Positions 1 to 64,000 of a DNA stretch of 64,000 nucleotides are shown here, piece after piece; the stretch's first letter is position 1; each line of letters opens with the position of its first letter. A model generated the notes under the pieces. The model was not told the DNA's origin, did no database searches, and worked only from the letters and a program-made list of their open reading frames with translations. Source of the DNA: a virus; IMG/VR virus record IMGVR_UViG_3300035670_000020, positions 95,971 to 159,970 of that record. One strand, given 5' to 3'. A program made the position numbers and the translations under genes.

Positions 1-389
1 GCATCACCGTCAGCGGTTCTTTGTATGGCACCTGTTCCGTTTTGGGCAAGAATCAGCGATCCGTTAGTATTGGTGCTTGTTACAGTATTACCATCAAAAG
101 TAAGATTATCAACATCGATATCACCAGTAACAGTAAGGGTTGTTCCGTCAAAAGTTAGATTAGCTTCGGCGTTTAAGCCATCTATATCTCCAGTATTAGT
201 AATAATACGATTATCGCCGGGATTTAAAACAACAGCCGCGCCATCAGAAGCTAAATTTACCAAATCACCAACTGTTATCTTTTTGGTTTCCTGATCACCA
301 GTGGGATCATCCATGATCAAAATAACATCATCTAGAGATAGATCTCCGCTACCTGTTGGAAATTCATTAAATCTTAAAATTCTAGGCAT
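1..389 (-). CDS. Tail-fibre-like or other virion protein, N-terminal part
   Basis: This reading frame runs off the left edge, so only the first 129 or so residues are visible. It starts MPRILRFNEF, with a GGAGA ribosome binding site just upstream. The visible part is rich in Asp, Gly, Thr and Asn and holds two similar segments, FDGTTLTVTGDIDVDNL and FDGNTVTSTNTDGSL. Such short beta-type repeats are common in phage tail fibres and other surface structural proteins. No enzymatic motif is seen. The role as a virion protein is inferred from composition and from the similar protein at 1081-1575. Confidence 0.6.
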   Translation of the reverse strand, partial: MPRILRFNEFPTGSGDLSLDDVILIMDDPTGDQETKKITVGDLVNLASDGAAVVLNPGDNRIITNTGDIDGLNAEANLTFDGTTLTVTGDIDVDNLTFDGNTVTSTNTNGSLILAQNGTGAIQRTADGD

Positions 390-408
390 TAGTTTTCTCC
401 ATTATTTT

Positions 409-597
409 TTAGCCCCCGACTATAATTTGTTCTTCAAATCTATCTTGATATTTTGATTCTATTTCTGCAATCGTATCGCATTCTGAAGGAGCCTTCTTTA
501 TCAAGAGATATGCACCACCATCAGGACGAGCATTAACATATGCGCGCTTTTCATTAATAGGATTACCGCTTGCAATTGCTATGATGTCAGTTGCCAT
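409..597 (-). CDS. Hypothetical protein, 62 aa
   Basis: Small soluble protein with a good AAGGAG ribosome binding site seven bases before ATG. It ends about 20 bases before the virion-like gene at 1-389 and its start overlaps the stop of the membrane protein at 597-965, so the three are probably co-transcribed. No domain is recognised. Confidence 0.7.
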   Translation of the reverse strand: MATDIIAIASGNPINEKRAYVNARPDGGAYLLIKKAPSECDTIAEIESKYQDRFEEQIIVGG

Positions 598-965
598 TAT
601 TTATCTCCTTTGTTGTGTCTGTCTCGATATTCTTCTTCTGTTTCATCCATACGCTCTTCTAAGCTTTCTAGTGTTTTGCTAAGAGTAGCTATATTGATTT
701 TTAATTCTGTCATCACCTCTATTACTTTTTGTAGAGTAATACTAAGCGCCCCATAAGCTTCTTTATTACTAGCTAACCTTTCCATAATAAATTCACGATC
801 TTTACTATAAGGCGATTCTGTAAGTATCATTTTTGTTATTTCTTCTTTATTAACTAGTTTGCGTCCCACGCCCACCCAAAATCCAGCCAGCGTTATAATA
901 ATAGTAATTGACGCAGTAGAAACAGTCTGCCAAAAATGAATAATAGCTTCATGATCATCTGGCAT
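597..965 (-). CDS. Single-pass membrane protein with coiled-coil tail
   Basis: 122 residues. A hydrophobic segment at about residues 18-36 (ASITIIITLAGFWVGVG) is followed by a long charged helical tail with heptad-like spacing (residues 75-115), ending in an acidic and basic stretch. This layout, a short N-terminal membrane anchor plus coiled coil, occurs in phage holin-associated and spanin-like proteins, but no specific family is recognised. The gene follows a terminator (1016-1050) and a GGTGTAT motif (1002-1008) and so may begin a transcription unit. AAGGAG lies before the ATG. Confidence 0.7.
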   Translation of the reverse strand: MPDDHEAIIHFWQTVSTASITIIITLAGFWVGVGRKLVNKEEITKMILTESPYSKDREFIMERLASNKEAYGALSITLQKVIEVMTELKINIATLSKTLESLEERMDETEEEYRDRHNKGDK

Positions 966-1001
966 TTTATTTCTCCTTTAATTATATTCTCTATTTGATA
1001 G

Positions 1002-1008
1002 ATACACC
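1002..1008 (-). promoter_or_regulatory. Candidate phage-specific promoter element GGTGTAT
   Basis: GGTGTATC on the minus strand, about 37 bases before the start at 965 and directly downstream of the terminator at 1016-1050. No TTGACA box precedes it. The same heptamer sits upstream of genes starting at 14454, 28917, 36380 and 26239. The promoter role is inferred from position. Confidence 0.4.
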
Positions 1009-1015
1009 AGCCGAT

Positions 1016-1050
1016 AAAAAAACCAAAGATGTCCAAAAACATCCTTGGTT
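1016..1050 (-). terminator. Rho-independent terminator after the 1081-1575 gene
   Basis: On the minus strand a 12-bp stem, AACCAAGGATGT paired with ACATCTTTGGTT with one G-T pair, encloses a short loop and is followed by a run of T residues. It lies 30 bases past the stop codon of the virion-like gene at 1081-1575. Confidence 0.9.
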
Positions 1051-1080
1051 AATTTAATACTCAGTAATTACTAAAAAGAA

Positions 1081-1575
1081 TTAGTAGCTGTCGTTTGTTG
1101 GTTCACCGCCAGTAGTATATGTTACTTTTTCGCCACGAGTAGCGTAATCAACATAAGTTGATCCGGTAATAGCTTTGTGGAAAGTATCGTCAGCATCAGT
1201 TGGAGGAGTTGTCCAGGCGCCCGAATAGATATCCCAGTATCCAGCGCGAATAGCTGTTGCAACCTTATTGGTCTTAACAGCTTCGATACGATGAACACCC
1301 TGAGTTAATTCAGGAACAAGGGCTGGACTAAGAGTTCCAGCATCAACACCACCACGAGTATAAGACATAAGAGGAGCAACTGGATTCGAGTCATCATAAA
1401 GAAACTCACCAGCACTATAAGCTTCGGCAATATCGCCTCCATCATAAACATACTTATTATCAGGAGCGTGCGCGCCTAAGTCAGTACCGGATAAAATTGC
1501 GCTTGTGGCTGGACCAAGTACTGCTCCATTATTGTTGTCAGTTGCGCCACTACCTAAAGCTGTTGTTGTTGCCAT
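1081..1575 (-). CDS. Virion-like structural protein, 164 aa
   Basis: A Gly-, Ala-, Thr- and Asp-rich protein with almost no Cys and little charge, starting MATTTALGSGATDN. It has its own terminator directly downstream and a GGAG site 9 bases before ATG, as expected for an abundantly made product. Composition resembles small phage structural or head-decoration proteins, but no named family is recognised. A short hairpin (TACTAG/CTAGTA) lies in the 77-base leader. Confidence 0.65.
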   Translation of the reverse strand: MATTTALGSGATDNNNGAVLGPATSAILSGTDLGAHAPDNKYVYDGGDIAEAYSAGEFLYDDSNPVAPLMSYTRGGVDAGTLSPALVPELTQGVHRIEAVKTNKVATAIRAGYWDIYSGAWTTPPTDADDTFHKAITGSTYVDYATRGEKVTYTTGGEPTNDSY

Positions 1576-1652
1576 TTTTTAAACTCCATACGAATATTGT
1601 GTTTAGATAAAATACTAGAAAGCATCACTAGTACATTACCCCAAACAGGAGC

Positions 1653-2318
1653 TTAAACTGAAATTTTATTAAAAAGTTCTAGGCCAGAAGTATAGAAAAA
1701 TCGCACACCAGAGATATTTGGTGTATTTTTGATGAGTTTTACATGTTTGTCATTATAAACATTGCCAGTACAAATAGATCTAATATTACTCTTCATCGTT
1801 AAAAAGTTGCATGCAATTAAATTATCCTCAACATTATCAAGTGTCGCCCCACTACTAGTAAAAACCGTATCCAGATTAAACTCCTGCAAAATCTTACAAA
1901 CTTTATCCAGAGTTTCGTGCTTAAATATCCTATATTCTAGAATATAACGAATTCCCACATTTTCTGGCCCACATAATTCTGTGAGAGCTTTAATTTCTTC
2001 CCTAAATTTGTCATATTTTCGATTTGTGATAACTTTGGTCGGAATCATTAAATCGACGTATTTTACTTTGGCAGAATGTTTGATGATTTGACCCACCATA
2101 AATACACGACTTTTCCAATCGGCCAGCCCATAAGGAAAATCTAAGACACACGAAACCGGAATTTTAGCAGGGATGCGGTTTTCCATGAGTTTGATGGTAT
2201 TTAGACTATAAGGCAAAACCGAAATAGATGTAGCACCATATTTTAGGGCTTTTGTTATTTCTTCTTGTGTTTCGTGCTCATTTAGCTCATAATTATAGCA
2301 AGCATAATCTATTATCAT
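1653..2318 (-). CDS. DeoC-like TIM-barrel protein with altered active site
   Basis: 221 residues resembling deoxyribose-phosphate aldolase: alternating beta strands and helices, the segment VSCVLDFPYGL where DeoC has its VVGFPLG strand, the long helix before ENVGIRYILE, and TVFTSSGATLDNVED aligned with the DeoC KTSTG region. DeoC normally makes a Schiff base through the Lys of that motif; here the position is Phe. The protein is therefore probably not a standard aldolase and may be a changed enzyme or a binding protein. The start overlaps the stop of the ClpP-like gene by ATGA, suggesting translational coupling. Confidence 0.6.
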   Translation of the reverse strand: MIIDYACYNYELNEHETQEEITKALKYGATSISVLPYSLNTIKLMENRIPAKIPVSCVLDFPYGLADWKSRVFMVGQIIKHSAKVKYVDLMIPTKVITNRKYDKFREEIKALTELCGPENVGIRYILEYRIFKHETLDKVCKILQEFNLDTVFTSSGATLDNVEDNLIACNFLTMKSNIRSICTGNVYNDKHVKLIKNTPNISGVRFFYTSGLELFNKISV

Positions 2319-3031
2319 AATTTGCTCATGTAGTTTTTGATAAAATCAATATTGGGGAATTTTTTACTACCCAATACACCGTCCGCAAAACCATAATCAA
2401 CAGCTTCTTCGCTATTCAAGATCCAATCTATTTTTGTTGCCAATTGATTAACGATGTGCTTTTTAGCCATCATTTTTTTCCAATTTTTCTCTTTATATAT
2501 CTTACTGTTAATACACCTTTCAGTAAAGATATTAATCATCTTCTCGGATTCCTTCTCGCTCCACTGAACAGAACTTAATACAGCTTTGTGTTCATTTTCA
2601 ATAGAGATCGAACCATAATGAATTAAAAAGTTGCTGTTTTGGCTCAATATTCTTAGATCTGCCCCCTGCAAAATAACGCTACTTGACGATTCAACTTTTC
2701 CATACGCTACAATACAAATAGGACTTTTACTTGCACGTATATTGTCGAATATACCCAGACAGTCTTGCCAATCACCACCAGGCAAGTGCATATGAACAAG
2801 AATGGGCGATAAAGAGAGAGTATTTAAATACCGTAAATTTTTTTCAAAGATAACAGCAGAACGATAATCTACACCCGCCTCGTCTTTATCGTCTGATATA
2901 TATGAGTGTAAATATATCTCTCTATTAGGAATATCAATATTATAATCGTGTATATATTGAAATTCTGTTAGACGATCTTCTTTTGATTTTTTGTCTTGCT
3001 CTTTTTTAGTTGTATTAGTTTTGTTGGTCAT
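2315..3031 (-). CDS. ClpP-like serine protease
   Basis: 238 residues of the ClpP/crotonase fold. HLPGGDWQD (about 82-90) matches the oxyanion-loop PGG of ClpP. GKVESSSSVIL gives the nucleophile at about Ser115, aligned to GQAASMG. FLIHYG supplies His138, and KIDWILNSEEAVDYGFADGVL (Asp202 and after) matches the conserved C-terminal helix with the acidic residue. A charged 25-residue N-terminal extension precedes the fold. In phages ClpP-like proteins act either as prohead proteases or as cytoplasmic proteases. The neighbours here are not capsid genes, and a tmRNA is encoded at 39.5 kb, so a role in degrading tagged proteins is an alternative. No Clp ATPase is seen in the window. Confidence 0.8.
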   Translation of the reverse strand: MTNKTNTTKKEQDKKSKEDRLTEFQYIHDYNIDIPNREIYLHSYISDDKDEAGVDYRSAVIFEKNLRYLNTLSLSPILVHMHLPGGDWQDCLGIFDNIRASKSPICIVAYGKVESSSSVILQGADLRILSQNSNFLIHYGSISIENEHKAVLSSVQWSEKESEKMINIFTERCINSKIYKEKNWKKMMAKKHIVNQLATKIDWILNSEEAVDYGFADGVLGSKKFPNIDFIKNYMSKL

Positions 3032-3461
3032 GAAAGTTATTTATTCGTTGTTGGATATCTGTCATCACCTCTTTATCTGCAAAACACTTACCAATACCAA
3101 TTCTAAATCTATAACGGGTAAAAGGGTCTAAGATTTCAACGCCAGGACATTCTTCAATAATATCTAATACGTTTTGGGATATATTAAAGTTAGTATGCCC
3201 AACCCAAAAATTAAAAATCTTACTAGAAGAAGTATGTTCGTTATACGGAATAATGCCCATAGGAGTCTGAATAACTCGCACTTGTTTTGGCATATGTTTT
3301 TCTATACGTTCCTCAAATATCATTGAGGCTTCGCTATCATCATCGTCACCGTATTGATTCCATTTGACCTCGCCCGTATCTTCTCCAAACGGATCAACCC
3401 ATTTTTCCCATTTTATCGTGGGATTTGTGGGACTATCATCGTCTATGTCATTTTGGTACAT
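3015..3461 (-). CDS. Hypothetical protein, 148 aa
   Basis: Acidic N-terminal half (DIDDD, GDDDDSE) followed by a compact alpha/beta half with FNFWVGHTNFN and a conserved-looking DPFTRYRFRIGIGKCF. It overlaps the start of the ClpP-like gene by 17 bases and is preceded by GGGAA before ATG. No family is recognised. Its position suggests it is co-expressed with the ClpP-like protease. Confidence 0.7.
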   Translation of the reverse strand: MYQNDIDDDSPTNPTIKWEKWVDPFGEDTGEVKWNQYGDDDDSEASMIFEERIEKHMPKQVRVIQTPMGIIPYNEHTSSSKIFNFWVGHTNFNISQNVLDIIEECPGVEILDPFTRYRFRIGIGKCFADKEVMTDIQQRINNFHDQQN

Positions 3462-3462
3462 A

Positions 3463-3867
3463 TTATTCCCTTTTTGAGAAATCTGTGGGTCGAACCACAG
3501 GAGTATTTTTATTTATTGATCGATTATGTCTGGCTTTATGCAACTCTTCCCATGTTGCTATGATTGTCATAACCTTATCTTTTACCGGAGGACTATTAAT
3601 TGCGATATCTTTTAAGGTCGCTAACATAGAAGAAAAATATAAACCAGCATTCAAACTATCTATCATATCTGCAAAAGCAACCATTCTGTTTGGATCATTA
3701 TCGTCTTGAATAACAATCTTAATATATGGCTCATTAGTATCAGGAGTTATGCAAAGCACGATGTGGTCGCCCATTTCTTCGTCTTTGAGTTCTGGTTTTT
3801 GGGGAGTTTCAACAACTGTATTATTGTTAATTAGCTCTTTCAGTTTTGTCCATAATTTGTTTATCAT
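3463..3867 (-). CDS. Hypothetical protein, 134 aa
   Basis: Soluble protein with a lysine-rich N-terminal helix, a beta-rich middle (MGDHIVLCITPDTNEPYI) and a helical C-terminal half. It ends 1 base before the next start and overlaps the preceding gene (3864-4253) by 4 bases, so it is part of the same operon. No domain is recognised. Confidence 0.7.
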   Translation of the reverse strand: MINKLWTKLKELINNNTVVETPQKPELKDEEMGDHIVLCITPDTNEPYIKIVIQDDNDPNRMVAFADMIDSLNAGLYFSSMLATLKDIAINSPPVKDKVMTIIATWEELHKARHNRSINKNTPVVRPTDFSKRE

Positions 3868-4253
3868 TGCAGTTTTTGTGTGACCTCTAATAGAATGTGA
3901 CTATGAGTATTAGGTACATGATAATTGAACTCAATCCAATGAACATTATTAAGGTTTTGACTTTTGGGCGTTAATAGTCCGTGTATAATATATAGAGTAT
4001 TTTCTTCTTCACTAATTTGTGGTAATCTATTCTTTATTGAGATAAGTTGTGAAATTAGTTCCAGGTCGCTGATAAATATATATTCTTTGAGTTTTTGGGC
4101 GATATACATAACAGGATTATCAAAATACTCGTCAGACACTTCCAATAAAGGTAGTTCAATTTCGTCAGATTTTGTTGATAAAACAAACTGTTTATTCTTG
4201 GCAATATCTGTTGCTAATAATACACAAGCTATTTTTGTGTTATGATTTTCCAT
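3864..4253 (-). CDS. Hypothetical protein, 129 aa
   Basis: Begins with a strand-rich segment (IACVLLATDIAKNKQFVLSTK) that recalls the first strands of Nudix hydrolases, but no Nudix box (GX5EX7REUXEEXGU) is present, so that reading is not supported. It overlaps the next gene by ATGA. Confidence 0.65.
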   Translation of the reverse strand: MENHNTKIACVLLATDIAKNKQFVLSTKSDEIELPLLEVSDEYFDNPVMYIAQKLKEYIFISDLELISQLISIKNRLPQISEEENTLYIIHGLLTPKSQNLNNVHWIEFNYHVPNTHSHILLEVTQKLQ

Positions 4254-4299
4254 TTAGCTCCTCTTCATTTCGATTTACAATTTATGATAGGTCATTCTG

Positions 4300-4329
4300 A
4301 AAGTAAATGCAAGTTCGTACTTGTTTACT
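4300..4329 (-). other. Inverted repeat in the gap between two genes
   Basis: AAGTAAAC-AAGT, a short loop, then ACTTG and TTTACTT form a hairpin with a two-base bulge that includes the stop codon of the gene at 4325-4663. No T-run follows, so it is not a standard terminator. It could protect the 3' end of the message. Confidence 0.35.
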
Positions 4330-4663
4330 TATTGATATTGACTATTTCTGTATCTTTAAAAAGATGGCTCAATTTTTCTATTTCTGGTTTATCATATAAT
4401 CTATTTCGGCATTGACACTTAGGACATATCCATTGACCTTCATGCCAAGTTCTATAAGATCCACCATAACCACACTCTTCTTCATGGGTTTGTTGATCAA
4501 TGTATGTTAGTTCTCTTATTTCCCAGCCGCGCAAACAATCTATGTTTCCGCACCTTACCAAAGTGTGCGATAATTTGTCGTTAATAGCTTTATATACTAA
4601 ATTCAGTTGATCTTGTAAATCTTGTTTTTTAGCTTCAAGTTCCGCTAGTGTGGGCGTCTTCAT
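4325..4663 (-). CDS. Zinc-ribbon protein with N-terminal coiled coil
   Basis: 112 residues. A helical region (residues 5-35, LAELEAKKQDLQDQLNLVY) precedes cysteines arranged as CGNIDC, ECGYGG and CPKCQC, consistent with one or two zinc sites. The N-terminus overlaps the upstream gene by 29 bases. Likely a small nucleic-acid-binding or adaptor protein, but this is inference. Confidence 0.65.
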   Translation of the reverse strand: MKTPTLAELEAKKQDLQDQLNLVYKAINDKLSHTLVRCGNIDCLRGWEIRELTYIDQQTHEEECGYGGSYRTWHEGQWICPKCQCRNRLYDKPEIEKLSHLFKDTEIVNINK

Positions 4664-5060
4664 CTACTTTATTTCTCCTGTCTAATTCGTCTGCAATAAT
4701 TCTTAGGTCATAGCTAGATAAGCAACTTCCTGTTTCTAACCAATAAGACCAAACTCCATCCCCAGGTCGCCTATCTATAGAATTATCTTCTTTGCAGGTT
4801 TGTAAAACTCGTTTTTTGTATTCTATATTATTGCATTGTAACTTTGCTTGATCTAAAGTGTCATAAGTTTCATGTAATTTTTCGTTAATATAAACAGAAA
4901 AAATAGGAACAGTTTTATATTTTTCACCAGCATTGACAATAGTATAATATGGCTCTATTACTACTTTTTTATCTTCTACGACCAGATATTCTGCGCAATC
5001 ATAATGACTAAAAGCTCTGTGTTTATATTCACCTATAGTATGCCATACTAATCTAGACAT
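4635..5060 (-). CDS. Hypothetical protein, 141 aa
   Basis: The chosen start is the ATG at 5060 (MSRLVWHTIG), which overlaps the stop codon of the small gene at 5053-5214 by a few bases. A longer frame to 5087 exists but would bury most of that gene. The protein has a beta-rich N-terminal half and a helical C-terminal part with SYDLRIIADELDRR. No family is recognised. Confidence 0.65.
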   Translation of the reverse strand: MSRLVWHTIGEYKHRAFSHYDCAEYLVVEDKKVVIEPYYTIVNAGEKYKTVPIFSVYINEKLHETYDTLDQAKLQCNNIEYKKRVLQTCKEDNSIDRRPGDGVWSYWLETGSCLSSYDLRIIADELDRRNKVDEDAHTSGT

Positions 5061-5214
5061 TCCAAACCTCTTGAACAGCCACAACAAAGTGATAATCCGT
5101 ATTCCAGCTTTGAGAAGGTATTAAAGCTACTGCCTCTAATATATGATGTGCTTCTAAATACTCCCAACGTAGTTTATCTGTTTGTTCCTGAATTGTTATT
5201 CTGAATTTTCTCAT
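5053..5214 (-). CDS. Small protein, 53 aa, downstream of the NAMPT-like gene
   Basis: A 53-codon frame beginning MRKFRITIQEQTDKLRW and ending in TAG at 5053-5055. Its ATG overlaps the TGA of the nicotinamide phosphoribosyltransferase gene (ATGA), and its stop overlaps the next start, so it fills an otherwise empty gap in the operon. The sequence suggests a strand, a helix, then strands. No family is recognised. Confidence 0.6.
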   Translation of the reverse strand: MRKFRITIQEQTDKLRWEYLEAHHILEAVALIPSQSWNTDYHFVVAVQEVWNV

Positions 5215-6725
5215 ACGATATAAAGTCTCCTACGAATATCTGCCAAGGTATGATCTACCAACAAATTACCGTCTTGGAATACCGGCACTAGTTCGCCACC
5301 CTCTTCTTCTTCGTGTGTTACTTGATCCCGAAGAACATACTCGCCGCTCACTAAATCAACTCTCAAAAGTCCTCTGGCGGATTTCTTCATCCCGTCATCA
5401 GTCACAGGGTCTTTGAAAATTTCTCGTGGCTGTCCGTCCACTTCACAGTAGGTACTTTTTACAGCAATTCCTAAAGAATCTCTGGTGTTGTAATTGTAGG
5501 TATAGGAACCAATCCCAAAGACGATGTTGTTACTGGCAAATCCCTTCTTAGCAAGACGTTCACAAATTGCTTCTGCTCGTTCTCGGCTAATAGAATCTCC
5601 ATAGATACAACCGATATGAGGATCAAGTTCCTTGAATCCCTTAGAATTGACTTTACCACCAAATACTTCCCAAAGAAGTTCGATGACACCTTTATATTCG
5701 GACTCACTATGATTTTGTTTGTAGTAATCTGAACAGTTTTCATATGGTAATATTGTACCATCATTGGTTCTAGGATTAGTATTTAGCCCACAAACAATAT
5801 CTACAGGATCGCCGCTATCTGGACGAATAACCATCTTTCCTTCTCTGCTCAAGATTTTGTCCTTGAGTTTTGTGCAGAAGGTCGTGCATACTTGCCATAG
5901 GTCGAAAGAATCCGAAACAATACTAACAATACCACTTGGGAATTGATCTAGGATTCTATTAAAGGAATCAATTTCTTGTTCTTTTCCGTAGCTTGTCATG
6001 ACAGAATGTTCGGAAGCCGGGACAGAACTACCAATCAATTCTGTTTCCATATTGGCGTTGTAGTATTCTTCAAGCATAAATACGCTAGGAATAGTATCAG
6101 TACCAGTAAAACTCAGAAGATGACCAGCTTGATTAAACGTACTTTCTGTGCTAGAACGACCTCTTTGACTAAAATCATGACCTTGCCATTGAACAAAACT
6201 ACGATCATCACAAGTTTTATCGGCCCAATTTTCAAGAATTTTGCGGTATTCTCGGGCGATAGTTGCATTGACACACAAATCCCAAATACACGTACTCATT
6301 TGTGTTTCAAGAAAATTTACCAACCAAGCAAAATCGTCATGAGTATTTGTAATAGTAAAGAAAGGAACCTTTTCTCTTACAAGACTTCCTTCTGGTAAAG
6401 CTTTAATCAAAATAGGAAGATGCCCAAGATCATGTAGCTTCTCGATATGTTCGGTTGGCATATCGTAGAAACTAAAATGTTTGTGGAAACGCTTGAATTG
6501 CTGGACTACTTTTTCTTTTGGTTGTTCAAAAAAGTTTCTGTTCCATTGACCTAATAGGTATTCTTTAAGATAGTATTGTAATCCGAAGAAAACGGATCTA
6601 TCTGTTTGCATATGTTTGAAAGAGCGAGGAGTAAAATTAGAATATAGACGAGTAATCCCACCTGGATACATTAGGTGGTGAAACTGTTTGTAGGAATCAC
6701 TATTAAGAATCGGCAAAATTTCCAT
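5211..6725 (-). CDS. Nicotinamide phosphoribosyltransferase family enzyme (NadV or Namat type)
   Basis: 504 residues, close to the 490 or so of human NAMPT. Family motifs are all present: GTDT at 208-211, SSVPASEHS with the catalytic His240, SDSFD at 271-275, RPDSGDP at 301-307, and near the C-terminus IVFGIGSYTY and EIFKDPV. The family transfers a phosphoribosyl group to nicotinamide to give NMN. A phage subclass (Namat) instead joins nicotinamide to ADP-ribose pyrophosphate and makes NAD+ directly, working with a PRPP-synthetase-like Adps. A PRPP-synthetase-like gene lies 1.3 kb upstream, which favours the Namat reading, though sequence alone cannot decide substrate. The gene has its own promoter at 6769-6796. 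Confidence 0.93.
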   Translation of the reverse strand: MEILPILNSDSYKQFHHLMYPGGITRLYSNFTPRSFKHMQTDRSVFFGLQYYLKEYLLGQWNRNFFEQPKEKVVQQFKRFHKHFSFYDMPTEHIEKLHDLGHLPILIKALPEGSLVREKVPFFTITNTHDDFAWLVNFLETQMSTCIWDLCVNATIAREYRKILENWADKTCDDRSFVQWQGHDFSQRGRSSTESTFNQAGHLLSFTGTDTIPSVFMLEEYYNANMETELIGSSVPASEHSVMTSYGKEQEIDSFNRILDQFPSGIVSIVSDSFDLWQVCTTFCTKLKDKILSREGKMVIRPDSGDPVDIVCGLNTNPRTNDGTILPYENCSDYYKQNHSESEYKGVIELLWEVFGGKVNSKGFKELDPHIGCIYGDSISRERAEAICERLAKKGFASNNIVFGIGSYTYNYNTRDSLGIAVKSTYCEVDGQPREIFKDPVTDDGMKKSARGLLRVDLVSGEYVLRDQVTHEEEEGGELVPVFQDGNLLVDHTLADIRRRLYIV

Positions 6726-6768
6726 TATTTTCTCCTGTAAGATTAACTCTCTGTCGCCCTATGTTGCT

Positions 6769-6796
6769 ATTATACCAAGTCTGGTGAGTCTGTCAA
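6769..6796 (-). promoter_or_regulatory. Sigma-70-type promoter for the NAMPT-like gene
   Basis: TTGACA, 16-bp spacer, TATAAT on the minus strand, with TGG before the -10 box (extended -10). The start codon at 6725 lies about 40 bases downstream. All twelve consensus bases match. Confidence 0.88.
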
Positions 6797-6811
6797 GCCC
6801 TGGCTGTGTTT

Positions 6812-7078
6812 CTAGTCCTTTGACAATTCTTCATTAAAGACCCATTCTGTATACTTGTTGATTTTTTCTCTATCTATTTTAGTATAGTTATCTATTACCC
6901 AATTATATTGATCTTTTATTTCTTGTTTAAGGGATTTAATAAAAGATTTGGAGCCTCCATATGATACTGCATTCCACACACGAGACAAAGCTAACAAATA
7001 TTCTTCTGTTTCAGTATTTCGTGATTCGCCAATTTCTTCTAACAAATCAACCATTTCTTCTATAGAAACTTTTTTCAT
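6812..7078 (-). CDS. Hypothetical helical protein, 88 aa
   Basis: Acidic, mostly helical protein (MKKVSIEEMVDLLEEIGE). It is 2 bases downstream of the 7081-7365 gene and upstream of the NAMPT promoter. No domain is recognised. Confidence 0.65.
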   Translation of the reverse strand: MKKVSIEEMVDLLEEIGESRNTETEEYLLALSRVWNAVSYGGSKSFIKSLKQEIKDQYNWVIDNYTKIDREKINKYTEWVFNEELSKD

Positions 7079-7080
7079 TT

Positions 7081-7365
7081 TTAATATCCTCTTCTTAATT
7101 TTTCTAGTCTATCTTTTTCTTGCATTTCTCTTATTAGGTCTATTGGTGTTTGATTAAATGAATTTTCTGTTTGGACTAAAGCAATTTCAATTATCTCCCA
7201 GTTCTCTAGATCTTTTTTAATTCTAGGGTTTATCATTATTTCACGAAGATGTAGTTTGATGTGTCCTATATGATTCCAAGTTTTTCCTTTGTTAGACCAT
7301 TGTGGATCATAACCACCCTTACTATATAATCCTGTTTTCTTGTGTCTAATTTTATAGATAAACAT
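7081..7365 (-). CDS. Hypothetical phage protein, 94 aa
   Basis: Starts MFIYKIRHKKTGLYSKGGY, a pattern found in many small phage proteins (a strand, KxTGxYSxGG, then WxxxGK). A helical basic C-terminal half follows. Function unknown. It abuts the small membrane protein at 7366-7536. Confidence 0.65.
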   Translation of the reverse strand: MFIYKIRHKKTGLYSKGGYDPQWSNKGKTWNHIGHIKLHLREIMINPRIKKDLENWEIIEIALVQTENSFNQTPIDLIREMQEKDRLEKLRRGY

Positions 7366-7536
7366 TTATTTACTCCAAAATGCTAAATAAGGTAAAGCTA
7401 ACGGCCATAAAATCGCAAAAACAAAAGGTTTCCACAAATCTTCATTTTTGCCGCCTAAAATAGCAAGAAAAAGATAAGCAATAAACGAAACAACAACTCC
7501 ACCGCAATATATGCCTAATAAAAACATACTCATCAT
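7366..7536 (-). CDS. Small two-span membrane protein, 56 aa
   Basis: A 56-codon frame from ATG at 7536 to TAA at 7366-7368. It overlaps the TGA of the NADAR gene (ATGATGA) and ends 1 base before the next start. Two hydrophobic segments flank a polar turn (GGKNEDLWK). It fills the 167-base gap in the operon, which supports its being a real gene. Function unknown. Confidence 0.6.
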   Translation of the reverse strand: MMSMFLLGIYCGGVVVSFIAYLFLAILGGKNEDLWKPFVFAILWPLALPYLAFWSK

Positions 7537-8033
7537 ACTGATTGATCTTCCAAAAATTTTGGTATAAAATAGTTGTCTCGTATGTCAGTTAGAATTTCGC
7601 CCAATAAATTCTGTCCACGCCATTTTGTTGGATCTTGGGCGTCAGGATGATTTTCCGCAAGACCGATCCCCCAAATTTTATCGTAAGGGCTTGCTTCTAC
7701 CAGAAGTGTTTTTGCGGTCATTAAAAGTTGTGCGCGTAAATCTTCATTTTGCTCAAATTTAAGGATATTGCCCATACGCACTATACTCTTACAATTCTGT
7801 TCCCAAATAACAGCATTAAAATTAACTACTTGTCTACCTAATTGTTTTTGTTCTCTTGGATCTTCTGACAAAAGAATTAAAGACTCGGTTTTAGAATCAC
7901 CAAAAAGTCTAGCTTTCTCAGCCATCATAAACTGTTCTGCACAATTATATGCACGACCATTTAGATAAAAATTGCTTTTATACCACTGAGAAAAAGGTCC
8001 GCTCCAAAAGAAGGTAAATTTGTCGTATTTCAT
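7533..8033 (-). CDS. NADAR-domain (YbiA-like) N-glycosidase
   Basis: 166 residues, full length for the family. Visible family signatures are FFWSGPFSQW and SNFYLNGRAYNCAEQFMMAEKA at the N-terminus, and GIGLAENHPDA with WRGQNLLGEIL at the C-terminus. NADAR enzymes hydrolyse N-glycosidic bonds of ADP-ribose-type and riboflavin-intermediate substrates; some remove ADP-ribose from guanine in DNA and so oppose DarT-type toxins. The gene ends at the PRPP-synthetase-like stop-start junction and lies in the same operon as the NAMPT-like gene, giving an ADP-ribose-centred block. An anti-defence role is inference from this context. Confidence 0.9.
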   Translation of the reverse strand: MKYDKFTFFWSGPFSQWYKSNFYLNGRAYNCAEQFMMAEKARLFGDSKTESLILLSEDPREQKQLGRQVVNFNAVIWEQNCKSIVRMGNILKFEQNEDLRAQLLMTAKTLLVEASPYDKIWGIGLAENHPDAQDPTKWRGQNLLGEILTDIRDNYFIPKFLEDQSV

Positions 8034-8795
8034 TTAAGCTCCAACAGTGGCTAGAGACACTTCGCCTGTCCGATTAAAAATCCTCTTGATTCCAGCTTCT
8101 TCTAGAACCCCAAGTCCCTTAGAATATATTCCGTGACTTGTATATAAATAAACCGAAGCCACATCCTTAGAGTATAAGAGCTTTGCGGCCTCAATAAATG
8201 TTCGACCTCCATCGCAAATATCATCAATAATTAAAACGCTATGTCCCGCAAGATCGTATGTTTGTTCAGATATTTTTAGTCCAGTAATTTGACCAGTTAA
8301 TTGATCTCTTTCTTTATCTAAAACGACTGTGTGAAATCCAGTAGGAACGCAATGCTCATAGCGAATTAAACTACCGTGATCTGGATAACAGATAAAGTCG
8401 GGTCGAACTTCCCTAAGAACATCGTATATTTCTGATGTTGGCTCAATATCTACAAAATTTGATGGAAGTAAATGTTTAGAATGAGCATCATAAGTATATA
8501 CGCGATTATAAAAAGGAGCAATAATCTTCAAGAAGGTATTGAGTCCAAAAGTCGTATCATTTGCAATAGGTTTATCTTGACGACCATAAGGAAGAAACGG
8601 AATATATAGATTAGCGTTATGTTGAAGTAAATCTCCCAACTGACAAACAGTAACTAATTCATGGTCGCCCTCATAAATCCATTCAACATCACAACGCTTA
8701 CATTCTAACAATTCATCATCAAGCTTCCACACTTGTTGAGTCTTATCTGGAAAAATGGTTGGAATAATTTTTTCGCCGTTCAATGTTACTGACAT
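8034..8795 (-). CDS. PRPP-synthetase-like protein (possible Adps of NARP1)
   Basis: 253 residues, shorter than the usual 310 or so of ribose-phosphate pyrophosphokinase. Motifs retained are LPYGRQDK at 69-75 (ATP loop, normally PYARQDR), DAHS at 103-106 (normally DIHS) and the PRPP loop SVLIIDDICDGGRTF at about 186-200. The classic reaction is ribose-5-phosphate plus ATP to PRPP. In the phage NARP1 pathway a homologue (Adps) pyrophosphorylates ADP-ribose, which a NAMPT homologue then converts to NAD+. Both homologues occur here within 3.6 kb. It overlaps the glycosyltransferase gene by 10 bases. Confidence 0.88.
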   Translation of the reverse strand: MSVTLNGEKIIPTIFPDKTQQVWKLDDELLECKRCDVEWIYEGDHELVTVCQLGDLLQHNANLYIPFLPYGRQDKPIANDTTFGLNTFLKIIAPFYNRVYTYDAHSKHLLPSNFVDIEPTSEIYDVLREVRPDFICYPDHGSLIRYEHCVPTGFHTVVLDKERDQLTGQITGLKISEQTYDLAGHSVLIIDDICDGGRTFIEAAKLLYSKDVASVYLYTSHGIYSKGLGVLEEAGIKRIFNRTGEVSLATVGA

Positions 8796-9868
8796 TTTTC
8801 AATAGTCTCCTTAATAATCTTAGCAGTATTTTCCCAAGTAAACTTCTTACACGTACCTAAACCATGAGCATTATATACGATACGATTCTCATAACAATGT
8901 CTCATATATTGTTTTGTTTGCTGGAATTGTTTTTCGCCCAGTTTTGCCCATTTTCCTGTTCCAAAAAACCATTTTCCGTCATTAGCTACTTCCAATTCAT
9001 CAATATCAACAAGGAATGAATTGTCTTTAGTACAATATTGAGTATGAGCGGAATAGTTAGTTGCTATGATCGGTTTATTCAATGCCATACTTTCCAGAAT
9101 TGAATTATTCCATCCTTCTGCTCTTGATAAAAATACTCCACAATGCCCTAACGATATATATTGTGCTAAATGATGTTGTGTTGGTAGTCTCTCAAATATT
9201 TTGATCTTCTTTTGTAGAGGAGATAGTTTGACTAGATTTTCCCATTGAGCTGTTTCTTCTGCGTTTAAGAACGGATTTGCGGGAAGTAACCATAATTCTA
9301 CATTATCTGTTTGACTAAATGTGTTATTGAAGCATTGTATGAGAAAATCGTGAGCTTTTCTTGTTTCCCATTTACCAATATGAAAAAACACATATGGTTG
9401 TTGTGGGTCTTCGATCTTTATTCTACGCTCGTCTTTAAAAATGTCAAGGTCAACTGCTAGAGGGGCTACATAAACAGGCTTGACTACTCCATTATCAATT
9501 AGGACTTGTTTTGCCCATTCGCTCGACACAAATATTCCGTCGCATGAATTTAGGTGTACGCGCTCTTGATCTGTTAATTGATCTACTTCAAAAAAAACAT
9601 GACTGAAATATGGACCACTTCCTATTCTTTGGGCGAGGTCAAATTGATGCCAGATTTTTAAGCAGGGAGCTTTGTAGTCAAAGTTTTGGGCGTTTCCATA
9701 AGTCTCTTGAACTATAGCTTTTTCTATGTCGTTATTGAGTTGAATATTTTGGGTACTCATAGGAAACAAACTAATATCAACTCCAAGATTATGTAATCCT
9801 TTTAGGATGTTGACGCTTGTAATTCCATAGCCAGTTGTGCCTAGTGGACACTGTAGATTAAGTTTCAT
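8786..9868 (-). CDS. Glycosyltransferase, GT-B fold (family 4-like)
   Basis: 360 residues. The N-terminal domain begins with CPLGTTGYGITSVNI, and the C-terminal domain carries YVFFHIGKWETRKAHDFLI, then CGVFLSRAEGWNNSILESMALNKPIIATNYSAH, the donor-binding EX7E-like region of GT4 enzymes. It probably transfers a sugar from a nucleotide sugar to an unknown acceptor. Its stop overlaps the PRPP-synthetase-like start by 10 bases, so it shares that operon although its role differs. The start touches the HNH endonuclease stop (ATG/TAA overlap). Confidence 0.85.
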   Translation of the reverse strand: MKLNLQCPLGTTGYGITSVNILKGLHNLGVDISLFPMSTQNIQLNNDIEKAIVQETYGNAQNFDYKAPCLKIWHQFDLAQRIGSGPYFSHVFFEVDQLTDQERVHLNSCDGIFVSSEWAKQVLIDNGVVKPVYVAPLAVDLDIFKDERRIKIEDPQQPYVFFHIGKWETRKAHDFLIQCFNNTFSQTDNVELWLLPANPFLNAEETAQWENLVKLSPLQKKIKIFERLPTQHHLAQYISLGHCGVFLSRAEGWNNSILESMALNKPIIATNYSAHTQYCTKDNSFLVDIDELEVANDGKWFFGTGKWAKLGEKQFQQTKQYMRHCYENRIVYNAHGLGTCKKFTWENTAKIIKETIEKCQ

Positions 9869-10617
9869 TATATTTTATCTTTCCATTCTTTTGATATTTC
9901 ATGACATGTTCTTATAAAGTATTCTAAATCAAAATCACTTTTCATTCGTTGTAGGTCTTTGTGTACCCAGCCTATATTATCAATAGTATATCCTTTACTT
10001 GAGTCTATTCTATCTAAGGACGCTGTTTTGTTGTGTACTGATATTTCTCTACCAGTTAAATAACATTTATGGTTTTGTTTTTCTAGCAATAAATCCATAT
10101 CTTCTATTGTTAGAGAAAATTTTCTATTTTTACTTTTAGCTCCCAACTTAACTTGGGCAAAATAAGTTCCTGTTATATTTTTTGTACCTTTATAAGAAAC
10201 ATGATCAATTCCGCGTTTTCTTCTACTACAATTTTTACATACTTTAGTTTTTCCTAATTCACTAGCTTTTGTCACATATTCATATCCGCATACACAACGA
10301 ATTAATATTTTTCTTCTATTATTAATAAGCTCTTTAGTATATCCAATAACAGTAAAATTATTAATTATATCTCCAGACTTATATTTATGTAAATTATTTT
10401 TAGCAAAGCAACTTTTACAAGAATTAATTCTTTTTATATTTCCTGTAGGAACTATTCTAATTTTTCCACATTCGCATCTAACTTTAACGTGCCAAGCTTT
10501 GTTTCTTCTAAAAGGTTTTTTTGATATTACTGTATAAAGACCATATTTATCTCCATATTTTGTAATAATTCTTTTTGTTTTGTGGTTTTTACTATCTTTT
10601 TGTTTCAATTTTTTCAT
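9868..10617 (-). CDS. Free-standing HNH homing endonuclease
   Basis: 249 residues, Lys-rich. Two zinc-binding-type repeats (CECGKIRIV...CKSC and CVCGYEYV...CKNC) precede a C-terminal HNH module: KCYLTGREIS, SLDRIDSSKGYTIDNIGWVH and MKSDFDLEYF. The gene is inserted between the glycosyltransferase and GMP reductase genes, overlapping both by a few bases. It is visibly richer in A+T than its neighbours, as expected for a mobile endonuclease. Confidence 0.85.
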   Translation of the reverse strand: MKKLKQKDSKNHKTKRIITKYGDKYGLYTVISKKPFRRNKAWHVKVRCECGKIRIVPTGNIKRINSCKSCFAKNNLHKYKSGDIINNFTVIGYTKELINNRRKILIRCVCGYEYVTKASELGKTKVCKNCSRRKRGIDHVSYKGTKNITGTYFAQVKLGAKSKNRKFSLTIEDMDLLLEKQNHKCYLTGREISVHNKTASLDRIDSSKGYTIDNIGWVHKDLQRMKSDFDLEYFIRTCHEISKEWKDKI

Positions 10618-11717
10618 ATCAGATATTGTGGATTCTTATTGTCATGAATTTTTGTTACTCTTATAAAACTCGCGCATTTATTCATATCTTTAATACATAC
10701 TGCTCCAATATAAGAGCAACATGATCTTATTCCTCCTAGTAGTTCATTAATAATATTTTGTATTGGTCCTTTATATGGAACCGTAATTTTAGTTCCTTCA
10801 CTAGCTCTATAGTCTTTTTTTGTGTCTTCATATATCGCTTGTGCATAATGTGTTGACATCCCATAATATGTAAAGTTAATTTTTTGTGGGATTTTCTTTG
10901 GGTCGATACTACAATAATCATAAGTCCATTCACCAACACATTCATCTACACCAGAAAAATAGCCGCCAAGACAAATAAAATCAGCCCCAGCACATAACGC
11001 TTTCGCTATATCTCCTGAATTTTTATGTCCACCATCAGAACAAACTAGTCCTATTTTTTTAGGTTCCTTTTGTTGTCCATGAGCTATATATCCATTATTT
11101 ATAACACAACTTAATTGAGGAAATCCACAACCTGTAACAAATCTTGAAAGACAAGCCGATCCACCACCAATTCCAACCTTAACAATATCAACCCCGCCAT
11201 GAATAATAAGTTCTTGTGTAGAAGCCGTGTTAGTTACATTTCCAGCCATAATTATTGAATCTTCAAAATGTGATCTAACTTCTTTGCAATACTTAACAAA
11301 ACTATCCATATGTCCATTAGGAACATCAATACAGATATTGGGCGACTCTATATCTAGGGCCAGAAGCTGATTGTCTAGCTCTATTAGTTTGCTTAGTTCG
11401 CTCTTTTTATATCCTATACTAATCCAAACATAAGGTATATTTTGTGGTTTCTGTTTAAAGTACTGTACTAATTCTTCTACAGAATGATACTTATGCAAAA
11501 CAGCAATCATGTTATTGTCAGCCATCTTATCTGCAATAGGGAATGAGCAAAATCCCATATTGGCACACATAACTGGTGTACCTTTCCATGTTCTAGGAGA
11601 ATGATAAAACTTAAATTCGCGCAAAATCTCAATATCTGCTCTACTATCAACAGTAGATCTTTGCGGTTCAATAAGAACATCGTCAAAATCCAATTGGATT
11701 TCATTGTTGATTTTCAT
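10614..11717 (-). CDS. guaC: GMP reductase
   Basis: 367 residues of the IMPDH/GMPR family. The catalytic-loop motif GIGGGSACLSRFVTGCGFPQLS places the active Cys at about 189. LVCSDGGHKNSGDIAKAL, FICLGGYFSG, YYGMSTHYA, DYRASEG and GGIRSCCSYIGA all match GuaC rather than IMP dehydrogenase, and there is no CBS domain. It converts GMP to IMP with NADPH. With thymidine kinase, ThyX and the deoxyribosyltransferase-like gene it would let the phage redirect host nucleotides. ATGA overlap with the HNH gene downstream. Confidence 0.9.
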   Translation of the reverse strand: MKINNEIQLDFDDVLIEPQRSTVDSRADIEILREFKFYHSPRTWKGTPVMCANMGFCSFPIADKMADNNMIAVLHKYHSVEELVQYFKQKPQNIPYVWISIGYKKSELSKLIELDNQLLALDIESPNICIDVPNGHMDSFVKYCKEVRSHFEDSIIMAGNVTNTASTQELIIHGGVDIVKVGIGGGSACLSRFVTGCGFPQLSCVINNGYIAHGQQKEPKKIGLVCSDGGHKNSGDIAKALCAGADFICLGGYFSGVDECVGEWTYDYCSIDPKKIPQKINFTYYGMSTHYAQAIYEDTKKDYRASEGTKITVPYKGPIQNIINELLGGIRSCCSYIGAVCIKDMNKCASFIRVTKIHDNKNPQYLI

Positions 11718-11763
11718 CGAAACAAATTCTCCTCAAGACAAATTTAGCGTGTCACTATGTATG

Positions 11764-12375
11764 TTATTTAACTAGCTGTCTAATGTTTTCCAAGCCCTTC
11801 TTTATATTAAGACGAACGGCTTCGCGTGACACCCCGAATTCTTTTCCTATATCATTCAGGCTCAAATCGTCAATATAGTATCTCTTGATTTGTTCTTTCT
11901 GTTTTTCGTTAACTACTCCTGATTCTAACAGAGCATTAAGGTCTTGTTTTATGAGATTTATTTGTTCATTGCTTGATGACTCAAATGATGGATCAGTTTG
12001 TTTTGGATCAGCAAAAATTTCATGTAGAGAATATTCTTGGTCGTTACTTGGTTTAGTAATTCTATCTAAACTAATCATTTGATAAGGGCCGTTTTCTTTT
12101 TTGTATTTGCCACTAACATAAGACTTGATTGCCCATATCGCACACTGATTCCTATATGAATATGCTGTTTTTGATTTTTGTGTCTTTCCTTTTCTTGTTG
12201 GATCAAATCTACTATCGCCCAACATAATTGCTGTAGCAACGTCACTAATAGCGTCCTCGCTTTGTAACATTTCGTTTTTGAGTCCTGTATAAAACTTTGG
12301 AGCAAATTTACTAATCATTTTTTTGGCTAGTGTTAAGTAATCGCCCAAAGATGCGCATTGTGTCATTGTTTGCAT
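11764..12375 (-). CDS. Sigma-70-family RNA polymerase sigma factor
   Basis: About 203 residues from the ATG at 12375, chosen because AGGA lies 6 bases upstream. An in-frame ATG at 12450 would add a Lys-rich 25-residue leader without a clear ribosome site. Region 2-like helices include SEDAISDVATAIML and AYSYRNQCAIWAIKSYV. Region 4 is the clear helix-turn-helix DDLSLNDIGKEFGVSREAVRLNIKKGLENIR. It presumably directs host polymerase to phage promoters, perhaps the GGTGTAT sites. A strong sigma-70 promoter (12467-12494) drives it, which suits early or middle expression. Confidence 0.88.
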   Translation of the reverse strand: MQTMTQCASLGDYLTLAKKMISKFAPKFYTGLKNEMLQSEDAISDVATAIMLGDSRFDPTRKGKTQKSKTAYSYRNQCAIWAIKSYVSGKYKKENGPYQMISLDRITKPSNDQEYSLHEIFADPKQTDPSFESSSNEQINLIKQDLNALLESGVVNEKQKEQIKRYYIDDLSLNDIGKEFGVSREAVRLNIKKGLENIRQLVK

Positions 12376-12466
12376 ATTTTTCCTTTTCTTTTTCTTGTTA
12401 GTTGTCCTAGTACTAGTTTTTTTAGTACTGTTTTGATTTTTCCTGTTCATTACGCTTCAAGTTCCT

Positions 12467-12494
12467 ATTGTACCATGAGCTTCCTGTGTGTCAA
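12467..12494 (-). promoter_or_regulatory. Sigma-70-type promoter for the sigma factor gene
   Basis: TTGACA, 16 bp, TACAAT with TGG before the -10 box, in the short gap between the GIY-YIG gene and the sigma factor gene. Confidence 0.85.
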
Positions 12495-12517
12495 GCGAGT
12501 CGCTGGTGACGCTAATG

Positions 12518-13384
12518 TTAGTAGTTTTCATAATAATTTTTCCAAGATTTGAATGAAGAATATTTAATATTATTATGTTTACAAAATTCTCTTTTAGATA
12601 AACCAGAATCTTTCCATTCTCCATATTTTTGTTTTTTGTATTCTAGATCTTTAACTCGCACAGATTTCTGAATAGGCTTCTTATCTCTAATATAACTACA
12701 TTTCCACAATGAAATTGTTCTACTGTCAACACCTATTAATTTTGCGTAATCTGTTTGAGTTAAACCTAGTTCTTTCATTTTTTTTATATGTTTAATTTTA
12801 TTGTTTGCTGTCAAGTTTCTTAGGTCTGGACGATATTTCCTAATCCACCAATTAAATAAATTATTTTTAATATCATATTTTTTACAAATATTCTTTTTTT
12901 CTATAGGAAATGAATTTTCCCACTCATTCAAAATCTTATGAATTTGCTTCAAAGAAAATGTTAGTCTTTCGTCTCTTTGGATATTCCAGTATTTTTGGTT
13001 CCTATTTAAACAGGAATTAGACATATTTTTTCTATGATGTGTAGTAAATTTTTTGCCAATATTGGAAAATTTAATATCTTCAGATTCCGTTAATATATTA
13101 GTTAATATTCCTGTCTTGTCTTCAATTTTACCAAACCATCTTATAAGAAAACTTTCTTTTCTCAGGGCTTCTTCGTATGAATCGCACTCATATAAAACTT
13201 TAATGAGCGCACCGTACTTATTTATATATGCTTTTTTTATAGGATTGTTTGCTCTGTTTTTATGGCTATTTATTCTTCTTTTTATGTCTTTAGTTATCCC
13301 TATATAAAATAGGCCATCGTCTACTTTATTGGTGATATATTTAAAATTTTTTTCCTTATATAGTCCATAAACATAAATTTTCAT
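12518..13384 (-). CDS. GIY-YIG homing endonuclease
   Basis: About 288 residues from ATG 13384 (a GTG at 13402 is possible). The N-terminus reads IYVYGLYKE then FYIGITKDIKRRINSHKNRAN, the GIY-YIG core with its Arg, and EALRKESFLIRWFG supplies the catalytic Glu. The C-terminal half carries helix-turn-helix-like DNA-binding segments (LTQTDYAKLIGVDSRTISLWK, and LSKREFCKHNNIKYSSFKSW). It sits between the sigma factor and the DUF6321-like gene and is A+T-richer than both. Confidence 0.85.
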   Translation of the reverse strand: MKIYVYGLYKEKNFKYITNKVDDGLFYIGITKDIKRRINSHKNRANNPIKKAYINKYGALIKVLYECDSYEEALRKESFLIRWFGKIEDKTGILTNILTESEDIKFSNIGKKFTTHHRKNMSNSCLNRNQKYWNIQRDERLTFSLKQIHKILNEWENSFPIEKKNICKKYDIKNNLFNWWIRKYRPDLRNLTANNKIKHIKKMKELGLTQTDYAKLIGVDSRTISLWKCSYIRDKKPIQKSVRVKDLEYKKQKYGEWKDSGLSKREFCKHNNIKYSSFKSWKNYYENY

Positions 13385-13416
13385 ACGTTTGCTAATTCTC
13401 ACTTAATACATTGACT

Positions 13417-14454
13417 TTACCAGCTCCACTTGCACGACCACCACCTAGCTTTCCATTTTGGACCAGGATTATCACAATTGTGCCTAGCCCTAAAACTTTT
13501 TCTTCGTTCTGGATCGTTTTTCTTGATTCGCATGTTCGGATCGCCAAATCTTAAAATAATCACTTTACCTTTTTCGTTTTTTACATATACTGCAAATTTT
13601 TTCGGACCATCTGGTGTACGAAAAGGTTTATTAAGCTTTACTTTACGCCCCTGATATTCTTCTGCTCTGCCCATGTATAATAACTGTTGACCATCTTTCT
13701 TATGTAAACCAGTTCTATCGAAGAAGAATATTTCATTTGTTGTTGGATCTCTATATTTAAATAGGGCTGATTCCATTTCTTGTTTGTTTTCTTCTTCATT
13801 TTCGTCTTCATGCTCGTATTCGTCTTCATATTTTCCAGGCTCATAATATTTAACAAAATCATAAACATTTTGTATATATATTTCTGCCTTAGAAATCATA
13901 TCTTTTGTCCAATCTTGAAACTCTACTTCCGTATTCATGACTTTTAGAAGCTCTGTAACTTCCATTAATTGGTCATGCATTTTTTGAATTTGCTCCAAAG
14001 CCATCTCGTCACCGCTACTAGATTGCGCTTTTTTCCAAGATTCTGGGTCTGGTCTGTCTTTGTCTCCTGGTTTTGCGGGTCTATACTTTTTACCCTCCCT
14101 TTGGCGCTTTCTTCTAATATTTTCCCAAAGACCTGGTCGTTCTTTTGCGCAATCCCATTCTTCTACTGTTTCACCAAAATCTTCATATTCATCCTCTAAT
14201 GGAACATAGAAATTTATTGGCGATAGCTCTTCTGTGACCCCGTCTTCTTCGCATTCACAGTCGCTATAAGTAATTTGTTCTTGAAGGGCTTCCAAAATTT
14301 CGCTGACTACAGAACCTTTTGTGTTAGCTTGTCTATTACAAATAGCGTATCTTTGTCCTTTGTCTGGATATTCTTTATTCATAACGGGATCACTCATACA
14401 TCTAGACATAAATTTGTCAATTTTTTCATCTTTTTCTCTTTTAGGTATTGGCAT
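13417..14454 (-). CDS. DUF6321-like phage protein
   Basis: 345 residues from ATG 14454, chosen because AGGAG lies 8 bases upstream. It begins MPIPKREKDEKIDKFMSRCM, a segment seen in many phage head or internal proteins (RCMSDPVMNKEYPDKGQRYAIC). An acidic middle follows (EDEYEHEDENEEEN), then a basic C-terminal domain with KKFAVYVKNEKGKV and the ending RHNCDNPGPKWKARWWSCKW, also a recurring phage module. Probably virion-associated. A GGTGTAT motif lies 22-28 bases before the start. Confidence 0.7.
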   Translation of the reverse strand: MPIPKREKDEKIDKFMSRCMSDPVMNKEYPDKGQRYAICNRQANTKGSVVSEILEALQEQITYSDCECEEDGVTEELSPINFYVPLEDEYEDFGETVEEWDCAKERPGLWENIRRKRQREGKKYRPAKPGDKDRPDPESWKKAQSSSGDEMALEQIQKMHDQLMEVTELLKVMNTEVEFQDWTKDMISKAEIYIQNVYDFVKYYEPGKYEDEYEHEDENEEENKQEMESALFKYRDPTTNEIFFFDRTGLHKKDGQQLLYMGRAEEYQGRKVKLNKPFRTPDGPKKFAVYVKNEKGKVIILRFGDPNMRIKKNDPERRKSFRARHNCDNPGPKWKARWWSCKWSW

Positions 14455-14475
14455 ATATTTTCTCCTTTGATTAGG

Positions 14476-14482
14476 ATACACC
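14476..14482 (-). promoter_or_regulatory. Candidate phage-specific promoter element GGTGTAT
   Basis: TTGGTGTATCCTA on the minus strand just upstream of the 14454 start. No TTGACA-like box lies at the proper distance. It matches the element before the genes starting at 965 and 36380. Confidence 0.35.
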
Positions 14483-14484
14483 AA

Positions 14485-15024
14485 TTAAGCAATAGACATA
14501 TCTAAAAATCTCCAGCGATCAAAATCGTCAATAATAACAGATTCATTGATATGATATAAATAACTCTTAAGATCATCCCATGAAGAAAAAATCATTTCAT
14601 GAGGTATTGTTCCAAATAACCAGTCCGGAGCATTTTCTTTACCTTGCTCCATATGTACCAATATAGCTTTTCTTAAATTGTTTGCAGAAAAACATTCCTC
14701 CCATGTACCTACTGCGTAATGATCTAGATCAATATTAACTATTAAAAAATCACTAAGATCAACAAGACGAAGATCAACCTTTCTAATAGTTTTCATAATT
14801 TTGGAGAGTTCATCGTATTTACCTTCTTTTTTTAGTTGTTGTTTAAGAATGTGTGTCTCATCATCCTCTTTACCTATATTCATGGGTTTTTTAAGAGGAT
14901 TGAACACCACCACACCTAAACTCTGCAAAAATGGAGTAATATCTTCTCTCCAGCCTCTACCTCTATCCTTTACTCTATCCATTGCTCCTGCAAGATAAAC
15001 TCTCTGATTAGATAACCTATTCAA
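14485..15024 (-). CDS. Nucleoside 2-deoxyribosyltransferase-like protein
   Basis: 179 residues. RVYLAGAMDRVKDRGRGWRED is the nucleotide-binding N-terminus of the family, and LVDLSDFLIVNIDLDHYAVGTWEE matches the conserved D...N.D...S.GT..E active-site region. The family swaps bases on deoxyribose or acts as a hydrolase; some members are DNA-modification or nucleotide-pool enzymes in phages. Its place between virion-like and glycan genes gives no further clue. Confidence 0.75.
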   Translation of the reverse strand: MNRLSNQRVYLAGAMDRVKDRGRGWREDITPFLQSLGVVVFNPLKKPMNIGKEDDETHILKQQLKKEGKYDELSKIMKTIRKVDLRLVDLSDFLIVNIDLDHYAVGTWEECFSANNLRKAILVHMEQGKENAPDWLFGTIPHEMIFSSWDDLKSYLYHINESVIIDDFDRWRFLDMSIA

Positions 15025-15783
15025 TCAAATCTCCTTAATAAAACCCTTGATTGTATTCTCTCTAAAAATATCTAGATAAGGTTGCTTGCTACGATGTACT
15101 TCTTCCAAACATCTTGCCAAATGTTCTGGATTTGTGCTTCTACCTTGGGGGTTTTCATAATACAATCCCACTGGATGATTTAGTAATTCCAATTTTGCTC
15201 CACCAAATGCACACCGAAGCCAAAATTCTCCGTCTGCGGCAGAAAAATAGCTTTCGTCAAAATATCCAAAACGGTCATGCAAACTCTTTCTCCAAAGAGG
15301 CATACAATGAGGACTATTGTGATTTAATAAATTTTCAAGAGAAAAGCTAGAAATAGGATAAACTAAATTATAGCTATTGTCCTCATATTTTTCGTTGGCT
15401 GTTCTTGAAACATAAGTGATACCATAAGCTACATCAATATGGGGTTTTCTTACTAGAAGTTTATATAGTAATTCTATTCCATGACACGGTTTACGGTCAT
15501 CAACATTCCAGTTGCCTATAATGTCAGCCTGACATTGTTTAATTGCAATATTCCATGCTGGATAAAGTCCTGGATCTTCATCTAATCGAATATATTTAAC
15601 GTTTTCATACATCCTACTCCTTGGCTCGATATACTTTCTTTCATTTTCTGGAGAATTACAGTCCAAGATAACAAATTCTGTATCTTCAAACATAGTTTGC
15701 TTGAAGACATCTTCCAGATATCCCTCTATAAATTTTTCACCCTTATAGACAGAACAGAAGATAGATACTTTGTATTTTTTCAT
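15025..15783 (-). CDS. Glycosyltransferase family 2
   Basis: 252 residues of GT-A fold: VSIFCSVYKGEKFIEGYLEDV at the N-terminus, FVILDCNSPENE, and GNWNVDDRKPCHGIELLY carrying the metal-binding DDR in place of DXD. A later SPHCMPLWRKSLHDRFGYFDESYFSAADGEFWLRC region matches the acceptor-side motif of GT2 enzymes. First sugar-cluster gene downstream of the actin-like gene, whose stop overlaps this start. Confidence 0.87.
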   Translation of the reverse strand: MKKYKVSIFCSVYKGEKFIEGYLEDVFKQTMFEDTEFVILDCNSPENERKYIEPRSRMYENVKYIRLDEDPGLYPAWNIAIKQCQADIIGNWNVDDRKPCHGIELLYKLLVRKPHIDVAYGITYVSRTANEKYEDNSYNLVYPISSFSLENLLNHNSPHCMPLWRKSLHDRFGYFDESYFSAADGEFWLRCAFGGAKLELLNHPVGLYYENPQGRSTNPEHLARCLEEVHRSKQPYLDIFRENTIKGFIKEI

Positions 15784-16793
15784 TATGAAAGAACCTTAGA
15801 GGCAATTAAACATCCTTTAGAAACGCTGTGTAGAGGATCTACGGCATGAACAACTTCACTAATTTTGACAGGAAAATCTAATTCGCCCAATTTCTTTTTG
15901 AATGTATCTACATATCCGTCAGCTTTTGATGTTCCGCCCGCGATAACTATTTTAAGTGGATCTTTGAACTTTGGCAAAGCTTTATGTCCACCTAGAGCAA
16001 AAGCTAATTGTTTAACTGTATAATCAATTAATCTTTCATAATATGTAGCAACAGCCTCTAAGATCGGATTAGGATTAGTTTCGCCCACTTTAAATCCACC
16101 GCCCTCTTTTTCGGCTTGTACAACGCTGTCTGGTTCACCAGTTGCAACGGCACTCATACGATCAATCCAGTCGCCCGATTTTGTTGTACTAAATACAACC
16201 GTTGGTTCACCATTCAACATCACACAAACATTTGTCATTCCAGAACCACAACTAATAGCAATACCAGTATAATCGTCATTCTCAAGTTCAGCGTAACACA
16301 GAGCTTCTGCTTCGTTGATAGCTCTGGCATCATACCCACATTCAGTTAAGATAGATTTTACAACATCTTCATGATAACCAACGTCAAAATCTTCTGTTTC
16401 TTGGTCTACTGGTTGAGCAGGAACGCAGAACACTAATTTGTCGCCTGGGTTAGCTGCTTGCCCAACAACTTCTTTGAGAATAAACGCTAGAACTCTTTTT
16501 GCATCCTTTTCTTTGGCCGACACTACTCCTCTATACATGGGGCGTTTTGCTGTGTCGTTTCGCTCAATAGCTTTTTCAATTGCGTCTTTACCAAGTATGA
16601 TAAATGAGCCATCAACGTCCTTGATAAAGGTTTTTCCTGCTAAACCCTTCTCGATCATTTTTGTGGCTACAGGAGTAGTAGGCTTAATAACATAAAAAGC
16701 ATCACGAAATTCTTTATATTCGACATTGCCAGCATCATTGTCTTTTGACAAAACAATAAAACTCGTACCCACATCTAAACCAACATTTGCCAT
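15783..16793 (-). CDS. Actin/Hsp70-superfamily ATPase (ParM-like)
   Basis: 336 residues from ATG 16793, preceded by GGAG at 8 bases. The three nucleotide-binding motifs of the superfamily are present: phosphate 1 at VGLDVGTSFIVL, phosphate 2 at GIAISCGSGMTNVCV, and the adenosine motif at IVIAGGTSKADGYVDTFKKKL. Size and lack of a substrate-binding domain favour a filament-forming plasmid-segregation-type actin. In phages these proteins may position DNA or organise replication. The small membrane protein directly upstream (16813-17124) could be its anchor. Confidence 0.85.
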   Translation of the reverse strand: MANVGLDVGTSFIVLSKDNDAGNVEYKEFRDAFYVIKPTTPVATKMIEKGLAGKTFIKDVDGSFIILGKDAIEKAIERNDTAKRPMYRGVVSAKEKDAKRVLAFILKEVVGQAANPGDKLVFCVPAQPVDQETEDFDVGYHEDVVKSILTECGYDARAINEAEALCYAELENDDYTGIAISCGSGMTNVCVMLNGEPTVVFSTTKSGDWIDRMSAVATGEPDSVVQAEKEGGGFKVGETNPNPILEAVATYYERLIDYTVKQLAFALGGHKALPKFKDPLKIVIAGGTSKADGYVDTFKKKLGELDFPVKISEVVHAVDPLHSVSKGCLIASKVLS

Positions 16794-16812
16794 AATTTTA
16801 CTCCTATTATTA

Positions 16813-17124
16813 CTATTTTTTGAGACCTTTGAGTTTGTCAACTGCCGACGATATATTTTCGTCAGATTTTTTGGTTTCGCCCAGCGACCCATATTTTTTT
16901 TCCATGCCGTCAGTTGTGATTTTGGTCACTATTTTCTGATCTTCTATAGATATAGTATTGGGGCGAGCTTGATTGTCAACATCCTTTTGCTTCTTAAAGA
17001 AAGATTGTGAAGGGGTTCCGAAATTTTGCTGACTATTCAATTTTCCTATTAAATATCCCAACAATCCAATAATAATATTGGAAGATAGTACGGATGCGAT
17101 AATGAGTGAATCGGTATGAGACAT
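16813..17124 (-). CDS. Small membrane-anchored protein next to the actin-like gene
   Basis: 103 residues: an N-terminal transmembrane helix (about 7-27, LIIASVLSSNIIIGLLGYLIG), then a hydrophilic, Lys- and Asp-rich cytoplasmic tail. It ends 20 bases before the actin-like start. Co-transcription and the single anchor suggest a filament partner. This is inference. Confidence 0.7.
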   Translation of the reverse strand: MSHTDSLIIASVLSSNIIIGLLGYLIGKLNSQQNFGTPSQSFFKKQKDVDNQARPNTISIEDQKIVTKITTDGMEKKYGSLGETKKSDENISSAVDKLKGLKK

Positions 17125-17693
17125 TATAATTGGCTTAAATATGGTAGGTTTTTATCTTTTTCTGAGAGGATAATATCCTCAATACCGATAGGATATTCTA
17201 TATTTACGTCAGGATCATTCCATTTTAGACCTTGCTCTGTTTTTGGATTGTGAGAAGATTCTGTCGTTAAATATTGGAATATAGACCTATCCGATATTGT
17301 TAATACACCATGAGCGAAACCGGGAGGAATATACATCATTTTTCCCTCTGGTTTATCTAAACAGCCATATCCCCATAGATAATCATTTCCCACTAAAATG
17401 TGTGCTGTATATTTACCAAATGTTTTAGATCCTTTTCTTACATCAACAGCAATATCAAATATTCCACCAATAATTGGTTTAACTATTTTACCTTGACTAT
17501 CGGCCCCAGTATGAAAATGAAGACCTCTTAATACGCCATATTTAGAGCTAGCTAATTTTGATTGTTTTACTTCTACATTTAATTGATCCTTATTAAAAGT
17601 TTCACATAAATATCCTCTATCGTCCTCATAATAATCATGATGAATCAATAGAACCTCTGGCAGTATTGTGTCTTTTTCAAATCTAATATTCAT
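17124..17693 (-). CDS. rfbC: dTDP-4-dehydrorhamnose 3,5-epimerase-like protein
   Basis: 189 residues of the RmlC cupin family: DDRGYLCETFN, then KYGVLRGLHFHTG with the catalytic His, DIAVDVRKGSKTFGKY and MYIPPGFAHGVLTISD with the second conserved His region. The enzyme epimerises dTDP-4-keto-6-deoxyglucose at C3 and C5 before reduction by RmlD. An RmlD homologue lies 3 kb downstream, but no RmlA or RmlB is in this window, so the sugar precursor may come from the host or from elsewhere in the genome. Confidence 0.88.
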   Translation of the reverse strand: MNIRFEKDTILPEVLLIHHDYYEDDRGYLCETFNKDQLNVEVKQSKLASSKYGVLRGLHFHTGADSQGKIVKPIIGGIFDIAVDVRKGSKTFGKYTAHILVGNDYLWGYGCLDKPEGKMMYIPPGFAHGVLTISDRSIFQYLTTESSHNPKTEQGLKWNDPDVNIEYPIGIEDIILSEKDKNLPYLSQL

Positions 17694-18328
17694 CTTTTTA
17701 AGTTTCTTCCTATTAAATATCCATTACGACTATTTTTGTTATCAATAAGGATTTCAAACTCCTCGCTGTTCGCCCTGATATATTCTGCCGCATCATAATT
17801 TTTAAGAGTTTCTGTATCGTCCAAGACTATGATTTTTGATCTACCTTTTAGAATAAAAAATTCAGCTTTAGAACAATATTCTCCTCCATCAAGTATAAGT
17901 AAATCTATTTCGTGTGGTATTTTATTTAAGGCTATTGGAGACTCTTTGTGTTCTCTAATTGATTCCTTAAACCATTCTTTTTGTTGCTCTCTAGAATATG
18001 TTGTAAAAAATCTATCTGGATAATTATCTAGATTAATAAGATCTTCTTCTATTGTAATTCGCCCAAATACTAAATCTACTATCCATAAATCGTCTTTAAG
18101 ATTTTTTTGAGCTTCTAAATATCTGTCATAATTAGCTTCTATTGACATTACTAATGAAGGACTAGATAATATCCATTTACTAGAATCTTTCCATCCATCA
18201 ATGATACATTTGGTTGAACCCAATCCATTCCATGTACCAATATCTACTATTGTTCTTATGTCTTGATGTTTGGCAAGCTCGTAAATCTTTTGTCCTATTT
18301 CGGAATCTCTATTGATTTGTCCGCTCAT
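17690..18328 (-). CDS. Class I SAM-dependent methyltransferase-like protein
   Basis: 212 residues. TIVDIGTWNGLGSTKCI matches methyltransferase motif I (DIGxxxGxGS), MSIEANYDRYLEAQKN matches motif II, and EIDLLILDGGEYCSKAEF resembles motif IV. Substrate unknown. Overlap by ATGA with the RmlC gene and with the radical SAM gene suggests that it modifies a sugar or glycan. Confidence 0.65.
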   Translation of the reverse strand: MSGQINRDSEIGQKIYELAKHQDIRTIVDIGTWNGLGSTKCIIDGWKDSSKWILSSPSLVMSIEANYDRYLEAQKNLKDDLWIVDLVFGRITIEEDLINLDNYPDRFFTTYSREQQKEWFKESIREHKESPIALNKIPHEIDLLILDGGEYCSKAEFFILKGRSKIIVLDDTETLKNYDAAEYIRANSEEFEILIDNKNSRNGYLIGRNLKR

Positions 18329-19701
18329 GATTTAGGGAAGTTTGTTGGACTTCCATCCTTTGAGTATTCTGAAAATTTAGGTCGATAATTATCTCCAAGC
18401 CAATCCATAGTCTTCGCTAAAACTCCATCATGTTCTGGACTACCATCATACAATTCAAATTTTGAAAGGGTTCCAGAGTTGTCCAGACTACTCAATTCTT
18501 CCCATAGTTCTGTTCCTGGAAATGGTATACAATCACTTATTTGCCAATGAACTTTATTGTTATTTTGCGCGCCTATTGCGGCTAATTCTTTCAGTGTTGC
18601 TTGATCTTTTTCCCAAGAATTATCTTTTTCTCCTGGTAGATTTTTCATTGTAGTAAAATGAAATTCCATATTGGAAAAATGAGTAACTAAATATTTGAGG
18701 TTATCGTATGACACTTTTGTGTCCATATGCTTCTTTACGTTGTCTGACAAAACCTGATTAAAAGTTTCTACTCCAAATCTCATGCCAACACAACCAGAGT
18801 CTACCATTATATCATAAAGCTCTGGCTTACTCGTATCTATTCTACCCATCATTGTCCAGGGCAAACCAAGCTTTTTTAATCCGTCACACATTTCTGTGAT
18901 TCGCTTTGGACCCAAATTCCAAGTATCATCATCAAAAAATATGCTCTTGAGTGAGTCTCCAAGTAATGTTCGCATTTGATTTAATTCATCTATAACAGCA
19001 CTAGCTGATCTACTTCTATACTTACCATTATTAATAACATTAGGCCATTGACAATAAGTACACTTAAATGGACATCCGCGAGAAGTACTAATAGTTAATT
19101 GTATTCTGGGCGTTCCCATAGAAGGATCGTAATAATTTGCGATATAAGATGGGCGGAGTGGTAGAAAATTATCACCATTTGGTAGAGTGTCTAGATTTGT
19201 TAAGTGTTCAAATTTATAGATAGATTTAGATTCATTTCCTTTTTGGCAAATATCTAAGGCCGGGATATCATATTCACCAATAATACAATTATCAATATAA
19301 TCCAGTTTTATACATTCTTCTGCATAAACCTTCATATGAGGTCCACAAAACACATTTCTACAATTTAGTTCTTGTTTTGCCCATTGAGCGAACTCTCTAT
19401 TTAGTTCATATGTTGGAGTTGAAACATCGTAAAAAACAACATCTGGTTTATACTCCAGGAACATACGCTTAGAATTATTGAGATTACTATGTCGTAATGC
19501 AACACCATCATATAATTCTACTTCAAATCCATGAGACTGAACATATTTAGCAGCATAACCCAACCAAAAAGGAAACGGAGCATACCCATGAAAGTGTGAT
19601 CCTTTATTTGTCCAAGGCCAACGAGAACCAGCATTTGGTCCTGTATGAATCTCTCCATTGATTATTCTAACGTATGGTATATTTGCGAATAAAATTTTCA
19701 T
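18325..19701 (-). CDS. B12-binding radical SAM enzyme
   Basis: 458 residues from ATG 19701, which overlaps the previous TGA (ATGA). The N-terminal 190 residues resemble a cobalamin-binding domain: GYAAKYVQSHGFEVELYDGV and PDVVFYDVSTPT. The radical SAM core has SRGCPFKCTYCQW with Cys210, Cys214 and Cys217 (CX3CX2C), then SIFFDDDTW and GMRFGVETF. Such enzymes often methylate or rearrange unreactive carbons in sugars or natural products. The substrate is unknown; the neighbours are sugar enzymes. Confidence 0.88.
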   Translation of the reverse strand: MKILFANIPYVRIINGEIHTGPNAGSRWPWTNKGSHFHGYAPFPFWLGYAAKYVQSHGFEVELYDGVALRHSNLNNSKRMFLEYKPDVVFYDVSTPTYELNREFAQWAKQELNCRNVFCGPHMKVYAEECIKLDYIDNCIIGEYDIPALDICQKGNESKSIYKFEHLTNLDTLPNGDNFLPLRPSYIANYYDPSMGTPRIQLTISTSRGCPFKCTYCQWPNVINNGKYRSRSASAVIDELNQMRTLLGDSLKSIFFDDDTWNLGPKRITEMCDGLKKLGLPWTMMGRIDTSKPELYDIMVDSGCVGMRFGVETFNQVLSDNVKKHMDTKVSYDNLKYLVTHFSNMEFHFTTMKNLPGEKDNSWEKDQATLKELAAIGAQNNNKVHWQISDCIPFPGTELWEELSSLDNSGTLSKFELYDGSPEHDGVLAKTMDWLGDNYRPKFSEYSKDGSPTNFPKS

Positions 19702-20567
19702 GATTGTATCCATTCCTTAAAATTTGCTAGTCTGTGTTTTATAGTATGATTTTCAATAGTTTTGTGGTAAGCTGTTTGACGAAATGGCATAGTATAGTCG
19801 GGATGCTTTAAATAGAACTCTATAGCCTTTTCGCACTCAGTCTTATTTTTTACGAATACCATACATCCATCAAAATTATCAACTAAATCTTGTGACGTAT
19901 CAGAAATAATAAAACCTTGACATGCCATGATATTAAAAAGACGAAAATTAAAAGTTCCATAATCAAGATGTTCTTTCAAATGAGCGTTGAGACAAATAAT
20001 GGAACTAGTATATAACTTTCTTTCACCTTCTAATGATATCTTTCCTTTGCAACATTCGTCATTCCATGATTGTGGATTTCCATAAATAGAAAGTCCATAT
20101 GGTTTTGCAGATAGGATATAGTCTTCTGTTGTTTGTTTATCTCTTATATTATTCCCAACAAAACAGCAGTTAATATAGAAATTGCTATCAAAATCTGGAT
20201 AATAAATATCTGGATCTGTTCCGAATTGACAAACCAATCCTTCTTCCTCACATGCTTCTTGCATTTTTTTTGATGTAAAAATGTATTTATTATAGCGATG
20301 TTTGTGTTGCTGGAACATTTCTACTGTGCCGGGCCAATAAGGCTTTGGAAACACATTTTGTAGATATAGAACTTTAATGGGCGAATTTGAATTGTCTTGT
20401 AGTAGAGGGCTAAAAGATATGGAAATGTCGTGATCGCCAGGAGCGTTAAGGGTCGCCCCTAATTCTTTTGCCCACATTCTTGCTAGAAGCTCGTCACCTT
20501 GGACATTGGCTCCATTATTTTGTATTGTTAAAGAAGTTGTTGATGTTGATAAGATATTAATTTTCAT
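19698..20567 (-). CDS. CgeB-like glycosyltransferase
   Basis: 289 residues. IKVLYLQNVFPKPYWPGTVEM and KYIFTSKKMQEACEEEGL form the N-terminal part; INCCFVGNNIRDKQTTEDYI and SSIICLNAHLKEHLDYGTFNFRLFNIMACQGFIISD form the C-terminal GT-B donor domain typical of CgeB/YkvP-type glycosyltransferases. It overlaps RmlD by 11 bases. Confidence 0.75.
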   Translation of the reverse strand: MKINILSTSTTSLTIQNNGANVQGDELLARMWAKELGATLNAPGDHDISISFSPLLQDNSNSPIKVLYLQNVFPKPYWPGTVEMFQQHKHRYNKYIFTSKKMQEACEEEGLVCQFGTDPDIYYPDFDSNFYINCCFVGNNIRDKQTTEDYILSAKPYGLSIYGNPQSWNDECCKGKISLEGERKLYTSSIICLNAHLKEHLDYGTFNFRLFNIMACQGFIISDTSQDLVDNFDGCMVFVKNKTECEKAIEFYLKHPDYTMPFRQTAYHKTIENHTIKHRLANFKEWIQS

Positions 20568-21396
20568 GAGTCATCCTAAAAAGCCCCTGATCTATTGTAT
20601 TTGGTAGATCGTCAAACATCCTGTTGTATTTTGCTGGATTTAGAGATATGTCTTTTGGAAATCTTGTTGGGATTGTGTCTATGGGCTTTAATAGTTTTTC
20701 GTTTTTACCAAAAGCCAGAGCTACTTTCTTATAAAGATTGTATCGATTTGATGCCCATGCAGCAAGATGAATAAGTTTAATTTTATTTACATCGTCAAAC
20801 ATAACTCGCTCAAGCATTTCGGCAAAATTTATAACATATGTTGGGCTATTAATCACTTTTCTATAACACTCTATAATTTCACCTTTATCTAATTCATCTA
20901 ATAGCCATTTTATCCACGGAGATCCACTTCCATAAAGACCAGAAGTTCTAACTACAATACCATTTGAAGCATCGTTTGTTGTGATTTCTCCCAACATCTT
21001 ACTAATTCCATAAAAAGTTTTGGGGTTCGCTTGACTCTTTTCTGTATAAATTCCTCCTTCATCACCAGAAAAAACATAGTCTGTTGATATATAAATAAAT
21101 TTTATGTCACTAATAATTGTTTCAAGAATTGTTTTGGGTGCTTCTGTATTTATTTGTGTGGCTAATTCTTTATTTTGTTCACATAAATTAATATCTTTTA
21201 TACCAGCAGCATAAATTATATGTGAATAATAGGGTTTATTTTTAGAGCTAAAATATTTTCTTACATCCACATCATTGGTTAAATCAAGGTCTTTTCTTCC
21301 TATAATATGTGTGGTATACTTTTGAGAAAAAAATTTGTAAAGATTAGTCCCAACAAATCCGTTTCCCACTATCAATATTTGTTTTTGTGGGTGCAT
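20557..21396 (-). CDS. rfbD: dTDP-4-dehydrorhamnose reductase-like protein
   Basis: 279 residues, short-chain dehydrogenase fold. The Rossmann motif ILIVGNGFVGTNLYKFF is at the N-terminus, IYISTDYVFSGDEGGIY gives the catalytic Thr/Ser region, and YGISK is the YxxxK pair. It matches RmlD, which reduces dTDP-4-keto-rhamnose with NADPH. Together with the RmlC homologue it would finish dTDP-rhamnose synthesis. The start overlaps the next gene's stop. Confidence 0.85.
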   Translation of the reverse strand: MHPQKQILIVGNGFVGTNLYKFFSQKYTTHIIGRKDLDLTNDVDVRKYFSSKNKPYYSHIIYAAGIKDINLCEQNKELATQINTEAPKTILETIISDIKFIYISTDYVFSGDEGGIYTEKSQANPKTFYGISKMLGEITTNDASNGIVVRTSGLYGSGSPWIKWLLDELDKGEIIECYRKVINSPTYVINFAEMLERVMFDDVNKIKLIHLAAWASNRYNLYKKVALAFGKNEKLLKPIDTIPTRFPKDISLNPAKYNRMFDDLPNTIDQGLFRMTHEN

Positions 21397-22199
21397 TATG
21401 TTTCTGTTTCTTGTGCCGCTTTTTTAATTCGATTAATCCAATAGCTTTGACTAGTTATAGATAATTGATAAGTTTTACCAATAGTGATATTATACAAATC
21501 TTCCATATGTTGTTTATCTCTTAGTTCATCAATATCGTTTATAATAATAATAGGCAATTTTTCATACATTTCATAAATTTTGTAGTCGCCTATCTTTACA
21601 GTAATTGGAATCCTGCCAGCATACAGAGTTTCCCATAGACGATGCGTGTCAACCCCGTTTCCCGCTGGACACAGGTTCATTTTATATTTCTTGACCTCTG
21701 ACACCCACTCTTTAATGGAAAGCGTAGGGGATTCGCAAACGATATGAGAGCAATTAGAAGCAATATTCCAAACCTTGTTTCTGTGTTCAGTATTTGTTTT
21801 GATGTTAAAGTTACAGTAAATAAATTCACTAATTGATTCTGGCTGCATATAATTTAAACAGTCCATTTTTTCTTGTACGCGATTTCCCCAGCCAACTCCG
21901 TGTCCGTTTCTTATGCACTCGTCACGGTTTTCAATTCCTATTGGAATTGGCTCTATGATTGGATTTTTAGATACTGCGTTTTGACAAAACCATTTTGTAA
22001 TATTTTTGGGCGCTAAATCTAGAATATGATCAGTGATCGGATAATCAGAGTTACCTGTAATTAAAATAACATCATGATCAAGCAAGCTTATTTGTCCAAA
22101 ATCTTCTTGTAAAAAATCAGTTTTACAAAACCACACCTTATCTCCATCATGAAGATTGGCGAAATTATTAAGTTGTATAAAATCAAGATTTCTGTTCAT
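21396..22199 (-). CDS. Exostosin-like glycosyltransferase
   Basis: About 267 residues from ATG 22199, preceded by GGAAG at 8 bases. An upstream TTG start is possible but lies deeper in the neighbouring gene. Key C-terminal segment MNLCPAGNGVDTHRLWETLYAGRIPITVK matches the donor-binding region of exostosin/GT47-type proteins found in phage and bacterial glycan clusters. Confidence 0.7.
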   Translation of the reverse strand: MNRNLDFIQLNNFANLHDGDKVWFCKTDFLQEDFGQISLLDHDVILITGNSDYPITDHILDLAPKNITKWFCQNAVSKNPIIEPIPIGIENRDECIRNGHGVGWGNRVQEKMDCLNYMQPESISEFIYCNFNIKTNTEHRNKVWNIASNCSHIVCESPTLSIKEWVSEVKKYKMNLCPAGNGVDTHRLWETLYAGRIPITVKIGDYKIYEMYEKLPIIIINDIDELRDKQHMEDLYNITIGKTYQLSITSQSYWINRIKKAAQETET

Positions 22200-22563
22200 A
22201 AGATTTTTCTTCCACAAAGTCTGATCCAGTTAAGTCGTTAAGCTTACGTTTTAGTTCAGCTCTCTTATCATTAAATGTATATACATCACGAGCAAGCTGG
22301 ATAAACTCGTCATCAAATTCTTTTAATCTTTCTTTGACACGAATTTTGTCTTCAGTTTCCCACAAAATATGATTTACTTCACTTAACGTCACATAATATT
22401 GAATAATTTCTGGACGCACCATCCAAATCGAACAAATCTCATATAAATAATGATATTCTTTTTTAACATTAGCTAGTTTTTGTGGATCTTTTACTTTATC
22501 TAATTTAATACTTAGAATGTTCAATTTATCCAAAATCTCGCCGCTAGAAACCTCGATCTGCAT
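22183..22563 (-). CDS. DUF6165-like protein
   Basis: 126 residues from ATG 22563 (MQIEVSSGEILDKLNILSIK), preceded by GGAGG. All-helical sequence with YLYEICSIWM and SEVNHILWETEDKIR, matching a small family often found in glycan clusters. Biochemical role unknown. TAATG overlap with the gene upstream. Confidence 0.7.
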   Translation of the reverse strand: MQIEVSSGEILDKLNILSIKLDKVKDPQKLANVKKEYHYLYEICSIWMVRPEIIQYYVTLSEVNHILWETEDKIRVKERLKEFDDEFIQLARDVYTFNDKRAELKRKLNDLTGSDFVEEKSYEQKS

Positions 22564-23237
22564 TATACTTCCTCCCAAATTTTGGTTGTTGTCATGTCGC
22601 TATAAGGCAATAGATGTTTATTTTTGTGATAGAATAGCTTTCCAGAAGTAGGAATTCTTTCTACAAGATGTTTAAATGATGAATTGACGCAATGAATCTC
22701 ACTAGCATTCTGTATAATAAGTCCATAATTAAAAAAGTCAACACTAGGAACAGTGTAAATAGTTTTTATGTTTGGAGTAATTTTAGAGTAATCGATACCA
22801 TCAATACCAAGAGAACTTGCGCTATGAATAAATGCGTAAGGCTCGTTATTATTAACAAAATATTTGTATGTTTTATATTCTGAAGTATAATCCCTGCGAT
22901 AATAAAATAGATCTCTATCAAGTGTTTCCATAGGAATGTTTGTTCCATTAAGATAGAAATTTCTGTCCCATAAACAATTAGCTATTTTTTGACCTCCTAC
23001 AGCAAAACCTAATCTATATCCTCCCATATTAGATATCTTAATAAAGTTTTCTGCGTCTTTATCATCTTCAACCCCAATAATATTGATTCTTGGATCATCT
23101 CTATACATAAATATTACATTTTTTAGATTTTTATGTTTACATATCAGATATGATTCCCCGTGTTTCTCAGTTAGGTGTCTAACTAGTGCATTACAAATAA
23201 TGTGATCACCTAATCCTAGGTGGTGATAAATAATCAA
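22563..23237 (-). CDS. Probable GT-B glycosyltransferase-like protein
   Basis: 224 residues starting IIYHHLGLGDHIICNALVRHL, the LGxGD start seen in family 9-like glycosyltransferases, and a later AFIHSASSLGIDGIDY segment that resembles the start of the second domain. The protein is shorter than GT9 enzymes (about 330), so it may be a reduced or specialised member. An internal promoter (23285-23313) lies just upstream. Confidence 0.6.
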   Translation of the reverse strand: MIIYHHLGLGDHIICNALVRHLTEKHGESYLICKHKNLKNVIFMYRDDPRINIIGVEDDKDAENFIKISNMGGYRLGFAVGGQKIANCLWDRNFYLNGTNIPMETLDRDLFYYRRDYTSEYKTYKYFVNNNEPYAFIHSASSLGIDGIDYSKITPNIKTIYTVPSVDFFNYGLIIQNASEIHCVNSSFKHLVERIPTSGKLFYHKNKHLLPYSDMTTTKIWEEV

Positions 23238-23247
23238 TTTAGTTATC

Positions 23248-23865
23248 CTATTTGATATAGTTAATAAGCTTCTCTGGACAATACATTATACTTGCATCTG
23301 GCACTTTTGTCAATATAGACCTACAAAACAACCCATCTTCGCCCGACGAACTATCTTTGTACCATAGGTTACTTTTTTTAATTGTATCAAGTTTGATAGA
23401 TATTGGACCGTGACACATATTCTCTTCGAGCGGACATTGTAGATTTGTACTATTGTATCTGGCTTTTTTTGTTATTTTGTGTACAGTAATTTTTTCCATA
23501 TCAATATTATTAAATTTTTGTGAACCACTATTATAACTATGTATCATCATATCAACACTGAAGTTATTAAAAATATGTTTAACTATTTCGCATTTTTGTG
23601 GATGTACTTCATCATCAATATCACAAAAACATAATATCCCTTCCTTACACTCTTTTATTAATTCATTTCTAGCATTTCCAGCAGATAGTCTATTTGCAAA
23701 TATCATTAAGTCTGGCCCGCGTAAAATATCTACATAGGGGCTTGATATATCGCTGACTACTATAAAAATTCTGTCTGGTCTAACTGTTTGATTTTTAATA
23801 GAAGATAAACACCTATGTATATGGTGTGCATCAACGCTATAGCTAGTGATGCCAAAGTTAATCAT
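23248..23865 (-). CDS. Glycosyltransferase family 2 (tandem paralogue A)
   Basis: 205 residues of GT-A type: INFGITSYSVDAHHIHRCL, then GILCFCDIDDEVHPQKCEIVK with the metal-binding DIDD, and GEDGLFCRSIL near the C-terminus. It is clearly related to the next gene (23862-24491): shared DxDDxxHPQK, SYN and STNxxC features. The two overlap by ATGA and probably arose by duplication. Confidence 0.8.
   Translation of the reverse strand: MINFGITSYSVDAHHIHRCLSSIKNQTVRPDRIFIVVSDISSPYVDILRGPDLMIFANRLSAGNARNELIKECKEGILCFCDIDDEVHPQKCEIVKHIFNNFSVDMMIHSYNSGSQKFNNIDMEKITVHKITKKARYNSTNLQCPLEENMCHGPISIKLDTIKKSNLWYKDSSSGEDGLFCRSILTKVPDASIMYCPEKLINYIK
23285..23313 (-). promoter_or_regulatory. Sigma-70-type promoter inside a glycosyltransferase gene
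   Basis: TTGACA, 17 bp, TATAAT on the minus strand, all consensus bases, located in the 3' part of the 23248-23865 gene and about 48 bases before the start at 23237. It would drive the downstream glycan genes. A chance match within coding sequence is possible. Confidence 0.6.
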
Positions 23866-24491
23866 TGTCGATATAAAATTAGTGGAAAATCTGCAAATAT
23901 TCCTTTATAATTTCCTTTTACTAAAGATTGACAAAATAAGCTATCTTCTGATCTTTCTCTAGATTTGTCTTCGTCAAATTTAATTATGTTAAATATGTTG
24001 CGTTTAACTGCTATATGAGCATGATGTATTTTTTTGTCTCTACATTTTACATTAGTGCTATGTTTTCTTCCTGTTGGCAATTCTATATCTGTAAATGTGT
24101 TTATTTTATTTATATCGGTTAGATTTAGAGACGGATATTTATTTGATTTGAATTTGTTGTAAGAGTGTAGCATATAGTCATAATCACCCAATATTTTCTT
24201 AGTTGTCTCTATTTTTTGTGGATGTGGAATATCGTCAACATCGAAAAACACAATTACTTCATTCTGAGCTAACTCTGCTCCTTTATTTCTTGCCCACGCG
24301 GCATTTTGTCTGTGTTTATTGTAATGTATAAGAAATTTTGGAAGGGTCGTATTGATATCCAGATGAGTTGCTTCGCTACATACGATTAAAGTTTCATCTG
24401 GTAACTGAGTTTGTCCCTCAAATAAAGGCAAGAGAGAATGTAAATAGTGATGATCACCACTATAACACGTAATACATAAAGTTATTTTCAT
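23862..24491 (-). CDS. Glycosyltransferase family 2 (tandem paralogue B)
   Basis: 209 residues: ITLCITCYSGDHHYLHSLLPLF, NEVIVFFDVDDIPHPQKIETTK with the DVDD metal site, and SEDSLFCQSLVKG at the end. Paralogue of the preceding entry. A GGTGTAAAT element lies about 40 bases upstream of the ATG in the only sizeable gap in this part of the cluster. Confidence 0.8.
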   Translation of the reverse strand: MKITLCITCYSGDHHYLHSLLPLFEGQTQLPDETLIVCSEATHLDINTTLPKFLIHYNKHRQNAAWARNKGAELAQNEVIVFFDVDDIPHPQKIETTKKILGDYDYMLHSYNKFKSNKYPSLNLTDINKINTFTDIELPTGRKHSTNVKCRDKKIHHAHIAVKRNIFNIIKFDEDKSRERSEDSLFCQSLVKGNYKGIFADFPLILYRQ

Positions 24492-24539
24492 TAGTTTTAC
24501 CCTGGTATTTTGATAATACTCAGGATAATTTACACCTTT

Positions 24540-24818
24540 TTAATAGCTTTTATATTTTTCCTCTAATTCTTTTAAAGCCTCCATTACAGATAATTTCTGC
24601 ATATCTGTATACACCTGATAGCTCTTAAGATTGTTCTTCATTCCTTCCAAAAAATAAATTGATGTTGTTATATCTTTGTTTTTTTGTTCTTCAAAATATC
24701 TTGTTATTGGATTACTAATACATTTTGTGTTGTTTAGGTGGCTTTTTAAGATGATGATCAGGTCACATATTCTTGTTTCTGGTGTTTTATGACTTATTTT
24801 CCATAAATGATCACTCAT
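24540..24818 (-). CDS. Hypothetical protein, 92 aa
   Basis: From ATG 24818 (MSDHLWKISHKTPETRICD), which overlaps the upstream stop by 8 bases. A longer frame would start inside the neighbour. Helical and charged, no recognised domain. Confidence 0.6.
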   Translation of the reverse strand: MSDHLWKISHKTPETRICDLIIILKSHLNNTKCISNPITRYFEEQKNKDITTSIYFLEGMKNNLKSYQVYTDMQKLSVMEALKELEEKYKSY

Positions 24819-25476
24819 TGTCAGGTATATATAAATAATGTTGTGGATGACGTATATCATATTCGTCAAATACTTCGCCCACAAATCCTCTGTTTACCCT
24901 TTTTGTAGGAAATGGCTTTTTTTCAAAAAATGGATCATGAACTACTTTGTCGTTACCTATAATGGGATAAAGTACTTGCGAGAAAAAATCATAGTCTGTT
25001 CCATATTTATCTTGTTTATTAAAACCATTTAATAATTTCTTCATATCGTATAAGTAATTTTTACGATACCCCCACATTCCCCCAAGAATAGGGAATCCAT
25101 GATAAGGATGATCACGCATAATATGAAAAGATTTATCGGTATTGAGCCATTCGTCAACAGCCGCCTTTTCTCTTAAAGATAAGCGACTATCGGTATCTCG
25201 AAATATAGAAATATCGATATTGGGGTAATATGATGTTTCAAATCTCCAAAACATTCCTCGCCAATCAGCAGGACCGCTCTTAATATAAAGATACGTATTT
25301 GGAAGAGAAGATAGGGTCTCTAATATATCGTCTGGAACATCTGACGCTACATGATAATGACACTCCCAATCTGGATAAAGATCAAGAGCTATTTCAGCGT
25401 TACGAATAGCCCCAACGGTATATTTTGGATTACTTCCCCATAAACTAAAACTAATTACTTTAAGTTGTTCTGGCAT
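24811..25476 (-). CDS. Glycosyltransferase-like protein with DXD motif
   Basis: 221 residues. KVISFSLWGSNPKYTVGAIRN starts the fold, ISIFRDTDSRLS holds the DTD metal-binding motif, and FHIMRDHPYHGFPILGGMWGYRK and YGTDYDFFSQVLYP follow. This small family recurs in phage and environmental glycan loci and is probably a GT-A sugar transferase. Donor unknown. Confidence 0.7.
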   Translation of the reverse strand: MPEQLKVISFSLWGSNPKYTVGAIRNAEIALDLYPDWECHYHVASDVPDDILETLSSLPNTYLYIKSGPADWRGMFWRFETSYYPNIDISIFRDTDSRLSLREKAAVDEWLNTDKSFHIMRDHPYHGFPILGGMWGYRKNYLYDMKKLLNGFNKQDKYGTDYDFFSQVLYPIIGNDKVVHDPFFEKKPFPTKRVNRGFVGEVFDEYDIRHPQHYLYIPDNE

Positions 25477-26012
25477 TATACTCTTTGTGTTCTATTTTTA
25501 GCAGGAGAATAATTGTAGATGACTACTGGTATATTCTTCCAGATATCATCAATAAGGTCAGAAATGAAGGCCCAGTCGCCGCCTGCGAGTTGACTACCGA
25601 ATTTATTGCAGTGCAGTTCTACTTTATCAAATCCACTATTCTTGATATAATTGCGAACATTAACCATACAATTGACTAATGCTTCGTAGTTTAGTGGGCG
25701 AGGATTGGTTTTTGGATTAATGATTCCATTTTGGGCGACCATATTCGCAAAAATTAAACGGTGGTTATGAAGGGGACTTTTAACTGTCTCTACATATTGT
25801 ACATAACCTAGAGGTGGTTTTGTAAGCAAATCAAAGTTTGCTGCCACTTCTGGAAATGCGTTACGAACAGCTAGAGCAAATCCACTACCAAATCCTCTAA
25901 CGTTATTACAAACGTGTGGAATGATTACAGAACTACCCAAATTACCGCTTAAAACAAGCTTTTTTGCTGTGCTGAAAATTTCGCTATTAACAACACGTAC
26001 ATATGGATTCAT
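25476..26012 (-). CDS. Macro-domain protein (ADP-ribose binding or hydrolysing)
   Basis: 178 residues. IIPHVCNNVRGFGSGFALAVRNAFPEV corresponds to the ADP-ribose-binding loop 1 and helix of macro domains, NPRPLNYEALVNCMVNVRNYI to the central helix, and KFGSQLAGGDWAFISDLI to loop 2 and its helix, as in the Poa1p-type ADP-ribose-1-phosphate phosphatases. It is separated from the glycan genes only by an overlap of one base but has its own consensus promoter (26050-26078). With NADAR and the NAD+ genes it makes four ADP-ribose-related genes in the window. Confidence 0.87.
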   Translation of the reverse strand: MNPYVRVVNSEIFSTAKKLVLSGNLGSSVIIPHVCNNVRGFGSGFALAVRNAFPEVAANFDLLTKPPLGYVQYVETVKSPLHNHRLIFANMVAQNGIINPKTNPRPLNYEALVNCMVNVRNYIKNSGFDKVELHCNKFGSQLAGGDWAFISDLIDDIWKNIPVVIYNYSPAKNRTQRV

Positions 26013-26049
26013 GATATTTCTCCTTACTTAGAATGTCCTCACACCCTTC

Positions 26050-26078
26050 ATTATATCAGACGCAAGAGTACTTGTCAA
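26050..26078 (-). promoter_or_regulatory. Sigma-70-type promoter for the macro-domain gene
   Basis: TTGACA, 17 bp, TATAAT with TGA before the -10 box. It lies 38 bases upstream of the ATG at 26012 and may also feed the glycan operon. Confidence 0.9.
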
Positions 26079-26164
26079 GCACCAGACTACTGAGAGTCTA
26101 GTGTCTTACCCATATTTATATATAAGGTGAATGTATAATAGTGAATTACTAAAATTATAAATAT

Positions 26165-26192
26165 TTGCGTTCCAAAATTTTGGGTGTATTAT
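26165..26192 (+). promoter_or_regulatory. Plus-strand promoter for the pilin-like gene
   Basis: TTGCGT, 16 bp, TATTAT on the plus strand. The -10 half overlaps GGTGTATTATT, the candidate phage-specific element (26183-26189). The ATG is about 47 bases downstream. Which polymerase form uses it is unclear. Confidence 0.5.
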
Positions 26193-26238
26193 TAAGGTAG
26201 ATTATAGCTAGTAATATATCCCACCTATGGAGAAAAAT

Positions 26239-27423
26239 ATGAATATCAAAACTCGCCGCTCTGCATTTACCCTTGTCGAACTTCTAGTTGTAATTGCTAT
26301 TATTGGTTTATTAGTAGCAATTTTACTCCCAGCCCTTTCTTCTGCTAGAAATTCTGCTCAGGCAGCAGCAAGCGGATCAAATTTAAGCACATTTGGTCGT
26401 GGTTTCATGATTTTCTCCACAGAAGATAAGCGATCACGCATGAGTAGCGGCGCTTTTGATCATTTAAGAGATGGAGATGTTAGAAAAGTTGGATGGGTTG
26501 CTGATATTATTAGGATTAAGGTGTCAAATCCAGGTAAGGCGCTTGATCCAGCTAATACTTATCAGGTAAATGAAAAGGTTGCCGACTATATTGGAGCTAC
26601 CAATACAACTAAAGCTAATCCTGTTCGCTGGAATAATAAAACAGCAGATGTTCATTTTGGTGGAGCTAATGGCCCCACAGATTTTGCTGGATCACCAACA
26701 CAAGCACAAAAGAATAAATTATGGGAAGACGGATATAACACAAACTATGCAACAACATGGCAGTTTAGTCGTGGCGATGTTGTTCCTGGGTCTGACGGAA
26801 AGATTAATTCTAATGGAGCTATGAATCCTGTAACATCTGATCCTTCTAAATGTCCTCTAGATGGTGACGGCCCATTAACAGAAAAGAAATTAACTGGTGG
26901 AGGAGTAAGTCGTGATAGAGTTGCTGTAATGGGTGCGGCTCGTCCAGGCGACGGTTCTGATGCTCTTGTTACTGATGCAATGTTTACCACCTTTAATAAT
27001 TTCTTTGGAACAGATCAAACAATGATTACAACTGGAGGTATTTTAGTTGAATCATTTACTGATGGAATGAATTGTCCTTTTACTGATGTTACTCTTGGTG
27101 GTGGCACAGATCAAAAAATTCATGAAATTAATGATATTTTCCCTATTCATGGTTCTCGTAAAACAACTGTTGGAGCAAATACTCTTCTTACAGGAGGATA
27201 TGCCCAAGTTTTATTTGCGGACGGTCACGTTGCCAAAATTGAGGATGTGGGCGGTTATCAAGATAATCCTGACAGTTGGCTAGGCCCATATAAAACTGGT
27301 GGTGTTCCAACAGCCTCTTCGTTTGAAATTAATAAGAGTGGCTATGATGAAGTTAGAGAACTGATCTGGCTCCATCAAATAGGTAACTCGTCAGGTGGTG
27401 TTGGCGGAGGTTCTGTAGAGTAA
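26239..27423 (+). CDS. Type II/IV pseudopilin-like protein with H-X9-DG tail
   Basis: 394 residues from ATG 26239, with GGAG 7 bases upstream. The N-terminus KTRRSAFTLVELLVVIAIIG is a prepilin leader: a prepilin peptidase would cut before Phe10, leaving Glu5 of the mature protein. A hydrophobic helix follows. The C-terminus holds HGSRKTTVGANTLLTGGYAQVLFADGHVAKI, the H-X9-DG-type signature of planctomycete, verrucomicrobial and lentisphaeral proteins. It is the only convincing plus-strand gene, flanked by divergent and convergent phage operons. Most likely captured from the host and exported by host secretion or pilus machinery. Confidence 0.9.
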   Translation: MNIKTRRSAFTLVELLVVIAIIGLLVAILLPALSSARNSAQAAASGSNLSTFGRGFMIFSTEDKRSRMSSGAFDHLRDGDVRKVGWVADIIRIKVSNPGKALDPANTYQVNEKVADYIGATNTTKANPVRWNNKTADVHFGGANGPTDFAGSPTQAQKNKLWEDGYNTNYATTWQFSRGDVVPGSDGKINSNGAMNPVTSDPSKCPLDGDGPLTEKKLTGGGVSRDRVAVMGAARPGDGSDALVTDAMFTTFNNFFGTDQTMITTGGILVESFTDGMNCPFTDVTLGGGTDQKIHEINDIFPIHGSRKTTVGANTLLTGGYAQVLFADGHVAKIEDVGGYQDNPDSWLGPYKTGGVPTASSFEINKSGYDEVRELIWLHQIGNSSGGVGGGSVE

Positions 27424-27458
27424 TTTTATAAGGGACTTACAAAAATCCTTGACTACTC

Positions 27459-27707
27459 TTATTTAACCTTTGTCCACTTGGGCGTGGGTAACGGACACTC
27501 CTGATCTCTCCACGCAAGTTTATTCATAAGAATTTCTTTGTCGTTAATGTTACAGCCGCAATGGTCGCATCGCTCTAGTTGAGCATCATAATATTCGCAG
27601 CTTTTGCAAATAGCTAGACGTTGTAAGATTAATTCTTTGGAGCTTTTTGGTGAGCCATTTTTAATATGTGTCCAAAGAGCTTTTATAAATCTAAGTATTC
27701 TTTTCAT
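27459..27707 (-). CDS. DUF6171-like zinc-binding protein
   Basis: 82 residues: basic amphipathic N-terminus (KRILRFIKALWTHIKNG), then RLAICKSCEYYDAQLERCDHCGCNINDKEILMNKLAWRDQECPL with five or more cysteines in CxxC...CxxCxC order. This family recurs in phage genomes and near glycosylation genes. Function unknown. Converges with the pilin-like gene. Confidence 0.7.
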   Translation of the reverse strand: MKRILRFIKALWTHIKNGSPKSSKELILQRLAICKSCEYYDAQLERCDHCGCNINDKEILMNKLAWRDQECPLPTPKWTKVK

Positions 27708-27975
27708 TTTCTTTCTTTCCTATTTTTTGAATTGTAGAATCAGCTCCAACTATCTCATACAGATCAACTTTATTGACTATCTCATTATCTTTAATCCAGC
27801 GTATTTCTCCGGTATTTAGACACACGCACATCCTTGTGCCACTTTTCTTAAAGTCTGTAGTTAATATATACCGTAAATGATTGGTTTTACAATCACACGA
27901 ACATATAGAAACCTCAAAACTATCTCCTGGAGATAATTCTTCGAGATAAAATTCACCTATGGCTTTATCGCTCAT
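27691..27975 (-). CDS. Hypothetical protein, 94 aa
   Basis: Beta-rich small protein (GEFYLEELSPGDSFEVSICSCDC) with several Cys residues and a Lys/Glu tail. It overlaps the genes on both sides by 10-17 bases. No family is recognised. Confidence 0.65.
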   Translation of the reverse strand: MSDKAIGEFYLEELSPGDSFEVSICSCDCKTNHLRYILTTDFKKSGTRMCVCLNTGEIRWIKDNEIVNKVDLYEIVGADSTIQKIGKKENEKNT

Positions 27976-28165
27976 CTTCTTGCCATCTGCTAAAATACTC
28001 AGAATATTTTTCTTCTTCGTATTCTTGCTCTTTCTCCTTTTTATTTAGTTTATCAACTCGATGTTCTCTGTTGATATCTTTGATGAATTTTTTATCTTTG
28101 CGCTTTTTCCCATAATTATTCTTGCGGGAAAATGCTTTGCCTTCAAACTCGTCGTTGTGTGACAT
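27965..28165 (-). CDS. Hypothetical charged protein, 66 aa
   Basis: Extremely hydrophilic and Lys/Glu/Arg-rich (RKNNYGKKRKDKKFIKD; NKKEKEQEYEEEKYSE), probably disordered or a nucleic-acid binder. It ends inside the next gene's start and begins 2 bases after the trypsin-like gene's stop. Confidence 0.6.
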   Translation of the reverse strand: MSHNDEFEGKAFSRKNNYGKKRKDKKFIKDINREHRVDKLNKKEKEQEYEEEKYSEYFSRWQEDER

Positions 28166-28167
28166 AA

Positions 28168-28917
28168 TTAGTCTTTTACCTTATTCTCCTCTATCCACTT
28201 AATATACGAACTCACCCTGGTGTGACCAGACTCTTTATTATAGCGTCTACGTGTCTTTGTGTCAATCGTTTCCGATACAAAACTATTTACACCAGCTAAT
28301 TTGCCGTCGATAAATAAACCGCCCCCACTATCACCGCTCTGTATAAAAAATCCAAGCTCTTTTTGTTGGCGTGTCCCAACAGGAAACGGACAAAAAATCA
28401 TTTCTGGTTTTGATCTATAGATATAGTTTAATCCAGCCCTCTTATTTCCGTCATTATATAGTTTTTCGTCATGAAATCTCCCAGTAAATCCATAGCCAGC
28501 AACTTCCACCTTCTTACCTGTTTCGTTGCGATCAGTAAATAGTTCTGGATATTTATCTAATTCAAAGCTTTTCTGAGAATATCCTAGAGCTAAATCTACA
28601 GTCGCAAATGTTTTTGAGTTATAGTCTTTATGTATAAACACTTTTTCTAAAAGAAACTTTTTGGTCCCATGAACCACAACACAAATTTCTCTGTCATCAA
28701 CAACATGAGCAGCCGATAAAACGTGGTGATCGTCAATCATTATACAAGAACCACAATAAACTCCACCCTTGTCATCAGAAGCAATCAATAAACACACAAA
28801 AGGAAACTCGTTACCTTTTTCTATGTATTTTTCGTCTTTAGTATTTGGGTCAGTAACGCCCCCATAAGATATGGCTGTTAGAAATATAGCTAACAATAGT
28901 TGTTTTAAATATGTCAT
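28168..28917 (-). CDS. Secreted trypsin-like serine protease (S1 family)
   Basis: 249 residues. The first 20 residues (MTYLKQLLLAIFLTAISYGG) form a signal peptide. The full catalytic triad is visible: VLSAAHVV with His71, TVDLAL with Asp108, and SGDSGGGLF with Ser197. It is therefore likely an active extracytoplasmic protease. Phage-encoded S1 proteases are uncommon. Its neighbours include another exported protein (28981-29358) and the pilin-like gene, so the region looks like a module acting on the cell surface. A GGTGTAT motif lies 38-44 bases upstream. Confidence 0.9.
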   Translation of the reverse strand: MTYLKQLLLAIFLTAISYGGVTDPNTKDEKYIEKGNEFPFVCLLIASDDKGGVYCGSCIMIDDHHVLSAAHVVDDREICVVVHGTKKFLLEKVFIHKDYNSKTFATVDLALGYSQKSFELDKYPELFTDRNETGKKVEVAGYGFTGRFHDEKLYNDGNKRAGLNYIYRSKPEMIFCPFPVGTRQQKELGFFIQSGDSGGGLFIDGKLAGVNSFVSETIDTKTRRRYNKESGHTRVSSYIKWIEENKVKD

Positions 28918-28954
28918 ATTATATATCCTCCAGATGAGAAATTAACATATTCTT

Positions 28955-28961
28955 ATACACC
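28955..28961 (-). promoter_or_regulatory. Candidate phage-specific promoter element GGTGTAT
   Basis: ATAGGTGTATAAGAATATG in the 63-base gap between the thioredoxin-like and trypsin-like genes. No good TTGACA box precedes it. Confidence 0.35.
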
Positions 28962-28980
28962 TATTGAATTATGTGGGGAA

Positions 28981-29358
28981 TTATTCTATAGATTTTAGCC
29001 ATTCCCTATATCTTTTGGGCATATATCCTATTATTTTTCCTTTTTCTTTATCTTTATCAAATATCCTTGATTCTGGTATAGTCTTTATTCTATATTTCTT
29101 TTTAATCTCTTCGTCTTTTTCAATATCGATATAACACACGATATATTTATCTGATTCTGGAATACCGCCCAACAAAATGTCTCTTTTAAGTTTATGACAA
29201 TAGGTACAGTATTCTGCCCCGAATATCACAAGGATCGGCCTGTTGGTTTTTTCGGCCAATTTTTGCGCTTCTGGTAACGACTCAATTATAAATCCTTCTG
29301 CTAAACTTGATGAACTAATGACTAGACCCAGAAATATCGCAATTAATATTTTTCGCAT
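28981..29358 (-). CDS. Exported thioredoxin-like protein
   Basis: 125 residues. A signal peptide (MRKILIAIFLGLVISSSSLA) precedes a thioredoxin fold with ILVIFGAEYCTYCHKL, giving the redox pair Cys51 and Cys54, then CYIDIEKD and the cis-Pro region KTIPESRIF. Likely reduces or forms disulfides outside the cytoplasm, perhaps for the neighbouring secreted protease. The first 44 bases overlap the end of ruvB. Confidence 0.82.
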   Translation of the reverse strand: MRKILIAIFLGLVISSSSLAEGFIIESLPEAQKLAEKTNRPILVIFGAEYCTYCHKLKRDILLGGIPESDKYIVCYIDIEKDEEIKKKYRIKTIPESRIFDKDKEKGKIIGYMPKRYREWLKSIE

Positions 29359-30247
29359 GTTTACCTAGAATCCTTCCTTTTTGAGTTCTTTGAACCATCC
29401 CGGTTCTTAATAGATACGGCTCAATACTGTTTTCAATAGTGTCGATGGCAATACCTGTCATCGAACTAATTGCTTTCAGCCCTAATGGATTACCAATATT
29501 CTGTTGCAGAACTTGGATGTATATTCTATCATACACATCTAGCCCATTTTCGTCTATCCCCTGTGTAGAAAATACTTCATCGACAGACAATTTGTTGTTA
29601 TCTCCTGATGCTGTATACATTTGAAACCATTGAATACGGGCGTTTAAGATTCGGGGCGTTCCTTTACTACGCTTTGCAATCTCGCTCAGAGCTTCATTAT
29701 CAAGATTTAATCCAAGACGCTCGGTATTAGCTTTTGCTAATTGTACAAGCTCTGGGGTATTATAAAATCTCAGATGTTCTTTGATTTGAAAACGATCATA
29801 AAACGGCTGACTAAGACTTCCTCCACTAGTTGTGGCCCCAATAAGAGTAAAGGCTGGAATAGCAATTTCCTCTGGTTCTTTTTCCAAAACGATATTGATT
29901 TTGAAATCTTCCATTACTGGATAAAGAAATTCTTCTACCAAAGTTGGCAAACGATGAATTTCGTCAATAAAAAGAACAGAGCGTTTAGTCATTCTCAATA
30001 GGTATGGAAGTATATTTTTGACCTTCCGAAGATTGGCGGCGTTTGTGATATGGAGGTCAACCCCTAGCTCATGGGCAATAGCACCCGCCAACGTCGTTTT
30101 ACCGAGGCCAGGAGGCCCGTCAATTAAAACATGGGGGTGGACGACCCCTGCGTTTTTACAGCCATCAGTAGTTACCCTAAGACGCTCTACCGTTTCGGTT
30201 TGACCAATAATATCACCAAAAGTTGTGGGACGAAAAGCAAGTGTCAT
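29315..30247 (-). CDS. ruvB: RuvB-like Holliday-junction branch-migration ATPase
   Basis: 310 residues, close to the usual 330. LRPTTFGDIIGQTE-type start, Walker A GPPGLGKTTLAGA (about 45-57), Walker B VLFIDEIHRL, sensor GATTSGGSLSQPFYDRF and the C-terminal winged helix (GLKAISSMTGIAIDTIENSIEPYL, then RTQKGRILGKHA) all match RuvB. With endonuclease VII (39108-39482) as resolvase it would process branched replication and recombination DNA. The gene upstream encodes a likely partner. Confidence 0.9.
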   Translation of the reverse strand: MTLAFRPTTFGDIIGQTETVERLRVTTDGCKNAGVVHPHVLIDGPPGLGKTTLAGAIAHELGVDLHITNAANLRKVKNILPYLLRMTKRSVLFIDEIHRLPTLVEEFLYPVMEDFKINIVLEKEPEEIAIPAFTLIGATTSGGSLSQPFYDRFQIKEHLRFYNTPELVQLAKANTERLGLNLDNEALSEIAKRSKGTPRILNARIQWFQMYTASGDNNKLSVDEVFSTQGIDENGLDVYDRIYIQVLQQNIGNPLGLKAISSMTGIAIDTIENSIEPYLLRTGMVQRTQKGRILGKHAKNINCDISGSSH

Positions 30248-30684
30248 TTTAGACTCTCCAAGTTACTCAAGATATATTTCAACAAAGCGCCAACTTCATC
30301 TATTGGATTTTTAGCAAACCCCTTATCAATTAAGAGTTTTGCTTCTTTTTCCGTAAAGCCGTAGCCAACCAAAATTTTAGCACACTGGTTTTGCTTGTCA
30401 AGCGATAGGATTGGCTTAGACACTTCCTCAATTTCAATTGGTTCTATAGGTTTAGTCGCTGGTGTTGGAGCCTCTTTTGGTTTCTTCTCTTTATAGAGAA
30501 TCTTGAGCTTGTTGATTTGTTTGGGTTTAAAAATCTCCCCACAATCACAAACAACCATAAAATTCTTAGTCTGACATTCCTTCAAAGAAAGCCAATGAGT
30601 ATATCCACAAGTTTTTTGTGGACATACATATTTTAGGTGAACATCAAGTTCAATCGGTTTCTGGTAGCTCTTCTTCTTTTTCAT
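30244..30684 (-). CDS. Zinc-ribbon protein with RuvA domain III-like C-terminus
   Basis: About 146 residues from ATG 30684; longer starts overlap the upstream gene more. A Zn-ribbon-like segment (YVCPQKTCGYTHW and VVCDCGEIF) is followed by a Pro-rich linker (EAPTPATKPIEPIEIEE) and a C-terminal helical module, CAKILVGYGFTEKEAKLLID...VGALLKYIL, which resembles RuvA domain III. In RuvA that domain binds RuvB. The ATGA overlap with ruvB supports a partnership. No junction-binding RuvA domains I and II are present. Confidence 0.65.
   Translation of the reverse strand: MKKKKSYQKPIELDVHLKYVCPQKTCGYTHWLSLKECQTKNFMVVCDCGEIFKPKQINKLKILYKEKKPKEAPTPATKPIEPIEIEEVSKPILSLDKQNQCAKILVGYGFTEKEAKLLIDKGFAKNPIDEVGALLKYILSNLESLK
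30374..30401 (-). promoter_or_regulatory. Candidate internal promoter for ruvB
   Basis: TTGACA, 16 bp, TAAAAT with TGC before the -10 box, inside the upstream gene and about 125 bases before the ruvB start at 30247. Confidence 0.55.
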
Positions 30685-31069
30685 TGTCTTGGTCTGCAAT
30701 ATAAAACACCCAATCATCTTTAGTGTCGTCAAAACAAGTTTCAATCAATCCCCTATTAGCAAGACTGTTTAAGATATTACTAACCAATCTTGAATTTAGG
30801 TTCTGCAAAAATTCACTGTATATTTCAGATGTCATAAAATATCGCAACTCTTTTGTTTTCTTATTGCGTTCTTGTTTGAGAACCTGTTTAGCAATAAGCA
30901 GTGATTCATTGTATGACAACAAATGATCTAGTCTTTTTTGTTCTTCTTCTGTAGGATCTTCTATATCTTCTATGTCGATAGAGTTGGGCCTGCCAAAACT
31001 TTGAAAAACCATAGTTCTAGCAAAATTGATAAACTGATCTAGGTTTTCAATAACATATGTTTCCTGCAT
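30650..31069 (-). CDS. Hypothetical protein, 139 aa
   Basis: Helical protein with an acidic tail. A winged-helix-like stretch is possible at SRLVSNILNSLANRGLIETCFD followed by a strand pair (DWVFYIADQ). It overlaps the RuvA-III-like gene by 35 bases. Function unknown. Confidence 0.65.
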   Translation of the reverse strand: MQETYVIENLDQFINFARTMVFQSFGRPNSIDIEDIEDPTEEEQKRLDHLLSYNESLLIAKQVLKQERNKKTKELRYFMTSEIYSEFLQNLNSRLVSNILNSLANRGLIETCFDDTKDDWVFYIADQDNEKEEELPETD

Positions 31070-31077
31070 TATAGTTC

Positions 31078-31476
31078 CTAATTAAGAATGTCAAATAAAT
31101 TTTTGTAATATGGCGGCTCCTTGATTAGATATTCGGCATTACTAATTTTGTAGTTTTTATACTGAACACCTAATTTATCGCAAATAAATATGTAATCTTT
31201 CCAATATTGTGCTTTTTGTGGACCAAAAATAGAATTAACTATATCTTTGGCTAGTTTTTGAATATCGTAACTGTCTTCTTTGTTAATTTTACTAGCTGGA
31301 AAATCACCAAAAGAGAAAAAGAAACAGTCAGCTAAATGATTGCCAAAACCTATACTAAATATATCAGAATAGTTAGTTGGAGGAGTAGAAAATATCCCTG
31401 ATCCAAATAAACCAAATGGATCATAAGGATTTATGTCTTCGGATTCTTCCTCGTTGTCTTGATAGTCGTCGTACAT
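31078..31476 (-). CDS. Hypothetical protein, 132 aa
   Basis: From ATG 31476 (MYDDYQDNEEESED), chosen because GGAT lies just upstream and it avoids overlap with the primase-like gene. Acidic N-terminus, then a Gly/Phe-rich stretch (PFGLFGSGIFSTPP) and a helical end. No family is recognised. Confidence 0.6.
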   Translation of the reverse strand: MYDDYQDNEEESEDINPYDPFGLFGSGIFSTPPTNYSDIFSIGFGNHLADCFFFSFGDFPASKINKEDSYDIQKLAKDIVNSIFGPQKAQYWKDYIFICDKLGVQYKNYKISNAEYLIKEPPYYKNLFDILN

Positions 31477-31478
31477 TT

Positions 31479-32447
31479 TTATCCAATACAAAATTTGTTA
31501 GCTATTTTTTCGGCCAGCTTATAGCCCTGACTACTCAAATATTTGTTACCAGAGTAGTATAGAGTTTTGCTGGTGTGCTTGATAAACTCAACAACCTCTA
31601 CTAGCAATTGATTCTTTGAATCATCTTCTTCTAGATTTTCATCTATCAATTCAGCTACGTATGTATATATGGGATCATTATTAGTAGTAACTGTTTTACA
31701 ACCCTTTGCTACATCATTCAATGTATGCGTATGCCATTGAGTGCTGCATTTTTTATAGTTGTGTTTTACAGTAGTAGAAACTCCCTCTAAAGCCTTTTGA
31801 AGTTCTTCGATTGTATAACGACCATTACCAACTCCCTTATAGTCTAACAAACTAGTAAAGAATGGAGCTTTACTTTCCCAAGGCTTTCTCCACCAACTAA
31901 AAGGAACACGCAAAAGTTGGTTGGGTTTAATAGCTAAAGTATCGCCCCCAAAACGGTTTGCTAGTTTCTTCTGTAGACCATTCCATACAATACGCGAGAC
32001 ACGCCTAGCAGATTCTTTAAGAACCCAATAGACTTGATAGCCGTTGCGAGTCTCTACGATCCATGTAGGGACGAGAGGGAACGCCCCAATTTGTTTAAGA
32101 AAACCAGCCTTCGCCGTGTTTACTTGACGAGCAGGAAGATACTTGCCGTCTGCACCACGACCAGCATCTAAATCAACAAAACAAGTTTTATGAGAACGAA
32201 CTTCGTTGAGAGTTGCATAGCCATTAACATAGAAATACAAATCTCGATCAGTATTTTCTGTTTCCTTAATAGCCTTATCTATAGTCCCACATTTAAGCAT
32301 AGGACTGGTTTTCTTTTTGGGGTTTTGATTATAGGCAAAAAGAGTTGTTGCTTTTAGACTCTTTAGAAACTTATCAATTTTTACCTTATGATTTTTGGAA
32401 TGATTTGTTTTATCGAACGGATTCTTAATTGTTGAATTAACTTGCAT
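31479..32447 (-). CDS. RepB/archaeo-eukaryotic-type primase-like protein
   Basis: 322 residues. KTCFVDLDAGRG carries the DXD metal-binding motif, WIVETRNGYQVYWVL matches the SGNGxHxxW-type strand of RepB and AEP-like primases, and DTLAIKPNQLLRVPFSWW matches the third conserved segment. It probably primes phage DNA replication. It lies just downstream of the rIIB terminator in the recombination and replication block. Confidence 0.75.
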   Translation of the reverse strand: MQVNSTIKNPFDKTNHSKNHKVKIDKFLKSLKATTLFAYNQNPKKKTSPMLKCGTIDKAIKETENTDRDLYFYVNGYATLNEVRSHKTCFVDLDAGRGADGKYLPARQVNTAKAGFLKQIGAFPLVPTWIVETRNGYQVYWVLKESARRVSRIVWNGLQKKLANRFGGDTLAIKPNQLLRVPFSWWRKPWESKAPFFTSLLDYKGVGNGRYTIEELQKALEGVSTTVKHNYKKCSTQWHTHTLNDVAKGCKTVTTNNDPIYTYVAELIDENLEEDDSKNQLLVEVVEFIKHTSKTLYYSGNKYLSSQGYKLAEKIANKFCIG

Positions 32448-32477
32448 ATTTTTTCCTTTGTTTTCCTAAAAGTCCAA

Positions 32478-32518
32478 ATAAAAATGAGCGAGTTAGTTTT
32501 TTACGCTAACCCGCCCAT
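32478..32518 (-). terminator. Rho-independent terminator after rIIB
   Basis: On the minus strand ATGGGCGGGTTAG pairs fully with CTAACTCGCTCAT (13 bp, two G-T pairs) around a 9-base loop and is followed by TTTTTATT. Confidence 0.92.
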
Positions 32519-32526
32519 CTTATTTA

Positions 32527-33408
32527 TCAGCGACACCAACTGCATCCATTAGGGCCACACATTCCATCATCCTCATCTTCATAATCTTCGTCGTCAGCAT
32601 ATTCCTCTTCGTCATACTGACTCCAATCATAATCCTCTTCATCGTATTCTTCCTCGTCTACATCATCGTAAGAGTAGTCAGAAGCATAAAGAGGCTTTTT
32701 CAATTCGCCTTCATACTCTCCGACCACTTCATACTTACAAGTACGCAGCTTTTCACAATTGCAATCTGTTGGTACAGAAACAACGTCTGCTGGATTAACC
32801 TTGCAAATCATCAAATGATCGCCATGATCAACAGAACCAAATCCGGCAGCATAATTCAATGCTCCAACATGGTATCCATTAGAACAACCACGAGAACGAT
32901 CATCGTCAACCTTTGCTCGTGGCATTTCAGGCTTATCTCCTACCATATTTCTAGTCTTACCAGTATGCTTATCTGTATAATCTGGACGCACACACTTATA
33001 CGCTAGGAAACATCCATCTTCGGTAATTGGCAGATGTTCATGATCAAGAAAATCATACAATTCCTTTTGACTTGTCATGGAAGGATTTTGCATGAGATTC
33101 TCAAGAAACTTAACAAGTCCATCGAAAGGAATTGATTCTTCCATAAACTTGATGATTCTCTTCGCAATAGAAGAGTGAACAACTTCTCCGTCGAAATATA
33201 CCTGACCATCCTTAACTTCGACACGACCTCCGCTAACGGCTGGTAGAGCTTTCTTGACATCAACAATCTCTAGCAACTGTTCAACAGTAGCAGTTGGAAG
33301 ATTTTCCAAAATCATCTTACGATTAGGATGATCTTGTAGCACAGTAAAAGTCTTGTTACCAAGAACAAGGGTTAAAACACCATCAGTATAAATAAACGGA
33401 ACGCTCAT
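32527..33408 (-). CDS. rIIB: rIIB-like protein
   Basis: 293 residues. FIYTDGVLTLVLGNKTFTV and the helical first half, then TEDGCFLAYKCVRPDYTDKHTG and CSNGYHVGALNYA with CKVNPADVVSVPTD, match the widespread phage rIIB family. The C-terminus is a long acidic Asp/Glu/Tyr tail ending in a Cys-rich MCGPNGCSWC. rIIA and rIIB act together at the membrane in T4, affecting lysis and exclusion, though the mechanism is unsettled. It has a terminator downstream and a probable internal promoter upstream. Confidence 0.9.
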   Translation of the reverse strand: MSVPFIYTDGVLTLVLGNKTFTVLQDHPNRKMILENLPTATVEQLLEIVDVKKALPAVSGGRVEVKDGQVYFDGEVVHSSIAKRIIKFMEESIPFDGLVKFLENLMQNPSMTSQKELYDFLDHEHLPITEDGCFLAYKCVRPDYTDKHTGKTRNMVGDKPEMPRAKVDDDRSRGCSNGYHVGALNYAAGFGSVDHGDHLMICKVNPADVVSVPTDCNCEKLRTCKYEVVGEYEGELKKPLYASDYSYDDVDEEEYDEEDYDWSQYDEEEYADDEDYEDEDDGMCGPNGCSWCR

Positions 33409-33425
33409 CTTTTCTTTCTCCTAAA

Positions 33426-35981
33426 TTAAGAATTAATCAAACCACCAATAGCTACTTTAAACGCCTCATCTTTTTTAACCGCAGAAAACCACTTATTGCG
33501 ATAATCTCGATTATTATCAATCTCTGTGAGACTGCCAGGATTGCTTGTTCTCATAGTATACTTGAAAGCTGGTGACTTGTCAAGCTCACTCTTTAGCTCT
33601 TGTCGTAGTGTTTTAATGTCTAGAGGAGCAAAGCTAGTAGAACTGCTTGCAAAATCAATCTTAGTAGCTTCGTCTGTAATAGTTCTTTGTTGCATATCCA
33701 TTAGTCTCTTCATTTTCTGAATACCGCTATAAATAGATCGACTACTAATTTGATCTAGGCCATATACCTTTAGAATACTATCAATATGAGCATAGTATTC
33801 GTCTAGCTTTAGTTCACAAGCACCAATCCTGATTTTATCTGTTTGGTTAGTAAAGAAGTCGCCCATAATCAAGTAATCAATATGGTCTACAATTTTCTTG
33901 TTCTTAACATACTTCTTATAATCAAACCCAAAAACACTAATCATATGGTACAGAATTTGACCGACAGAGGAATGATTGGCTCCATAACCCCACTGACTAT
34001 CATCAATATTATCCATTGACACACGGATTTTATCAGCAATAGACATATAATCCAAGTACTTGTCTAGCTTTTTGGCTGACTTTTTGATTTCACGGATCAT
34101 CCATGTATTAAAGTCGATCAACTCATAATCTTCTTTCAGTTTTTCCACAGACTTTTCTTTGATAGCATAGATATTTCCAGAAACACCCAAAATGTCTTTC
34201 ATTTCAAGATAATAATTATGGATTGTATTGAGTCCCACAAATCCTTCACAAGAAATATATCTGGTGATAGGAATGTATACAATCTCTTCCATATCTTCAA
34301 GAGACTCCAAATGATCTTCATTAAGAGTTTTTAGATAAGGAGCGTGACCATAGTTAGTATCCAGAGCAACTGTGTTAGAATCATCGCCACACAAGAAGAA
34401 TAGATCATCACTACTTACAGAACCCGTCTTAGCTCTTGCCTTGCGGGTTTGAGCGATAAGGTATTTGTAGTCTGAAACCTTCTTGAAGTTTTCAAGACCA
34501 ACATCATTGATAAGATCATCAACACCCACAAGACTTTCGGTATGATCCTTGGTATCTACAATAAGATAACAATAACAGTTATTCTGCTTGTAATACGCAC
34601 TAAGAATCTTTTTAGCTTGATTGAGACTCTTTATATCGCAATAGAAAAACTCAACATTAGACTCTGTATAACCTCCACCCCAACTACTAGTTCCTAGAGT
34701 TCCAGAGTAGATTTGCGTGGTAAGAGCAATCTTAGTACGAGAACGTCTGGCAGCATAATAGTAGCCGAAAACATACAAAGCTTTATCGGCACTGAGATTA
34801 TATGATAGGTCTGCTCTATCACTAAGATTATAGGTCTTTTGTGTTGTTGGACAAGTCCAAGACGCACCAACTCCCCAATCATTAATACTGCGGAGCTTAT
34901 TAAAGGTCTGGATTGCTTCTACACGAGTTTTGCAGGTAGAAATCTTGTCGGAAAATTCCTTTTTGAGAGAATCGTAGATTTCTTGTGTCTTAGCTCTAAG
35001 AGTCTTGATAACAGCTTTAGTGTACTGCAATCCCTCGCGGCTTATATCCATGTCGAGTTCACCAATTCCAAACTCGATTTCTAGATAAAGATTCTTGCTA
35101 TTAATGTTAGACAAAAAGGACTTGTAATTAGTGGCGTTTTCTTTTGCTTTTTGATTCCATTGAGCAATGTGGGCTTGTTCCTCTTTTTCTACATCACCAA
35201 TAAGATGTGTAGTATCTACTGGATAAGCAATATTTCCCATAATAGCGATAACATTAGAGCCAACATTATGATACGCATTAGGAAATAGATTGTTGGAATT
35301 AGTATTACAAACATTCCAATTATCTCCAGAAAGAAGAATATTACGATTGGAATAATCCTTCTTGAAGTCAATACCATATCCACCAAAAATGGTAGGCTTT
35401 TGCTTTAGGTAGTGAAATACTCTGACTGCTTTTTGAGAGAACTCAGAATAATCGTATCGCTTAACGGCAAAACTGATTTCCAAACCATTTGGTTCAGTTG
35501 TATCGCAAGAGTGCATCAAATTAAGTGTTGGGATTCCATCATCACCAATACTGGCGATATATGTATATTGCTTACCATTAAAAAAGCTTGTTGAAGTAAA
35601 GCTCTTAGTATAAGCAAAAGGACTCTTACTTCCTAGACCAAGACATCCAACAAAATCATTGCTGGTATTTTTGGTTGAAGCTCCATAAGTTGTATAAAGC
35701 TTCTCCATATCGGTCTGACTAAGACCTGTGCCAAAATCCCGAACCTTAAAATTAGGGTCGGTATCACTTGGAAGATAAACATGAAAAGGATTGGTATTTT
35801 TTGCAGCAATATGTGCGTCGTTTGCATTGGTGCAAAGTTCACGAATTACGGCCCCAATTTTATCTGAATATAAAGAATTGCTCAAGACGTTAAACATCTT
35901 GGCGGATTGCTGAATAGTGAACTGATTTTCGCTCTTAACACCACGGGAATGAACTTCAACTGTCTTATCTGCCAATTTCAT
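33426..35981 (-). CDS. rIIA: rIIA-like GHKL ATPase-domain protein
   Basis: 851 residues. The N-terminus matches rIIA: VHSRGVKSENQFTIQQSAKMF, then IGAVIRELCTNANDAHIAA (the GHKL N box), VRDFGTGLSQ (the DxGxG G1 box) and GCLGLGSKSPFAY (the G2 box). The long C-terminal part is rich in Asn, Lys and Tyr. Own promoter at 36032-36059; rIIB follows after 17 bases. Confidence 0.9.
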   Translation of the reverse strand: MKLADKTVEVHSRGVKSENQFTIQQSAKMFNVLSNSLYSDKIGAVIRELCTNANDAHIAAKNTNPFHVYLPSDTDPNFKVRDFGTGLSQTDMEKLYTTYGASTKNTSNDFVGCLGLGSKSPFAYTKSFTSTSFFNGKQYTYIASIGDDGIPTLNLMHSCDTTEPNGLEISFAVKRYDYSEFSQKAVRVFHYLKQKPTIFGGYGIDFKKDYSNRNILLSGDNWNVCNTNSNNLFPNAYHNVGSNVIAIMGNIAYPVDTTHLIGDVEKEEQAHIAQWNQKAKENATNYKSFLSNINSKNLYLEIEFGIGELDMDISREGLQYTKAVIKTLRAKTQEIYDSLKKEFSDKISTCKTRVEAIQTFNKLRSINDWGVGASWTCPTTQKTYNLSDRADLSYNLSADKALYVFGYYYAARRSRTKIALTTQIYSGTLGTSSWGGGYTESNVEFFYCDIKSLNQAKKILSAYYKQNNCYCYLIVDTKDHTESLVGVDDLINDVGLENFKKVSDYKYLIAQTRKARAKTGSVSSDDLFFLCGDDSNTVALDTNYGHAPYLKTLNEDHLESLEDMEEIVYIPITRYISCEGFVGLNTIHNYYLEMKDILGVSGNIYAIKEKSVEKLKEDYELIDFNTWMIREIKKSAKKLDKYLDYMSIADKIRVSMDNIDDSQWGYGANHSSVGQILYHMISVFGFDYKKYVKNKKIVDHIDYLIMGDFFTNQTDKIRIGACELKLDEYYAHIDSILKVYGLDQISSRSIYSGIQKMKRLMDMQQRTITDEATKIDFASSSTSFAPLDIKTLRQELKSELDKSPAFKYTMRTSNPGSLTEIDNNRDYRNKWFSAVKKDEAFKVAIGGLINS
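33555..33583 (-). promoter_or_regulatory. Candidate internal promoter for rIIB
   Basis: TTGACA, 17 bp, TATACT within the 3' end of rIIA, about 145 bases before the rIIB start. No extended -10. Confidence 0.5.
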
Positions 35982-36031
35982 CTTATCTGCTCCAAGTTAG
36001 GTTTACTGCTCCAATCGTTACTGATACGTCA

Positions 36032-36059
36032 ATTGTATCACACTACTAAGGTCTGTCAA
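36032..36059 (-). promoter_or_regulatory. Sigma-70-type promoter for rIIA
   Basis: TTGACA, 16 bp, TACAAT with TGA before the -10 box, about 50 bases before the rIIA start. Confidence 0.88.
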
Positions 36060-36062
36060 GCG

Positions 36063-36380
36063 TCAGTCATCATCACTATCTTTTTCCCAAAAGTCTTTTT
36101 CCTCGGGAACCCATGTCGAATCATTATCGTAACCTTCTTCGTCGTCATAATCGCCATAATCTTCTATTTCGTCATCGTCTTCATCATAATCTTCTTCGTC
36201 GTCTTCGCTGACCATAATAGAAAAAGTGTTAAGAATCTCTAGAACAATATTTAGTTTCTCATTCATTTCTGATAAACTTTTTGCCATCATAGAAAAAGCT
36301 TCGCTAGATTTTGCTTGAAAAAGCTCGATTTTGGCAATTTTTTCGGTAATAGATTCTTCATTTGGATTAGATTCTGACAT
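36063..36380 (-). CDS. Acidic coiled-coil protein, 105 aa
   Basis: N-terminal helix with heptad-like hydrophobics (SMMAKSLSEMNEKLNIVLEIL), then a strongly acidic Asp/Glu/Tyr C-terminal half. The acidic tail recalls DNA-mimic proteins, but no family is recognised. The gene follows a terminator (36449-36476) and GGTGTAT (36424-36430). Confidence 0.65.
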   Translation of the reverse strand: MSESNPNEESITEKIAKIELFQAKSSEAFSMMAKSLSEMNEKLNIVLEILNTFSIMVSEDDEEDYDEDDDEIEDYGDYDDEEGYDNDSTWVPEEKDFWEKDSDDD

Positions 36381-36423
36381 TAAAAACTCCTATTTAATAA
36401 TATCTTTATTAGACCAATAAAAT

Positions 36424-36430
36424 ATACACC
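36424..36430 (-). promoter_or_regulatory. Candidate phage-specific promoter element GGTGTAT
   Basis: TTGGTGTATATTTTATTGG, 44-50 bases before the ATG at 36380 and immediately past the terminator of the preceding gene. No TTGACA box is present. Confidence 0.42.
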
Positions 36431-36448
36431 AACAAAAATAAGAATAAG

Positions 36449-36476
36449 CCGGGACTAAAGCTAACCATAGTCCCGA
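36449..36476 (-). terminator. Terminator hairpin after the 36503-36790 gene
   Basis: CGGGACTA pairs with TAGTCCCG (8 bp, extendable) around a 10-base loop, followed by a T-rich tract broken by a few A and C residues. It lies about 30 bases past the stop codon. Confidence 0.75.
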
Positions 36477-36502
36477 CTTAATCTCAATTCTTGTTAAATT
36501 AC

Positions 36503-36790
36503 TCACGAACCAGCGTGAGCGGCCTGTAAACGACGAACAATGTCGGCCATAGCCTCAACATTATCCACAGTCTTAACAGGCTTACGACGCTCCATAGCAG
36601 GCAATTCAATACCCTTTGCCTCAAGAGCCTTCTTTACTCGGGCATAACGAGCCATTGTGGACGGAATCTTCTGTCCCGTCTTTTCAGCAATTTCGGCATA
36701 ATTCTTACTGCTATAAACAGCCTCAAGAAAAACCTCGTCACTGCAATGAACACGCTTCTGAACACCGCTTTCCACAACTACATCAGCCAT
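36503..36790 (-). CDS. Small helix-turn-helix-like basic protein
   Basis: 95 residues. SKNYAEIAEKTGQKIPSTMARYARVKKALEAKG looks like a helix-turn-helix, with a basic tail (AMERRKPVKTVDN). The gene stands alone between its own promoter and terminator and has higher GC than its neighbours, suggesting abundant expression. Possible DNA-binding or regulatory protein. Confidence 0.7.
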   Translation of the reverse strand: MADVVVESGVQKRVHCSDEVFLEAVYSSKNYAEIAEKTGQKIPSTMARYARVKKALEAKGIELPAMERRKPVKTVDNVEAMADIVRRLQAAHAGS

Positions 36791-36873
36791 AATAGAACCT
36801 CCAATTAAAAGTTACAAACCAACCAAATTTGTGTGTCTTTGCCACGCTGGCATCGCTCACACGCTACTACCTT

Positions 36874-36901
36874 ATTGTATCACGCCTTGATTCTTTGTCA
36901 A
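36874..36901 (-). promoter_or_regulatory. Sigma-70-type promoter for the 36503-36790 gene
   Basis: TTGACA, 16 bp, TACAAT with TGA before the -10 box. The start codon is about 85 bases downstream. Confidence 0.85.
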
Positions 36902-36921
36902 GCACCCCTTCTTCGATTTTC

Positions 36922-37242
36922 TCAATCCTTCAATCCAAGGATTTCGCCCACATTGAGATTTTCAAAAGTGTCTGTATGAAACCGCCCCAATATTTCTTTT
37001 TGATTTTGCTTTATTTCAACGGGAATCTCATCCAACACTTGTATCATATGATTAAGTTTAGTAATAGCATCTTTTACTGGTGTCTTTAATTGCTTCGACA
37101 AATTAGCAAAAGTTAAAGATTCCGCCTCAATTTTACTAATGATTTCATTAACAAAACTAATAATTGCAGGATCTTCGTTGTATTTGTGAACCAGTCTTTT
37201 AGCTATCCATTTAAGCTTATCAATATCTTTACTGTTGACCAT
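36922..37242 (-). CDS. Hypothetical helical protein, 106 aa
   Basis: From ATG 37242 (MVNSKDIDKLKWIAKRLV), which overlaps the upstream stop only slightly. All-helical with a possible coiled coil (TKLNHMIQVLDEIPVEIKQNQKEIL). No family is recognised. Confidence 0.6.
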   Translation of the reverse strand: MVNSKDIDKLKWIAKRLVHKYNEDPAIISFVNEIISKIEAESLTFANLSKQLKTPVKDAITKLNHMIQVLDEIPVEIKQNQKEILGRFHTDTFENLNVGEILGLKD

Positions 37243-37531
37243 TATTATCATCTTCACAGATTGTATTGAAAAAGTCTCTAATTTCTTTAATTTTTTCCAT
37301 ACGGATACTTGTCATACCCTCATAAACCTTATATCCAAATAGAATCCTTACTGCCAATTTAATTTTTTCCCATAATGTATTTGGGTTTGTAGGATAGTAT
37401 GAAAATAGACCAATAGAAAGATCGCAATCGTTTTCATTGCCATATTCGCCCCAATAATAATAATCGAACGTAACTACTTCTGAATGACAATCACAGCGAA
37501 CGATTAATTCTTGATCTGATTTTTTCATCAT
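37229..37531 (-). CDS. Hypothetical protein, 100 aa
   Basis: Beta-rich first half (ELIVRCDCHSEVVTFDYYYWG) and a helical end. GGAG precedes a double ATG (37531 and 37528). No family is recognised. Confidence 0.65.
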   Translation of the reverse strand: MMKKSDQELIVRCDCHSEVVTFDYYYWGEYGNENDCDLSIGLFSYYPTNPNTLWEKIKLAVRILFGYKVYEGMTSIRMEKIKEIRDFFNTICEDDNNGQQ

Positions 37532-37544
37532 ACACTCCTAGTTA

Positions 37545-37709
37545 CTAGTCGTCTATTATAAAACTAGCAACAAAATACACGAGGATGCCTGGAACAACGC
37601 CAGTCATTATAATACCAACAAGAGTTGCTAGTCTAAGTAATGTAACATCAACATTGTATTTGTTAGCTAAAAAACTACAAACACCCATAAATTTTGGTTT
37701 AGCGTTCAT
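37545..37709 (-). CDS. PspC-domain small membrane protein, 54 aa
   Basis: Starts at ATG 37709, overlapping the DNA ligase TGA (ATGA), and stops at TAG 37545. MGVCSFLANKYNVDVTLLRLA followed by a hydrophobic helix (GIIMTGVVPGILVYFVASFII) matches the PspC domain, GVxxGLAxxxxVDxTLxR plus membrane segment. PspC proteins sense or counter envelope stress in bacteria. A phage copy could protect or alter the membrane. Family call by pattern only. Confidence 0.7.
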   Translation of the reverse strand: MNAKPKFMGVCSFLANKYNVDVTLLRLATLVGIIMTGVVPGILVYFVASFIIDD

Positions 37710-38833
37710 CTATCCTCCTTTAAACAATTATTAATATCAACTCTTGCAAAATTAGGTGTTCCTAATCCTGTTAATCCATTATAAAGGAATTCTACCTTTT
37801 TGCCAATCCACTTCTTTTTATCGGCCAGAAATTGGACAGCCTGTTCATACGAACCTTTGAATGTTGCGTCAAACTTCAAGCCGTTCCAATCAAGACTGAT
37901 TCTTTTTCCCGTTCCACTCCAATTTCCTTCGCCTTCTGTGATATCGGTAATAATAGCATCGTCAGAATCTTCGGGCTTAATTTTCAAGAGATTCTTACTT
38001 CGCTTGTTTTCATATCCCATATCTTTTAGTCGTAGCATAGCTCCTTCATGTCCCATATCAATTAACTGTAGATAATAATCATTTAGATCATTTTCTGAAT
38101 TAATATCAAATGAAGGAACTTCAATTATATAGTCTAACGGAACTACGTAAGTATCAATAAACCTCTTACGTTCTGTATAACAGCAAGTTTTATCTATTCC
38201 GAATCCATATCCATCATAAACATAATAGCGAACCATTTTTTCACCTTGTTCTAAATGGTCATCAGTAATATGTACTGTTCTTCTAATTAGTTTCATTAAC
38301 TCATTTAGTTGTTGCTTCAAATCTTCATTAAATAGCTCTCCGTCCAAAACTGCATCTGGATATTTTTCAAAGAATGGAGCTAGAGATTTCTCGATATGAG
38401 GACAAGTCAAATACTTTTCTCCCTTACGAGTCCATAATCCATCCTTAGTTGCAACACATCTTCCACCATTGTACTTTGTTTGTAGTAAATATTCTCCCTT
38501 AGTTAAATCAATTTTGTGTTTGTAATCCTTATATTGTTTGGCAAGCATAGGCTCAACATAAGCCATGTTGTCGATTTCATTTTTGTTCTCAAAATAGCCT
38601 GTTTTTTGCTGCTTTTTGTACTTATTTTCCACTTCTTTTTGAGCTTGTTCGCTACCAGTAGTTTCGTTCTTTTTGCCTACATTTTTTGGTTGGGCAATTG
38701 TCCACTCAGAAGTAACTAGCTCACCCGCTTCAAGTCCACTAACAGTTCGATATTTATCTCCCTGTTGTTCCATTCGCCAAATACGAACGCGGCCCATAGA
38801 ATCTCGTGAATATAGTGTTGGGTATGATTTCAT
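37706..38833 (-). CDS. ATP-dependent DNA ligase with N-terminal WGR-like domain
   Basis: 375 residues. The first 45 residues (TLYSRDSMGRVRIWRMEQQGDKYRT) resemble a WGR domain. The ligase core has motif I TKYNGGR with the nucleotidylated Lys120 (usually KxDGxR), motif III DAVLDGELF, motif IV GHEGAMLRL and motif V LLKIKP, then an OB-fold ending with GKKVEFLYNGLTGLGTPNFARV. It seals nicks with ATP during phage replication. Confidence 0.88.
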   Translation of the reverse strand: MKSYPTLYSRDSMGRVRIWRMEQQGDKYRTVSGLEAGELVTSEWTIAQPKNVGKKNETTGSEQAQKEVENKYKKQQKTGYFENKNEIDNMAYVEPMLAKQYKDYKHKIDLTKGEYLLQTKYNGGRCVATKDGLWTRKGEKYLTCPHIEKSLAPFFEKYPDAVLDGELFNEDLKQQLNELMKLIRRTVHITDDHLEQGEKMVRYYVYDGYGFGIDKTCCYTERKRFIDTYVVPLDYIIEVPSFDINSENDLNDYYLQLIDMGHEGAMLRLKDMGYENKRSKNLLKIKPEDSDDAIITDITEGEGNWSGTGKRISLDWNGLKFDATFKGSYEQAVQFLADKKKWIGKKVEFLYNGLTGLGTPNFARVDINNCLKEDR

Positions 38834-38840
38834 TTTTTCC

Positions 38841-39065
38841 TCAATAATTAGAAGTGTTATATTCGTCCAAATTAAATATCTGACTCATTGTATCATGCAG
38901 CTTATTGATATTTAAACCCAATAAAGCTTTTGTGCCGAGTAAAATATTAACTGTTTCATCTTCAGTTAAATTATCTTCTAGTACATTTTCGGCCAAAATA
39001 TGAAGATTCTCATAAATAGCCCACAAGCTATTAATATCTGTTTCTAAATCAAACCGATCTTTCAT
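38841..39065 (-). CDS. Hypothetical helical protein, 74 aa
   Basis: Acidic all-helical protein (DINSLWAIYENLHILAENVLED). It has its own promoter 35 bases upstream and precedes the ligase by 7 bases. No family is recognised. Confidence 0.65.
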   Translation of the reverse strand: MKDRFDLETDINSLWAIYENLHILAENVLEDNLTEDETVNILLGTKALLGLNINKLHDTMSQIFNLDEYNTSNY

Positions 39066-39099
39066 TGTTGTTCTCCAAGATGTTAGTGTCGATAGCTCG

Positions 39100-39127
39100 A
39101 TTATATCCTACTGTTGGGGTTTGTCAA
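39100..39127 (-). promoter_or_regulatory. Sigma-70-type promoter for the 38841-39065 gene and ligase
   Basis: TTGACA, 16 bp, TATAAT, all consensus, in the gap after the endonuclease VII gene. Confidence 0.88.
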
Positions 39128-39482
39128 GCTGATTTCTGTTTCTAACCTTTATAAGATAATTCAGGGCATTAATGAGAGAAGGAATATCATCACCCAATTT
39201 GCCAAGTCCTTCGTTACACCGACTGCAAACGTGACCACGAAAAGTATCGTCTGTATGATCGTGATCTATTACCCATTTCCAAGGAACCTTACCACAAATT
39301 TCACACACTTCGGGTCTAGGTGGTGCTTCCTTCTTTAATTTCTTTCTGACTTTTGCGTGATGCTTGATGCACTCTCTACATCTTGTATCAAGACGATCTT
39401 TATAAAGACGATGTTTCGGAAACTCAGAAAGTTTCTTAGTTTCTTTACAGTATTGACAAGGTTTTTCTTTTTTGTTTTTCAT
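39108..39482 (-). CDS. Recombination endonuclease VII-like protein
   Basis: About 124 residues from ATG 39482. A longer frame to 39509 would start inside the tmRNA 3' end and is rejected. N-terminal zinc knuckle (CQYCKE and CRECIKHH), then CEICGKVPWKWVIDHDHTDDTFRGHVCSRCNEGLGKLGDD, the DHDH catalytic segment of T4 gp49-type endonuclease VII. It cleaves Holliday junctions and other branched DNA before packaging. Partners in the window are RuvB and the RuvA-III-like protein. Confidence 0.88.
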   Translation of the reverse strand: MKNKKEKPCQYCKETKKLSEFPKHRLYKDRLDTRCRECIKHHAKVRKKLKKEAPPRPEVCEICGKVPWKWVIDHDHTDDTFRGHVCSRCNEGLGKLGDDIPSLINALNYLIKVRNRNQLDKPQQ

Positions 39483-39491
39483 TTTTTGTAT

Positions 39492-39841
39492 TGGTGGAGA
39501 TGTTGGCATACGATAGCCAAGTCCTAAAAATATTTCAGATAGCTTTTCTACAAGTTTATTTTGTTCTTTTTAAGAGAAATTATAGAACAAACAACATTCT
39601 TTTCTCTTTGCTTGTTTATCTTAGTTTGTTGATACAAGCTTCAACAAAAGCAAAAGGATTTTACATCAACTTTTTGGACGCCTCCTTTTAGCTTCCTAAA
39701 GTTGTCGTAGCCGTTATTAGGCTGCGAGAGCTAATTGATTTACGTCAATTAAACGTTTTTATCGACTTGTTAAAGTGGCCTGTCGATAAACCACTACTTG
39801 CTTTACTAACCTCTTTATTCTAGTCGAAACCTTTCATCCCC
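39492..39841 (-). ncRNA. ssrA: Transfer-messenger RNA (tmRNA)
   Basis: A 350-nt gene with every tmRNA landmark. The 5' end GGGGATG pairs with CATCTCC before ACCA at the 3' end, with a G-U at the third pair, the alanine identity element. GGTTTCGACT follows the 5' strand. PK1 (39758-39795) is AGTGG/CCACT interlaced with TTTATCGAC/GTCGATAAA. Eleven bases later GAC starts a tag, DVNQLALAA, ended by TAATAA (39714-39746). PK2 (39651-39704), PK3 (39610-39647) and PK4 (39560-39608) are all clear H-type pseudoknots. CTAGAATA pairs with TATTTTTAG to form P2. A consensus promoter lies 11 bases upstream. The CCA is encoded. The T-loop appears to be 8 rather than 7 bases. It presumably rescues stalled ribosomes and tags proteins. 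Confidence 0.96.
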
Positions 39842-39851
39842 GTATGTTCTT

Positions 39852-39879
39852 ATTATACACCATCAGTTTGGTTTGTCAA
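39852..39879 (-). promoter_or_regulatory. Sigma-70-type promoter for tmRNA
   Basis: TTGACA, 16 bp, TATAAT, 11 bases before the mature 5' end at 39841. GGTG precedes the -10 box, giving GGTGTATAAT. Confidence 0.92.
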
Positions 39880-40304
39880 GAAAGAGCTAATTCTATGAGT
39901 TTTTGCGCTCTTTTGCTGGGTTTCTTATATCCGTTCTGAAATCCCTTACAAATACCATTTTTATACATTTCTTTGATATCAATATCTTTTTTGATCTGAT
40001 CTATTGTTGGATCTAAAATTTTCCCTTCTTTGTTTACTAACCACCAATGAGTTTCAATAACTGGATCGTTAGGTCTATTGACATAAAAATCTATTGGAAA
40101 AGATATACATACTGGTTTATATCCAGAATTTTTCCCTCCCAACATATGAAATAAGGCTTCTGTAGCAATATAGCAAAAACCAACCGAATGAACATTTTTG
40201 TTTTTATTTTGCTCTCTCCAATATGGAGTCAATAACTTTTTTGCTTCCGGTGTCTTGAATGTTTTTCTAATTAATTTAATGGTCTTTTGTTCTTTTTTAT
40301 TCAT
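39876..40304 (-). CDS. Possible papain-like cysteine hydrolase, 142 aa
   Basis: SVGFCYIATEALFHML (Cys44 at a helix start), ETHWWLVNKEGKILDPT (His86 and Asp98 on a strand pair) give a Cys-His-Asp order like papain-fold or transglutaminase-like hydrolases. Basic N- and C-termini. No named family is recognised; the catalytic reading is inference. It lies directly upstream of the tmRNA promoter. Confidence 0.6.
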   Translation of the reverse strand: MNKKEQKTIKLIRKTFKTPEAKKLLTPYWREQNKNKNVHSVGFCYIATEALFHMLGGKNSGYKPVCISFPIDFYVNRPNDPVIETHWWLVNKEGKILDPTIDQIKKDIDIKEMYKNGICKGFQNGYKKPSKRAQKLIELALS

Positions 40305-40635
40305 TTCTGAAATCCCAAATTTTTAAGCCATATTTTTTTGCTGTCTCATACATATTCTTGGTTCCTTTTCCTCCAGGAAACAAAATAACAGCATCAGCAT
40401 AGTCAGCCATTTCTGCATTACGAATTGGACCAGCGGCCTTTTTGTGCTTTATCCATTCTGCTGGAAACATTTTTATGGGAATTTGATTTTCTCTCGCCCA
40501 TCTTTCTCCACAAGCATCAGCACCCTTAGCTCCACCAGAAACAACTTCGGTAATTTGATCCCTAAGTTGATCTAGTTTAAGTTCATCTGCGTCAGTAAAA
40601 TAGTAGTCACGACCACCCGCAATAATTACTCGCAT
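40297..40635 (-). CDS. SLOG-family nucleotide-binding protein (DUF2493/YspA-like)
   Basis: 112 residues from ATG 40635 (MRVIIAGGRDYYF). IIAGGRD at the start, ITEVVSGGAKGADACGERWARE and YADAVILFPGGKGTKNMYETAKKYG are typical of the DprA-related Rossmann-like fold that binds nucleotides. Common in phages. Ligand unknown. Confidence 0.82.
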   Translation of the reverse strand: MRVIIAGGRDYYFTDADELKLDQLRDQITEVVSGGAKGADACGERWARENQIPIKMFPAEWIKHKKAAGPIRNAEMADYADAVILFPGGKGTKNMYETAKKYGLKIWDFRNE

Positions 40636-40835
40636 GGCATACTCAAACATTCTAATTTTAATTGCAATTCATGAAGTTCTCTAGCTACTAATTTCCATCT
40701 TGGTGTTACTAGACATATATCTGGAATATAACCATTATAATCCGGCTCTACTCCATGCTTAATAATTTCTTCTGGATCTAATCCTTTTTTATTACAATAT
40801 TCTCGTGCTGCTTTTTCTAGTTGTTGATCTGACAT
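40626..40835 (-). CDS. Hypothetical protein, 69 aa
   Basis: Helical N-terminus (QLEKAAREYCNKKGLDPEEI), then TPRWKLVARELHELQLKL, a pattern seen in many small phage proteins. Function unknown. Its end overlaps the SLOG gene start. Confidence 0.65.
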   Translation of the reverse strand: MSDQQLEKAAREYCNKKGLDPEEIIKHGVEPDYNGYIPDICLVTPRWKLVARELHELQLKLECLSMPCE

Positions 40836-40838
40836 AAT

Positions 40839-41060
40839 TTACTCCATTTGTTTATATGGTTCCCAACCTTGTAATTTATGATATTGTATATTTGCTTCCA
40901 CCCAATTATCAGCCCAAATCTCCCATAATAACTCATACTCTCCATCTTGTACTGCGGCAGTATATTTGGGATGAAGATCTTTCCCTTTAATAAGTAAGAA
41001 GCCACCATCTTCTTTTTTGTCTTCCCAAGCGGTATAAAGAGTTTTATTGTTATCTGTCAT
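40839..41060 (-). CDS. Hypothetical protein, 73 aa
   Basis: Trp- and acid-rich small protein (LYTAWEDKKEDGGFLLIKG; ELLWEIWADNWVEAN). It ends 3 bases before the next ATG. No family is recognised. Confidence 0.6.
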   Translation of the reverse strand: MTDNNKTLYTAWEDKKEDGGFLLIKGKDLHPKYTAAVQDGEYELLWEIWADNWVEANIQYHKLQGWEPYKQME

Positions 41061-41400
41061 TTTTTATATCTTTTTTAATTTCGTTTAAAGCTTGATTTAG
41101 ACTAATTAATATTTCATTGCTAGTATCTACTAGATTGTTTGCTCGTTTTGTTGCTTCTTCAGAAATTTCTTTTAGTTCTAATACGGAGTAACATAATTCT
41201 ATAACTAATTTCGTTGTGTCATTATTAGTAAAATCTAGCGTCAGTATTTCTTGGATACTTTGCTTTGATATGCTTTCGTTTTCTATTAAGGTTATAAGTT
41301 TCTTTTTTACTTCTCCATTAATCAGCTGTTTATATGGAGATTTAGTAAGCATCTTTAATATTTGGTTTATAGAAGGAATATATTTTTGATTAGTGGTCAT
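41050..41400 (-). CDS. Hypothetical helical protein, 116 aa
   Basis: Almost entirely helical, with heptad-like leucine and isoleucine spacing at LVIELCYSVLELKEI and NEILISLNQALNEIK. Probably a coiled-coil oligomer. No family is recognised. Confidence 0.6.
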   Translation of the reverse strand: MTTNQKYIPSINQILKMLTKSPYKQLINGEVKKKLITLIENESISKQSIQEILTLDFTNNDTTKLVIELCYSVLELKEISEEATKRANNLVDTSNEILISLNQALNEIKKDIKNDR

Positions 41401-41402
41401 TT

Positions 41403-41483
41403 TTAGTCCTTATGGTCTGGGACACAAAGTTTTATGCTCTTCTTTGGAAAAACAGTGAAATTTGTTTCAAAGGTTAGATTCAT
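41403..41483 (-). CDS. Possible very small protein, 26 aa
   Basis: ATG 41483 to TAA 41403 fills the gap between the CAP-domain gene and the 41050-41400 gene, with stop and next start 2 bases apart. It encodes MNLTFETNFTVFPKKS and 10 more residues. Only context supports it. Confidence 0.35.
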   Translation of the reverse strand: MNLTFETNFTVFPKKSIKLCVPDHKD

Positions 41484-41484
41484 T

Positions 41485-41865
41485 TTATCCACCAAAAACC
41501 ACACACCAATATAGTCGCCCATTTCTATTAGGGCTGAAAGAATATCCCATATATTTGTATGAGGCACTTAGAATATTCTTCTTATGTCCCCAACTATTCA
41601 TCCATACTTTCATAACTTCGTTTGTATTTTTTTGACCCCACGCAATATTTTCGCCCGCCCTATCAAAACCCAAGTCCATAATATCTCTCATTGAACTATG
41701 TTTTAGTTGGTCATTTTCTGCCATCCAATCACAATGCTCAAACGCATATTTCATTAATTTGTCATTCAGAACCAAAAGATTGAGTGGTTTTGGTTTGCGC
41801 CAAATACTCCAAGGTTTATATTCAGAACGATATTGATTATGTAGAGTTAATAGACTCTCACTCAT
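41485..41865 (-). CDS. CAP-domain (SCP/PR-1-like) protein
   Basis: 126 residues: LTLHNQYRSEYKPWSIWRKP, then LNDKLMKYAFEHCDWMAENDQLKHSS, GENIAWGQKNTNEVMKVWMNSWGHKKNILSASYKYMGYSF. This is the core CAP fold with the conserved helix, GENIA and SxGHxxNIL segments. No signal peptide is seen. The biochemical role of bacterial and phage CAP proteins is not settled. Confidence 0.85.
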   Translation of the reverse strand: MSESLLTLHNQYRSEYKPWSIWRKPKPLNLLVLNDKLMKYAFEHCDWMAENDQLKHSSMRDIMDLGFDRAGENIAWGQKNTNEVMKVWMNSWGHKKNILSASYKYMGYSFSPNRNGRLYWCVVFGG

Positions 41866-42055
41866 TATTTTCTCCGTTTCTAAAATCTTTTATTTTTTCG
41901 TCCGCGACCAACTTCTTTTTCTTATACTTATGTTGTCGCCCACTTTTACAATAAGGGCAATCTCCACCAGGGCGACATGAGGGATCAAAAGCCTTACTCT
42001 TATAATAAGGCTTCCTGTGTTCTTTGCCGTGATTTATTCCTTTGTCAAGGCTCAT
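41858..42055 (-). CDS. Small basic Cys-containing protein, 65 aa
   Basis: Lys-rich with SCRPGGDCPYCKSGRQHKYKKKK, a possible zinc knuckle. It overlaps neighbours on both sides by 8-11 bases. Widely seen type of small phage protein, function unknown. Confidence 0.65.
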   Translation of the reverse strand: MSLDKGINHGKEHRKPYYKSKAFDPSCRPGGDCPYCKSGRQHKYKKKKLVADEKIKDFRNGENNE

Positions 42056-42626
42056 ACGATTTCGCCCCGGAGTTTTTTGTTTCGATATATTTTCTGTATT
42101 CGCTCATTATAATACCGCTTACAGTACCAACATTTAGAGAACGAACACTTCCCCAATCCTTAATAGTATAAATCTTATCACAAGCTCCCAAAACATAATC
42201 GGAAAGCCCATGATTTTCTGACCCAAATACGAACAGGGGACTAATTAGATTTTTAAAATCCGCCCCATAAAGATCCTCTGTCTTATGAGAATACTTAGGG
42301 ATATTGTTTTCGATAGCCACAATAGTACGATGTTGTTGACTATTAATCAAGACTTCTTCTGTTTCGTAGTAATAAAGGGGCGTATAATTATATGTACCTA
42401 CAGCACCCCTCTTATCCCACTTCTTTTTTCCAGCATAATGAACAGAACTAAAACCAAAGAAATTGGCATTACGAACCAATGTGGAAAGATTAAAATCCCC
42501 CTCAACATTAATCATACATACAGACGCATCAATAGTATTATTGCGACAATATTGTGCGATTTCTTCTACAGAAAGATTCTTTAGTGTGTCTTTTACGTTG
42601 AATGAATTAAATGAGTCTGGTGACAT
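42045..42626 (-). CDS. SpoU/TrmH-family RNA methyltransferase
   Basis: 193 residues of the SPOUT knot fold: FNLSTLVRNANFFGFSSVHYAG (motif 1 with the N/R pair), LFVFGSENHGLSDYVL (motif 2) and VRSLNVGTVSGIIMSEY (motif 3). It methylates ribose 2'-OH in tRNA or rRNA. A phage copy could protect or tune translation. No tRNA gene lies in the window. Confidence 0.88.
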   Translation of the reverse strand: MSPDSFNSFNVKDTLKNLSVEEIAQYCRNNTIDASVCMINVEGDFNLSTLVRNANFFGFSSVHYAGKKKWDKRGAVGTYNYTPLYYYETEEVLINSQQHRTIVAIENNIPKYSHKTEDLYGADFKNLISPLFVFGSENHGLSDYVLGACDKIYTIKDWGSVRSLNVGTVSGIIMSEYRKYIETKNSGAKSYEP

Positions 42627-42628
42627 GA

Positions 42629-42835
42629 TTATGTATTGAGGTTTTCTAATATTTTTAGTTGCGATTTAATATTTTCTATTTCTTCTTCTGTCTTTTTTAT
42701 TTCTCTATATATTAGTTTATGTTCCTCGATTGTCTTGATAAAATCTGTATGAGAATAATCTCGTAACTCGATCAATTTATTTTCTAGATGTACGAGTTCA
42801 TCCTTTTTCTTTTGAATTATTTGTTGCGGACTCAT
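42629..42835 (-). CDS. Coiled-coil protein, 68 aa
   Basis: From ATG 42835 with GGAGG 8 bases upstream. Continuous helix (IIQKKKDELVHLENKLIELRD and KKTEEEIENIKSQLKILENL). Function unknown. Confidence 0.65.
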   Translation of the reverse strand: MSPQQIIQKKKDELVHLENKLIELRDYSHTDFIKTIEEHKLIYREIKKTEEEIENIKSQLKILENLNT

Positions 42836-43163
42836 TATTGGGCCTCCAAAAGACCATTTCGTTTTTCTCATCATCCCACGCACACTCAAGCTCACCTTTT
42901 GCTGCCAAGCTTATTTGTGCTGAATTATGAATCCAAAGCACAGCTTCTTCAAATAGTTTTTGGTTTGTGTTCTCGTCAATTACTGGATTATCGTTCACAA
43001 AATTAAGGGCATTACTATGGACTAGCTTTTTGACTTGATCAAGAGTTATATACTTATCAAGATCATCCATATAGTAATCTTCTGTAATAGCTTTTGCTGC
43101 TTCTGTTCTAATGCGATTGCAATAACCAACAATGTCTGTAATTATGAATGATTTGTTTGACAT
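42798..43163 (-). CDS. Hypothetical protein, 121 aa
   Basis: Helical N-terminal two-thirds (DKYITLDQVKKLVHSNAL; LFEEAVLWIHNSAQISLAAKG), then WDDEKNEMVFW, a segment that recurs in phage proteins. It overlaps the zinc-ribbon gene by one base. Function unknown. Confidence 0.65.
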   Translation of the reverse strand: MSNKSFIITDIVGYCNRIRTEAAKAITEDYYMDDLDKYITLDQVKKLVHSNALNFVNDNPVIDENTNQKLFEEAVLWIHNSAQISLAAKGELECAWDDEKNEMVFWRPNNESATNNSKEKG

Positions 43164-43603
43164 TATACAACTTCCTTAGTAACGGTTTCAACTGGCTCAC
43201 GACGCTTGAGTTTGAGAATCTTGTGCGGAACCTTAGTTACACCAGTCTCCTTATTATAGTATTCTGGCCCCATATAGATATGGGCGATTCCGCCACTCTT
43301 ATCAATGCCCCACGCTAAAATTCCTTTATCGTCAATCGATTCAACAGAAAACTTGCCACGATAACCCATAGGAATGAGTTCACCTTCTTTTAGATAATAC
43401 GGGCCTTGGGCTACCTTGATTTTATCGCCTTTCTGTAAAGATCGCCAATCAAAGTTCTTGATACCTTTATGAGTACGCTTTTCTTGGGCGGATACGGTTG
43501 TATCTTTCTTACTAATAAAGACATGGTTACAGTTTGAACACACATAAGTTCTCGGCCCTGTTTCACCCAAACAATCCGGGCAGACCTTTTTGCCTCTCGC
43601 CAT
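43163..43603 (-). CDS. Zinc-ribbon protein, 146 aa
   Basis: N-terminal four-Cys ribbon (KVCPDCLGETGPRTYVCSNC), then an SH3-like beta region (QKGDKIKVAQGPYYL; GYRGKFSVESIDDKGILAWG). Possibly a nucleic-acid or ribosome-associated adaptor. Strong promoter at 43640-43667. Confidence 0.7.
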   Translation of the reverse strand: MARGKKVCPDCLGETGPRTYVCSNCNHVFISKKDTTVSAQEKRTHKGIKNFDWRSLQKGDKIKVAQGPYYLKEGELIPMGYRGKFSVESIDDKGILAWGIDKSGGIAHIYMGPEYYNKETGVTKVPHKILKLKRREPVETVTKEVV

Positions 43604-43629
43604 GAAAATTCTCCAAAGTGTTATCGTTC

Positions 43630-43884
43630 TTATGCTGCTAGTATACCAGAAGAAGCTGGTGTGTCAACAGACTTAGGTAAACCGTCTACGATAGTCAAGT
43701 TTCCTGCTGAATAATGACAAAAATAACTTTGGGCAATTTTTCTCTTCATCAAACCTTCTTGCTCAATTTCAATATAGACATTAATACGATAACGATTATC
43801 CCATAGATTAATAACCTTAGTCATATAGTGATGCTTAGGTTTTTTAACTTGCTTGTATAGAAGAGATTCAATTTCTAGACTCAT
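43630..43884 (-). CDS. Hypothetical protein, 84 aa
   Basis: Beta-rich: YMTKVINLWDNRYRINVYIEI and AQSYFCHYSAGNLTIVDGL. The C-terminus overlaps a promoter (43640-43667) for the next gene. No family is recognised. Confidence 0.65.
   Translation of the reverse strand: MSLEIESLLYKQVKKPKHHYMTKVINLWDNRYRINVYIEIEQEGLMKRKIAQSYFCHYSAGNLTIVDGLPKSVDTPASSGILAA
43640..43667 (-). promoter_or_regulatory. Sigma-70-type promoter for the 43163-43603 gene
   Basis: TTGACA, 16 bp, TATACT with TGG before the -10 box, inside the 3' end of the upstream gene and about 35 bases before the ATG at 43603. Confidence 0.8.
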
Positions 43885-43898
43885 GTTATACTCCGTTT

Positions 43899-44087
43899 CT
43901 ATTCAAAAATTGTATCAGAATTGATAGTTAGAACAGTTTTGTCTCCAAGCCGAAATATATCTACACCTTTTTCTTCGCCCGTGTTGGCGTCGTGTAAGAC
44001 TATTTCTTCTTGCCAATTAAATTCGCCCATTTTCTCCATATCATGAGCTTGATCGTACAGATAATTATAGAGGTCTAACCAGTTCAA
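43899..44087 (-). CDS. Hypothetical protein, 62 aa
   Basis: Starts MNWLDLYNYLYDQAHDMEKM, then beta-rich DIFRLGDKTVLTINSD. No family is recognised. Confidence 0.6.
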   Translation of the reverse strand: MNWLDLYNYLYDQAHDMEKMGEFNWQEEIVLHDANTGEEKGVDIFRLGDKTVLTINSDTIFE

Positions 44088-44102
44088 AATATTCTCCTTT
44101 AT

Positions 44103-44420
44103 TTAGTCTATTCTAATCATACTGCCTTTTAACCAACCGGACGTAACTGCTCCAGTAATAATTTGTCCAGATGGTGATTTTGCTCGGAAACCTGTAGAAA
44201 ACGTATCTTCTTTTCCTGCCATAAATGGTCGCCAACCCGTAATTTCTATTTCGCTATATCCTTGCGATTCTAGAACCCGTGTTGCATCATCTGGTCTAAT
44301 TAGTCCTTGTGGTAGTGCTATAGAAAAAAGTGTTACAAGTAAGATCACTCCAACTGATACAGCAATAATTTTTAGAACACCAGACATCATAGCTTTATTT
44401 TCATAATAAGCTCTGTTCAA
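44103..44420 (-). CDS. Single-pass membrane protein, 105 aa
   Basis: A transmembrane helix at about residues 13-33 (VLKIIAVSVGVILLVTLFSIA), followed by a soluble domain with DDATRVLESQGYSEIEITGWRPF. The soluble part resembles small proteins that recur in phages and plasmids. ATGA overlap with the gene upstream. Confidence 0.7.
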   Translation of the reverse strand: MNRAYYENKAMMSGVLKIIAVSVGVILLVTLFSIALPQGLIRPDDATRVLESQGYSEIEITGWRPFMAGKEDTFSTGFRAKSPSGQIITGAVTSGWLKGSMIRID

Positions 44421-44662
44421 AATACTTTCTCCTTATTCATATGACACTCTAAGCAATGTTGACAATGTTTACATATTGTGATTTCGACATTATTATATTC
44501 CTCAAAATTACTACATATTTCAGGAATATTATCTGGATCAAACCAATCATCAATATCACAAATACATCCAGTAGGAATATATGACTCATCCATTAGAATA
44601 AGTTCAGATTTTGAAACTCTTTCCATACAATGAGGACAAACATGATATTGCTTTGGTGTCAT
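44417..44662 (-). CDS. Cysteine-rich zinc-binding protein, 81 aa
   Basis: HVCPHCMERV at the N-terminus, CICDID in the middle and ICKHCQHCLECH at the C-terminus give multiple CxxC pairs. Acidic middle. Function unknown. Promoter at 44669-44696. Confidence 0.65.
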   Translation of the reverse strand: MTPKQYHVCPHCMERVSKSELILMDESYIPTGCICDIDDWFDPDNIPEICSNFEEYNNVEITICKHCQHCLECHMNKEKVF

Positions 44663-44844
44663 TTTTGTATTGTACCAGCGATCTTGGTTTTGTCAAGTCG
44701 AGCAGGGTCGTTTGGCTGAAACTCCACATCTATTTCTGGTTGAGGTAATGTTGGAGCTATTGTCACATCTTCCTCATTAACATCAGCAACAGAGAATAAT
44801 CTAATACGTTTTGGTTCTGGTTTGTTTAGTTTTTCATCCATCAT
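44659..44844 (-). CDS. Hypothetical protein, 61 aa
   Basis: Pro- and Asp-rich, probably extended (TIAPTLPQPEIDVEFQPND). ATGA overlap with the next gene; AGGAG before a double ATG. No family is recognised. Confidence 0.6.
   Translation of the reverse strand: MMDEKLNKPEPKRIRLFSVADVNEEDVTIAPTLPQPEIDVEFQPNDPARLDKTKIAGTIQK
44669..44696 (-). promoter_or_regulatory. Sigma-70-type promoter for the 44417-44662 gene
   Basis: TTGACA, 16 bp, TACAAT with TGG before the -10 box, inside the end of the 44659-44844 gene. The ATG is only 7 bases from the -10 box, so the transcript would be nearly leaderless for that gene. Confidence 0.7.
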
Positions 44845-45025
44845 TAATCTCCTCTATACTATAAACCTTAACGATATTATATATAAGCCCGCAAGTTCCC
44901 TCAAAAGCTAATTGTGCCTCTTTTTCTGTATTTGCATTAATTACGTCATTATAAAGAATTGTTTGTTTATATGGATCGGCCTTCTTATAAACTTGTGCTG
45001 TTACATTAAACTGTTTCGACTGCAT
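44834..45025 (-). CDS. Hypothetical protein, 63 aa
   Basis: From ATG 45025 (MQSKQFNVTAQVYKKAD), preceded by GGAG. A strand-helix-strand pattern with NANTEKEAQLAFEG. No family is recognised. Confidence 0.6.
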   Translation of the reverse strand: MQSKQFNVTAQVYKKADPYKQTILYNDVINANTEKEAQLAFEGTCGLIYNIVKVYSIEEINDG

Positions 45026-45944
45026 TATATTTTTCTCCATAATCTTTTAGGAATTGAGATATAGCCACGTTTTTTTGCTTGAACTCATAGTCTATGGTTG
45101 CTGGTAACAAAAATAGCTCTTCGTGAAGCTCATAAACATAATCTGAATGAGCTTTGTCTGTAGGAGATGCTTTGCCATTACTAAAGTGCATAACTGGCGT
45201 AATATCTCGCCATGTTTCATAACACATTACCATAGCAGTCTCAGGATCAATACCAACATTATTTAGTCGATGATGGTGAGAATCGTATGTTATGGGAATT
45301 TGTGTAGCAGGATGGAAAATCTCTACTAATTCTTGTACATTCCAACAATTAGGTTTGTCGTCAATTTCGATAGTAATGCGCGATTTACAATTATCGTGCA
45401 ATTGGTCAAAAGATTTGAGAAATCGCCCAATAATTTCTTCGTGGGAGCCTTGCTTGTTATTGATATGAAAGTTAATGGGCGAATTATGATTAGTTGGAAG
45501 TCCGATGCGGTCGAAAAACCAACTATAGAAATTTAGTTCTTGAATAGAGTTCTTGACGGCATTTTCATTAGTAGATGCTAATACCACATAAGGACTCGGG
45601 TGGTTTGAAATTCTAACACTAGATTGCTCGATTGTTGATTTGATATTAGTAAATTCATTATCAATATCGTTATAATTAGGCAAATCTTCTAGCTTAACAT
45701 TAGCTTCGTCCATTGTGATAAGGGGAAACAGAGAAGAAGAACAACGATAATCCCAACCTAATTGATCGCACGTTTGAATAATTTTGGTAGTTACTTTGAG
45801 ATTATTAAGAATTCGCCCACCTAATATTGCTAGGGCATCTTGTCTAGGTAAAGCTGAAAATCTAGAAAATGTCATTGTCTGGAACTCGTATCCAGATTTC
45901 TTTTTATCTGCCAAATAAATACAGCATAGAGAAGGTTTGTTCAT
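45006..45944 (-). CDS. uvsE: UV-damage endonuclease UvsE
   Basis: 312 residues. WDYRCSSSLFPLITMD, VRISNHPSPYVVLAST, NFHINNKQGSHEEIIGRFL, ITIEIDDKPNCWNVQELVEI and ITYDSHHHRLN match the UvdE/UvsE TIM barrel with its metal-binding His, Glu and Asp residues. The enzyme nicks DNA next to UV photoproducts. Carrying it suggests a host or phage exposed to sunlight. Own consensus promoter. Confidence 0.9.
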   Translation of the reverse strand: MNKPSLCCIYLADKKKSGYEFQTMTFSRFSALPRQDALAILGGRILNNLKVTTKIIQTCDQLGWDYRCSSSLFPLITMDEANVKLEDLPNYNDIDNEFTNIKSTIEQSSVRISNHPSPYVVLASTNENAVKNSIQELNFYSWFFDRIGLPTNHNSPINFHINNKQGSHEEIIGRFLKSFDQLHDNCKSRITIEIDDKPNCWNVQELVEIFHPATQIPITYDSHHHRLNNVGIDPETAMVMCYETWRDITPVMHFSNGKASPTDKAHSDYVYELHEELFLLPATIDYEFKQKNVAISQFLKDYGEKYNAVETV

Positions 45945-45950
45945 AACCCT

Positions 45951-45978
45951 ATTATACCCTAGTCCGTGGATTTGTCAA
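45951..45978 (-). promoter_or_regulatory. Sigma-70-type promoter for uvsE
   Basis: TTGACA, 16 bp, TATAAT, all consensus, 7 bases before the uvsE ATG region; the short leader is a few bases long. Confidence 0.85.
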
Positions 45979-46592
45979 GCTTCGGTTGCGTCTTGATATT
46001 CTGTGAGTAAGGCTTGTCTCATTTGTGGATTAATATTTATTGGATCAAAATAATAATTAACATCTTCAACAAATCTATCTGGCATCACTTCCATGATTTT
46101 GGGTGTATAGATTGTATTTTTAGATTTTAGTCTTAGTTCTTTGGCGATATGGTACGACCACAAATAAGCATTTACCGCCCTAATATATTTTGGGCGATCA
46201 AAATCTTCGATTCCAAGTTGTTCAGCTAAATTAAGAACCCTTGATTCGCAATCATGTTCAAATCGGATTATTGTTTCGAGACTTTTTTGGAGTTGTTCTT
46301 CGCTGTATTCTTTATCTAAGTGCATGATCCAAGTAAATAAAAGATCATAGTCTGGTGTTTGTTCTTCCCACCCCTCTTTATTCTCTCGCCATTGTAGGTA
46401 ATGACAATATTCATGAATAAAAATTTCGAAGCTTAATTTGTGTTTCATAGCGACAACAAGCTCCATTTTATCTCCAGCTTCAAACCATCCTCCATATCCT
46501 CCTGCCAGTTGTTCTTTGTTGTGAAGAAAAACAGAGATATTGTCTCCAAGAAGTTCTTGGATAGCTTTTGCTAAGAATTCAGATTTGGTCAT
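45975..46592 (-). CDS. HExxH zinc-metallopeptidase-like protein
   Basis: 205 residues. FEIFIHEYCHYLQW contains HEYCH (HExxH zinc site with catalytic Glu), and the helix ETIIRFEHDCESRVLNLAEQ supplies a likely third ligand. The N-terminal half resembles phage ImmA/IrrE-like or SprT-like peptidase-fold proteins without a firm match. Substrate unknown. Confidence 0.75.
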   Translation of the reverse strand: MTKSEFLAKAIQELLGDNISVFLHNKEQLAGGYGGWFEAGDKMELVVAMKHKLSFEIFIHEYCHYLQWRENKEGWEEQTPDYDLLFTWIMHLDKEYSEEQLQKSLETIIRFEHDCESRVLNLAEQLGIEDFDRPKYIRAVNAYLWSYHIAKELRLKSKNTIYTPKIMEVMPDRFVEDVNYYFDPININPQMRQALLTEYQDATEA

Positions 46593-46959
46593 TTTCGCTT
46601 GTTCCTTGTGCTAACCCACATAAATACGCTAGTTTCATCAATTCTTTTGGAGAAGTATTAGCTAGATCTATCTTGTTTTGAATAAATGGTTTATTGAACC
46701 ACTTTTCGAATTTCCACTCTCTTACTTTATCGTGCGTTATACAATATTTGTAGTTTAGTAGAAATACTCCAGAATGATATTCATTCGTTATTGTCACATG
46801 AAAATTAATATCATTATCAGTATTGATAATTTTACTAACATAACCTAAATGTACATAATTTCTCTCTGGAGTATGATGATCTAGAGGCATCATATCCCAC
46901 TCTTCTCCAACATATAAAGAATCTCCCGGTTGTACTTTTTGTGCTTCTTCTAGTGTCAT
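46579..46959 (-). CDS. Hypothetical protein, 126 aa
   Basis: From ATG 46959, overlapping the ThyX stop (TAATG). Begins MTLEEAQKVQPGDSLYVGE, an SH3-like beta segment, and ends in a helix (NTSPKELMKLAYLCGLAQG). No family is recognised. Confidence 0.65.
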   Translation of the reverse strand: MTLEEAQKVQPGDSLYVGEEWDMMPLDHHTPERNYVHLGYVSKIINTDNDINFHVTITNEYHSGVFLLNYKYCITHDKVREWKFEKWFNKPFIQNKIDLANTSPKELMKLAYLCGLAQGTSENDQI

Positions 46960-47618
46960 TAGATAATCCACTCCTGTTCTAGTCCGCCCAAAGCTTCACT
47001 CACTATCGGTAATTGTTCGCAGAATATCTTCTTACATCCTTTTGCTATCTCTTGATGTTCTTTTTGAGTGCCGTTCTTTTCTCTTAAAGCTATATAGGTA
47101 ATCCATGAACGAATTGTTCCATTGGCATATAGTCGCGTTGGAGTACAAAGAGGTAATACATTTCTAGCACACTCTTTAGCAACTCCGTCTTGTAACATAC
47201 CTTCATAAATAGCTTGAGATTTAGCTATATTTTCTCTTAGCTTCATATTCCACTTAAAAACAATTTCTTGATCTAAGTCATTAGTGCTGTTTTGTCTATT
47301 TTTTGTGTCTTGTTTACGAAGCTCAAATAGTGGAATTTCTTCTGCTAACAATTTTGTATTCGAATATCTTTGAGAAAATTCCTGAAATGAAAAACTTCTA
47401 TGTCTCAATATTTGTGCAGCAATAGCTCTAGTGGTATTCAGCTCTAGTATTAGGTTAGCCATTTCAAATATAGACCAGTGTTTCTTCTTTATGCAATATC
47501 TAATAAGTTTTGCTATATCGTCTGAATCTTGATTTTCTGGATTTGATACTCTCGCACAATAAGCTATTAAACTCTCTGCTTCTGGAGTTATTGCTACTAA
47601 TTTTACTTTATCTGACAT
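46959..47618 (-). CDS. thyX: Flavin-dependent thymidylate synthase ThyX
   Basis: 219 residues from ATG 47618 with GGAG upstream. The signature RHRX7S is LRHRSFSFQEFSQRYS (72-82). VKLVAITPEAESLIAYCARVS starts the fold, and ECARNVLPLCTPTRLYANGTIRSWITYI is the conserved C-terminal segment. It makes dTMP from dUMP using FAD and NADPH. It belongs with thymidine kinase (60205-60765) in the phage's dTTP supply. Confidence 0.93.
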   Translation of the reverse strand: MSDKVKLVAITPEAESLIAYCARVSNPENQDSDDIAKLIRYCIKKKHWSIFEMANLILELNTTRAIAAQILRHRSFSFQEFSQRYSNTKLLAEEIPLFELRKQDTKNRQNSTNDLDQEIVFKWNMKLRENIAKSQAIYEGMLQDGVAKECARNVLPLCTPTRLYANGTIRSWITYIALREKNGTQKEHQEIAKGCKKIFCEQLPIVSEALGGLEQEWII

Positions 47619-47619
47619 A

Positions 47620-48042
47620 TTATTTTTCTCCATATTGTTTATTTGTGTAAGATATATCAAATTCATCAATACTACACATTTCTTCGTCCCAATTTCCATT
47701 ACGCAAACCTAATCCTAGAAATGATTCTCCATCTCCATACAACATTGATCCACTTTTCCATGTTTTATCAAAATACTCTTGAGTTATCCTTATTGGTTTG
47801 TCTCTATTTATGTATGCTGTGGCATCAAATACTTCGGTTCCTTTGTCAAACCATTCTCCTTTAGATATAAATACCATATATTTTTTGGATGGTTTCCAAA
47901 ACTTTGTGATTTGATTCCAAATTGGTCTAAATATATATGCACCAATAACGCTTGCCGCCCCACTAATCAAACCGTTAGTTACTGGAACTAAAATTGGGGC
48001 GCAAGTATATTGGATTTCTTTTTCTTCTGATTTATCGGTCAT
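47620..48042 (-). CDS. Hypothetical membrane-associated protein, 140 aa
   Basis: From ATG 48042 (MTDKSEEKEIQYT), preceded by GGGAAAA and overlapping the upstream stop. A hydrophobic stretch at VTNGLISGAASVIGAYIFRPIW could be a membrane segment, followed by a beta-rich domain (KKYMVFISKGEWFDKGTEVFDA). No family is recognised. Confidence 0.6.
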   Translation of the reverse strand: MTDKSEEKEIQYTCAPILVPVTNGLISGAASVIGAYIFRPIWNQITKFWKPSKKYMVFISKGEWFDKGTEVFDATAYINRDKPIRITQEYFDKTWKSGSMLYGDGESFLGLGLRNGNWDEEMCSIDEFDISYTNKQYGEK

Positions 48043-48226
48043 CTTTTTCCCATCCATCACAATGCCCCCATTTGTCAATTAGTAATCTTTCTGGTAAGCC
48101 TTCTGGTGGTGGTTCTCTACCGCACCACATTTCGTCATGAAATGAATCATACTGACGGTATTTACAGTACATACATGGTTGTTCTGCATTTGGTTCAGAA
48201 TACCATAAAAAATTATTTTCAGTCAT
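48032..48226 (-). CDS. Small Cys- and Trp-containing protein, 64 aa
   Basis: CMYCKYRQYDSFHDEMWCGRE and HCDGWEKD suggest a small metal-binding fold, as in short phage zinc proteins. Function unknown. Confidence 0.6.
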   Translation of the reverse strand: MTENNFLWYSEPNAEQPCMYCKYRQYDSFHDEMWCGREPPPEGLPERLLIDKWGHCDGWEKDDR

Positions 48227-48228
48227 TA

Positions 48229-48498
48229 TTAATATATTCCGTTGTCATAATCTATTTCGCCCTTATCTATTCGTTCTTTATATTCTTTTTGGTATTGAAC
48301 CCACTTATAGTCTGTCATATGATTATACATTTGTAAATAAGCCTCACGAAGATTAGTGTGGCTATCAGTAACAAGAGGATCAGTCCCAGGCTTTGTCCAT
48401 CTATAAATACTTGGCTCAGTATCTTTTCCTTTAATCTTTTCAAAAGAGTACCCAAATTTTTGACACCAGTTTTTAACTTCTTTTTGTGTAAGTGGCAT
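48229..48498 (-). CDS. Hypothetical protein, 89 aa
   Basis: Starts LTQKEVKNWCQKFGYSFEKI, then YRWTKPGTDPLVTDSHTNLREA. Sits 2 bases from both neighbours in a tight operon. No family is recognised. Confidence 0.6.
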   Translation of the reverse strand: MPLTQKEVKNWCQKFGYSFEKIKGKDTEPSIYRWTKPGTDPLVTDSHTNLREAYLQMYNHMTDYKWVQYQKEYKERIDKGEIDYDNGIY

Positions 48499-48500
48499 AA

Positions 48501-49097
48501 TTATTTGTTTAGTTTATCTTTCTTATATACTTTTAATATATCAACTACATACGACCTAAATTGAATCCAACCCTCTCCAGTATAAGGATAATATGATTCT
48601 ATTCCACTAAGATAACTAATCGCAACATCTATATTTTTATGAACTATTCGCCCAAAAACAAAATTAATTAACGAATTTACTGGTGGATTTCCCCCAAAAT
48701 CTTTAACGGTATCTATACCAAGATAAGATTCTGCTAAACATCGCCCACAGCTATTATAGTGATACTCACAATCTCCGCAATGAGGATTTTGTAGGTCTTC
48801 GATTAGATCTTTTATCTCTTCTTCGTTATATTCTATCTTATCAAATTTTTTCCATAAATTATCGATATTGTCTATTAGATATTTATTGGGCGATTTACGA
48901 ATGCGCGAATAGTTTTCTTCTATCCATTCATTTTCGTGTTGAGTTGTTCTAGTGGTGGCTTGATCGACATTATATTGGATATCAAAAAGATTGTTACATA
49001 ATTTGTCTAATTTCACCCTATAAAACAATAGCTTCTTTTCTGTGTCGTTTAGAAAAACTTTTGTTTCAAGAGGATTTTGGGCGTATTGTATAATCAT
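48501..49097 (-). CDS. Hypothetical protein, 198 aa
   Basis: Helical protein with a central cysteine cluster (HCGDCEYHYNSCGRCLAE) that may bind zinc. N-terminal part has coiled-coil-like spacing. No family is recognised. A candidate internal promoter lies upstream (49177-49204). Confidence 0.65.
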   Translation of the reverse strand: MIIQYAQNPLETKVFLNDTEKKLLFYRVKLDKLCNNLFDIQYNVDQATTRTTQHENEWIEENYSRIRKSPNKYLIDNIDNLWKKFDKIEYNEEEIKDLIEDLQNPHCGDCEYHYNSCGRCLAESYLGIDTVKDFGGNPPVNSLINFVFGRIVHKNIDVAISYLSGIESYYPYTGEGWIQFRSYVVDILKVYKKDKLNK

Positions 49098-49103
49098 ACT
49101 GTT

Positions 49104-49673
49104 TTAGACACTCATTTCGCCCGTTCTTGTTTCCATCACAGCTTTAATTTCATCGAAACTCCACGGCTCACCAAAGATTTTACCATAGTTTACACAATTG
49201 TCAACTCCAACATCTAGAGTTTTTCTTTTAAGGATTCTATCTTCCCTATCTAGATTTCCATGAACATGACCAAAAAGATGCCAACTTCCATGAAAACTCT
49301 TTGCCCAGCTACGCATTGGGTAGTGCATCATAAATATCCATTGTCCTCGATGATTAATCTCTATATACTTATCAACTAGTTTTACTTTGCCGTAAGTCTT
49401 TTGTAGTTCATAAAGATCTTTTGCTCGGTCATGGTTCCCAATTGAAATATAGATATTATTACAGTTAAGAGTCTTAAGGTAATCTCTAACTGGACTTCCT
49501 CTATAGCTCACATCGCCCAAAAGGTAGAGATGATCATTTTGTTTGACTACTTTATTTATTTGATCAGTCATGAATTGATTCATATCGTGTATATTGTCAA
49601 ATCCACGATTACAATGTCTATTGATATTTCCGTGGCCCCAATGCTGATCCGAACTTATATATATATCGCCCAT
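49104..49673 (-). CDS. Metallophosphoesterase (calcineurin-like)
   Basis: 189 residues with the full motif set: ISSDQHWGHGN (D-x-H), LYLLGDVSYRG (GD), YISIGNHDRA (GNHD), MMHYP and HLFGHVHGNLD (GHxH). Likely a nucleotide or nucleic-acid phosphodiesterase. A second, distinct member lies at 58132-58797. Confidence 0.9.
   Translation of the reverse strand: MGDIYISSDQHWGHGNINRHCNRGFDNIHDMNQFMTDQINKVVKQNDHLYLLGDVSYRGSPVRDYLKTLNCNNIYISIGNHDRAKDLYELQKTYGKVKLVDKYIEINHRGQWIFMMHYPMRSWAKSFHGSWHLFGHVHGNLDREDRILKRKTLDVGVDNCVNYGKIFGEPWSFDEIKAVMETRTGEMSV
49177..49204 (-). promoter_or_regulatory. Candidate internal promoter
   Basis: TTGACA, 16 bp, TAAAAT with TGG before the -10 box, inside the metallophosphoesterase gene and about 80 bases before the ATG at 49097. 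Confidence 0.5.
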
Positions 49674-49915
49674 TATCTTGCCCTCGGAGGCATATCTCCT
49701 GTTCTTTGAATTTTATCAAGACGATCTTCTACTATATCAAGCCTATCTCTCATTTTTAGAAGTTGTTCAGTATCCTTACAGCTTTCTTTGGTAAAATAAA
49801 GCACATGCTCTACAAAACAATTAGTTTCATATTTATTGAGTTCTGCACGAACAATAGCTACTATAGAAAGCAATATAGCGCCAACAGAAACAATCCATAC
49901 GGAATAAGACTTCAT
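49673..49915 (-). CDS. Small membrane protein with coiled coil, 80 aa
   Basis: N-terminal membrane helix (VWIVSVGAILLSIVAIVRA), then a helical tail with TEQLLKMRDRLDIVEDRLDKI. Function unknown. Confidence 0.65.
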   Translation of the reverse strand: MKSYSVWIVSVGAILLSIVAIVRAELNKYETNCFVEHVLYFTKESCKDTEQLLKMRDRLDIVEDRLDKIQRTGDMPPRAR

Positions 49916-49929
49916 AATATATTTCTCCT

Positions 49930-50121
49930 TTATTTATCTGTTCTAATATTTTTTACGCTATCTACTAATTCATCATTGATATAAACATCTATATAACAAT
50001 CGCAGTTTGTGCCTTCTTCATACGTTTCTACATCAATTCCGCTCTGTAGTCTAGCATTATATTTATTTAAGAGCGACTTTAATTCTTGATAAAACGGTCC
50101 TGTTTTTTCATCAATCCACAT
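49930..50121 (-). CDS. Hypothetical protein, 63 aa
   Basis: Helix then beta strands: FYQELKSLLNKYNARLQSGID and CDCYIDVYINDELVDSV. GAGG lies before ATG 50121. Downstream of the structured RNA at 50135-50333. Confidence 0.6.
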   Translation of the reverse strand: MWIDEKTGPFYQELKSLLNKYNARLQSGIDVETYEEGTNCDCYIDVYINDELVDSVKNIRTDK

Positions 50122-50134
50122 AATATACCTCGAT

Positions 50135-50333
50135 TAAAAATATTGATGGACGTTTTGCGTGAGCTTTTCAGGCTCCACCAGAAGTGCCTGCTAGTTGTTG
50201 TAGCGTTACACACCCAAGTATACCCCTGATTAACAACCGTATACTTGCTCTATCTCTGTCGCAATTAGTCTCCCGAAGGTCAGAATACGTCTGATCATGG
50301 CGGAATCTGCCGCCCCATCCCGTCCATCAATAC
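50135..50333 (-). ncRNA. Structured non-coding RNA of unknown class
   Basis: About 200 bases with no open frame, between a consensus promoter and an A/T-rich end. The ends pair perfectly: ATTGATGGACG (50321-50331) with CGTCCATCAAT (50142-50152), followed by ATTTTT. Inside lie hairpins GGCGG/CCGCC (50299-50314) and TCAGA/TCTGA (50280-50294), a CCTTCGGG tetraloop, and an 8-bp stem AAGTATAC/GTATACTT (50216-50246) whose loop GTTGTT can pair with AACAAC (50194-50199), an H-type pseudoknot. The lowest stem plus T-run can act as terminator. It is not 6S-like, lacks the GAGGAAAGTCC of RNase P RNA and has no SRP signature. Class unknown. Confidence 0.75.
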
Positions 50334-50339
50334 ATACTT

Positions 50340-50367
50340 ATTATAGCACAGGGATGGGGTTTGTCAA
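50340..50367 (-). promoter_or_regulatory. Sigma-70-type promoter for the structured RNA
   Basis: TTGACA, 16 bp, TATAAT with TGC before the -10 box, all consensus. The predicted start is a few bases before the closing stem. Confidence 0.9.
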
Positions 50368-50387
50368 GTGAGCAGATTGACACAATT

Positions 50388-50720
50388 TTAGTATCTCCAT
50401 CCAGTTGTTTCACCAAAAGCATTATAAGAATTATCTCTATAAAGAGCTATTGACACTTTACCTTTTTCTCTCGCCTTATTCATTTCTCGCTCTACTATTT
50501 TTCTGTATTTTGGTTGAAGTCTATATTGATCTGAAATATTATCGAAATAACACTCAACAAATTGGGCTAAAACTTCCGGTGGCCCCTGAATCCTCACCAT
50601 AAATCCTTCTTCATCTAATTCAATATGAAGTTGATCTAATTTATCAAATTCACCTACAACCCAATCGTCCGCAGCGAGTAGTATACCACAACTCAAAATA
50701 AGTGTCAATAAGGCGCGCAT
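50388..50720 (-). CDS. Exported small protein, 110 aa
   Basis: Signal peptide MRALLTLILSCGILLA, then a soluble domain with GFMVRIQGPPEVLAQFVECYF and KYRKIVEREMNKAREKGKVSIAL. The Cys at position 11 is not in a clear lipobox. Function unknown. Confidence 0.65.
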   Translation of the reverse strand: MRALLTLILSCGILLAADDWVVGEFDKLDQLHIELDEEGFMVRIQGPPEVLAQFVECYFDNISDQYRLQPKYRKIVEREMNKAREKGKVSIALYRDNSYNAFGETTGWRY

Positions 50721-51017
50721 TTATCTTTTTGTTTTGTAGTTTTTAAGTTTCTTTCCATTCAATTTCGTGCTATCTAATTTTGATTCTAATTGATCTAATT
50801 CTTTAAGGGCTTCACCCAATTGTTTGTGAAGTTTTCTAATTTCTTTTACTCTGAGTTTGTGAGTGGCATCTTCTTGCCAAATATTGTAAATGTTGGACTT
50901 TACTTCTAGTTCGCCAGAACCATCCTCAAAAATATTCCCCTTAATCTGCTTACCCTCAAAATCAACCCTATAAGCAATCTTATCAGAAGGTGGCTCTGAT
51001 ATATAGACCTTAATCAT
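50721..51017 (-). CDS. Hypothetical protein, 98 aa
   Basis: Beta-rich N-terminal half (KVYISEPPSDKIAYRVDFEGK) and a coiled-coil C-terminal half (KEIRKLHKQLGEALKELDQLESKL) with a basic tail. It abuts the exported protein gene. Confidence 0.6.
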   Translation of the reverse strand: MIKVYISEPPSDKIAYRVDFEGKQIKGNIFEDGSGELEVKSNIYNIWQEDATHKLRVKEIRKLHKQLGEALKELDQLESKLDSTKLNGKKLKNYKTKR

Positions 51018-51269
51018 TTATTTCTCCTTATCATATATTTCCTGTAACTTCTTTCCAAATTCTCCAAGAACAATAAGTTCTCCCAGCGTATCTGTAATAT
51101 AATCATGAACCTCGTCATAAATTATATCTATAAATTCTTGTCTAAGTTTAGGTTGTGCGTTGAATAGGTCTAATACTTTTTTCTTATCTTGTCTCCATAG
51201 AAGATGTTCTACTAATTCAGATATAAGGAAATGAAACTTGAACTCAAATCCGTCTGTTTTTTTATTCAT
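51018..51269 (-). CDS. Hypothetical helical protein, 83 aa
   Basis: From ATG 51269 with AAGGAT upstream. Mostly helical (FLISELVEHLLWRQDKKKVL and FIDIIYDEVHDYITDTLG). Overlaps the upstream stop. No family is recognised. Confidence 0.6.
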   Translation of the reverse strand: MNKKTDGFEFKFHFLISELVEHLLWRQDKKKVLDLFNAQPKLRQEFIDIIYDEVHDYITDTLGELIVLGEFGKKLQEIYDKEK

Positions 51270-51606
51270 TTTTATCCTTCTTAAACCCATCATTTATCAT
51301 TAGTGGTCCCGTATGAAACACAGACAGCTTTTCATTATATAGAGGTAAATGAACTCCTACAACCCTATTTGTCTCTTGACATCTAAGTAAACAAATATCT
51401 GCCCCTTCACCCTTAATCCACTCTCCATAATGAGAAACAGTTGGATCAACTATTAATTCTACGGAATGACCATCCATATCGACATAAATAGACATTGATG
51501 GCTCATAGTTCTTAGCTTCTTCAATCAGTTTTGACATCATATAATTAAATCTGTCTACGTCATATTTTTGTCTCTCTTTAAAATCTTCATCATTTTGATC
51601 GGTCAT
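51262..51606 (-). CDS. Hypothetical protein, 114 aa
   Basis: Helical N-terminus, then a beta sheet with SIYVDMDGHSVELIVDPTVSH and DICLLRCQETNRVVGVHL. The second half resembles small beta-barrel phage proteins. Function unknown. Confidence 0.6.
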   Translation of the reverse strand: MTDQNDEDFKERQKYDVDRFNYMMSKLIEEAKNYEPSMSIYVDMDGHSVELIVDPTVSHYGEWIKGEGADICLLRCQETNRVVGVHLPLYNEKLSVFHTGPLMINDGFKKDKNE

Positions 51607-51811
51607 TTTCTGGTTCCTTCTCTATTGTTAGAACATTAAGTGGGCCAGACAAATACCAGAATCCTCCCGATCCTTTTGTAGCAAGCCATTCTTTGCCCTC
51701 AATTACAACGATAGTATATTTTATATCACTGTTTGGGTTATGTACTTTAGTAATACCTCTTTCACAACCACAAAATATCAATAATAGCATCAATATTAGA
51801 GAATATTTCAT
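51590..51811 (-). CDS. Small lipoprotein, 73 aa
   Basis: Signal peptide with lipobox-like LLLIFCGC (Cys14 or Cys16), then a short beta-rich domain (IKYTIVVIEGKEWLATKGSGGFWYL). Likely anchored in the cell envelope after lipid attachment. Function unknown; phage lipoproteins often act in superinfection exclusion or lysis. Confidence 0.65.
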   Translation of the reverse strand: MKYSLILMLLLIFCGCERGITKVHNPNSDIKYTIVVIEGKEWLATKGSGGFWYLSGPLNVLTIEKEPENDRSK

Positions 51812-51972
51812 TTTTCGTCCTTCTTTTTCTTTTTCTTCTTTTCGCTTCCTTGTTTTAGTTCTGCATACTTCTTGACGTTTTTCTCAAGACGTTTTATATA
51901 TTCTTCTTGTTCTTCGGCTTTTTTACAAACTTTTTTAATTCGCTTTTTTGTCCAGTAGTCCCAAAATCCCAT
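51808..51972 (-). CDS. Small basic coiled-coil protein, 54 aa
   Basis: ATG 51972 to TGA 51808-51810, the stop overlapping the lipoprotein ATG. It begins MGFWDYWTKKRIKKVCKK, continues with a helix (AEEQEEYIKRLEKNVKKYAE) and ends in a Lys run. It fills a gap in the operon. Function unknown. Confidence 0.6.
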   Translation of the reverse strand: MGFWDYWTKKRIKKVCKKAEEQEEYIKRLEKNVKKYAELKQGSEKKKKKKKDEK

Positions 51973-51975
51973 GTC

Positions 51976-52536
51976 TCAAAATGGCGACAGCCTATCCTCC
52001 TTGGTATTATCTGATAGTAATTTTAGATTTTCATATTTAGTAATAATTTCAGAAAGCTCATTAACTAAATCTGGATCTGAATTTCGTAAAGCTCCTAGTA
52101 ACAGTTTTGTTTCTTCAAAATATAATTTTGCAAATGATTCATTCCAAGGAATATCGAGACAGTTATCAATACGATCTATAAGTTTGATTGAGCGACATTC
52201 TCGCGGAATTAAAGCTAGATGTTCTCTGTCCATCCTTTTTCTTTGTTCTCTATTATATTCTGGATGTTTTTTGGATACATTTGTCAAGCACGAAACGTAA
52301 TGACCTACTGTGCTTCCAAAAATATAATCTATTTCATTTTGAGTAACTCCACAATCTTCTATAACGTCATGTAAATATGCCGCACACACAAGTTCCTCTG
52401 TGCTATAGTAAAGCATCATGGTCTTGGAGGCAACCCTCATTGGATGAAAGATATATGGATCGCCCGAATATTTACGAGTTTGATTTTTATGGGCTTCTCT
52501 AGCAAAATGGGCGGCTTGAATTATTCGGTTTTGCAT
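51976..52536 (-). CDS. SpoT/MESH1-like HD-domain hydrolase
   Basis: 186 residues. AREAHKNQTRKYSGDPYIFHPMRVA, AAYLHDVIEDCGVT (HD plus ED) and RSIKLIDRIDN match the RelA/SpoT hydrolase domain with its metal-binding His, HD and Asp residues. There is no synthetase domain, so it should break down (p)ppGpp or a related nucleotide such as NADPH, as for MESH1. A phage could use it to blunt the stringent response or alarmone-based defence. Overlaps the next gene upstream by 16 bases. Confidence 0.85.
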   Translation of the reverse strand: MQNRIIQAAHFAREAHKNQTRKYSGDPYIFHPMRVASKTMMLYYSTEELVCAAYLHDVIEDCGVTQNEIDYIFGSTVGHYVSCLTNVSKKHPEYNREQRKRMDREHLALIPRECRSIKLIDRIDNCLDIPWNESFAKLYFEETKLLLGALRNSDPDLVNELSEIITKYENLKLLSDNTKEDRLSPF

Positions 52537-52709
52537 TTTTTAAGTTCCTGTTCTAGTTTTACGATATACTCTTGAAATTTTGCTAGTTTTGATCGGGTTT
52601 CTTCTAGTCTTTTCCATATTGATTGTACGCGAATATCTTCGTGATTTTGGGCAAATTCACGCATTTCTGTAATGCCAAATTTCATGTTTAAGTATGATCT
52701 TGTTTCCAT
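52521..52709 (-). CDS. Coiled-coil protein, 54-62 aa
   Basis: Helical (IWKRLEETRSKLAKFQEYIVKLEQELKK). Start uncertain: ATG 52709 overlaps the upstream gene by 22 bases, while ATG 52685 follows its stop. Neither has a strong ribosome site. Confidence 0.55.
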   Translation of the reverse strand: METRSYLNMKFGITEMREFAQNHEDIRVQSIWKRLEETRSKLAKFQEYIVKLEQELKKCKTE

Positions 52710-52957
52710 TTTTTAATTGCTGTTACAGCCTCCAACAAATAATACATACGTTCATCATCATCAAACATTCCATCTCCATTTGGTGCTGCACTATAAATAG
52801 TTTCGCCACCACAATGAGGAACATCTACTGTAAAACGCCCATGTCTGAGTCGTAAATATCCAACCAGTTTTCCTCGACCATCAAACGCATCGTATTGTTC
52901 AGGACAAGCAAAGCAAGTTAGTATAAGTTTTAGTCCGTCAATAATTATTTCGTTCAT
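52688..52957 (-). CDS. Hypothetical protein, 89 aa
   Basis: Beta-rich: LILTCFACPEQYDAFDGRGKLVGYLRLRHGRFTVD, then ETIYSAAPNGDGMFDDDERM. The pattern of a small barrel with GYLRLRHGxFxV recurs in phages. Function unknown. Confidence 0.65.
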   Translation of the reverse strand: MNEIIIDGLKLILTCFACPEQYDAFDGRGKLVGYLRLRHGRFTVDVPHCGGETIYSAAPNGDGMFDDDERMYYLLEAVTAIKKWKQDHT

Positions 52958-53118
52958 ATTTTTACTTTTCTAATACAAAGTATGTTATCAATATCAATAT
53001 CGTTGAATATATCTGAATTACATTCTATAATATCAATAACTTCTCTAATACTATCGGCATATAATTCTTGAACTTTTATTGTTGTTCCATAGTAATATAA
53101 TATTTCAAATAATATCAT
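52954..53118 (-). CDS. Hypothetical protein, 54 aa
   Basis: From ATG 53118, which overlaps the peptidyl-tRNA hydrolase TGA (ATGA). Alternating helix and strand (ADSIREVIDIIECNSDIFND). No family is recognised. Confidence 0.55.
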   Translation of the reverse strand: MILFEILYYYGTTIKVQELYADSIREVIDIIECNSDIFNDIDIDNILCIRKVKI

Positions 53119-53510
53119 AACAACTTTAGATGTCCGCACAATTTATCTAATTCCTCAGAAAGATACGGCCCAAAAGCCGCACAAGTATTTGTGGGAACTC
53201 CATGAAATTCTGTAGCTCCATTATCTGTAATTAGGTGTGTTTCAATTCCTAACTCTTTTCCCTTTTCTACAAGTGCTAGTAATTCTTCTTCGGAGTCTAC
53301 TGAGACACAAATTTTGGTGAAACTATTTTCGAGCCAGTGTTTTTCAACTTCTGTTAGAAGAGTAGTATATTCATACAAAAGTCCACACTCTAAAGCTTGT
53401 TGCATACGTCTAGTTATAAAAGACATTGAGGCGTGAGAAACTTGTGCTGCGATTTTTCCTTTGCGCATATTGAGCTTTTTATTTACGACAATAACTTGTT
53501 TAGTGTTCAT
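53115..53510 (-). CDS. Peptidyl-tRNA hydrolase, PTH2 type
   Basis: 131 residues. KQVIVVNKKLNMRKGKIAAQVSHASM is the PTH2 N-terminal signature with the KGKxAAQ-SHA active site, and ITDNGATEFHGVPTNTCAAFGP matches the conserved T-F-G-PT-T-GP segment. PTH2 is the archaeal and eukaryotic form, sporadic in bacteria. It frees tRNA from peptidyl-tRNA that has dropped off ribosomes, a function close to that of the tmRNA in this window. Confidence 0.9.
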   Translation of the reverse strand: MNTKQVIVVNKKLNMRKGKIAAQVSHASMSFITRRMQQALECGLLYEYTTLLTEVEKHWLENSFTKICVSVDSEEELLALVEKGKELGIETHLITDNGATEFHGVPTNTCAAFGPYLSEELDKLCGHLKLL

Positions 53511-53719
53511 TTAATCAATCCGTTAAGTTCTCTAAGATGTTCACACGTTAATTTCCATTCTTCCCCATTTTGGGGAGGATATCTTTCTTTCAAATACGCA
53601 ATATATCTATCCCATGCCGCTTCTATCTTTGTTAAAATATCGGCAGCTTCGTCAATCTCTCCGTCATGACAATAATCATAGTTCATTAATCTACTAACTA
53701 GATTTTTGGTCTTTGACAT
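53507..53719 (-). CDS. Hypothetical protein, 70 aa
   Basis: From ATG 53719, GGAGAGAGG upstream. Helical with NYDYCHDGEIDEAADILTKIE and YLKERYPPQNGEEWKLTCEHL. No family is recognised. Confidence 0.6.
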   Translation of the reverse strand: MSKTKNLVSRLMNYDYCHDGEIDEAADILTKIEAAWDRYIAYLKERYPPQNGEEWKLTCEHLRELNGLIK

Positions 53720-53721
53720 GA

Positions 53722-54042
53722 CTATACCTCTCTCCAATACTTTACAACCTTTTCGGCCTGCTGAACTTCAACAAAACCCAAATAGTTATCAAAGCGTGTA
53801 GTTTCATAGGAAGAATACCAACCATCCAATTTGAAGTATTTGGTTTCTCCATTCTTTTTTGCTGAAAAAATTACCCAATAATCTGATCCTTCATAAGAAG
53901 TAGAACTTGCTTCAATAAAATCAAGGGTAAATCCGTGGATAATTGCGGATCGCTTATTTCCGTTATCAATAAGTGTCTTAAATCTAAGAAAATCGTTATG
54001 ATTTTGCTTACCGCTAAGTGCTGCTTTTAGCTCATTGATCAT
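53722..54042 (-). CDS. Hypothetical protein, tandem paralogue 1 (106 aa)
   Basis: From ATG 54042 with GGAAGG upstream. It shares its whole layout with the next gene: a helix with ELKxxL, FTL, SDYWVIFSAKKNGETKYFKLDGWYSSYE, and a C-terminal helix ending VVKYWREV. A compact beta-sheet domain. Function unknown. Clear product of tandem duplication. Confidence 0.7.
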   Translation of the reverse strand: MINELKAALSGKQNHNDFLRFKTLIDNGNKRSAIIHGFTLDFIEASSTSYEGSDYWVIFSAKKNGETKYFKLDGWYSSYETTRFDNYLGFVEVQQAEKVVKYWREV

Positions 54043-54350
54043 TATACATCCTTCCAATAGTCAATCATTTTTTGAGCCTTTTCTACTTCATTAAACGCAA
54101 AATAATCATCGAAAGTTGAACCTTCATAAGAAGCATACCAACCTTCTAGCTTAAAGTATCGTGTTTGACCATCCTTAGTGGCTGAAAATACTACCCAATA
54201 TTCAGATCCCATATCTTCGCCGCCATATCCGTCCTCATGCTTGAGAGTAAAATCACCGAAAGTCTCTTCGCCGTAACCATCATTGATAAAATCTTGAAAA
54301 TTATCGTAGTTTTCATCCTTTTCGAGCGTATTTTTCAATTCTTCCAACAT
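54042..54350 (-). CDS. Hypothetical protein, tandem paralogue 2 (102 aa)
   Basis: From ATG 54350 with GGAGG upstream. SEYWVVFSATKDGQTRYFKLEGWYASYEGS aligns with the previous entry, as do the helical ends. More acidic than its sister. TAATG coupling joins the two. A promoter (54485-54512) lies upstream. Confidence 0.7.
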   Translation of the reverse strand: MLEELKNTLEKDENYDNFQDFINDGYGEETFGDFTLKHEDGYGGEDMGSEYWVVFSATKDGQTRYFKLEGWYASYEGSTFDDYFAFNEVEKAQKMIDYWKDV

Positions 54351-55215
54351 TATAAGCCTCCTTAAAATCTTTGACAAAATCTTTCTGTGTAGTACGAATT
54401 TCCCACCAATTATCTATTGCAAAATCTCTAAACCATCCACTCGTGAGCGTGGTACAAATTTTCTCTTGCGCTGCGCTGAACGCTATTCTACCAGGCATTT
54501 GTGGTTTGTCAAGCACTAGCTTTGGAATAATAAATCTTTCCAGAGCAATAACATACGCTTCTTCTTGCACACATCGTATTTTATCTTCATGAGATAATTC
54601 ATCCCACAAATCTCGTTCGCACTTAGCGAGTTCTGGATTTCTCTTGAGTCGTTCATAAATCGGTTCCGCATAATAAGCAACTATACGATGAAGAGAATCA
54701 TGGTCGAATACTTTGTCTACAAAATCATCAAAAAACTCTTCATTAGTTTTATTAAGAGAAGGAACACGATCTTTGAATTGTTCTTTGGTAAGCTTAATTC
54801 GCTCTTTTAGAATAGGATGATCCAATGAAGTAATATCACTCCCCAAAAGCTCCTTAATTTTTTGTAGTTCAGAGATATGTCTCATGAATTTGATAGGACG
54901 CCAAACATGACTTCTTTTTTGAATATAGAGTTCTTGAGGAGTACAGACTACAAATCTAAAAATCTCCTTATCGTCAACTTTGTAAGAAGCTTCTGTGTTA
55001 GAATCGCCCACAAATTTATTATTGTTTAGAGAATCTCTATTGATAAACTCAATATTGTTATCGTATGAGACAGCAGACTTCCCCTCAAAACTTAGACCGA
55101 TTTTATTTAAGTCGGCTTCTGAGGCAATAAAGTCCCAATCTGAACTATTGGAGTTAGATTCATACGAAGTGCCTTGCCAGTATCTCAAAGCTCTTGAACC
55201 AGTTAATAGAATCAT
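54313..55215 (-). CDS. Nucleotidyltransferase-like protein, 300 aa
   Basis: Begins MILLTGSRALRYW, then SDWDFIAS about 15 residues later, resembling the GS...DxD of minimal nucleotidyltransferases. VDDKEIFRFVVCTPQELYIQKRSHVWRPIKFMRHISELQ is a further conserved-looking stretch seen in related phage proteins. It may modify a nucleotide or RNA end, but the third acidic residue is not certain. Confidence 0.65.
   Translation of the reverse strand: MILLTGSRALRYWQGTSYESNSNSSDWDFIASEADLNKIGLSFEGKSAVSYDNNIEFINRDSLNNNKFVGDSNTEASYKVDDKEIFRFVVCTPQELYIQKRSHVWRPIKFMRHISELQKIKELLGSDITSLDHPILKERIKLTKEQFKDRVPSLNKTNEEFFDDFVDKVFDHDSLHRIVAYYAEPIYERLKRNPELAKCERDLWDELSHEDKIRCVQEEAYVIALERFIIPKLVLDKPQMPGRIAFSAAQEKICTTLTSGWFRDFAIDNWWEIRTTQKDFVKDFKEAYNVGRIEKYARKG
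54485..54512 (-). promoter_or_regulatory. Candidate internal promoter for the tandem paralogues
   Basis: TTGACA, 16 bp, TAGAAT with TGG before the -10 box, inside the nucleotidyltransferase-like gene and about 135 bases before ATG 54350. Confidence 0.6.
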
Positions 55216-55424
55216 TATGCTCCACCCCCAATAGCTTCTGCTCGTCCAGCTTCAATCCTGTGTTTTCTTAACTTTCCCCAATTAGTAATGGGCCATTTCC
55301 GTCTTTTTTGTACAGCGGCTTTTGCTTCTGTAAGATTATAGGCAATCGCAAAAGCTAATCCGCCCGACCAATCCGGCTCAAAACCGTGCCATACATACAA
55401 TTTCAGTTTTGGTTTCTTTTCCAT
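55215..55424 (-). CDS. Hypothetical phage protein, 69 aa
   Basis: From ATG 55424 (MEKKPKLKLYVWHGFEPDWSGG). KLYVW...GGLAFAIAYNLTEAKAAV is a recurrent pattern in small phage proteins. Other upstream starts are possible (to 55487). TAATG overlap with the next gene. Confidence 0.6.
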   Translation of the reverse strand: MEKKPKLKLYVWHGFEPDWSGGLAFAIAYNLTEAKAAVQKRRKWPITNWGKLRKHRIEAGRAEAIGGGA

Positions 55425-55487
55425 AAGAAAATTTGGCCGGTGTGGACACATTGGGGCATCACCCCCTCCCGCCACTCCGTTTAACAA

Positions 55488-55603
55488 TCGGGTGAAATTA
55501 TACCGTGTAGTGATGTTCTTAGGTATTCACTTAACCCCTGCTCCCGCTTCCCACTACGGTCTGCTCCTGCCAATATCTCCTGTTTGTTTTGATTCTTGTC
55601 GAT
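55488..55603 (-). other. Structured leader between promoter and the 55215-55424 gene
   Basis: About 180 bases separate the promoter from the likely start codon. CCGTAGTG (55552-55559) can pair with CACTACACGG (55503-55512), with inner AGG/CCT pairing. AGGAG followed by a TTG opens a possible 30-codon leader peptide, which is weak. It could be a regulatory leader. No known riboswitch pattern is recognised. Confidence 0.4.
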
Positions 55604-55609
55604 ACACCT

Positions 55610-55637
55610 ATTATAGCATAGAAGTCGATACTGTCAA
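55610..55637 (-). promoter_or_regulatory. Sigma-70-type promoter
   Basis: TTGACA, 16 bp, TATAAT with TGC before the -10 box, all consensus. Directed at the 55215-55424 gene and those downstream. Confidence 0.9.
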
Positions 55638-55640
55638 GCC

Positions 55641-55847
55641 TCAGACGATCCCAAAATGCCGCATGATCTTTTCAACTATTGCATAAATTGCGTATGGAGG
55701 AAAAAATATAGCAAGTAATTTCCACCAACCTTGGGCAACAACCATTCCTGCAAAATACATAAACATTAACCAAACAGACGCCATATTTAAGGTTGGATAT
55801 TTTTTAGCCTGCTTTTTTTTCTTTTTGGAGATTGGGGCGGGATTCAT
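55641..55847 (-). CDS. Small membrane protein, 68 aa
   Basis: Lys-rich N-terminus (SKKKKKQAKKYP) then hydrophobic segments (ASVWLMFMYFAGMVVAQGWW and LLAIFFPPYAIYAIV). GGAG lies before the ATG. Function unknown. Confidence 0.65.
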   Translation of the reverse strand: MNPAPISKKKKKQAKKYPTLNMASVWLMFMYFAGMVVAQGWWKLLAIFFPPYAIYAIVEKIMRHFGIV

Positions 55848-56130
55848 CGGATACTCCTTTTTCGGTAGGATTATATAGGGTCTTAATTTTAATCATGAAG
55901 AATGTTCCGCAAAATGCTCCTGATGCTAATGGAATTAAATAGTAAACATTCTCCGAATAAGATATTACACCATAAGCAAGTAAAGAATAAATAACGCTTG
56001 TTGTTACTGCTCCCCTTAAAGCTTTGCCTTCATTGACGCATATTATATAGTATGAATAAAGAGCATCTATAATAAAATAACATATGAAGATTTGTAGGGC
56101 TGTTATATATGAGAAGTCTGTACTATTCAT
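55804..56130 (-). CDS. Multi-pass membrane protein, 108 aa
   Basis: Three to four hydrophobic segments (YITALQIFICYFIIDALYSY, AVTTSVIYSLLAYGVISY, LIPLASGAFCGTFFMI), then a polar tail. Overlaps the next gene by 44 bases. Function unknown. Confidence 0.65.
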   Translation of the reverse strand: MNSTDFSYITALQIFICYFIIDALYSYYIICVNEGKALRGAVTTSVIYSLLAYGVISYSENVYYLIPLASGAFCGTFFMIKIKTLYNPTEKGVSDESRPNLQKEKKAG

Positions 56131-56160
56131 GTTCGACCTTGGTACTTTAGATTAGACATA

Positions 56161-56445
56161 TCAATCTGATATATCAAATATTTTCCGCCCAATAGCTCTT
56201 ATTTCTTCTATGCTAATATCTTCAACAGTAGTCCAACTAACTTGGGGCAATTTTCTCCAGCCAGGAGGTTGCCAGATGCGATAAACCTGAAATAGTATTC
56301 CCCCTATTGCTCTAATTTCACCCTTTTTTAAGCCCTTTTCACTGCTTGTTAGAATTGCCCCAAATCCTCCCACCCATTCATATTCGATATGGTCAATAAT
56401 AGCCGTAAAATGAGACGCTCTAAATCTTGCTTTTGTTAAGTCCAC
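56161..56445 (-). CDS. Hypothetical protein, 94 aa
   Basis: Two related GEIRAIGG / EEIRAIGRKIF segments suggest an internal repeat. Beta-rich middle (FQVYRIWQPPGWRKLPQVSW). Overlaps the upstream gene by 10 bases. No family is recognised. Confidence 0.6.
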   Translation of the reverse strand: MDLTKARFRASHFTAIIDHIEYEWVGGFGAILTSSEKGLKKGEIRAIGGILFQVYRIWQPPGWRKLPQVSWTTVEDISIEEIRAIGRKIFDISD

Positions 56446-57143
56446 ATTGACCCCCTTAATTCTATGAGTTTGATTAATTTTTCTGTATCTTCTTTTTCGT
56501 ATTGTTCTTCTAATTCTTCCGCTTGTTTGTATCTTTGTTTTTTGTCTAAGTAGTGAGATATTGGATTTTTGTTTTCTTTTTCTTCGTAGAAGTCCATCGG
56601 ATCTTTTCTATTAGGGCGATGGATTGTCCACCATTCATAAAGTTCTCGAAATTGTTTCGCTGCTTCTATTTGGTGATCGGGACAAGGATATTCTTCATTC
56701 ACACTGTTTTCGGCCCAAGCGACATATCTATAAAATCCTTCCTTACCTTTTTCGTTCTTTTTTCCAGATCGCCCACCTATTTCGCCCTCACAAAATTCAT
56801 AACAGAAAGCATCAAACAAACAATGTAAGATACGAGTATCCATGTCGTACCATTCACCACGAGGAAGTTTACTTACAAGAGCGTGTGTATGATTAACGAA
56901 ACGATTTCTATATTCGCACTGGATACTCCACCATAAATCACCTGGGAAGTATACAATATTTTGTAGTGTATCTAGGAATTCTTCAGCAAACCAATATCTC
57001 CAAGAATGTTTGGCTTTTAATTCTTTTCTCCAATTATCCCATCCTTCAAAAGAAAGATAGTGTGGTTTTTTCTCACCTCTGATCCAGTTCGCAAATTTAG
57101 AACATGACCAGTAATTGATTCGTGTGCGTTTTCTTAGCATCAT
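56436..57143 (-). CDS. Hypothetical phage protein, 235 aa
   Basis: Trp- and Tyr-rich: SKFANWIRGEKKPHYLSFEGWD, AKHSWRYWFAEEFLDTLQNIVYFP and LPRGEWYDMDTRILHCLFDAFCYEF. This set of motifs recurs in proteins of other phages, but the function is unknown. It follows the small RNA or leader at 57159-57271. Confidence 0.7.
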   Translation of the reverse strand: MMLRKRTRINYWSCSKFANWIRGEKKPHYLSFEGWDNWRKELKAKHSWRYWFAEEFLDTLQNIVYFPGDLWWSIQCEYRNRFVNHTHALVSKLPRGEWYDMDTRILHCLFDAFCYEFCEGEIGGRSGKKNEKGKEGFYRYVAWAENSVNEEYPCPDHQIEAAKQFRELYEWWTIHRPNRKDPMDFYEEKENKNPISHYLDKKQRYKQAEELEEQYEKEDTEKLIKLIELRGSMWT

Positions 57144-57158
57144 ACAATTCGTGTTTAT

Positions 57159-57271
57159 AAAAAAAGATAGCGTTTAGTCTTACAAAAGCAGCTATCAGTA
57201 AATCTACGGTTTTGCCTCGGACTTTTATATCCTATCGGGATACCCGCGACCCGAAACTTGTGTTTGGCAAT
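57159..57271 (-). ncRNA. Small RNA or attenuated leader with intrinsic terminator
   Basis: About 110 bases between a promoter (57278-57305) and a terminator: GATAGC (57191-57196) pairs with GCTATC (57166-57171) followed by seven T residues. TTGCC/GGCAA (57266-57270 with 57212-57216) closes the first domain, which contains the stem TATCC/GGATA (57228-57242) and GC-rich alternatives (TCGGG/CCCGA). The gene at 56436-57143 begins 16 bases after the T-run, so it is either a stand-alone small RNA or a riboswitch-type attenuator for that gene. No known class is recognised. Confidence 0.65.
57165..57196 (-). terminator. Intrinsic terminator of the small RNA
   Basis: GATAGC, long loop, GCTATC, then TTTTTTT on the minus strand. 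The 19-base loop may hold further pairing. Confidence 0.7.
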
Positions 57272-57277
57272 ATTACT

Positions 57278-57305
57278 ATCATAGCACAACAAACCAGTTT
57301 GTCAA
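57278..57305 (-). promoter_or_regulatory. Sigma-70-type promoter for the small RNA
   Basis: TTGACA, 16 bp, TATGAT with TGC before the -10 box. Confidence 0.82.
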
Positions 57306-57341
57306 GCTCAAATCCACAGATTGCCACAATCACAATTTGGG

Positions 57342-58157
57342 TTACTTGTTTACTTTAATTAAATTTTTAACTTTGTTATATTTTCTTTTTAATCCAATAT
57401 CTAAACGATCTTGATATAAATAGTTAGCTATTTTAACTACAGCATCCAAACTAGAAACACGTATTCTTGAATCTTTATGTCCTTTTTTTGATATATTTTT
57501 TTGAATTTTGTATTTTTTGATTTTGATCTTATTAAATAAAGATACTATACTGGACCAATCTTGCTCGTATGTAGAACCAAGAATAAACTGTTTTGCTTTA
57601 TTTGTAATATAAAAACATCCGTCTCCATCAAAATATCCTCTATAAAATAGATAGTGCTTATTTTTAGGTATCAGTTTTAATAATTTATTTGGAGGAGTAT
57701 AGTTTTTTTTGTTAAAGTCAAAAGATATTAATTTAGAAACAAGGGCTATATCATTAATTGCAAGTGTAATATTTTTTTGTCTTTTAACTCCTTTTTTATC
57801 CACCCTCTCTTTTCTAATAAATAAACTCCACTTTCCTACTTTAGTAAAACAGTTTTTTAGGATCTTATAGTCAGTAAATAAAATTTGACACTGTAAACTA
57901 CAATATTTATGATTTTTTGATGATTTATAAAGGAATCCATCAGCCCATAAAAACCCTAAAATATAAATTTCTTCATCTGTTAAGTCTTTAAAAGATTTAT
58001 TGTACCAATCTGTTTTTCTAGGAGCATATCTTCTAATATCATATTTAGAAAGTTGACCATAAACGTGATTGGTTGTACATCCTAATTTTTTAGCTATTAG
58101 AGAAGCGGGATTATTTTCTTTAATAAATAATCTATATAATAATTTCTTTGCTATCAT
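57342..58157 (-). CDS. LAGLIDADG-family homing endonuclease
   Basis: 271 residues. Two LAGLIDADG-type helices, ILGFLWADGFLY and YRGYFDGDGCFYI, each end in the acidic residue needed for metal binding. A helix-turn-helix-like N-terminus (ASLIAKKLGCTTNHVYGQL) precedes them. Lys- and A+T-rich. It overlaps the end of the metallophosphoesterase gene by 26 bases and sits next to the small-RNA promoter. Confidence 0.85.
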   Translation of the reverse strand: MIAKKLLYRLFIKENNPASLIAKKLGCTTNHVYGQLSKYDIRRYAPRKTDWYNKSFKDLTDEEIYILGFLWADGFLYKSSKNHKYCSLQCQILFTDYKILKNCFTKVGKWSLFIRKERVDKKGVKRQKNITLAINDIALVSKLISFDFNKKNYTPPNKLLKLIPKNKHYLFYRGYFDGDGCFYITNKAKQFILGSTYEQDWSSIVSLFNKIKIKKYKIQKNISKKGHKDSRIRVSSLDAVVKIANYLYQDRLDIGLKRKYNKVKNLIKVNK

Positions 58158-58797
58158 GATTGTATTTTAGTCTATAAATTTCTAGCTCATTTAGGCATTT
58201 AAAAAAGGTATTGTTGTAATAAATTTCTTTTGAGATATGGTAATGACAGAAAAACCAAGCTTTAGGAGCATGAATATTCCATACTTCTTCTAGTCCCCAA
58301 CCAGTTCTATTATTAAATAGTGGAGCGTTTGGAGGTATAAGTTGTGGTGTCAAAAACCTTGGACAATCATGTGTTAGAACAATATCTGGTTTAATTTGTT
58401 TATATAGTTTAAAACATTCTTCCCATTTATCTATAGTCATTTCCTCTGTCTCAAACCAGTCCAAATTAGGAGTTCTATACATCCTATCAATAGAATACGC
58501 TCCTCCTATTTGGAAAAATTTAACACCATTTAATTCTTCATAACTAAAATAATCTTGGTAATAATGAGGAGTAAGATGTATTAAGTCGTGCCGACAATGA
58601 TTGCCTCTAATGATGCGCACTTTATCACTATCAACATTCTTTAGAGTATCTCTTGGGTCACACATACAAAAATCGCCCAACTGAACTATAAATTTATTGC
58701 GATCCTTCTCTCTTACTATTTCGTGAAACAAACGTAGCTTCTGATGAACGTCTCCACAAAGTAAAATTTCACCAAATTGTTGTTTTTTTATAGTCAT
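58132..58797 (-). CDS. Metallophosphoesterase (second copy type)
   Basis: 221 residues: ILLCGDVHQKLRL (GDxH), VQLGDFCMCD (GD), RIIRGNHCRHD (GNH), VLTHDCPRF and WFFCHYHISKE. The spacing differs from the 49104-49673 enzyme, so this is a separate lineage, possibly a nucleotide phosphatase. Next to a homing endonuclease. Confidence 0.85.
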   Translation of the reverse strand: MTIKKQQFGEILLCGDVHQKLRLFHEIVREKDRNKFIVQLGDFCMCDPRDTLKNVDSDKVRIIRGNHCRHDLIHLTPHYYQDYFSYEELNGVKFFQIGGAYSIDRMYRTPNLDWFETEEMTIDKWEECFKLYKQIKPDIVLTHDCPRFLTPQLIPPNAPLFNNRTGWGLEEVWNIHAPKAWFFCHYHISKEIYYNNTFFKCLNELEIYRLKYNHDSKEIII

Positions 58798-58811
58798 TTT
58801 ATTGCCTTAAA

Positions 58812-59033
58812 TTATGCTTTATCTTGTCTGTCTTGATAGTCTCTTCCTTCTCTAAATCCAATACAATATGCGTTTTTAATCCAAAAATGAATCATATCCC
58901 ATTGTTTATCTTTATCTTCATTGCGTGGAACCATGATATCATTGTATATTCGCTCACCACGAATACTAAATCCTTCAATGTCTTGATACCAATTTTTGAA
59001 ATGTTCTTCTGTGTCGATATCTTCTTTAGACAC
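58812..59033 (-). CDS. Hypothetical protein, 73 aa
   Basis: The GTG at 59033 (VSKEDIDTEEHF) is preferred: GAGG lies upstream and it overlaps the previous stop by only 8 bases. An ATG at 59066 would overlap by 41. Contains HFKNWYQDIEGFSIRGERIYND and ends in a charged helix. No family is recognised. Confidence 0.55.
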   Translation of the reverse strand: MSKEDIDTEEHFKNWYQDIEGFSIRGERIYNDIMVPRNEDKDKQWDMIHFWIKNAYCIGFREGRDYQDRQDKA

Positions 59034-59253
59034 TTTCTTGCCTCTTCTCCAATTCGTCCTGTACAATCAATGCCATAACATAATGTGCAGTAAATGGCAC
59101 TTCTCTACCCTCAAGCAAATAACCTCCAATAAAATCATAAAACCGCCCAGGATTCTTCTGAAATTCCTCATAAACAGAAGGATATTCCCATGCCAAATAT
59201 CGCCCAACAGAAATCATATAATCATCAATTTGATGTCGCAGTTTCTTAGACAT
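59026..59253 (-). CDS. Hypothetical helical protein, 75 aa
   Basis: LRHQIDDYMISVGRYLAWEYPSVYEEFQ and GGYLLEGREVPFTAHYVMALIVQDEL. Own promoter 46 bases upstream. No family is recognised. Confidence 0.65.
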   Translation of the reverse strand: MSKKLRHQIDDYMISVGRYLAWEYPSVYEEFQKNPGRFYDFIGGYLLEGREVPFTAHYVMALIVQDELEKRQESV

Positions 59254-59298
59254 TATATTGCTCCAAAGTTGTGTTTGTTTCTCAACTACTGTGTATCG

Positions 59299-59326
59299 AG
59301 TATACCATACATCTAACCTTTGTCAA
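59299..59326 (-). promoter_or_regulatory. Sigma-70-type promoter for the 59026-59253 gene
   Basis: TTGACA, 16 bp, TATACT with TGG before the -10 box. Confidence 0.82.
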
Positions 59327-59571
59327 GCGTCACTTATGGGAATAGATTTGATCTTTTTTATTTTATTTTGTTTGTCTTCGTTTATAAGTTCAGCTATTTT
59401 TGCTCTCGCCATTTTTTCAAGAGGGTATTTTTCAATTTCTTTATAATATCCAACGACAGCACTTGCATATGTCTCTTTATAATACCAACTAAAAATAAAC
59501 CAATGTTTCTTTATCTGAAACCAAGATTCTCCAGTACCGTCTTCAAATTGTACGATAGAATATCGAGTCAT
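59323..59571 (-). CDS. Hypothetical protein, 82 aa
   Basis: Beta-rich N-terminal half (RYSIVQFEDGTGESWFQIKKHWFIFSWYY) and a helical basic end. ATGA overlap with the zinc-binding gene upstream. Function unknown. Confidence 0.65.
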   Translation of the reverse strand: MTRYSIVQFEDGTGESWFQIKKHWFIFSWYYKETYASAVVGYYKEIEKYPLEKMARAKIAELINEDKQNKIKKIKSIPISDA

Positions 59572-59795
59572 TCATAGCCTCCAGACTTATATTGATTTGT
59601 TTTGAATCTTGATTCTTTCTTTTTCTTGGTTTTATGTCTATATCCACAAACTTTACATATTTCTCCATCCCCTATAATATTCCGATCACAACCACAGCAC
59701 CAACTTTCTCCTAATTTTGCTATACGGCTTTTTTGTCTATTAGACAGAATTTCTTCTTCGTTATAGTCTAAATCGAAATCTTTTGAGCTTGACAT
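59568..59795 (-). CDS. Zinc-ribbon protein, 75 aa
   Basis: ESWCCGCDRNIIGDGEICKVCGYRHKTKKKK has two CxxC-like pairs followed by a basic stretch. Probable nucleic-acid binder. Promoter at 59802-59830. Confidence 0.65.
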   Translation of the reverse strand: MSSSKDFDLDYNEEEILSNRQKSRIAKLGESWCCGCDRNIIGDGEICKVCGYRHKTKKKKESRFKTNQYKSGGYE

Positions 59796-59801
59796 ACTTA
59801 T

Positions 59802-59830
59802 ATTTTATCACACAGTCTGAGATTTGTCAA
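59802..59830 (-). promoter_or_regulatory. Sigma-70-type promoter for the 59568-59795 gene
   Basis: TTGACA, 17 bp, TAAAAT with TGA before the -10 box; start codon 7 bases past the -10 box, so the message is nearly leaderless. Confidence 0.7.
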
Positions 59831-60208
59831 CTAAAGCTCTATATTGGGTGGAGAAATTTCTACTCGCCATCCATTTGGAATATGTTCTTTATTGCTTCCT
59901 AATCCTTTTGGATAAGTTTTTAAGAAAGATACTCCTTCGTCTGCTTCTACTTCTGGTATATTTCTACTTTGAACTTGATATGTTCTATAAACTTCTCCAT
60001 CTGGTTTAACTAAGGCTATATTATATGTTAGAATAGGTTTTGCTTTTTCTGCTTGGATACCTAAATATACTATAGTAGGAGTACCTATAAACAGTAATAC
60101 AAACACAAAATGTAATAGAACTGCTAAAAATCTATCCAATAAAAAATCAATATCAAACCAACGCATAAATCTTTCCCATCTTTTTTGTCTAAGGTATTCT
60201 CGTATCAT
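59831..60208 (-). CDS. Membrane protein, 125 aa
   Basis: A basic N-terminus (REYLRQKRWERFMRWF), a long hydrophobic segment (FLAVLLHFVFVLLFIGTPTIVYLG), then a soluble beta-rich domain (YNIALVKPDGEVYRTYQVQSRN). ATGA overlap with thymidine kinase. Function unknown. Confidence 0.65.
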   Translation of the reverse strand: MIREYLRQKRWERFMRWFDIDFLLDRFLAVLLHFVFVLLFIGTPTIVYLGIQAEKAKPILTYNIALVKPDGEVYRTYQVQSRNIPEVEADEGVSFLKTYPKGLGSNKEHIPNGWRVEISPPNIEL

Positions 60209-60765
60209 TTAAAAGCTAACTCCCAATGACTTGCACAAACAGGCAAATATTTTTCTTCGCATCCTAATTCCACAGAATTACCTTCGATGGTAGGAATCCC
60301 ATCTATCATTTTCAGATTGAATACAGCCTTTTGTCTACAATAAAAACACGTAGTCTTAATTTCATCAATAACATCAGCTATAGATAATAATAAAGCAGAA
60401 GCAGGAAATGGTTCTTTTCTAAAATCAGTTCTTAAACCATAACAAATAATAGGTGGACTACCTGTATATGTAGCTCTCCTCATACATTTAATGATTTCGG
60501 TTGATAAAAATTGTACTTCATCAACTAAAATAATATCAGCATCTTCATGCCAGCCAAACATAGTTTGGTCTTGTTGAATAATAAAATCCGCCTCGGTTTC
60601 TAATCCGGCTCTAGATTTTACCGTTCTTTCTCCAAAACGAGTATCAATAGCTGGCTTAACTACATCTACTTTCTTACCTTGTTGACGATAAGAATGAGCG
60701 GTTGCTAATAAATCAAGCGTTTTGGCACTTCCTACAACCCCATACTTAAAATAGAGTTTAGCCAT
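60205..60765 (-). CDS. tdk: Thymidine kinase (type II)
   Basis: 186 residues. Walker A GVVGSAKTLDLL (9-20), Walker B DIILVDEVQFL, the Zn-binding CFYC pair and C-terminal SHWEL, and VKPAIDTRFG all match bacterial and phage thymidine kinases. It phosphorylates thymidine to dTMP, complementing ThyX. An intron-less LAGLIDADG gene abuts its start. Confidence 0.9.
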   Translation of the reverse strand: MAKLYFKYGVVGSAKTLDLLATAHSYRQQGKKVDVVKPAIDTRFGERTVKSRAGLETEADFIIQQDQTMFGWHEDADIILVDEVQFLSTEIIKCMRRATYTGSPPIICYGLRTDFRKEPFPASALLLSIADVIDEIKTTCFYCRQKAVFNLKMIDGIPTIEGNSVELGCEEKYLPVCASHWELAFK

Positions 60766-61634
60766 TATTTATATTCCTTATAACATTTATTGTTAGCTAT
60801 TGAATTAATTATTCCATGACTGATATTATAGTCCTTAGCTATATGTCTATGTGTTTCTTTTCCTTTAGATAGTCTTTTTCTTATTTCTTTAACTTGTGTA
60901 AGATTTAATTTTCTTTGACTTAATAAATATTGTTCATATTTTATTCTTTGTTTTATTATCTTATCAAAATTTTTCTTTTTTCTTTTTAGGAATATTGTTG
61001 CGTCCTTATACATAAAATCCATTAGTTTTTTAATTTCTTTGTACCCATATAATCTAATATCGCAAGTATAAGTGTTTTGTTTGGTTTTTTTATATTTTAC
61101 CATAAAAGAAGATATATTTAATTTTCTTTTAAAGAACCTTAATAAATATTCACTAAAGTCACTATTAGAAATAATCATAAAGGTATATTTATTTTGATTT
61201 TTACTCTTCGTAACAGATATACCTCCATCACCATCAAAATATCCTCTTATAAAGTGATGAATTAAATTTTTAGGTATGTGTCTGTATGGAAATTTTAAGG
61301 TATAACTTTTTTGATTATCTAATCCCTTATTAATTAAGTGATTAGTAAAAATTTCTCCGTATATTTTGATATATTTATATTTACTTTGTTTATTTTTGTT
61401 GTTTGGAGTATAATGTTTCGAATCTCCTATTTTCCCAGAATATTTTGTGTACTTTTTAAAGTAACGCAATATCTCTATATCTCTAGCCTGTAATTCAATT
61501 TGAACGTACTTATTACTTTTCTTAGTAGAGATATGACCATCTGCACATATAAATCCAAATAAATACGCTTTATCTTCTGTATCTATGACTTTAAAATAAT
61601 CGTGATCTTTATTATGTATATGTTTATTATTCAT
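60765..61634 (-). CDS. LAGLIDADG-family homing endonuclease
   Basis: 289 residues: LFGFICADGHIS and IRGYFDGDGGISV are the two active-site helices. The C-terminus has a helix-turn-helix (LTQVKEIRKRLSKGKETHRHIAKDYNISHGIINSIAN). Distant paralogue of the 57342-58157 gene. Very A+T-rich, it is wedged between thymidine kinase and RNA ligase with overlaps of a few bases on both sides. Confidence 0.87.
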   Translation of the reverse strand: MNNKHIHNKDHDYFKVIDTEDKAYLFGFICADGHISTKKSNKYVQIELQARDIEILRYFKKYTKYSGKIGDSKHYTPNNKNKQSKYKYIKIYGEIFTNHLINKGLDNQKSYTLKFPYRHIPKNLIHHFIRGYFDGDGGISVTKSKNQNKYTFMIISNSDFSEYLLRFFKRKLNISSFMVKYKKTKQNTYTCDIRLYGYKEIKKLMDFMYKDATIFLKRKKKNFDKIIKQRIKYEQYLLSQRKLNLTQVKEIRKRLSKGKETHRHIAKDYNISHGIINSIANNKCYKEYK

Positions 61635-62652
61635 TTTCTTTTAGCAGAAAGTTATTGTTGATGACTTTAAAACTTATATCTGAATCTTTACTTCTAACAA
61701 CTATCCCCTCTGCTTGTTGTTGTGGAGAAGCGTTTGGAAAGAAGTCTTTATATTTTATGTCGGATAAAGTAAATAGCTCATTAATTGTATATTTAAAATT
61801 ATCTCCTTGTTCGATAATTGGAACAAATTTAAGTTCTATTCTCTTTATAATATCTAACGCATCGTCAATTGGTAGCTTTTTATTTGTTTCAATATCTACA
61901 ACGTTGAATATATAGATGTCTGGTTCTGTTACCTTCATCTTATTTCCTTGTATATTTCCAATTACCTCTCCCTGAATAGCTACTTTAAATCCATCTTGAT
62001 GTAATTTTCTAAGCTTATTTTCTATGTCATACTTCTCGCTTAGTTTCCAGAACATATGGTCGGGTTTTTCTTTGTATGAATAATTTCGCCCACAAACATG
62101 ATAATCTCCCGCTGCATCAATTAAAAATGTGGATGATGTACCATCCAGCTTTAATGATATATAGTATGGGCGACCCCAAAGAGCCTCGATAAAACGATAC
62201 TTGTCGTTATTCTGAACTCTTTCTTCGTCTGTCTTAGAAATAGGCCAACTAAATCCGCCCTTAACATCTCCTTGAATAGCTGTTGGTACTGGTGGTTCAT
62301 ATTTTTCTATTCCTAGAAACTCTGTAACATCAGCACCTTCAACCGCTAAACCTATTTCTGGGAATTTATCTATAGGCATAGCAACGCCTTGGGATAAGAC
62401 TTTTTTTAATTTTATGCTCTTGAGTCTATACTTGTTGATACCATCACGCCAGCAGGATTTTTTAAGAAATTCGTAGCGAGGCTCGTCTGGCAATAGGCTG
62501 TCTATCTCAAAAAACAAACAGAGGTCGTCTACATTAAATTCATCTTTCTTGACAACGCATTGCCAATCAAGAATCTTAGCAAGAACAATCTGATCTGCCA
62601 CCTCAATAGGAAGAATTTCTTTGATTTTTTGTATTGATGCTAGCTGACGCAT
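61627..62652 (-). CDS. RNA ligase, DRB0094/Rnl5 type
   Basis: 341 residues. An N-terminal OB-like domain (QIVLAKILDWQCVVKKDEF; GVAMPIDKFPEIG) precedes the ligase core: motif I SLKLDGTSS with Lys168, HVCGRNYSYKE, motif IIIa IQGEVIGNIQGN, motif IV EGIVVRSKD and motif V SFKVINNNFLLK. It matches the Deinococcus RNA ligase family. Phage RNA ligases repair tRNA or rRNA cut by host defences. Confidence 0.87.
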   Translation of the reverse strand: MRQLASIQKIKEILPIEVADQIVLAKILDWQCVVKKDEFNVDDLCLFFEIDSLLPDEPRYEFLKKSCWRDGINKYRLKSIKLKKVLSQGVAMPIDKFPEIGLAVEGADVTEFLGIEKYEPPVPTAIQGDVKGGFSWPISKTDEERVQNNDKYRFIEALWGRPYYISLKLDGTSSTFLIDAAGDYHVCGRNYSYKEKPDHMFWKLSEKYDIENKLRKLHQDGFKVAIQGEVIGNIQGNKMKVTEPDIYIFNVVDIETNKKLPIDDALDIIKRIELKFVPIIEQGDNFKYTINELFTLSDIKYKDFFPNASPQQQAEGIVVRSKDSDISFKVINNNFLLKENE

Positions 62653-62653
62653 T

Positions 62654-62839
62654 TTATTTCTTTCTTGTAAAATCCACCCAAAGCTCTTTTCCGACAGTAA
62701 TTAGTAGAGCTAATGTAGTGAATAGATGAACTATTATAGCAAAAGCTATTCTGTTTTTGTTTTCTAGAGTTTGTGGGATAGCTAAAAGAATTTGTCCAAC
62801 GATATAGTTTATCAACAACAAATACGTTAGATATGACAT
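62654..62839 (-). CDS. Small two-span membrane protein, 61 aa
   Basis: Two hydrophobic helices (YLTYLLLINYIVGQILLAIP and IAFAIIVHLFTTLALLITVG) with a polar turn. Function unknown. Confidence 0.65.
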   Translation of the reverse strand: MSYLTYLLLINYIVGQILLAIPQTLENKNRIAFAIIVHLFTTLALLITVGKELWVDFTRKK

Positions 62840-62841
62840 TA

Positions 62842-63150
62842 TTAAACTTCTACCTTATCTATAAAATCGCCCAATTCTCTCTTAAAAGCATTCCCAATAT
62901 TCCTATTATAGTTGATAAGACGGATGTTCGCCCCAAAAAATTCTTCCCCCTGTTCCTTTAAAATCCGCCCAAGGCAATTCTCAATCCAAGATTTAGATAC
63001 AGAATCAACATCCTTAAAATCAAGCTCAATATGCAATTCTGTGTCAATTTCTTCCATCATAGACAGATAAAGCTCTTTACTCTGCTTAACGGATTTCAAA
63101 GTTTTTCCCTGTATTTCTTCCAATGGATAGTAAATTACTGGACCCTTCAT
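62842..63150 (-). CDS. STAS-like (DUF4325-type) protein, 102 aa
   Basis: TELHIELDFKDVDSVSKSWIENCLGRIL resembles the core of STAS-like DUF4325 proteins (hydrophobic strand, DFxxVxSVSxSW, helix). In bacteria these often pair with ATPase or kinase genes; no partner is seen. ATGA overlap with the gene upstream. Confidence 0.6.
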   Translation of the reverse strand: MKGPVIYYPLEEIQGKTLKSVKQSKELYLSMMEEIDTELHIELDFKDVDSVSKSWIENCLGRILKEQGEEFFGANIRLINYNRNIGNAFKRELGDFIDKVEV

Positions 63151-63359
63151 TTTAGCTCCTGTTCTGCTTTGTTATATATAGGCTGGATTAATACCCATAC
63201 TCCGTTCTCGTCTGATTTAACTTGTATATTATTTTTAGTATTTTGTAGTATTGCTAGTTTTTGACATTCGTATGAATATCCACACCAAATAGCAAATAAG
63301 ATAACAGCAAATATCCCACTAATAATTACTGTTAGACAAATATTATCATAATCTCTCAT
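63147..63359 (-). CDS. Single-pass membrane protein, 70 aa
   Basis: Hydrophobic helix ICLTVIISGIFAVILFAIWCGY, then a polar tail. Overlaps neighbours by 4 bases on each side. Function unknown. Confidence 0.65.
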   Translation of the reverse strand: MRDYDNICLTVIISGIFAVILFAIWCGYSYECQKLAILQNTKNNIQVKSDENGVWVLIQPIYNKAEQELK

Positions 63360-63616
63360 CTTCGATTAACCTTTCTTGCTGGATCGCGTATAGGAGTTTT
63401 TGCAATTTGTGGATTAGGAAGTTCTGTTGTAAATTTTGTAAAATGCCATTGATTAATAGGATTATGATATTCTCCCCATCCTTGTTTATCGTATAAGTCT
63501 TGTATCTTTTCGTCAATTTCTTTTGATAGTTCTTTATATGATTTTGATGGAAGTATCCAGCTAAAAATTGAACACATTCCTTCTCCAATACTTTGAAATC
63601 CCTTCATTATAGACAT
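63356..63616 (-). CDS. Hypothetical protein, 86 aa
   Basis: MSIMKGFQSIGEGMCSIFSWILPSKS followed by a helical region and a Pro/Arg-rich end, a pattern found in other phages. GGAAG lies before ATG. A second frame of similar length overlaps this gene but lacks a ribosome site. Confidence 0.65.
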   Translation of the reverse strand: MSIMKGFQSIGEGMCSIFSWILPSKSYKELSKEIDEKIQDLYDKQGWGEYHNPINQWHFTKFTTELPNPQIAKTPIRDPARKVNRR

Positions 63617-63846
63617 TATGATACTTCCTTCTCTGTTACATTAGTAAGTTTGGTTAAATAAACCTCAAAGATGTTAATATGGGAGTATTTAAAAATATGA
63701 TTATCTAAAAGTTCAATTATAACACCTTCTCCTATACAATCTTTAGCAGATGAGAATTTTCCGCAAACTCTTGCTTTGCCCTCATAAATACATGGATGAT
63801 TAACTTGTACAATATCTCCAAACTGTAGATTCAATAAACTATCCAT
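63616..63846 (-). CDS. Hypothetical beta-rich protein, 76 aa
   Basis: From ATG 63846, with GAGGAG 8 bases upstream. FGDIVQVNHPCIYEGKARVCG and GEGVIIELLDNHIFKYSHINIFEVYL suggest an SH3-like barrel. Strong promoter 37 bases upstream. Confidence 0.65.
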   Translation of the reverse strand: MDSLLNLQFGDIVQVNHPCIYEGKARVCGKFSSAKDCIGEGVIIELLDNHIFKYSHINIFEVYLTKLTNVTEKEVS

Positions 63847-63882
63847 CAAACACTTCTCCTCATACACAGGGTCTTTGTCTCG

Positions 63883-63910
63883 ATTGTACCATAATCTTTG
63901 TGTTTGTCAA
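63883..63910 (-). promoter_or_regulatory. Sigma-70-type promoter
   Basis: TTGACA, 16 bp, TACAAT with TGG before the -10 box, 3 bases past the stop of the partial gene at the right edge. Confidence 0.85.
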
Positions 63911-63912
63911 GC

Positions 63913-64000
63913 TTAGTCGAAAACGCCCCCAAAAACTATTTTTCTAAATCCTCTTTCATCAAATGTATTTAAGTCCTCAAGATTTCTCTTAGCAAATAGA
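63913..64000 (-). CDS. C-terminal end of an unidentified protein
   Basis: An open frame enters from the right edge and ends at TAA 63913-63915; about 28 residues are visible, ending RKIVFGGVFD. Too short to identify. Confidence 0.55.
   Translation of the reverse strand, partial: LFAKRNLEDLNTFDERGFRKIVFGGVFD

What the first reader, a model, noticed from the sequence alone, without database searches (positions are those of the whole stretch)
39492..39841. A complete tmRNA gene in a phage genome
The sequence shows a full one-piece tmRNA: acceptor stem GGGGATG/CATCTCC with a G-U third pair, encoded CCA, GGTTTCGAC after the 5' strand, four interlaced pseudoknots and a tag frame ended by TAATAA. 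Phage-borne tmRNAs are known from only some large phages. This one has a consensus promoter and lies beside the endonuclease VII gene.
Basis: partly seen in the sequence, partly recalled or inferred. Interest (0 to 1): 0.92.

Follow-up and report, generated by a model that had tools for sequence, protein, structure and literature searches.

The report
Phage tmRNA with a rebuilt elbow
A large uncultured phage carries a complete gene for the ribosome-rescue RNA called tmRNA, and it belongs to a group of viral tmRNAs in which one of the most conserved parts of any tRNA-like molecule, the T-loop, appears to have gained an extra base pair.

Summary
A full one-piece tmRNA lies at 39492-39841 (-): RF00023, 96.9 bits, model 1-374, with G3.U70, encoded CCA, four pseudoknots, perfect promoter hexamers and a tag read as DVNQLALAA, then TAATAA. 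Phage tmRNAs are already known. The T-loop is 8 nt (UAUCGUAU), not UUCRANN, and ARAGORN finds nothing. IMG/VR scans show a class: loop positions 2 and 6, left free in the scans, are Watson-Crick in 40 of 40 distinct arms (A-U 22, C-G 13, U-A 5; shuffled mean 16.9). One-piece and permuted two-piece tmRNAs carry it. The D-loop segment is short in 43 of 45, against 14 of 69 seven-nt loops. An exact-pattern scan of 84,980 prokaryote species for this loop gave one real hit, on a phage-like contig. ARAGORN detects 1 of 46 such genes. I read it as a working phage tmRNA that borrows host SmpB and has a re-engineered elbow. Function and the reason for the change are inferred; escape from something that recognises the canonical elbow is the leading guess.

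The parts
39492..39841 (-). one-piece tmRNA (ssrA) gene, 350 nt with encoded CCA
   Evidence: RF00023 96.9 bits, model 1-374; same score in the longer contig of the same virus
39852..39879 (-). sigma-70 type promoter TTGACA-16-TATAAT, 10 nt before the mature 5' end
   Evidence: 12 of 12 consensus matches; consensus match only, no transcript data
39835..39841 (-). acceptor stem 5' strand GGGGATG (G3 faces U70)
   Evidence: sequence
39823..39834 (-). short D-loop segment AAAGGTTTCGAC (3 nt before GG)
   Evidence: sequence; spacer statistics
39760..39795 (-). pseudoknot PK1 (AGTGG/CCACT and TATCGAC/GTCGATA)
   Evidence: exact complements
39714..39746 (-). tag reading frame, resume codon GAC: D V N Q L A L A A, then TAA TAA
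   Evidence: start placed by position after TAATT in the RF00023 alignment, not confirmed by relatives
39652..39704 (-). pseudoknot PK2
   Evidence: two exact 7-bp stems
39610..39648 (-). pseudoknot PK3
   Evidence: 8- and 6-bp stems
39560..39608 (-). pseudoknot PK4
   Evidence: two 8-bp stems
39503..39520 (-). T-arm: stem TTGGC/GCCAA (closing pair C-G instead of the canonical G-C)
39508..39515 (-). 8-nt variant T-loop TATCGTAT; proposed inserted pair A39514-T39510
   Evidence: covariation of this pair in 40 distinct arms
39492..39502 (-). acceptor stem 3' strand CATCTCC, discriminator A, encoded CCA
   Evidence: sequence
39108..39509 (-). endonuclease VII-like gene; longest frame starts inside the T-arm, real start probably a later ATG
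   Evidence: PF02945 4.6e-11, PHROG 2633; distant relatives align from residue 6 or 14

Best explanation
A functional phage tmRNA. It is transcribed from its own promoter, trimmed, charged with alanine by host AlaRS through G3.U70, loaded with host SmpB (none was found in the virus record) and EF-Tu, and used on stalled ribosomes. It adds Ala-DVNQLALAA, a tag ending in ALAA that host Clp-type proteases should recognise. Its tRNA-like domain belongs to a virus-associated class whose elbow has been rebuilt: one Watson-Crick pair is inserted into the T-loop between the U54 and A58 positions, closing a UCG turn; the 53-61 pair is C-G (or U-A) instead of G-C; and the facing D-loop segment is short. 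Shown by sequence: the anatomy, the covariation of the inner pair, the D/T association, and near-absence of this loop type from the prokaryote genomes scanned. Inferred: function in trans-translation, use of host SmpB, the three-dimensional form of the loop, and the selective reason, most likely escape from host or mobile-element factors that recognise the canonical elbow.
For: Full-length RF00023 hit; four intact pseudoknots, open tag and tandem stops; perfect promoter hexamers. Inner loop pair in 40 distinct arms: 40 of 40 Watson-Crick, AU 22, CG 13, UA 5, against a shuffled mean of 16.9 and maximum of 30 in 20,000 shuffles. The outer T-stem pairs were a selection criterion and are not counted as evidence. 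A scan that left the whole loop free but fixed four T-stem pairs stopped at 120 rows: 74 six-nt, 5 nine-nt and, by subtraction, 41 eight-nt loops; the 9 eight-nt loops that only this scan found also read U-X-UYR-X'-A-N with X-X' Watson-Crick. Both gene forms carry the class. D-loop spacer of 7 in 43 of 45 eight-nt versus 14 of 69 seven-nt loops (Fisher 2e-16 on related rows). In four locus pairs with homologous neighbour genes (73%, 62%, 54%, 45% identity) T-loop, closing pair and D-loop differ together. In the same virus 23 of 25 tRNAs found by ARAGORN have GTTCRA (ARAGORN favours such loops), and in 2.9 Mb of held DNA 60 distinct tmRNA arms but no tRNA-like arm had the 8-nt form. From papers: D/T-loop contact is needed for SmpB binding (PMC3968760, passages); the tmRNA of mycobacteriophage Wildcat is its most highly expressed lytic gene (PMC7474061, one passage).
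Against: No RNA or protein data. The tag start (GAC) has no close relative to confirm it: the best of the held one-piece tmRNAs align with part of it only, mostly the 3' end. Nearest-neighbour folding leaves the inner pair open in 4 of 4 arms tried. For 35 of the 40 distinct arms the invariance of loop U1 and A7 was imposed by the search pattern; only 5 arms test it. The survey of bacteria for the other loop types covers 593 genomes of two phyla. Three phage isolates searched by pattern lack the loop, and short blastn queries in the phage collection found no tmRNA with it.
Confidence: 0.74

Rival explanations
1. Ordinary phage tmRNA; the T-loop change is neutral drift with a compensating pair, without any special role.
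For: The anatomy is otherwise standard. 6-nt, 8-nt and a few 9-nt loops all occur in viral contigs, as in a relaxed element.
Against: The inner pair is Watson-Crick in 40 of 40 distinct arms. The D-loop changes with it. ARAGORN-found tRNAs of the same virus mostly keep canonical T-loops. Drift should also show in bacterial ssrA, but did not in the limited surveys.
Confidence: 0.3
2. Decoy or inhibitor: the RNA binds SmpB, AlaRS or EF-Tu but does not tag, and blocks host trans-translation, as reported for the TLD-only RNA of phage DS6A.
For: The altered elbow lies where SmpB contacts the TLD (PMC3968760, PMC8363625, passages). A DS6A-like RNA strongly inhibits tmRNA, perhaps by titrating SmpB (PMC4131195, passage).
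Against: The tag frame, resume region, tandem stops and all four pseudoknots are kept; a decoy would not need them. In 47 of 50 eight-nt rows printed a frame with a typical tag end was found, by a finder that looks only for such ends.
Confidence: 0.12
3. The variant elbow marks resistance to mobile elements (homing endonucleases, group I introns, integrases) that use the conserved T-loop DNA as target.
For: Homing-type, HNH or EndoVII-like endonuclease genes lie beside the tmRNA in the window, L022, L029, L044 and L051. PHROG tallies of flanking proteins show such families in the 8-nt set (up to 4 of 80 proteins per family, one protein added by hand) and none of them among the 25 families listed for the 7-nt set (120 proteins). 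The group I introns of bacterial tmRNAs in PMC11915505 all sit in the T-loop (section read in part).
Against: The tallies are capped at 25 families and not per locus; of 20 flanking proteins scanned singly 3 matched homing or HNH endonucleases. My regex test, with a control set, missed the known EndoVII and showed no clear difference.
Confidence: 0.2
4. Decaying or non-expressed gene picked up from a host.
For: The nearest relatives are distant.
Against: All stems are intact, the promoter is perfect, and the inner loop pair shows compensatory change across the class.
Confidence: 0.04

Closest known systems
One-piece bacterial tmRNA (Rfam RF00023)
   Same: acceptor with G3.U70, encoded CCA, GG-UUCGAC segment, PK1-PK4, tag with tandem stops
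   Different: 8-nt T-loop with a proposed internal pair, C-G closing pair, short D-loop, resume codon read as GAC; missed by ARAGORN
Phage tmRNAs described before (Bxz1 group, Wildcat, Bacillus phage G, Melnitz and pelagimyophages)
   Same: tmRNA carried by a large phage
   Different: Phage G and Synechococcus phage BUCT-ZZ01 have canonical G-UUCGACU-C loops and HTVC008M a 7-nt UGCAAUA loop with G-C closing (my reading); the loops of Bxz1, Wildcat and Melnitz were not seen here
Group I introns in the tmRNA T-loop (PMC11915505)
   Same: the T-loop is the altered spot
   Different: there the mature loop is reconstituted after splicing; here the loop itself is longer and no intron is present
Phage tRNAs with altered anticodon loops proposed to evade nucleases (PMC10264068)
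   Same: idea of phage RNAs that keep function but lose a host recognition site
   Different: anticodon loop of tRNAs there, elbow of tmRNA here; no attacking nuclease is known here

Membership tests
tmRNA (RF00023) | covariance-model score over gathering cut-off across the full model | tested here: met
   96.9 bits against 47, model 1-374
tmRNA (RF00023) | Ala identity: G3.U70, discriminator A, CCA | tested here: met
   sequence
tmRNA (RF00023) | pseudoknots PK1-PK4 of the one-piece form | tested here: met
   exact stems
tmRNA (RF00023) | tag reading frame with hydrophobic end and stop | tested here: met
   DVNQLALAA, TAATAA
tmRNA (RF00023) | canonical 7-nt T-loop UUCRANN closed by G53-C61 (usual, but not what the family is defined by) | tested here: not met
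   8-nt UAUCGUAU closed by C-G; hence filed as a variant
tmRNA (RF00023) | charging by AlaRS, SmpB binding, tagging | not testable with these tools
   needs biochemistry
8-nt-loop viral tmRNA class (defined here) | U-X-UYR-X'-A-N with Watson-Crick X-X' and non-G-C closing pair | tested here: met
8-nt-loop viral tmRNA class (defined here) | absent from bacterial chromosomes | tested here: inconclusive
   UAUCGUAU type, exact pattern: 2 hits in the collection of 84,980 species, one chance, one on a phage-like contig. Other types: only 296 + 297 genomes sampled, 1 match, the same contig

The most novel reading that the evidence does not exclude
Tailed phages have evolved their own tRNA-like elbow. 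An extra Watson-Crick pair in the T-loop, a reversed closing pair and a trimmed D-loop give a tmRNA that host SmpB and ribosomes still accept but that host factors recognising the canonical elbow (defence nucleases, T-loop modification enzymes, integrases or introns) do not. This would make it a counter-defence built into a ribosome-rescue RNA.
Probability: 0.25. Interest if true: 0.87.

Novelty: new variant of a known kind. Interest (0 to 1): 0.62.

Why it matters
The T-loop is among the most conserved RNA motifs. A class of viral tmRNAs with a covarying extra base pair, in both one-piece and two-piece forms, suggests that the elbow can be rebuilt while the RNA stays under selection. It gives a direct test of what the elbow must do for SmpB, EF-Tu and the ribosome. 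It also means that ARAGORN-based counts of phage tmRNAs miss such genes: 1 of 46 found, against 61 of 72 with canonical loops.

Tried and rejected
Host copy: disfavoured for lack of the loop type on bacterial chromosomes in the scans made. Trivial stem extension with a Watson-Crick U-A below X-X': not excluded; the 9 eight-nt loops that only the loop-free scan found keep U1 and A7, which fits a U54.A58 T-loop platform better. Loop as a general phage tRNA feature: 60 distinct tmRNA arms and no tRNA-like arm in the held 2.9 Mb. Phage SmpB: none in the window's record nor in 17 other virus records; the records may be incomplete. Isolated phages: blastn with one-piece L039 and L051 found nothing; two-piece L031 found part of BUCT-ZZ01, which has a canonical loop; the window tmRNA and short T-arm queries gave only chance-like short matches. 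Relatives of the virus by terminase: only the longer contig of the same virus. Homing-endonuclease association: the regex approach missed the known EndoVII and was dropped; tallies and single scans leave it open. The alignment A4 used guessed, wrong coordinates for L210 and is not used.

Counts and their limits: fixed the loop letters except, X and X'; one search fixed four T-stem pairs and left the loop free; searches stopped at 120 rows. The 7-nt comparison set comes, whose pattern imposes G53-C61 and UUCRA, and it includes host-derived loci (3 flanking SmpB, 2 integrase, 2 flagellin matches). The 40 distinct arms had to show 5 paired T-stem positions. Rows are loci with a detected 5' partner, made distinct by the first 60 or 80 nt of the 5' piece; loci without a detected partner were dropped (26 eight-nt rows). 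The canonical pattern as positive control matched 9 of 61 and 48 of 59 genomes of the two phyla, so the first phylum is a weak test.

Full report
What is there. On the minus strand at 39492-39841 the window holds a complete one-piece tmRNA gene: RF00023, 96.9 bits, E 1.5e-36, model 1-374, the only Rfam match over a gathering score in the window. Script checks located every element: acceptor GGGGATG/CATCTCC with G3.U70, four pseudoknots whose stems are exactly complementary, a tag frame DVNQLALAA followed by TAATAA, T-stem TTGGC/GCCAA and encoded ACCA. A TTGACA-16-TATAAT promoter ends 10 nt before the mature 5' end and matches 12 of 12. Endonuclease VII (PF02945) follows directly. The resume codon GAC is inferred from its position after TAATT; read by eye, the two other frames there do not end in an -AA tail.

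The virus. The window is 95,971-159,970 of a 159,970-bp IMG/VR record. That record starts at 7,384 of a 209,847-bp contig, and the stretches compared are identical; the whole length was not compared. Beyond the shared part the longer contig carries 24 tRNAs in one array plus one tRNA-Cys, 18 amino acids in all, and a Pistol ribozyme beside the array. No tRNA was found in the window's record itself. Of the 25 tRNAs, 23 have the canonical GTTCRA; ARAGORN favours such loops. No SmpB was found in the window's record or in 17 other virus records, while known bacterial control genomes rang in both calls.

The anomaly. ARAGORN reports no tmRNA. The T-loop is UAUCGUAU, 8 nt, closed by C-G, where a canonical loop is UUCRANN closed by G-C. 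A pattern scan of viral contigs found the same loop in 30 contigs. A second scan with loop positions 2 and 6 left free found 81 stretches. Two of them, L060 and L075, have no T-stem; the other 79 have 4 or 5 paired T-stem positions, and the two free positions are only A-T, C-G or T-A. A third scan left the whole loop free but fixed four T-stem pairs and the C-G closing, and stopped at 120 rows. It gave 74 six-nt loops (UUCRAN and relatives), 5 nine-nt loops, no 7-nt loop and, by subtraction, 41 eight-nt loops; the 9 eight-nt loops that only this scan found are UAUCGUAG, UAUUGUAU, UAUCAUAU and UAUCGUAA, again U-X-UYR-X'-A-N with X-X' Watson-Crick. On 40 distinct 8-nt arms the inner pair is Watson-Crick in 40, against a shuffled mean of 16.9 and a maximum of 30 in 20,000 shuffles. 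The T-stem pairs were a selection criterion, so its whole-structure score (0.768 against 0.181) overstates the case. The 8-nt loop reads as the 6-nt loop with one base pair inserted inside the U54.A58 bracket. Standard folding does not predict that pair.

D-loop. The distance from the acceptor stem to the UCGAC-like motif is 7 nt in 43 of 45 distinct 8-nt-loop tmRNAs and in 14 of 69 with 7-nt loops (Fisher 2e-16, rows not independent). Eight flanking proteins of 7 eight-nt loci have a relative beside 7- or 6-nt-loop loci. In the four pairs with 7-nt partners that I looked at (L044 and L210, 73% identity; L030 and L121, 62%; L063 and L192, 54%; L045 and L187, 45%) the T-loop, the closing pair and the D-loop segment differ together. 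This suggests that the elbow is exchanged or remodelled as a unit.

Range. The class includes one-piece genes like the window's, one-piece genes with tags of about 30-35 residues, and permuted two-piece genes. The scan of the collection of 84,980 species for the window's loop type gave two hits: L043, whose T-stem does not pair, and L044, a two-piece tmRNA (RF04321) on a 7.2-kb contig binned as Bacteroidetes whose genes match endolysin, EndoVII and exonuclease families of phages. The pattern needs exact GGAC and CTCCACCA, so genes without encoded CCA escape it. A pattern for 6- to 8-nt loops with C53-G61 matched 1 of 296 genomes of one phylum (that same contig) and 0 of 297 of another; the canonical control matched 9 of 61 and 48 of 59. 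Virus association is therefore strong for the UAUCGUAU type and only sampled for the others. Phage G, BUCT-ZZ01 and HTVC008M, three isolates, have 7-nt loops closed by G-C (my reading).

Mechanism. By established knowledge of tmRNA, G3.U70 directs charging with alanine, SmpB binds the elbow, and the ribosome resumes on the tag. A review and a cryo-EM paper state that D/T-loop contacts are needed for SmpB binding and that the elbow touches SmpB (PMC3968760, PMC8363625, passages). Since tag, pseudoknots and acceptor are kept, I think this RNA works, with host SmpB. Why the elbow is changed is open. Escape from a host factor fits the context: a large phage with many tRNAs and an RNA ligase. Phage tRNAs are proposed to evade anticodon nucleases (PMC10264068, passages). 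Escape from homing elements is a rival, because such genes lie next to some loci. Neither was tested.

Known or new. Phage tmRNAs are known: 402 of 18,146 genomes in PMC9004378, which names ARAGORN for sorting them into one- and two-piece (passages); ten phages in PMC4131195 (passages); 79 unique phage sequences in PMC11915505, whose main search used Aragorn and BLASTN hits (passages and a section in part). Literature searches for phage tmRNA, T-loop variants and tmRNA elbow listed no paper that by title or abstract describes an 8-nt or base-paired T-loop in tmRNA; this library lacks most subscription journals. ARAGORN finds 1 of 46 distinct 8-nt-loop genes, 12 of 22 with 6-nt loops and 61 of 72 with 7-nt loops, which could explain why the class has stayed out of sight.

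Noticed in passing
L328 16550-16622 (-) (G003 contig, about 206.55 kb): Pistol self-cleaving ribozyme (60.6 bits) just beside the phage's 24-tRNA array.
   Followed up: no
L015, L019, L024, L028, L034, L062 and relatives: One-piece phage tmRNAs with long tags, about 30-35 residues, such as ADDDMSDLLAEAEYIFNNADEFLGGIEEESYALAA (start placed by eye).
   Followed up: partly
L217-L303, scan: A second viral T-loop class of 6 nt (UUCRAN, closed by C-G; 74 of 120 rows) and five 9-nt loops (UCUCGGUAU, CUGCGACAA) in tmRNA-like arms.
   Followed up: partly
L008-L012: Distant relatives of the window's EndoVII gene are followed by a tRNA-Ser in 5 of 5 loci (Rfam scores 4 of them as tRNA-Sec) instead of a tmRNA, and 3 of the 5 carry group I introns nearby.
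   Followed up: no
window 5211-6725 (-): Nicotinamide phosphoribosyltransferase gene (PHROG 448, 5.5e-187), a possible NAD-repair gene of the phage.
   Followed up: no
window 61627-62652 (-): RNA ligase (PHROG 968), possibly for repair of cleaved tRNAs.
   Followed up: no
L022, L029, L051, L044, window: Homing-type, HNH or EndoVII-like endonuclease genes directly beside the variant tmRNA.
   Followed up: partly
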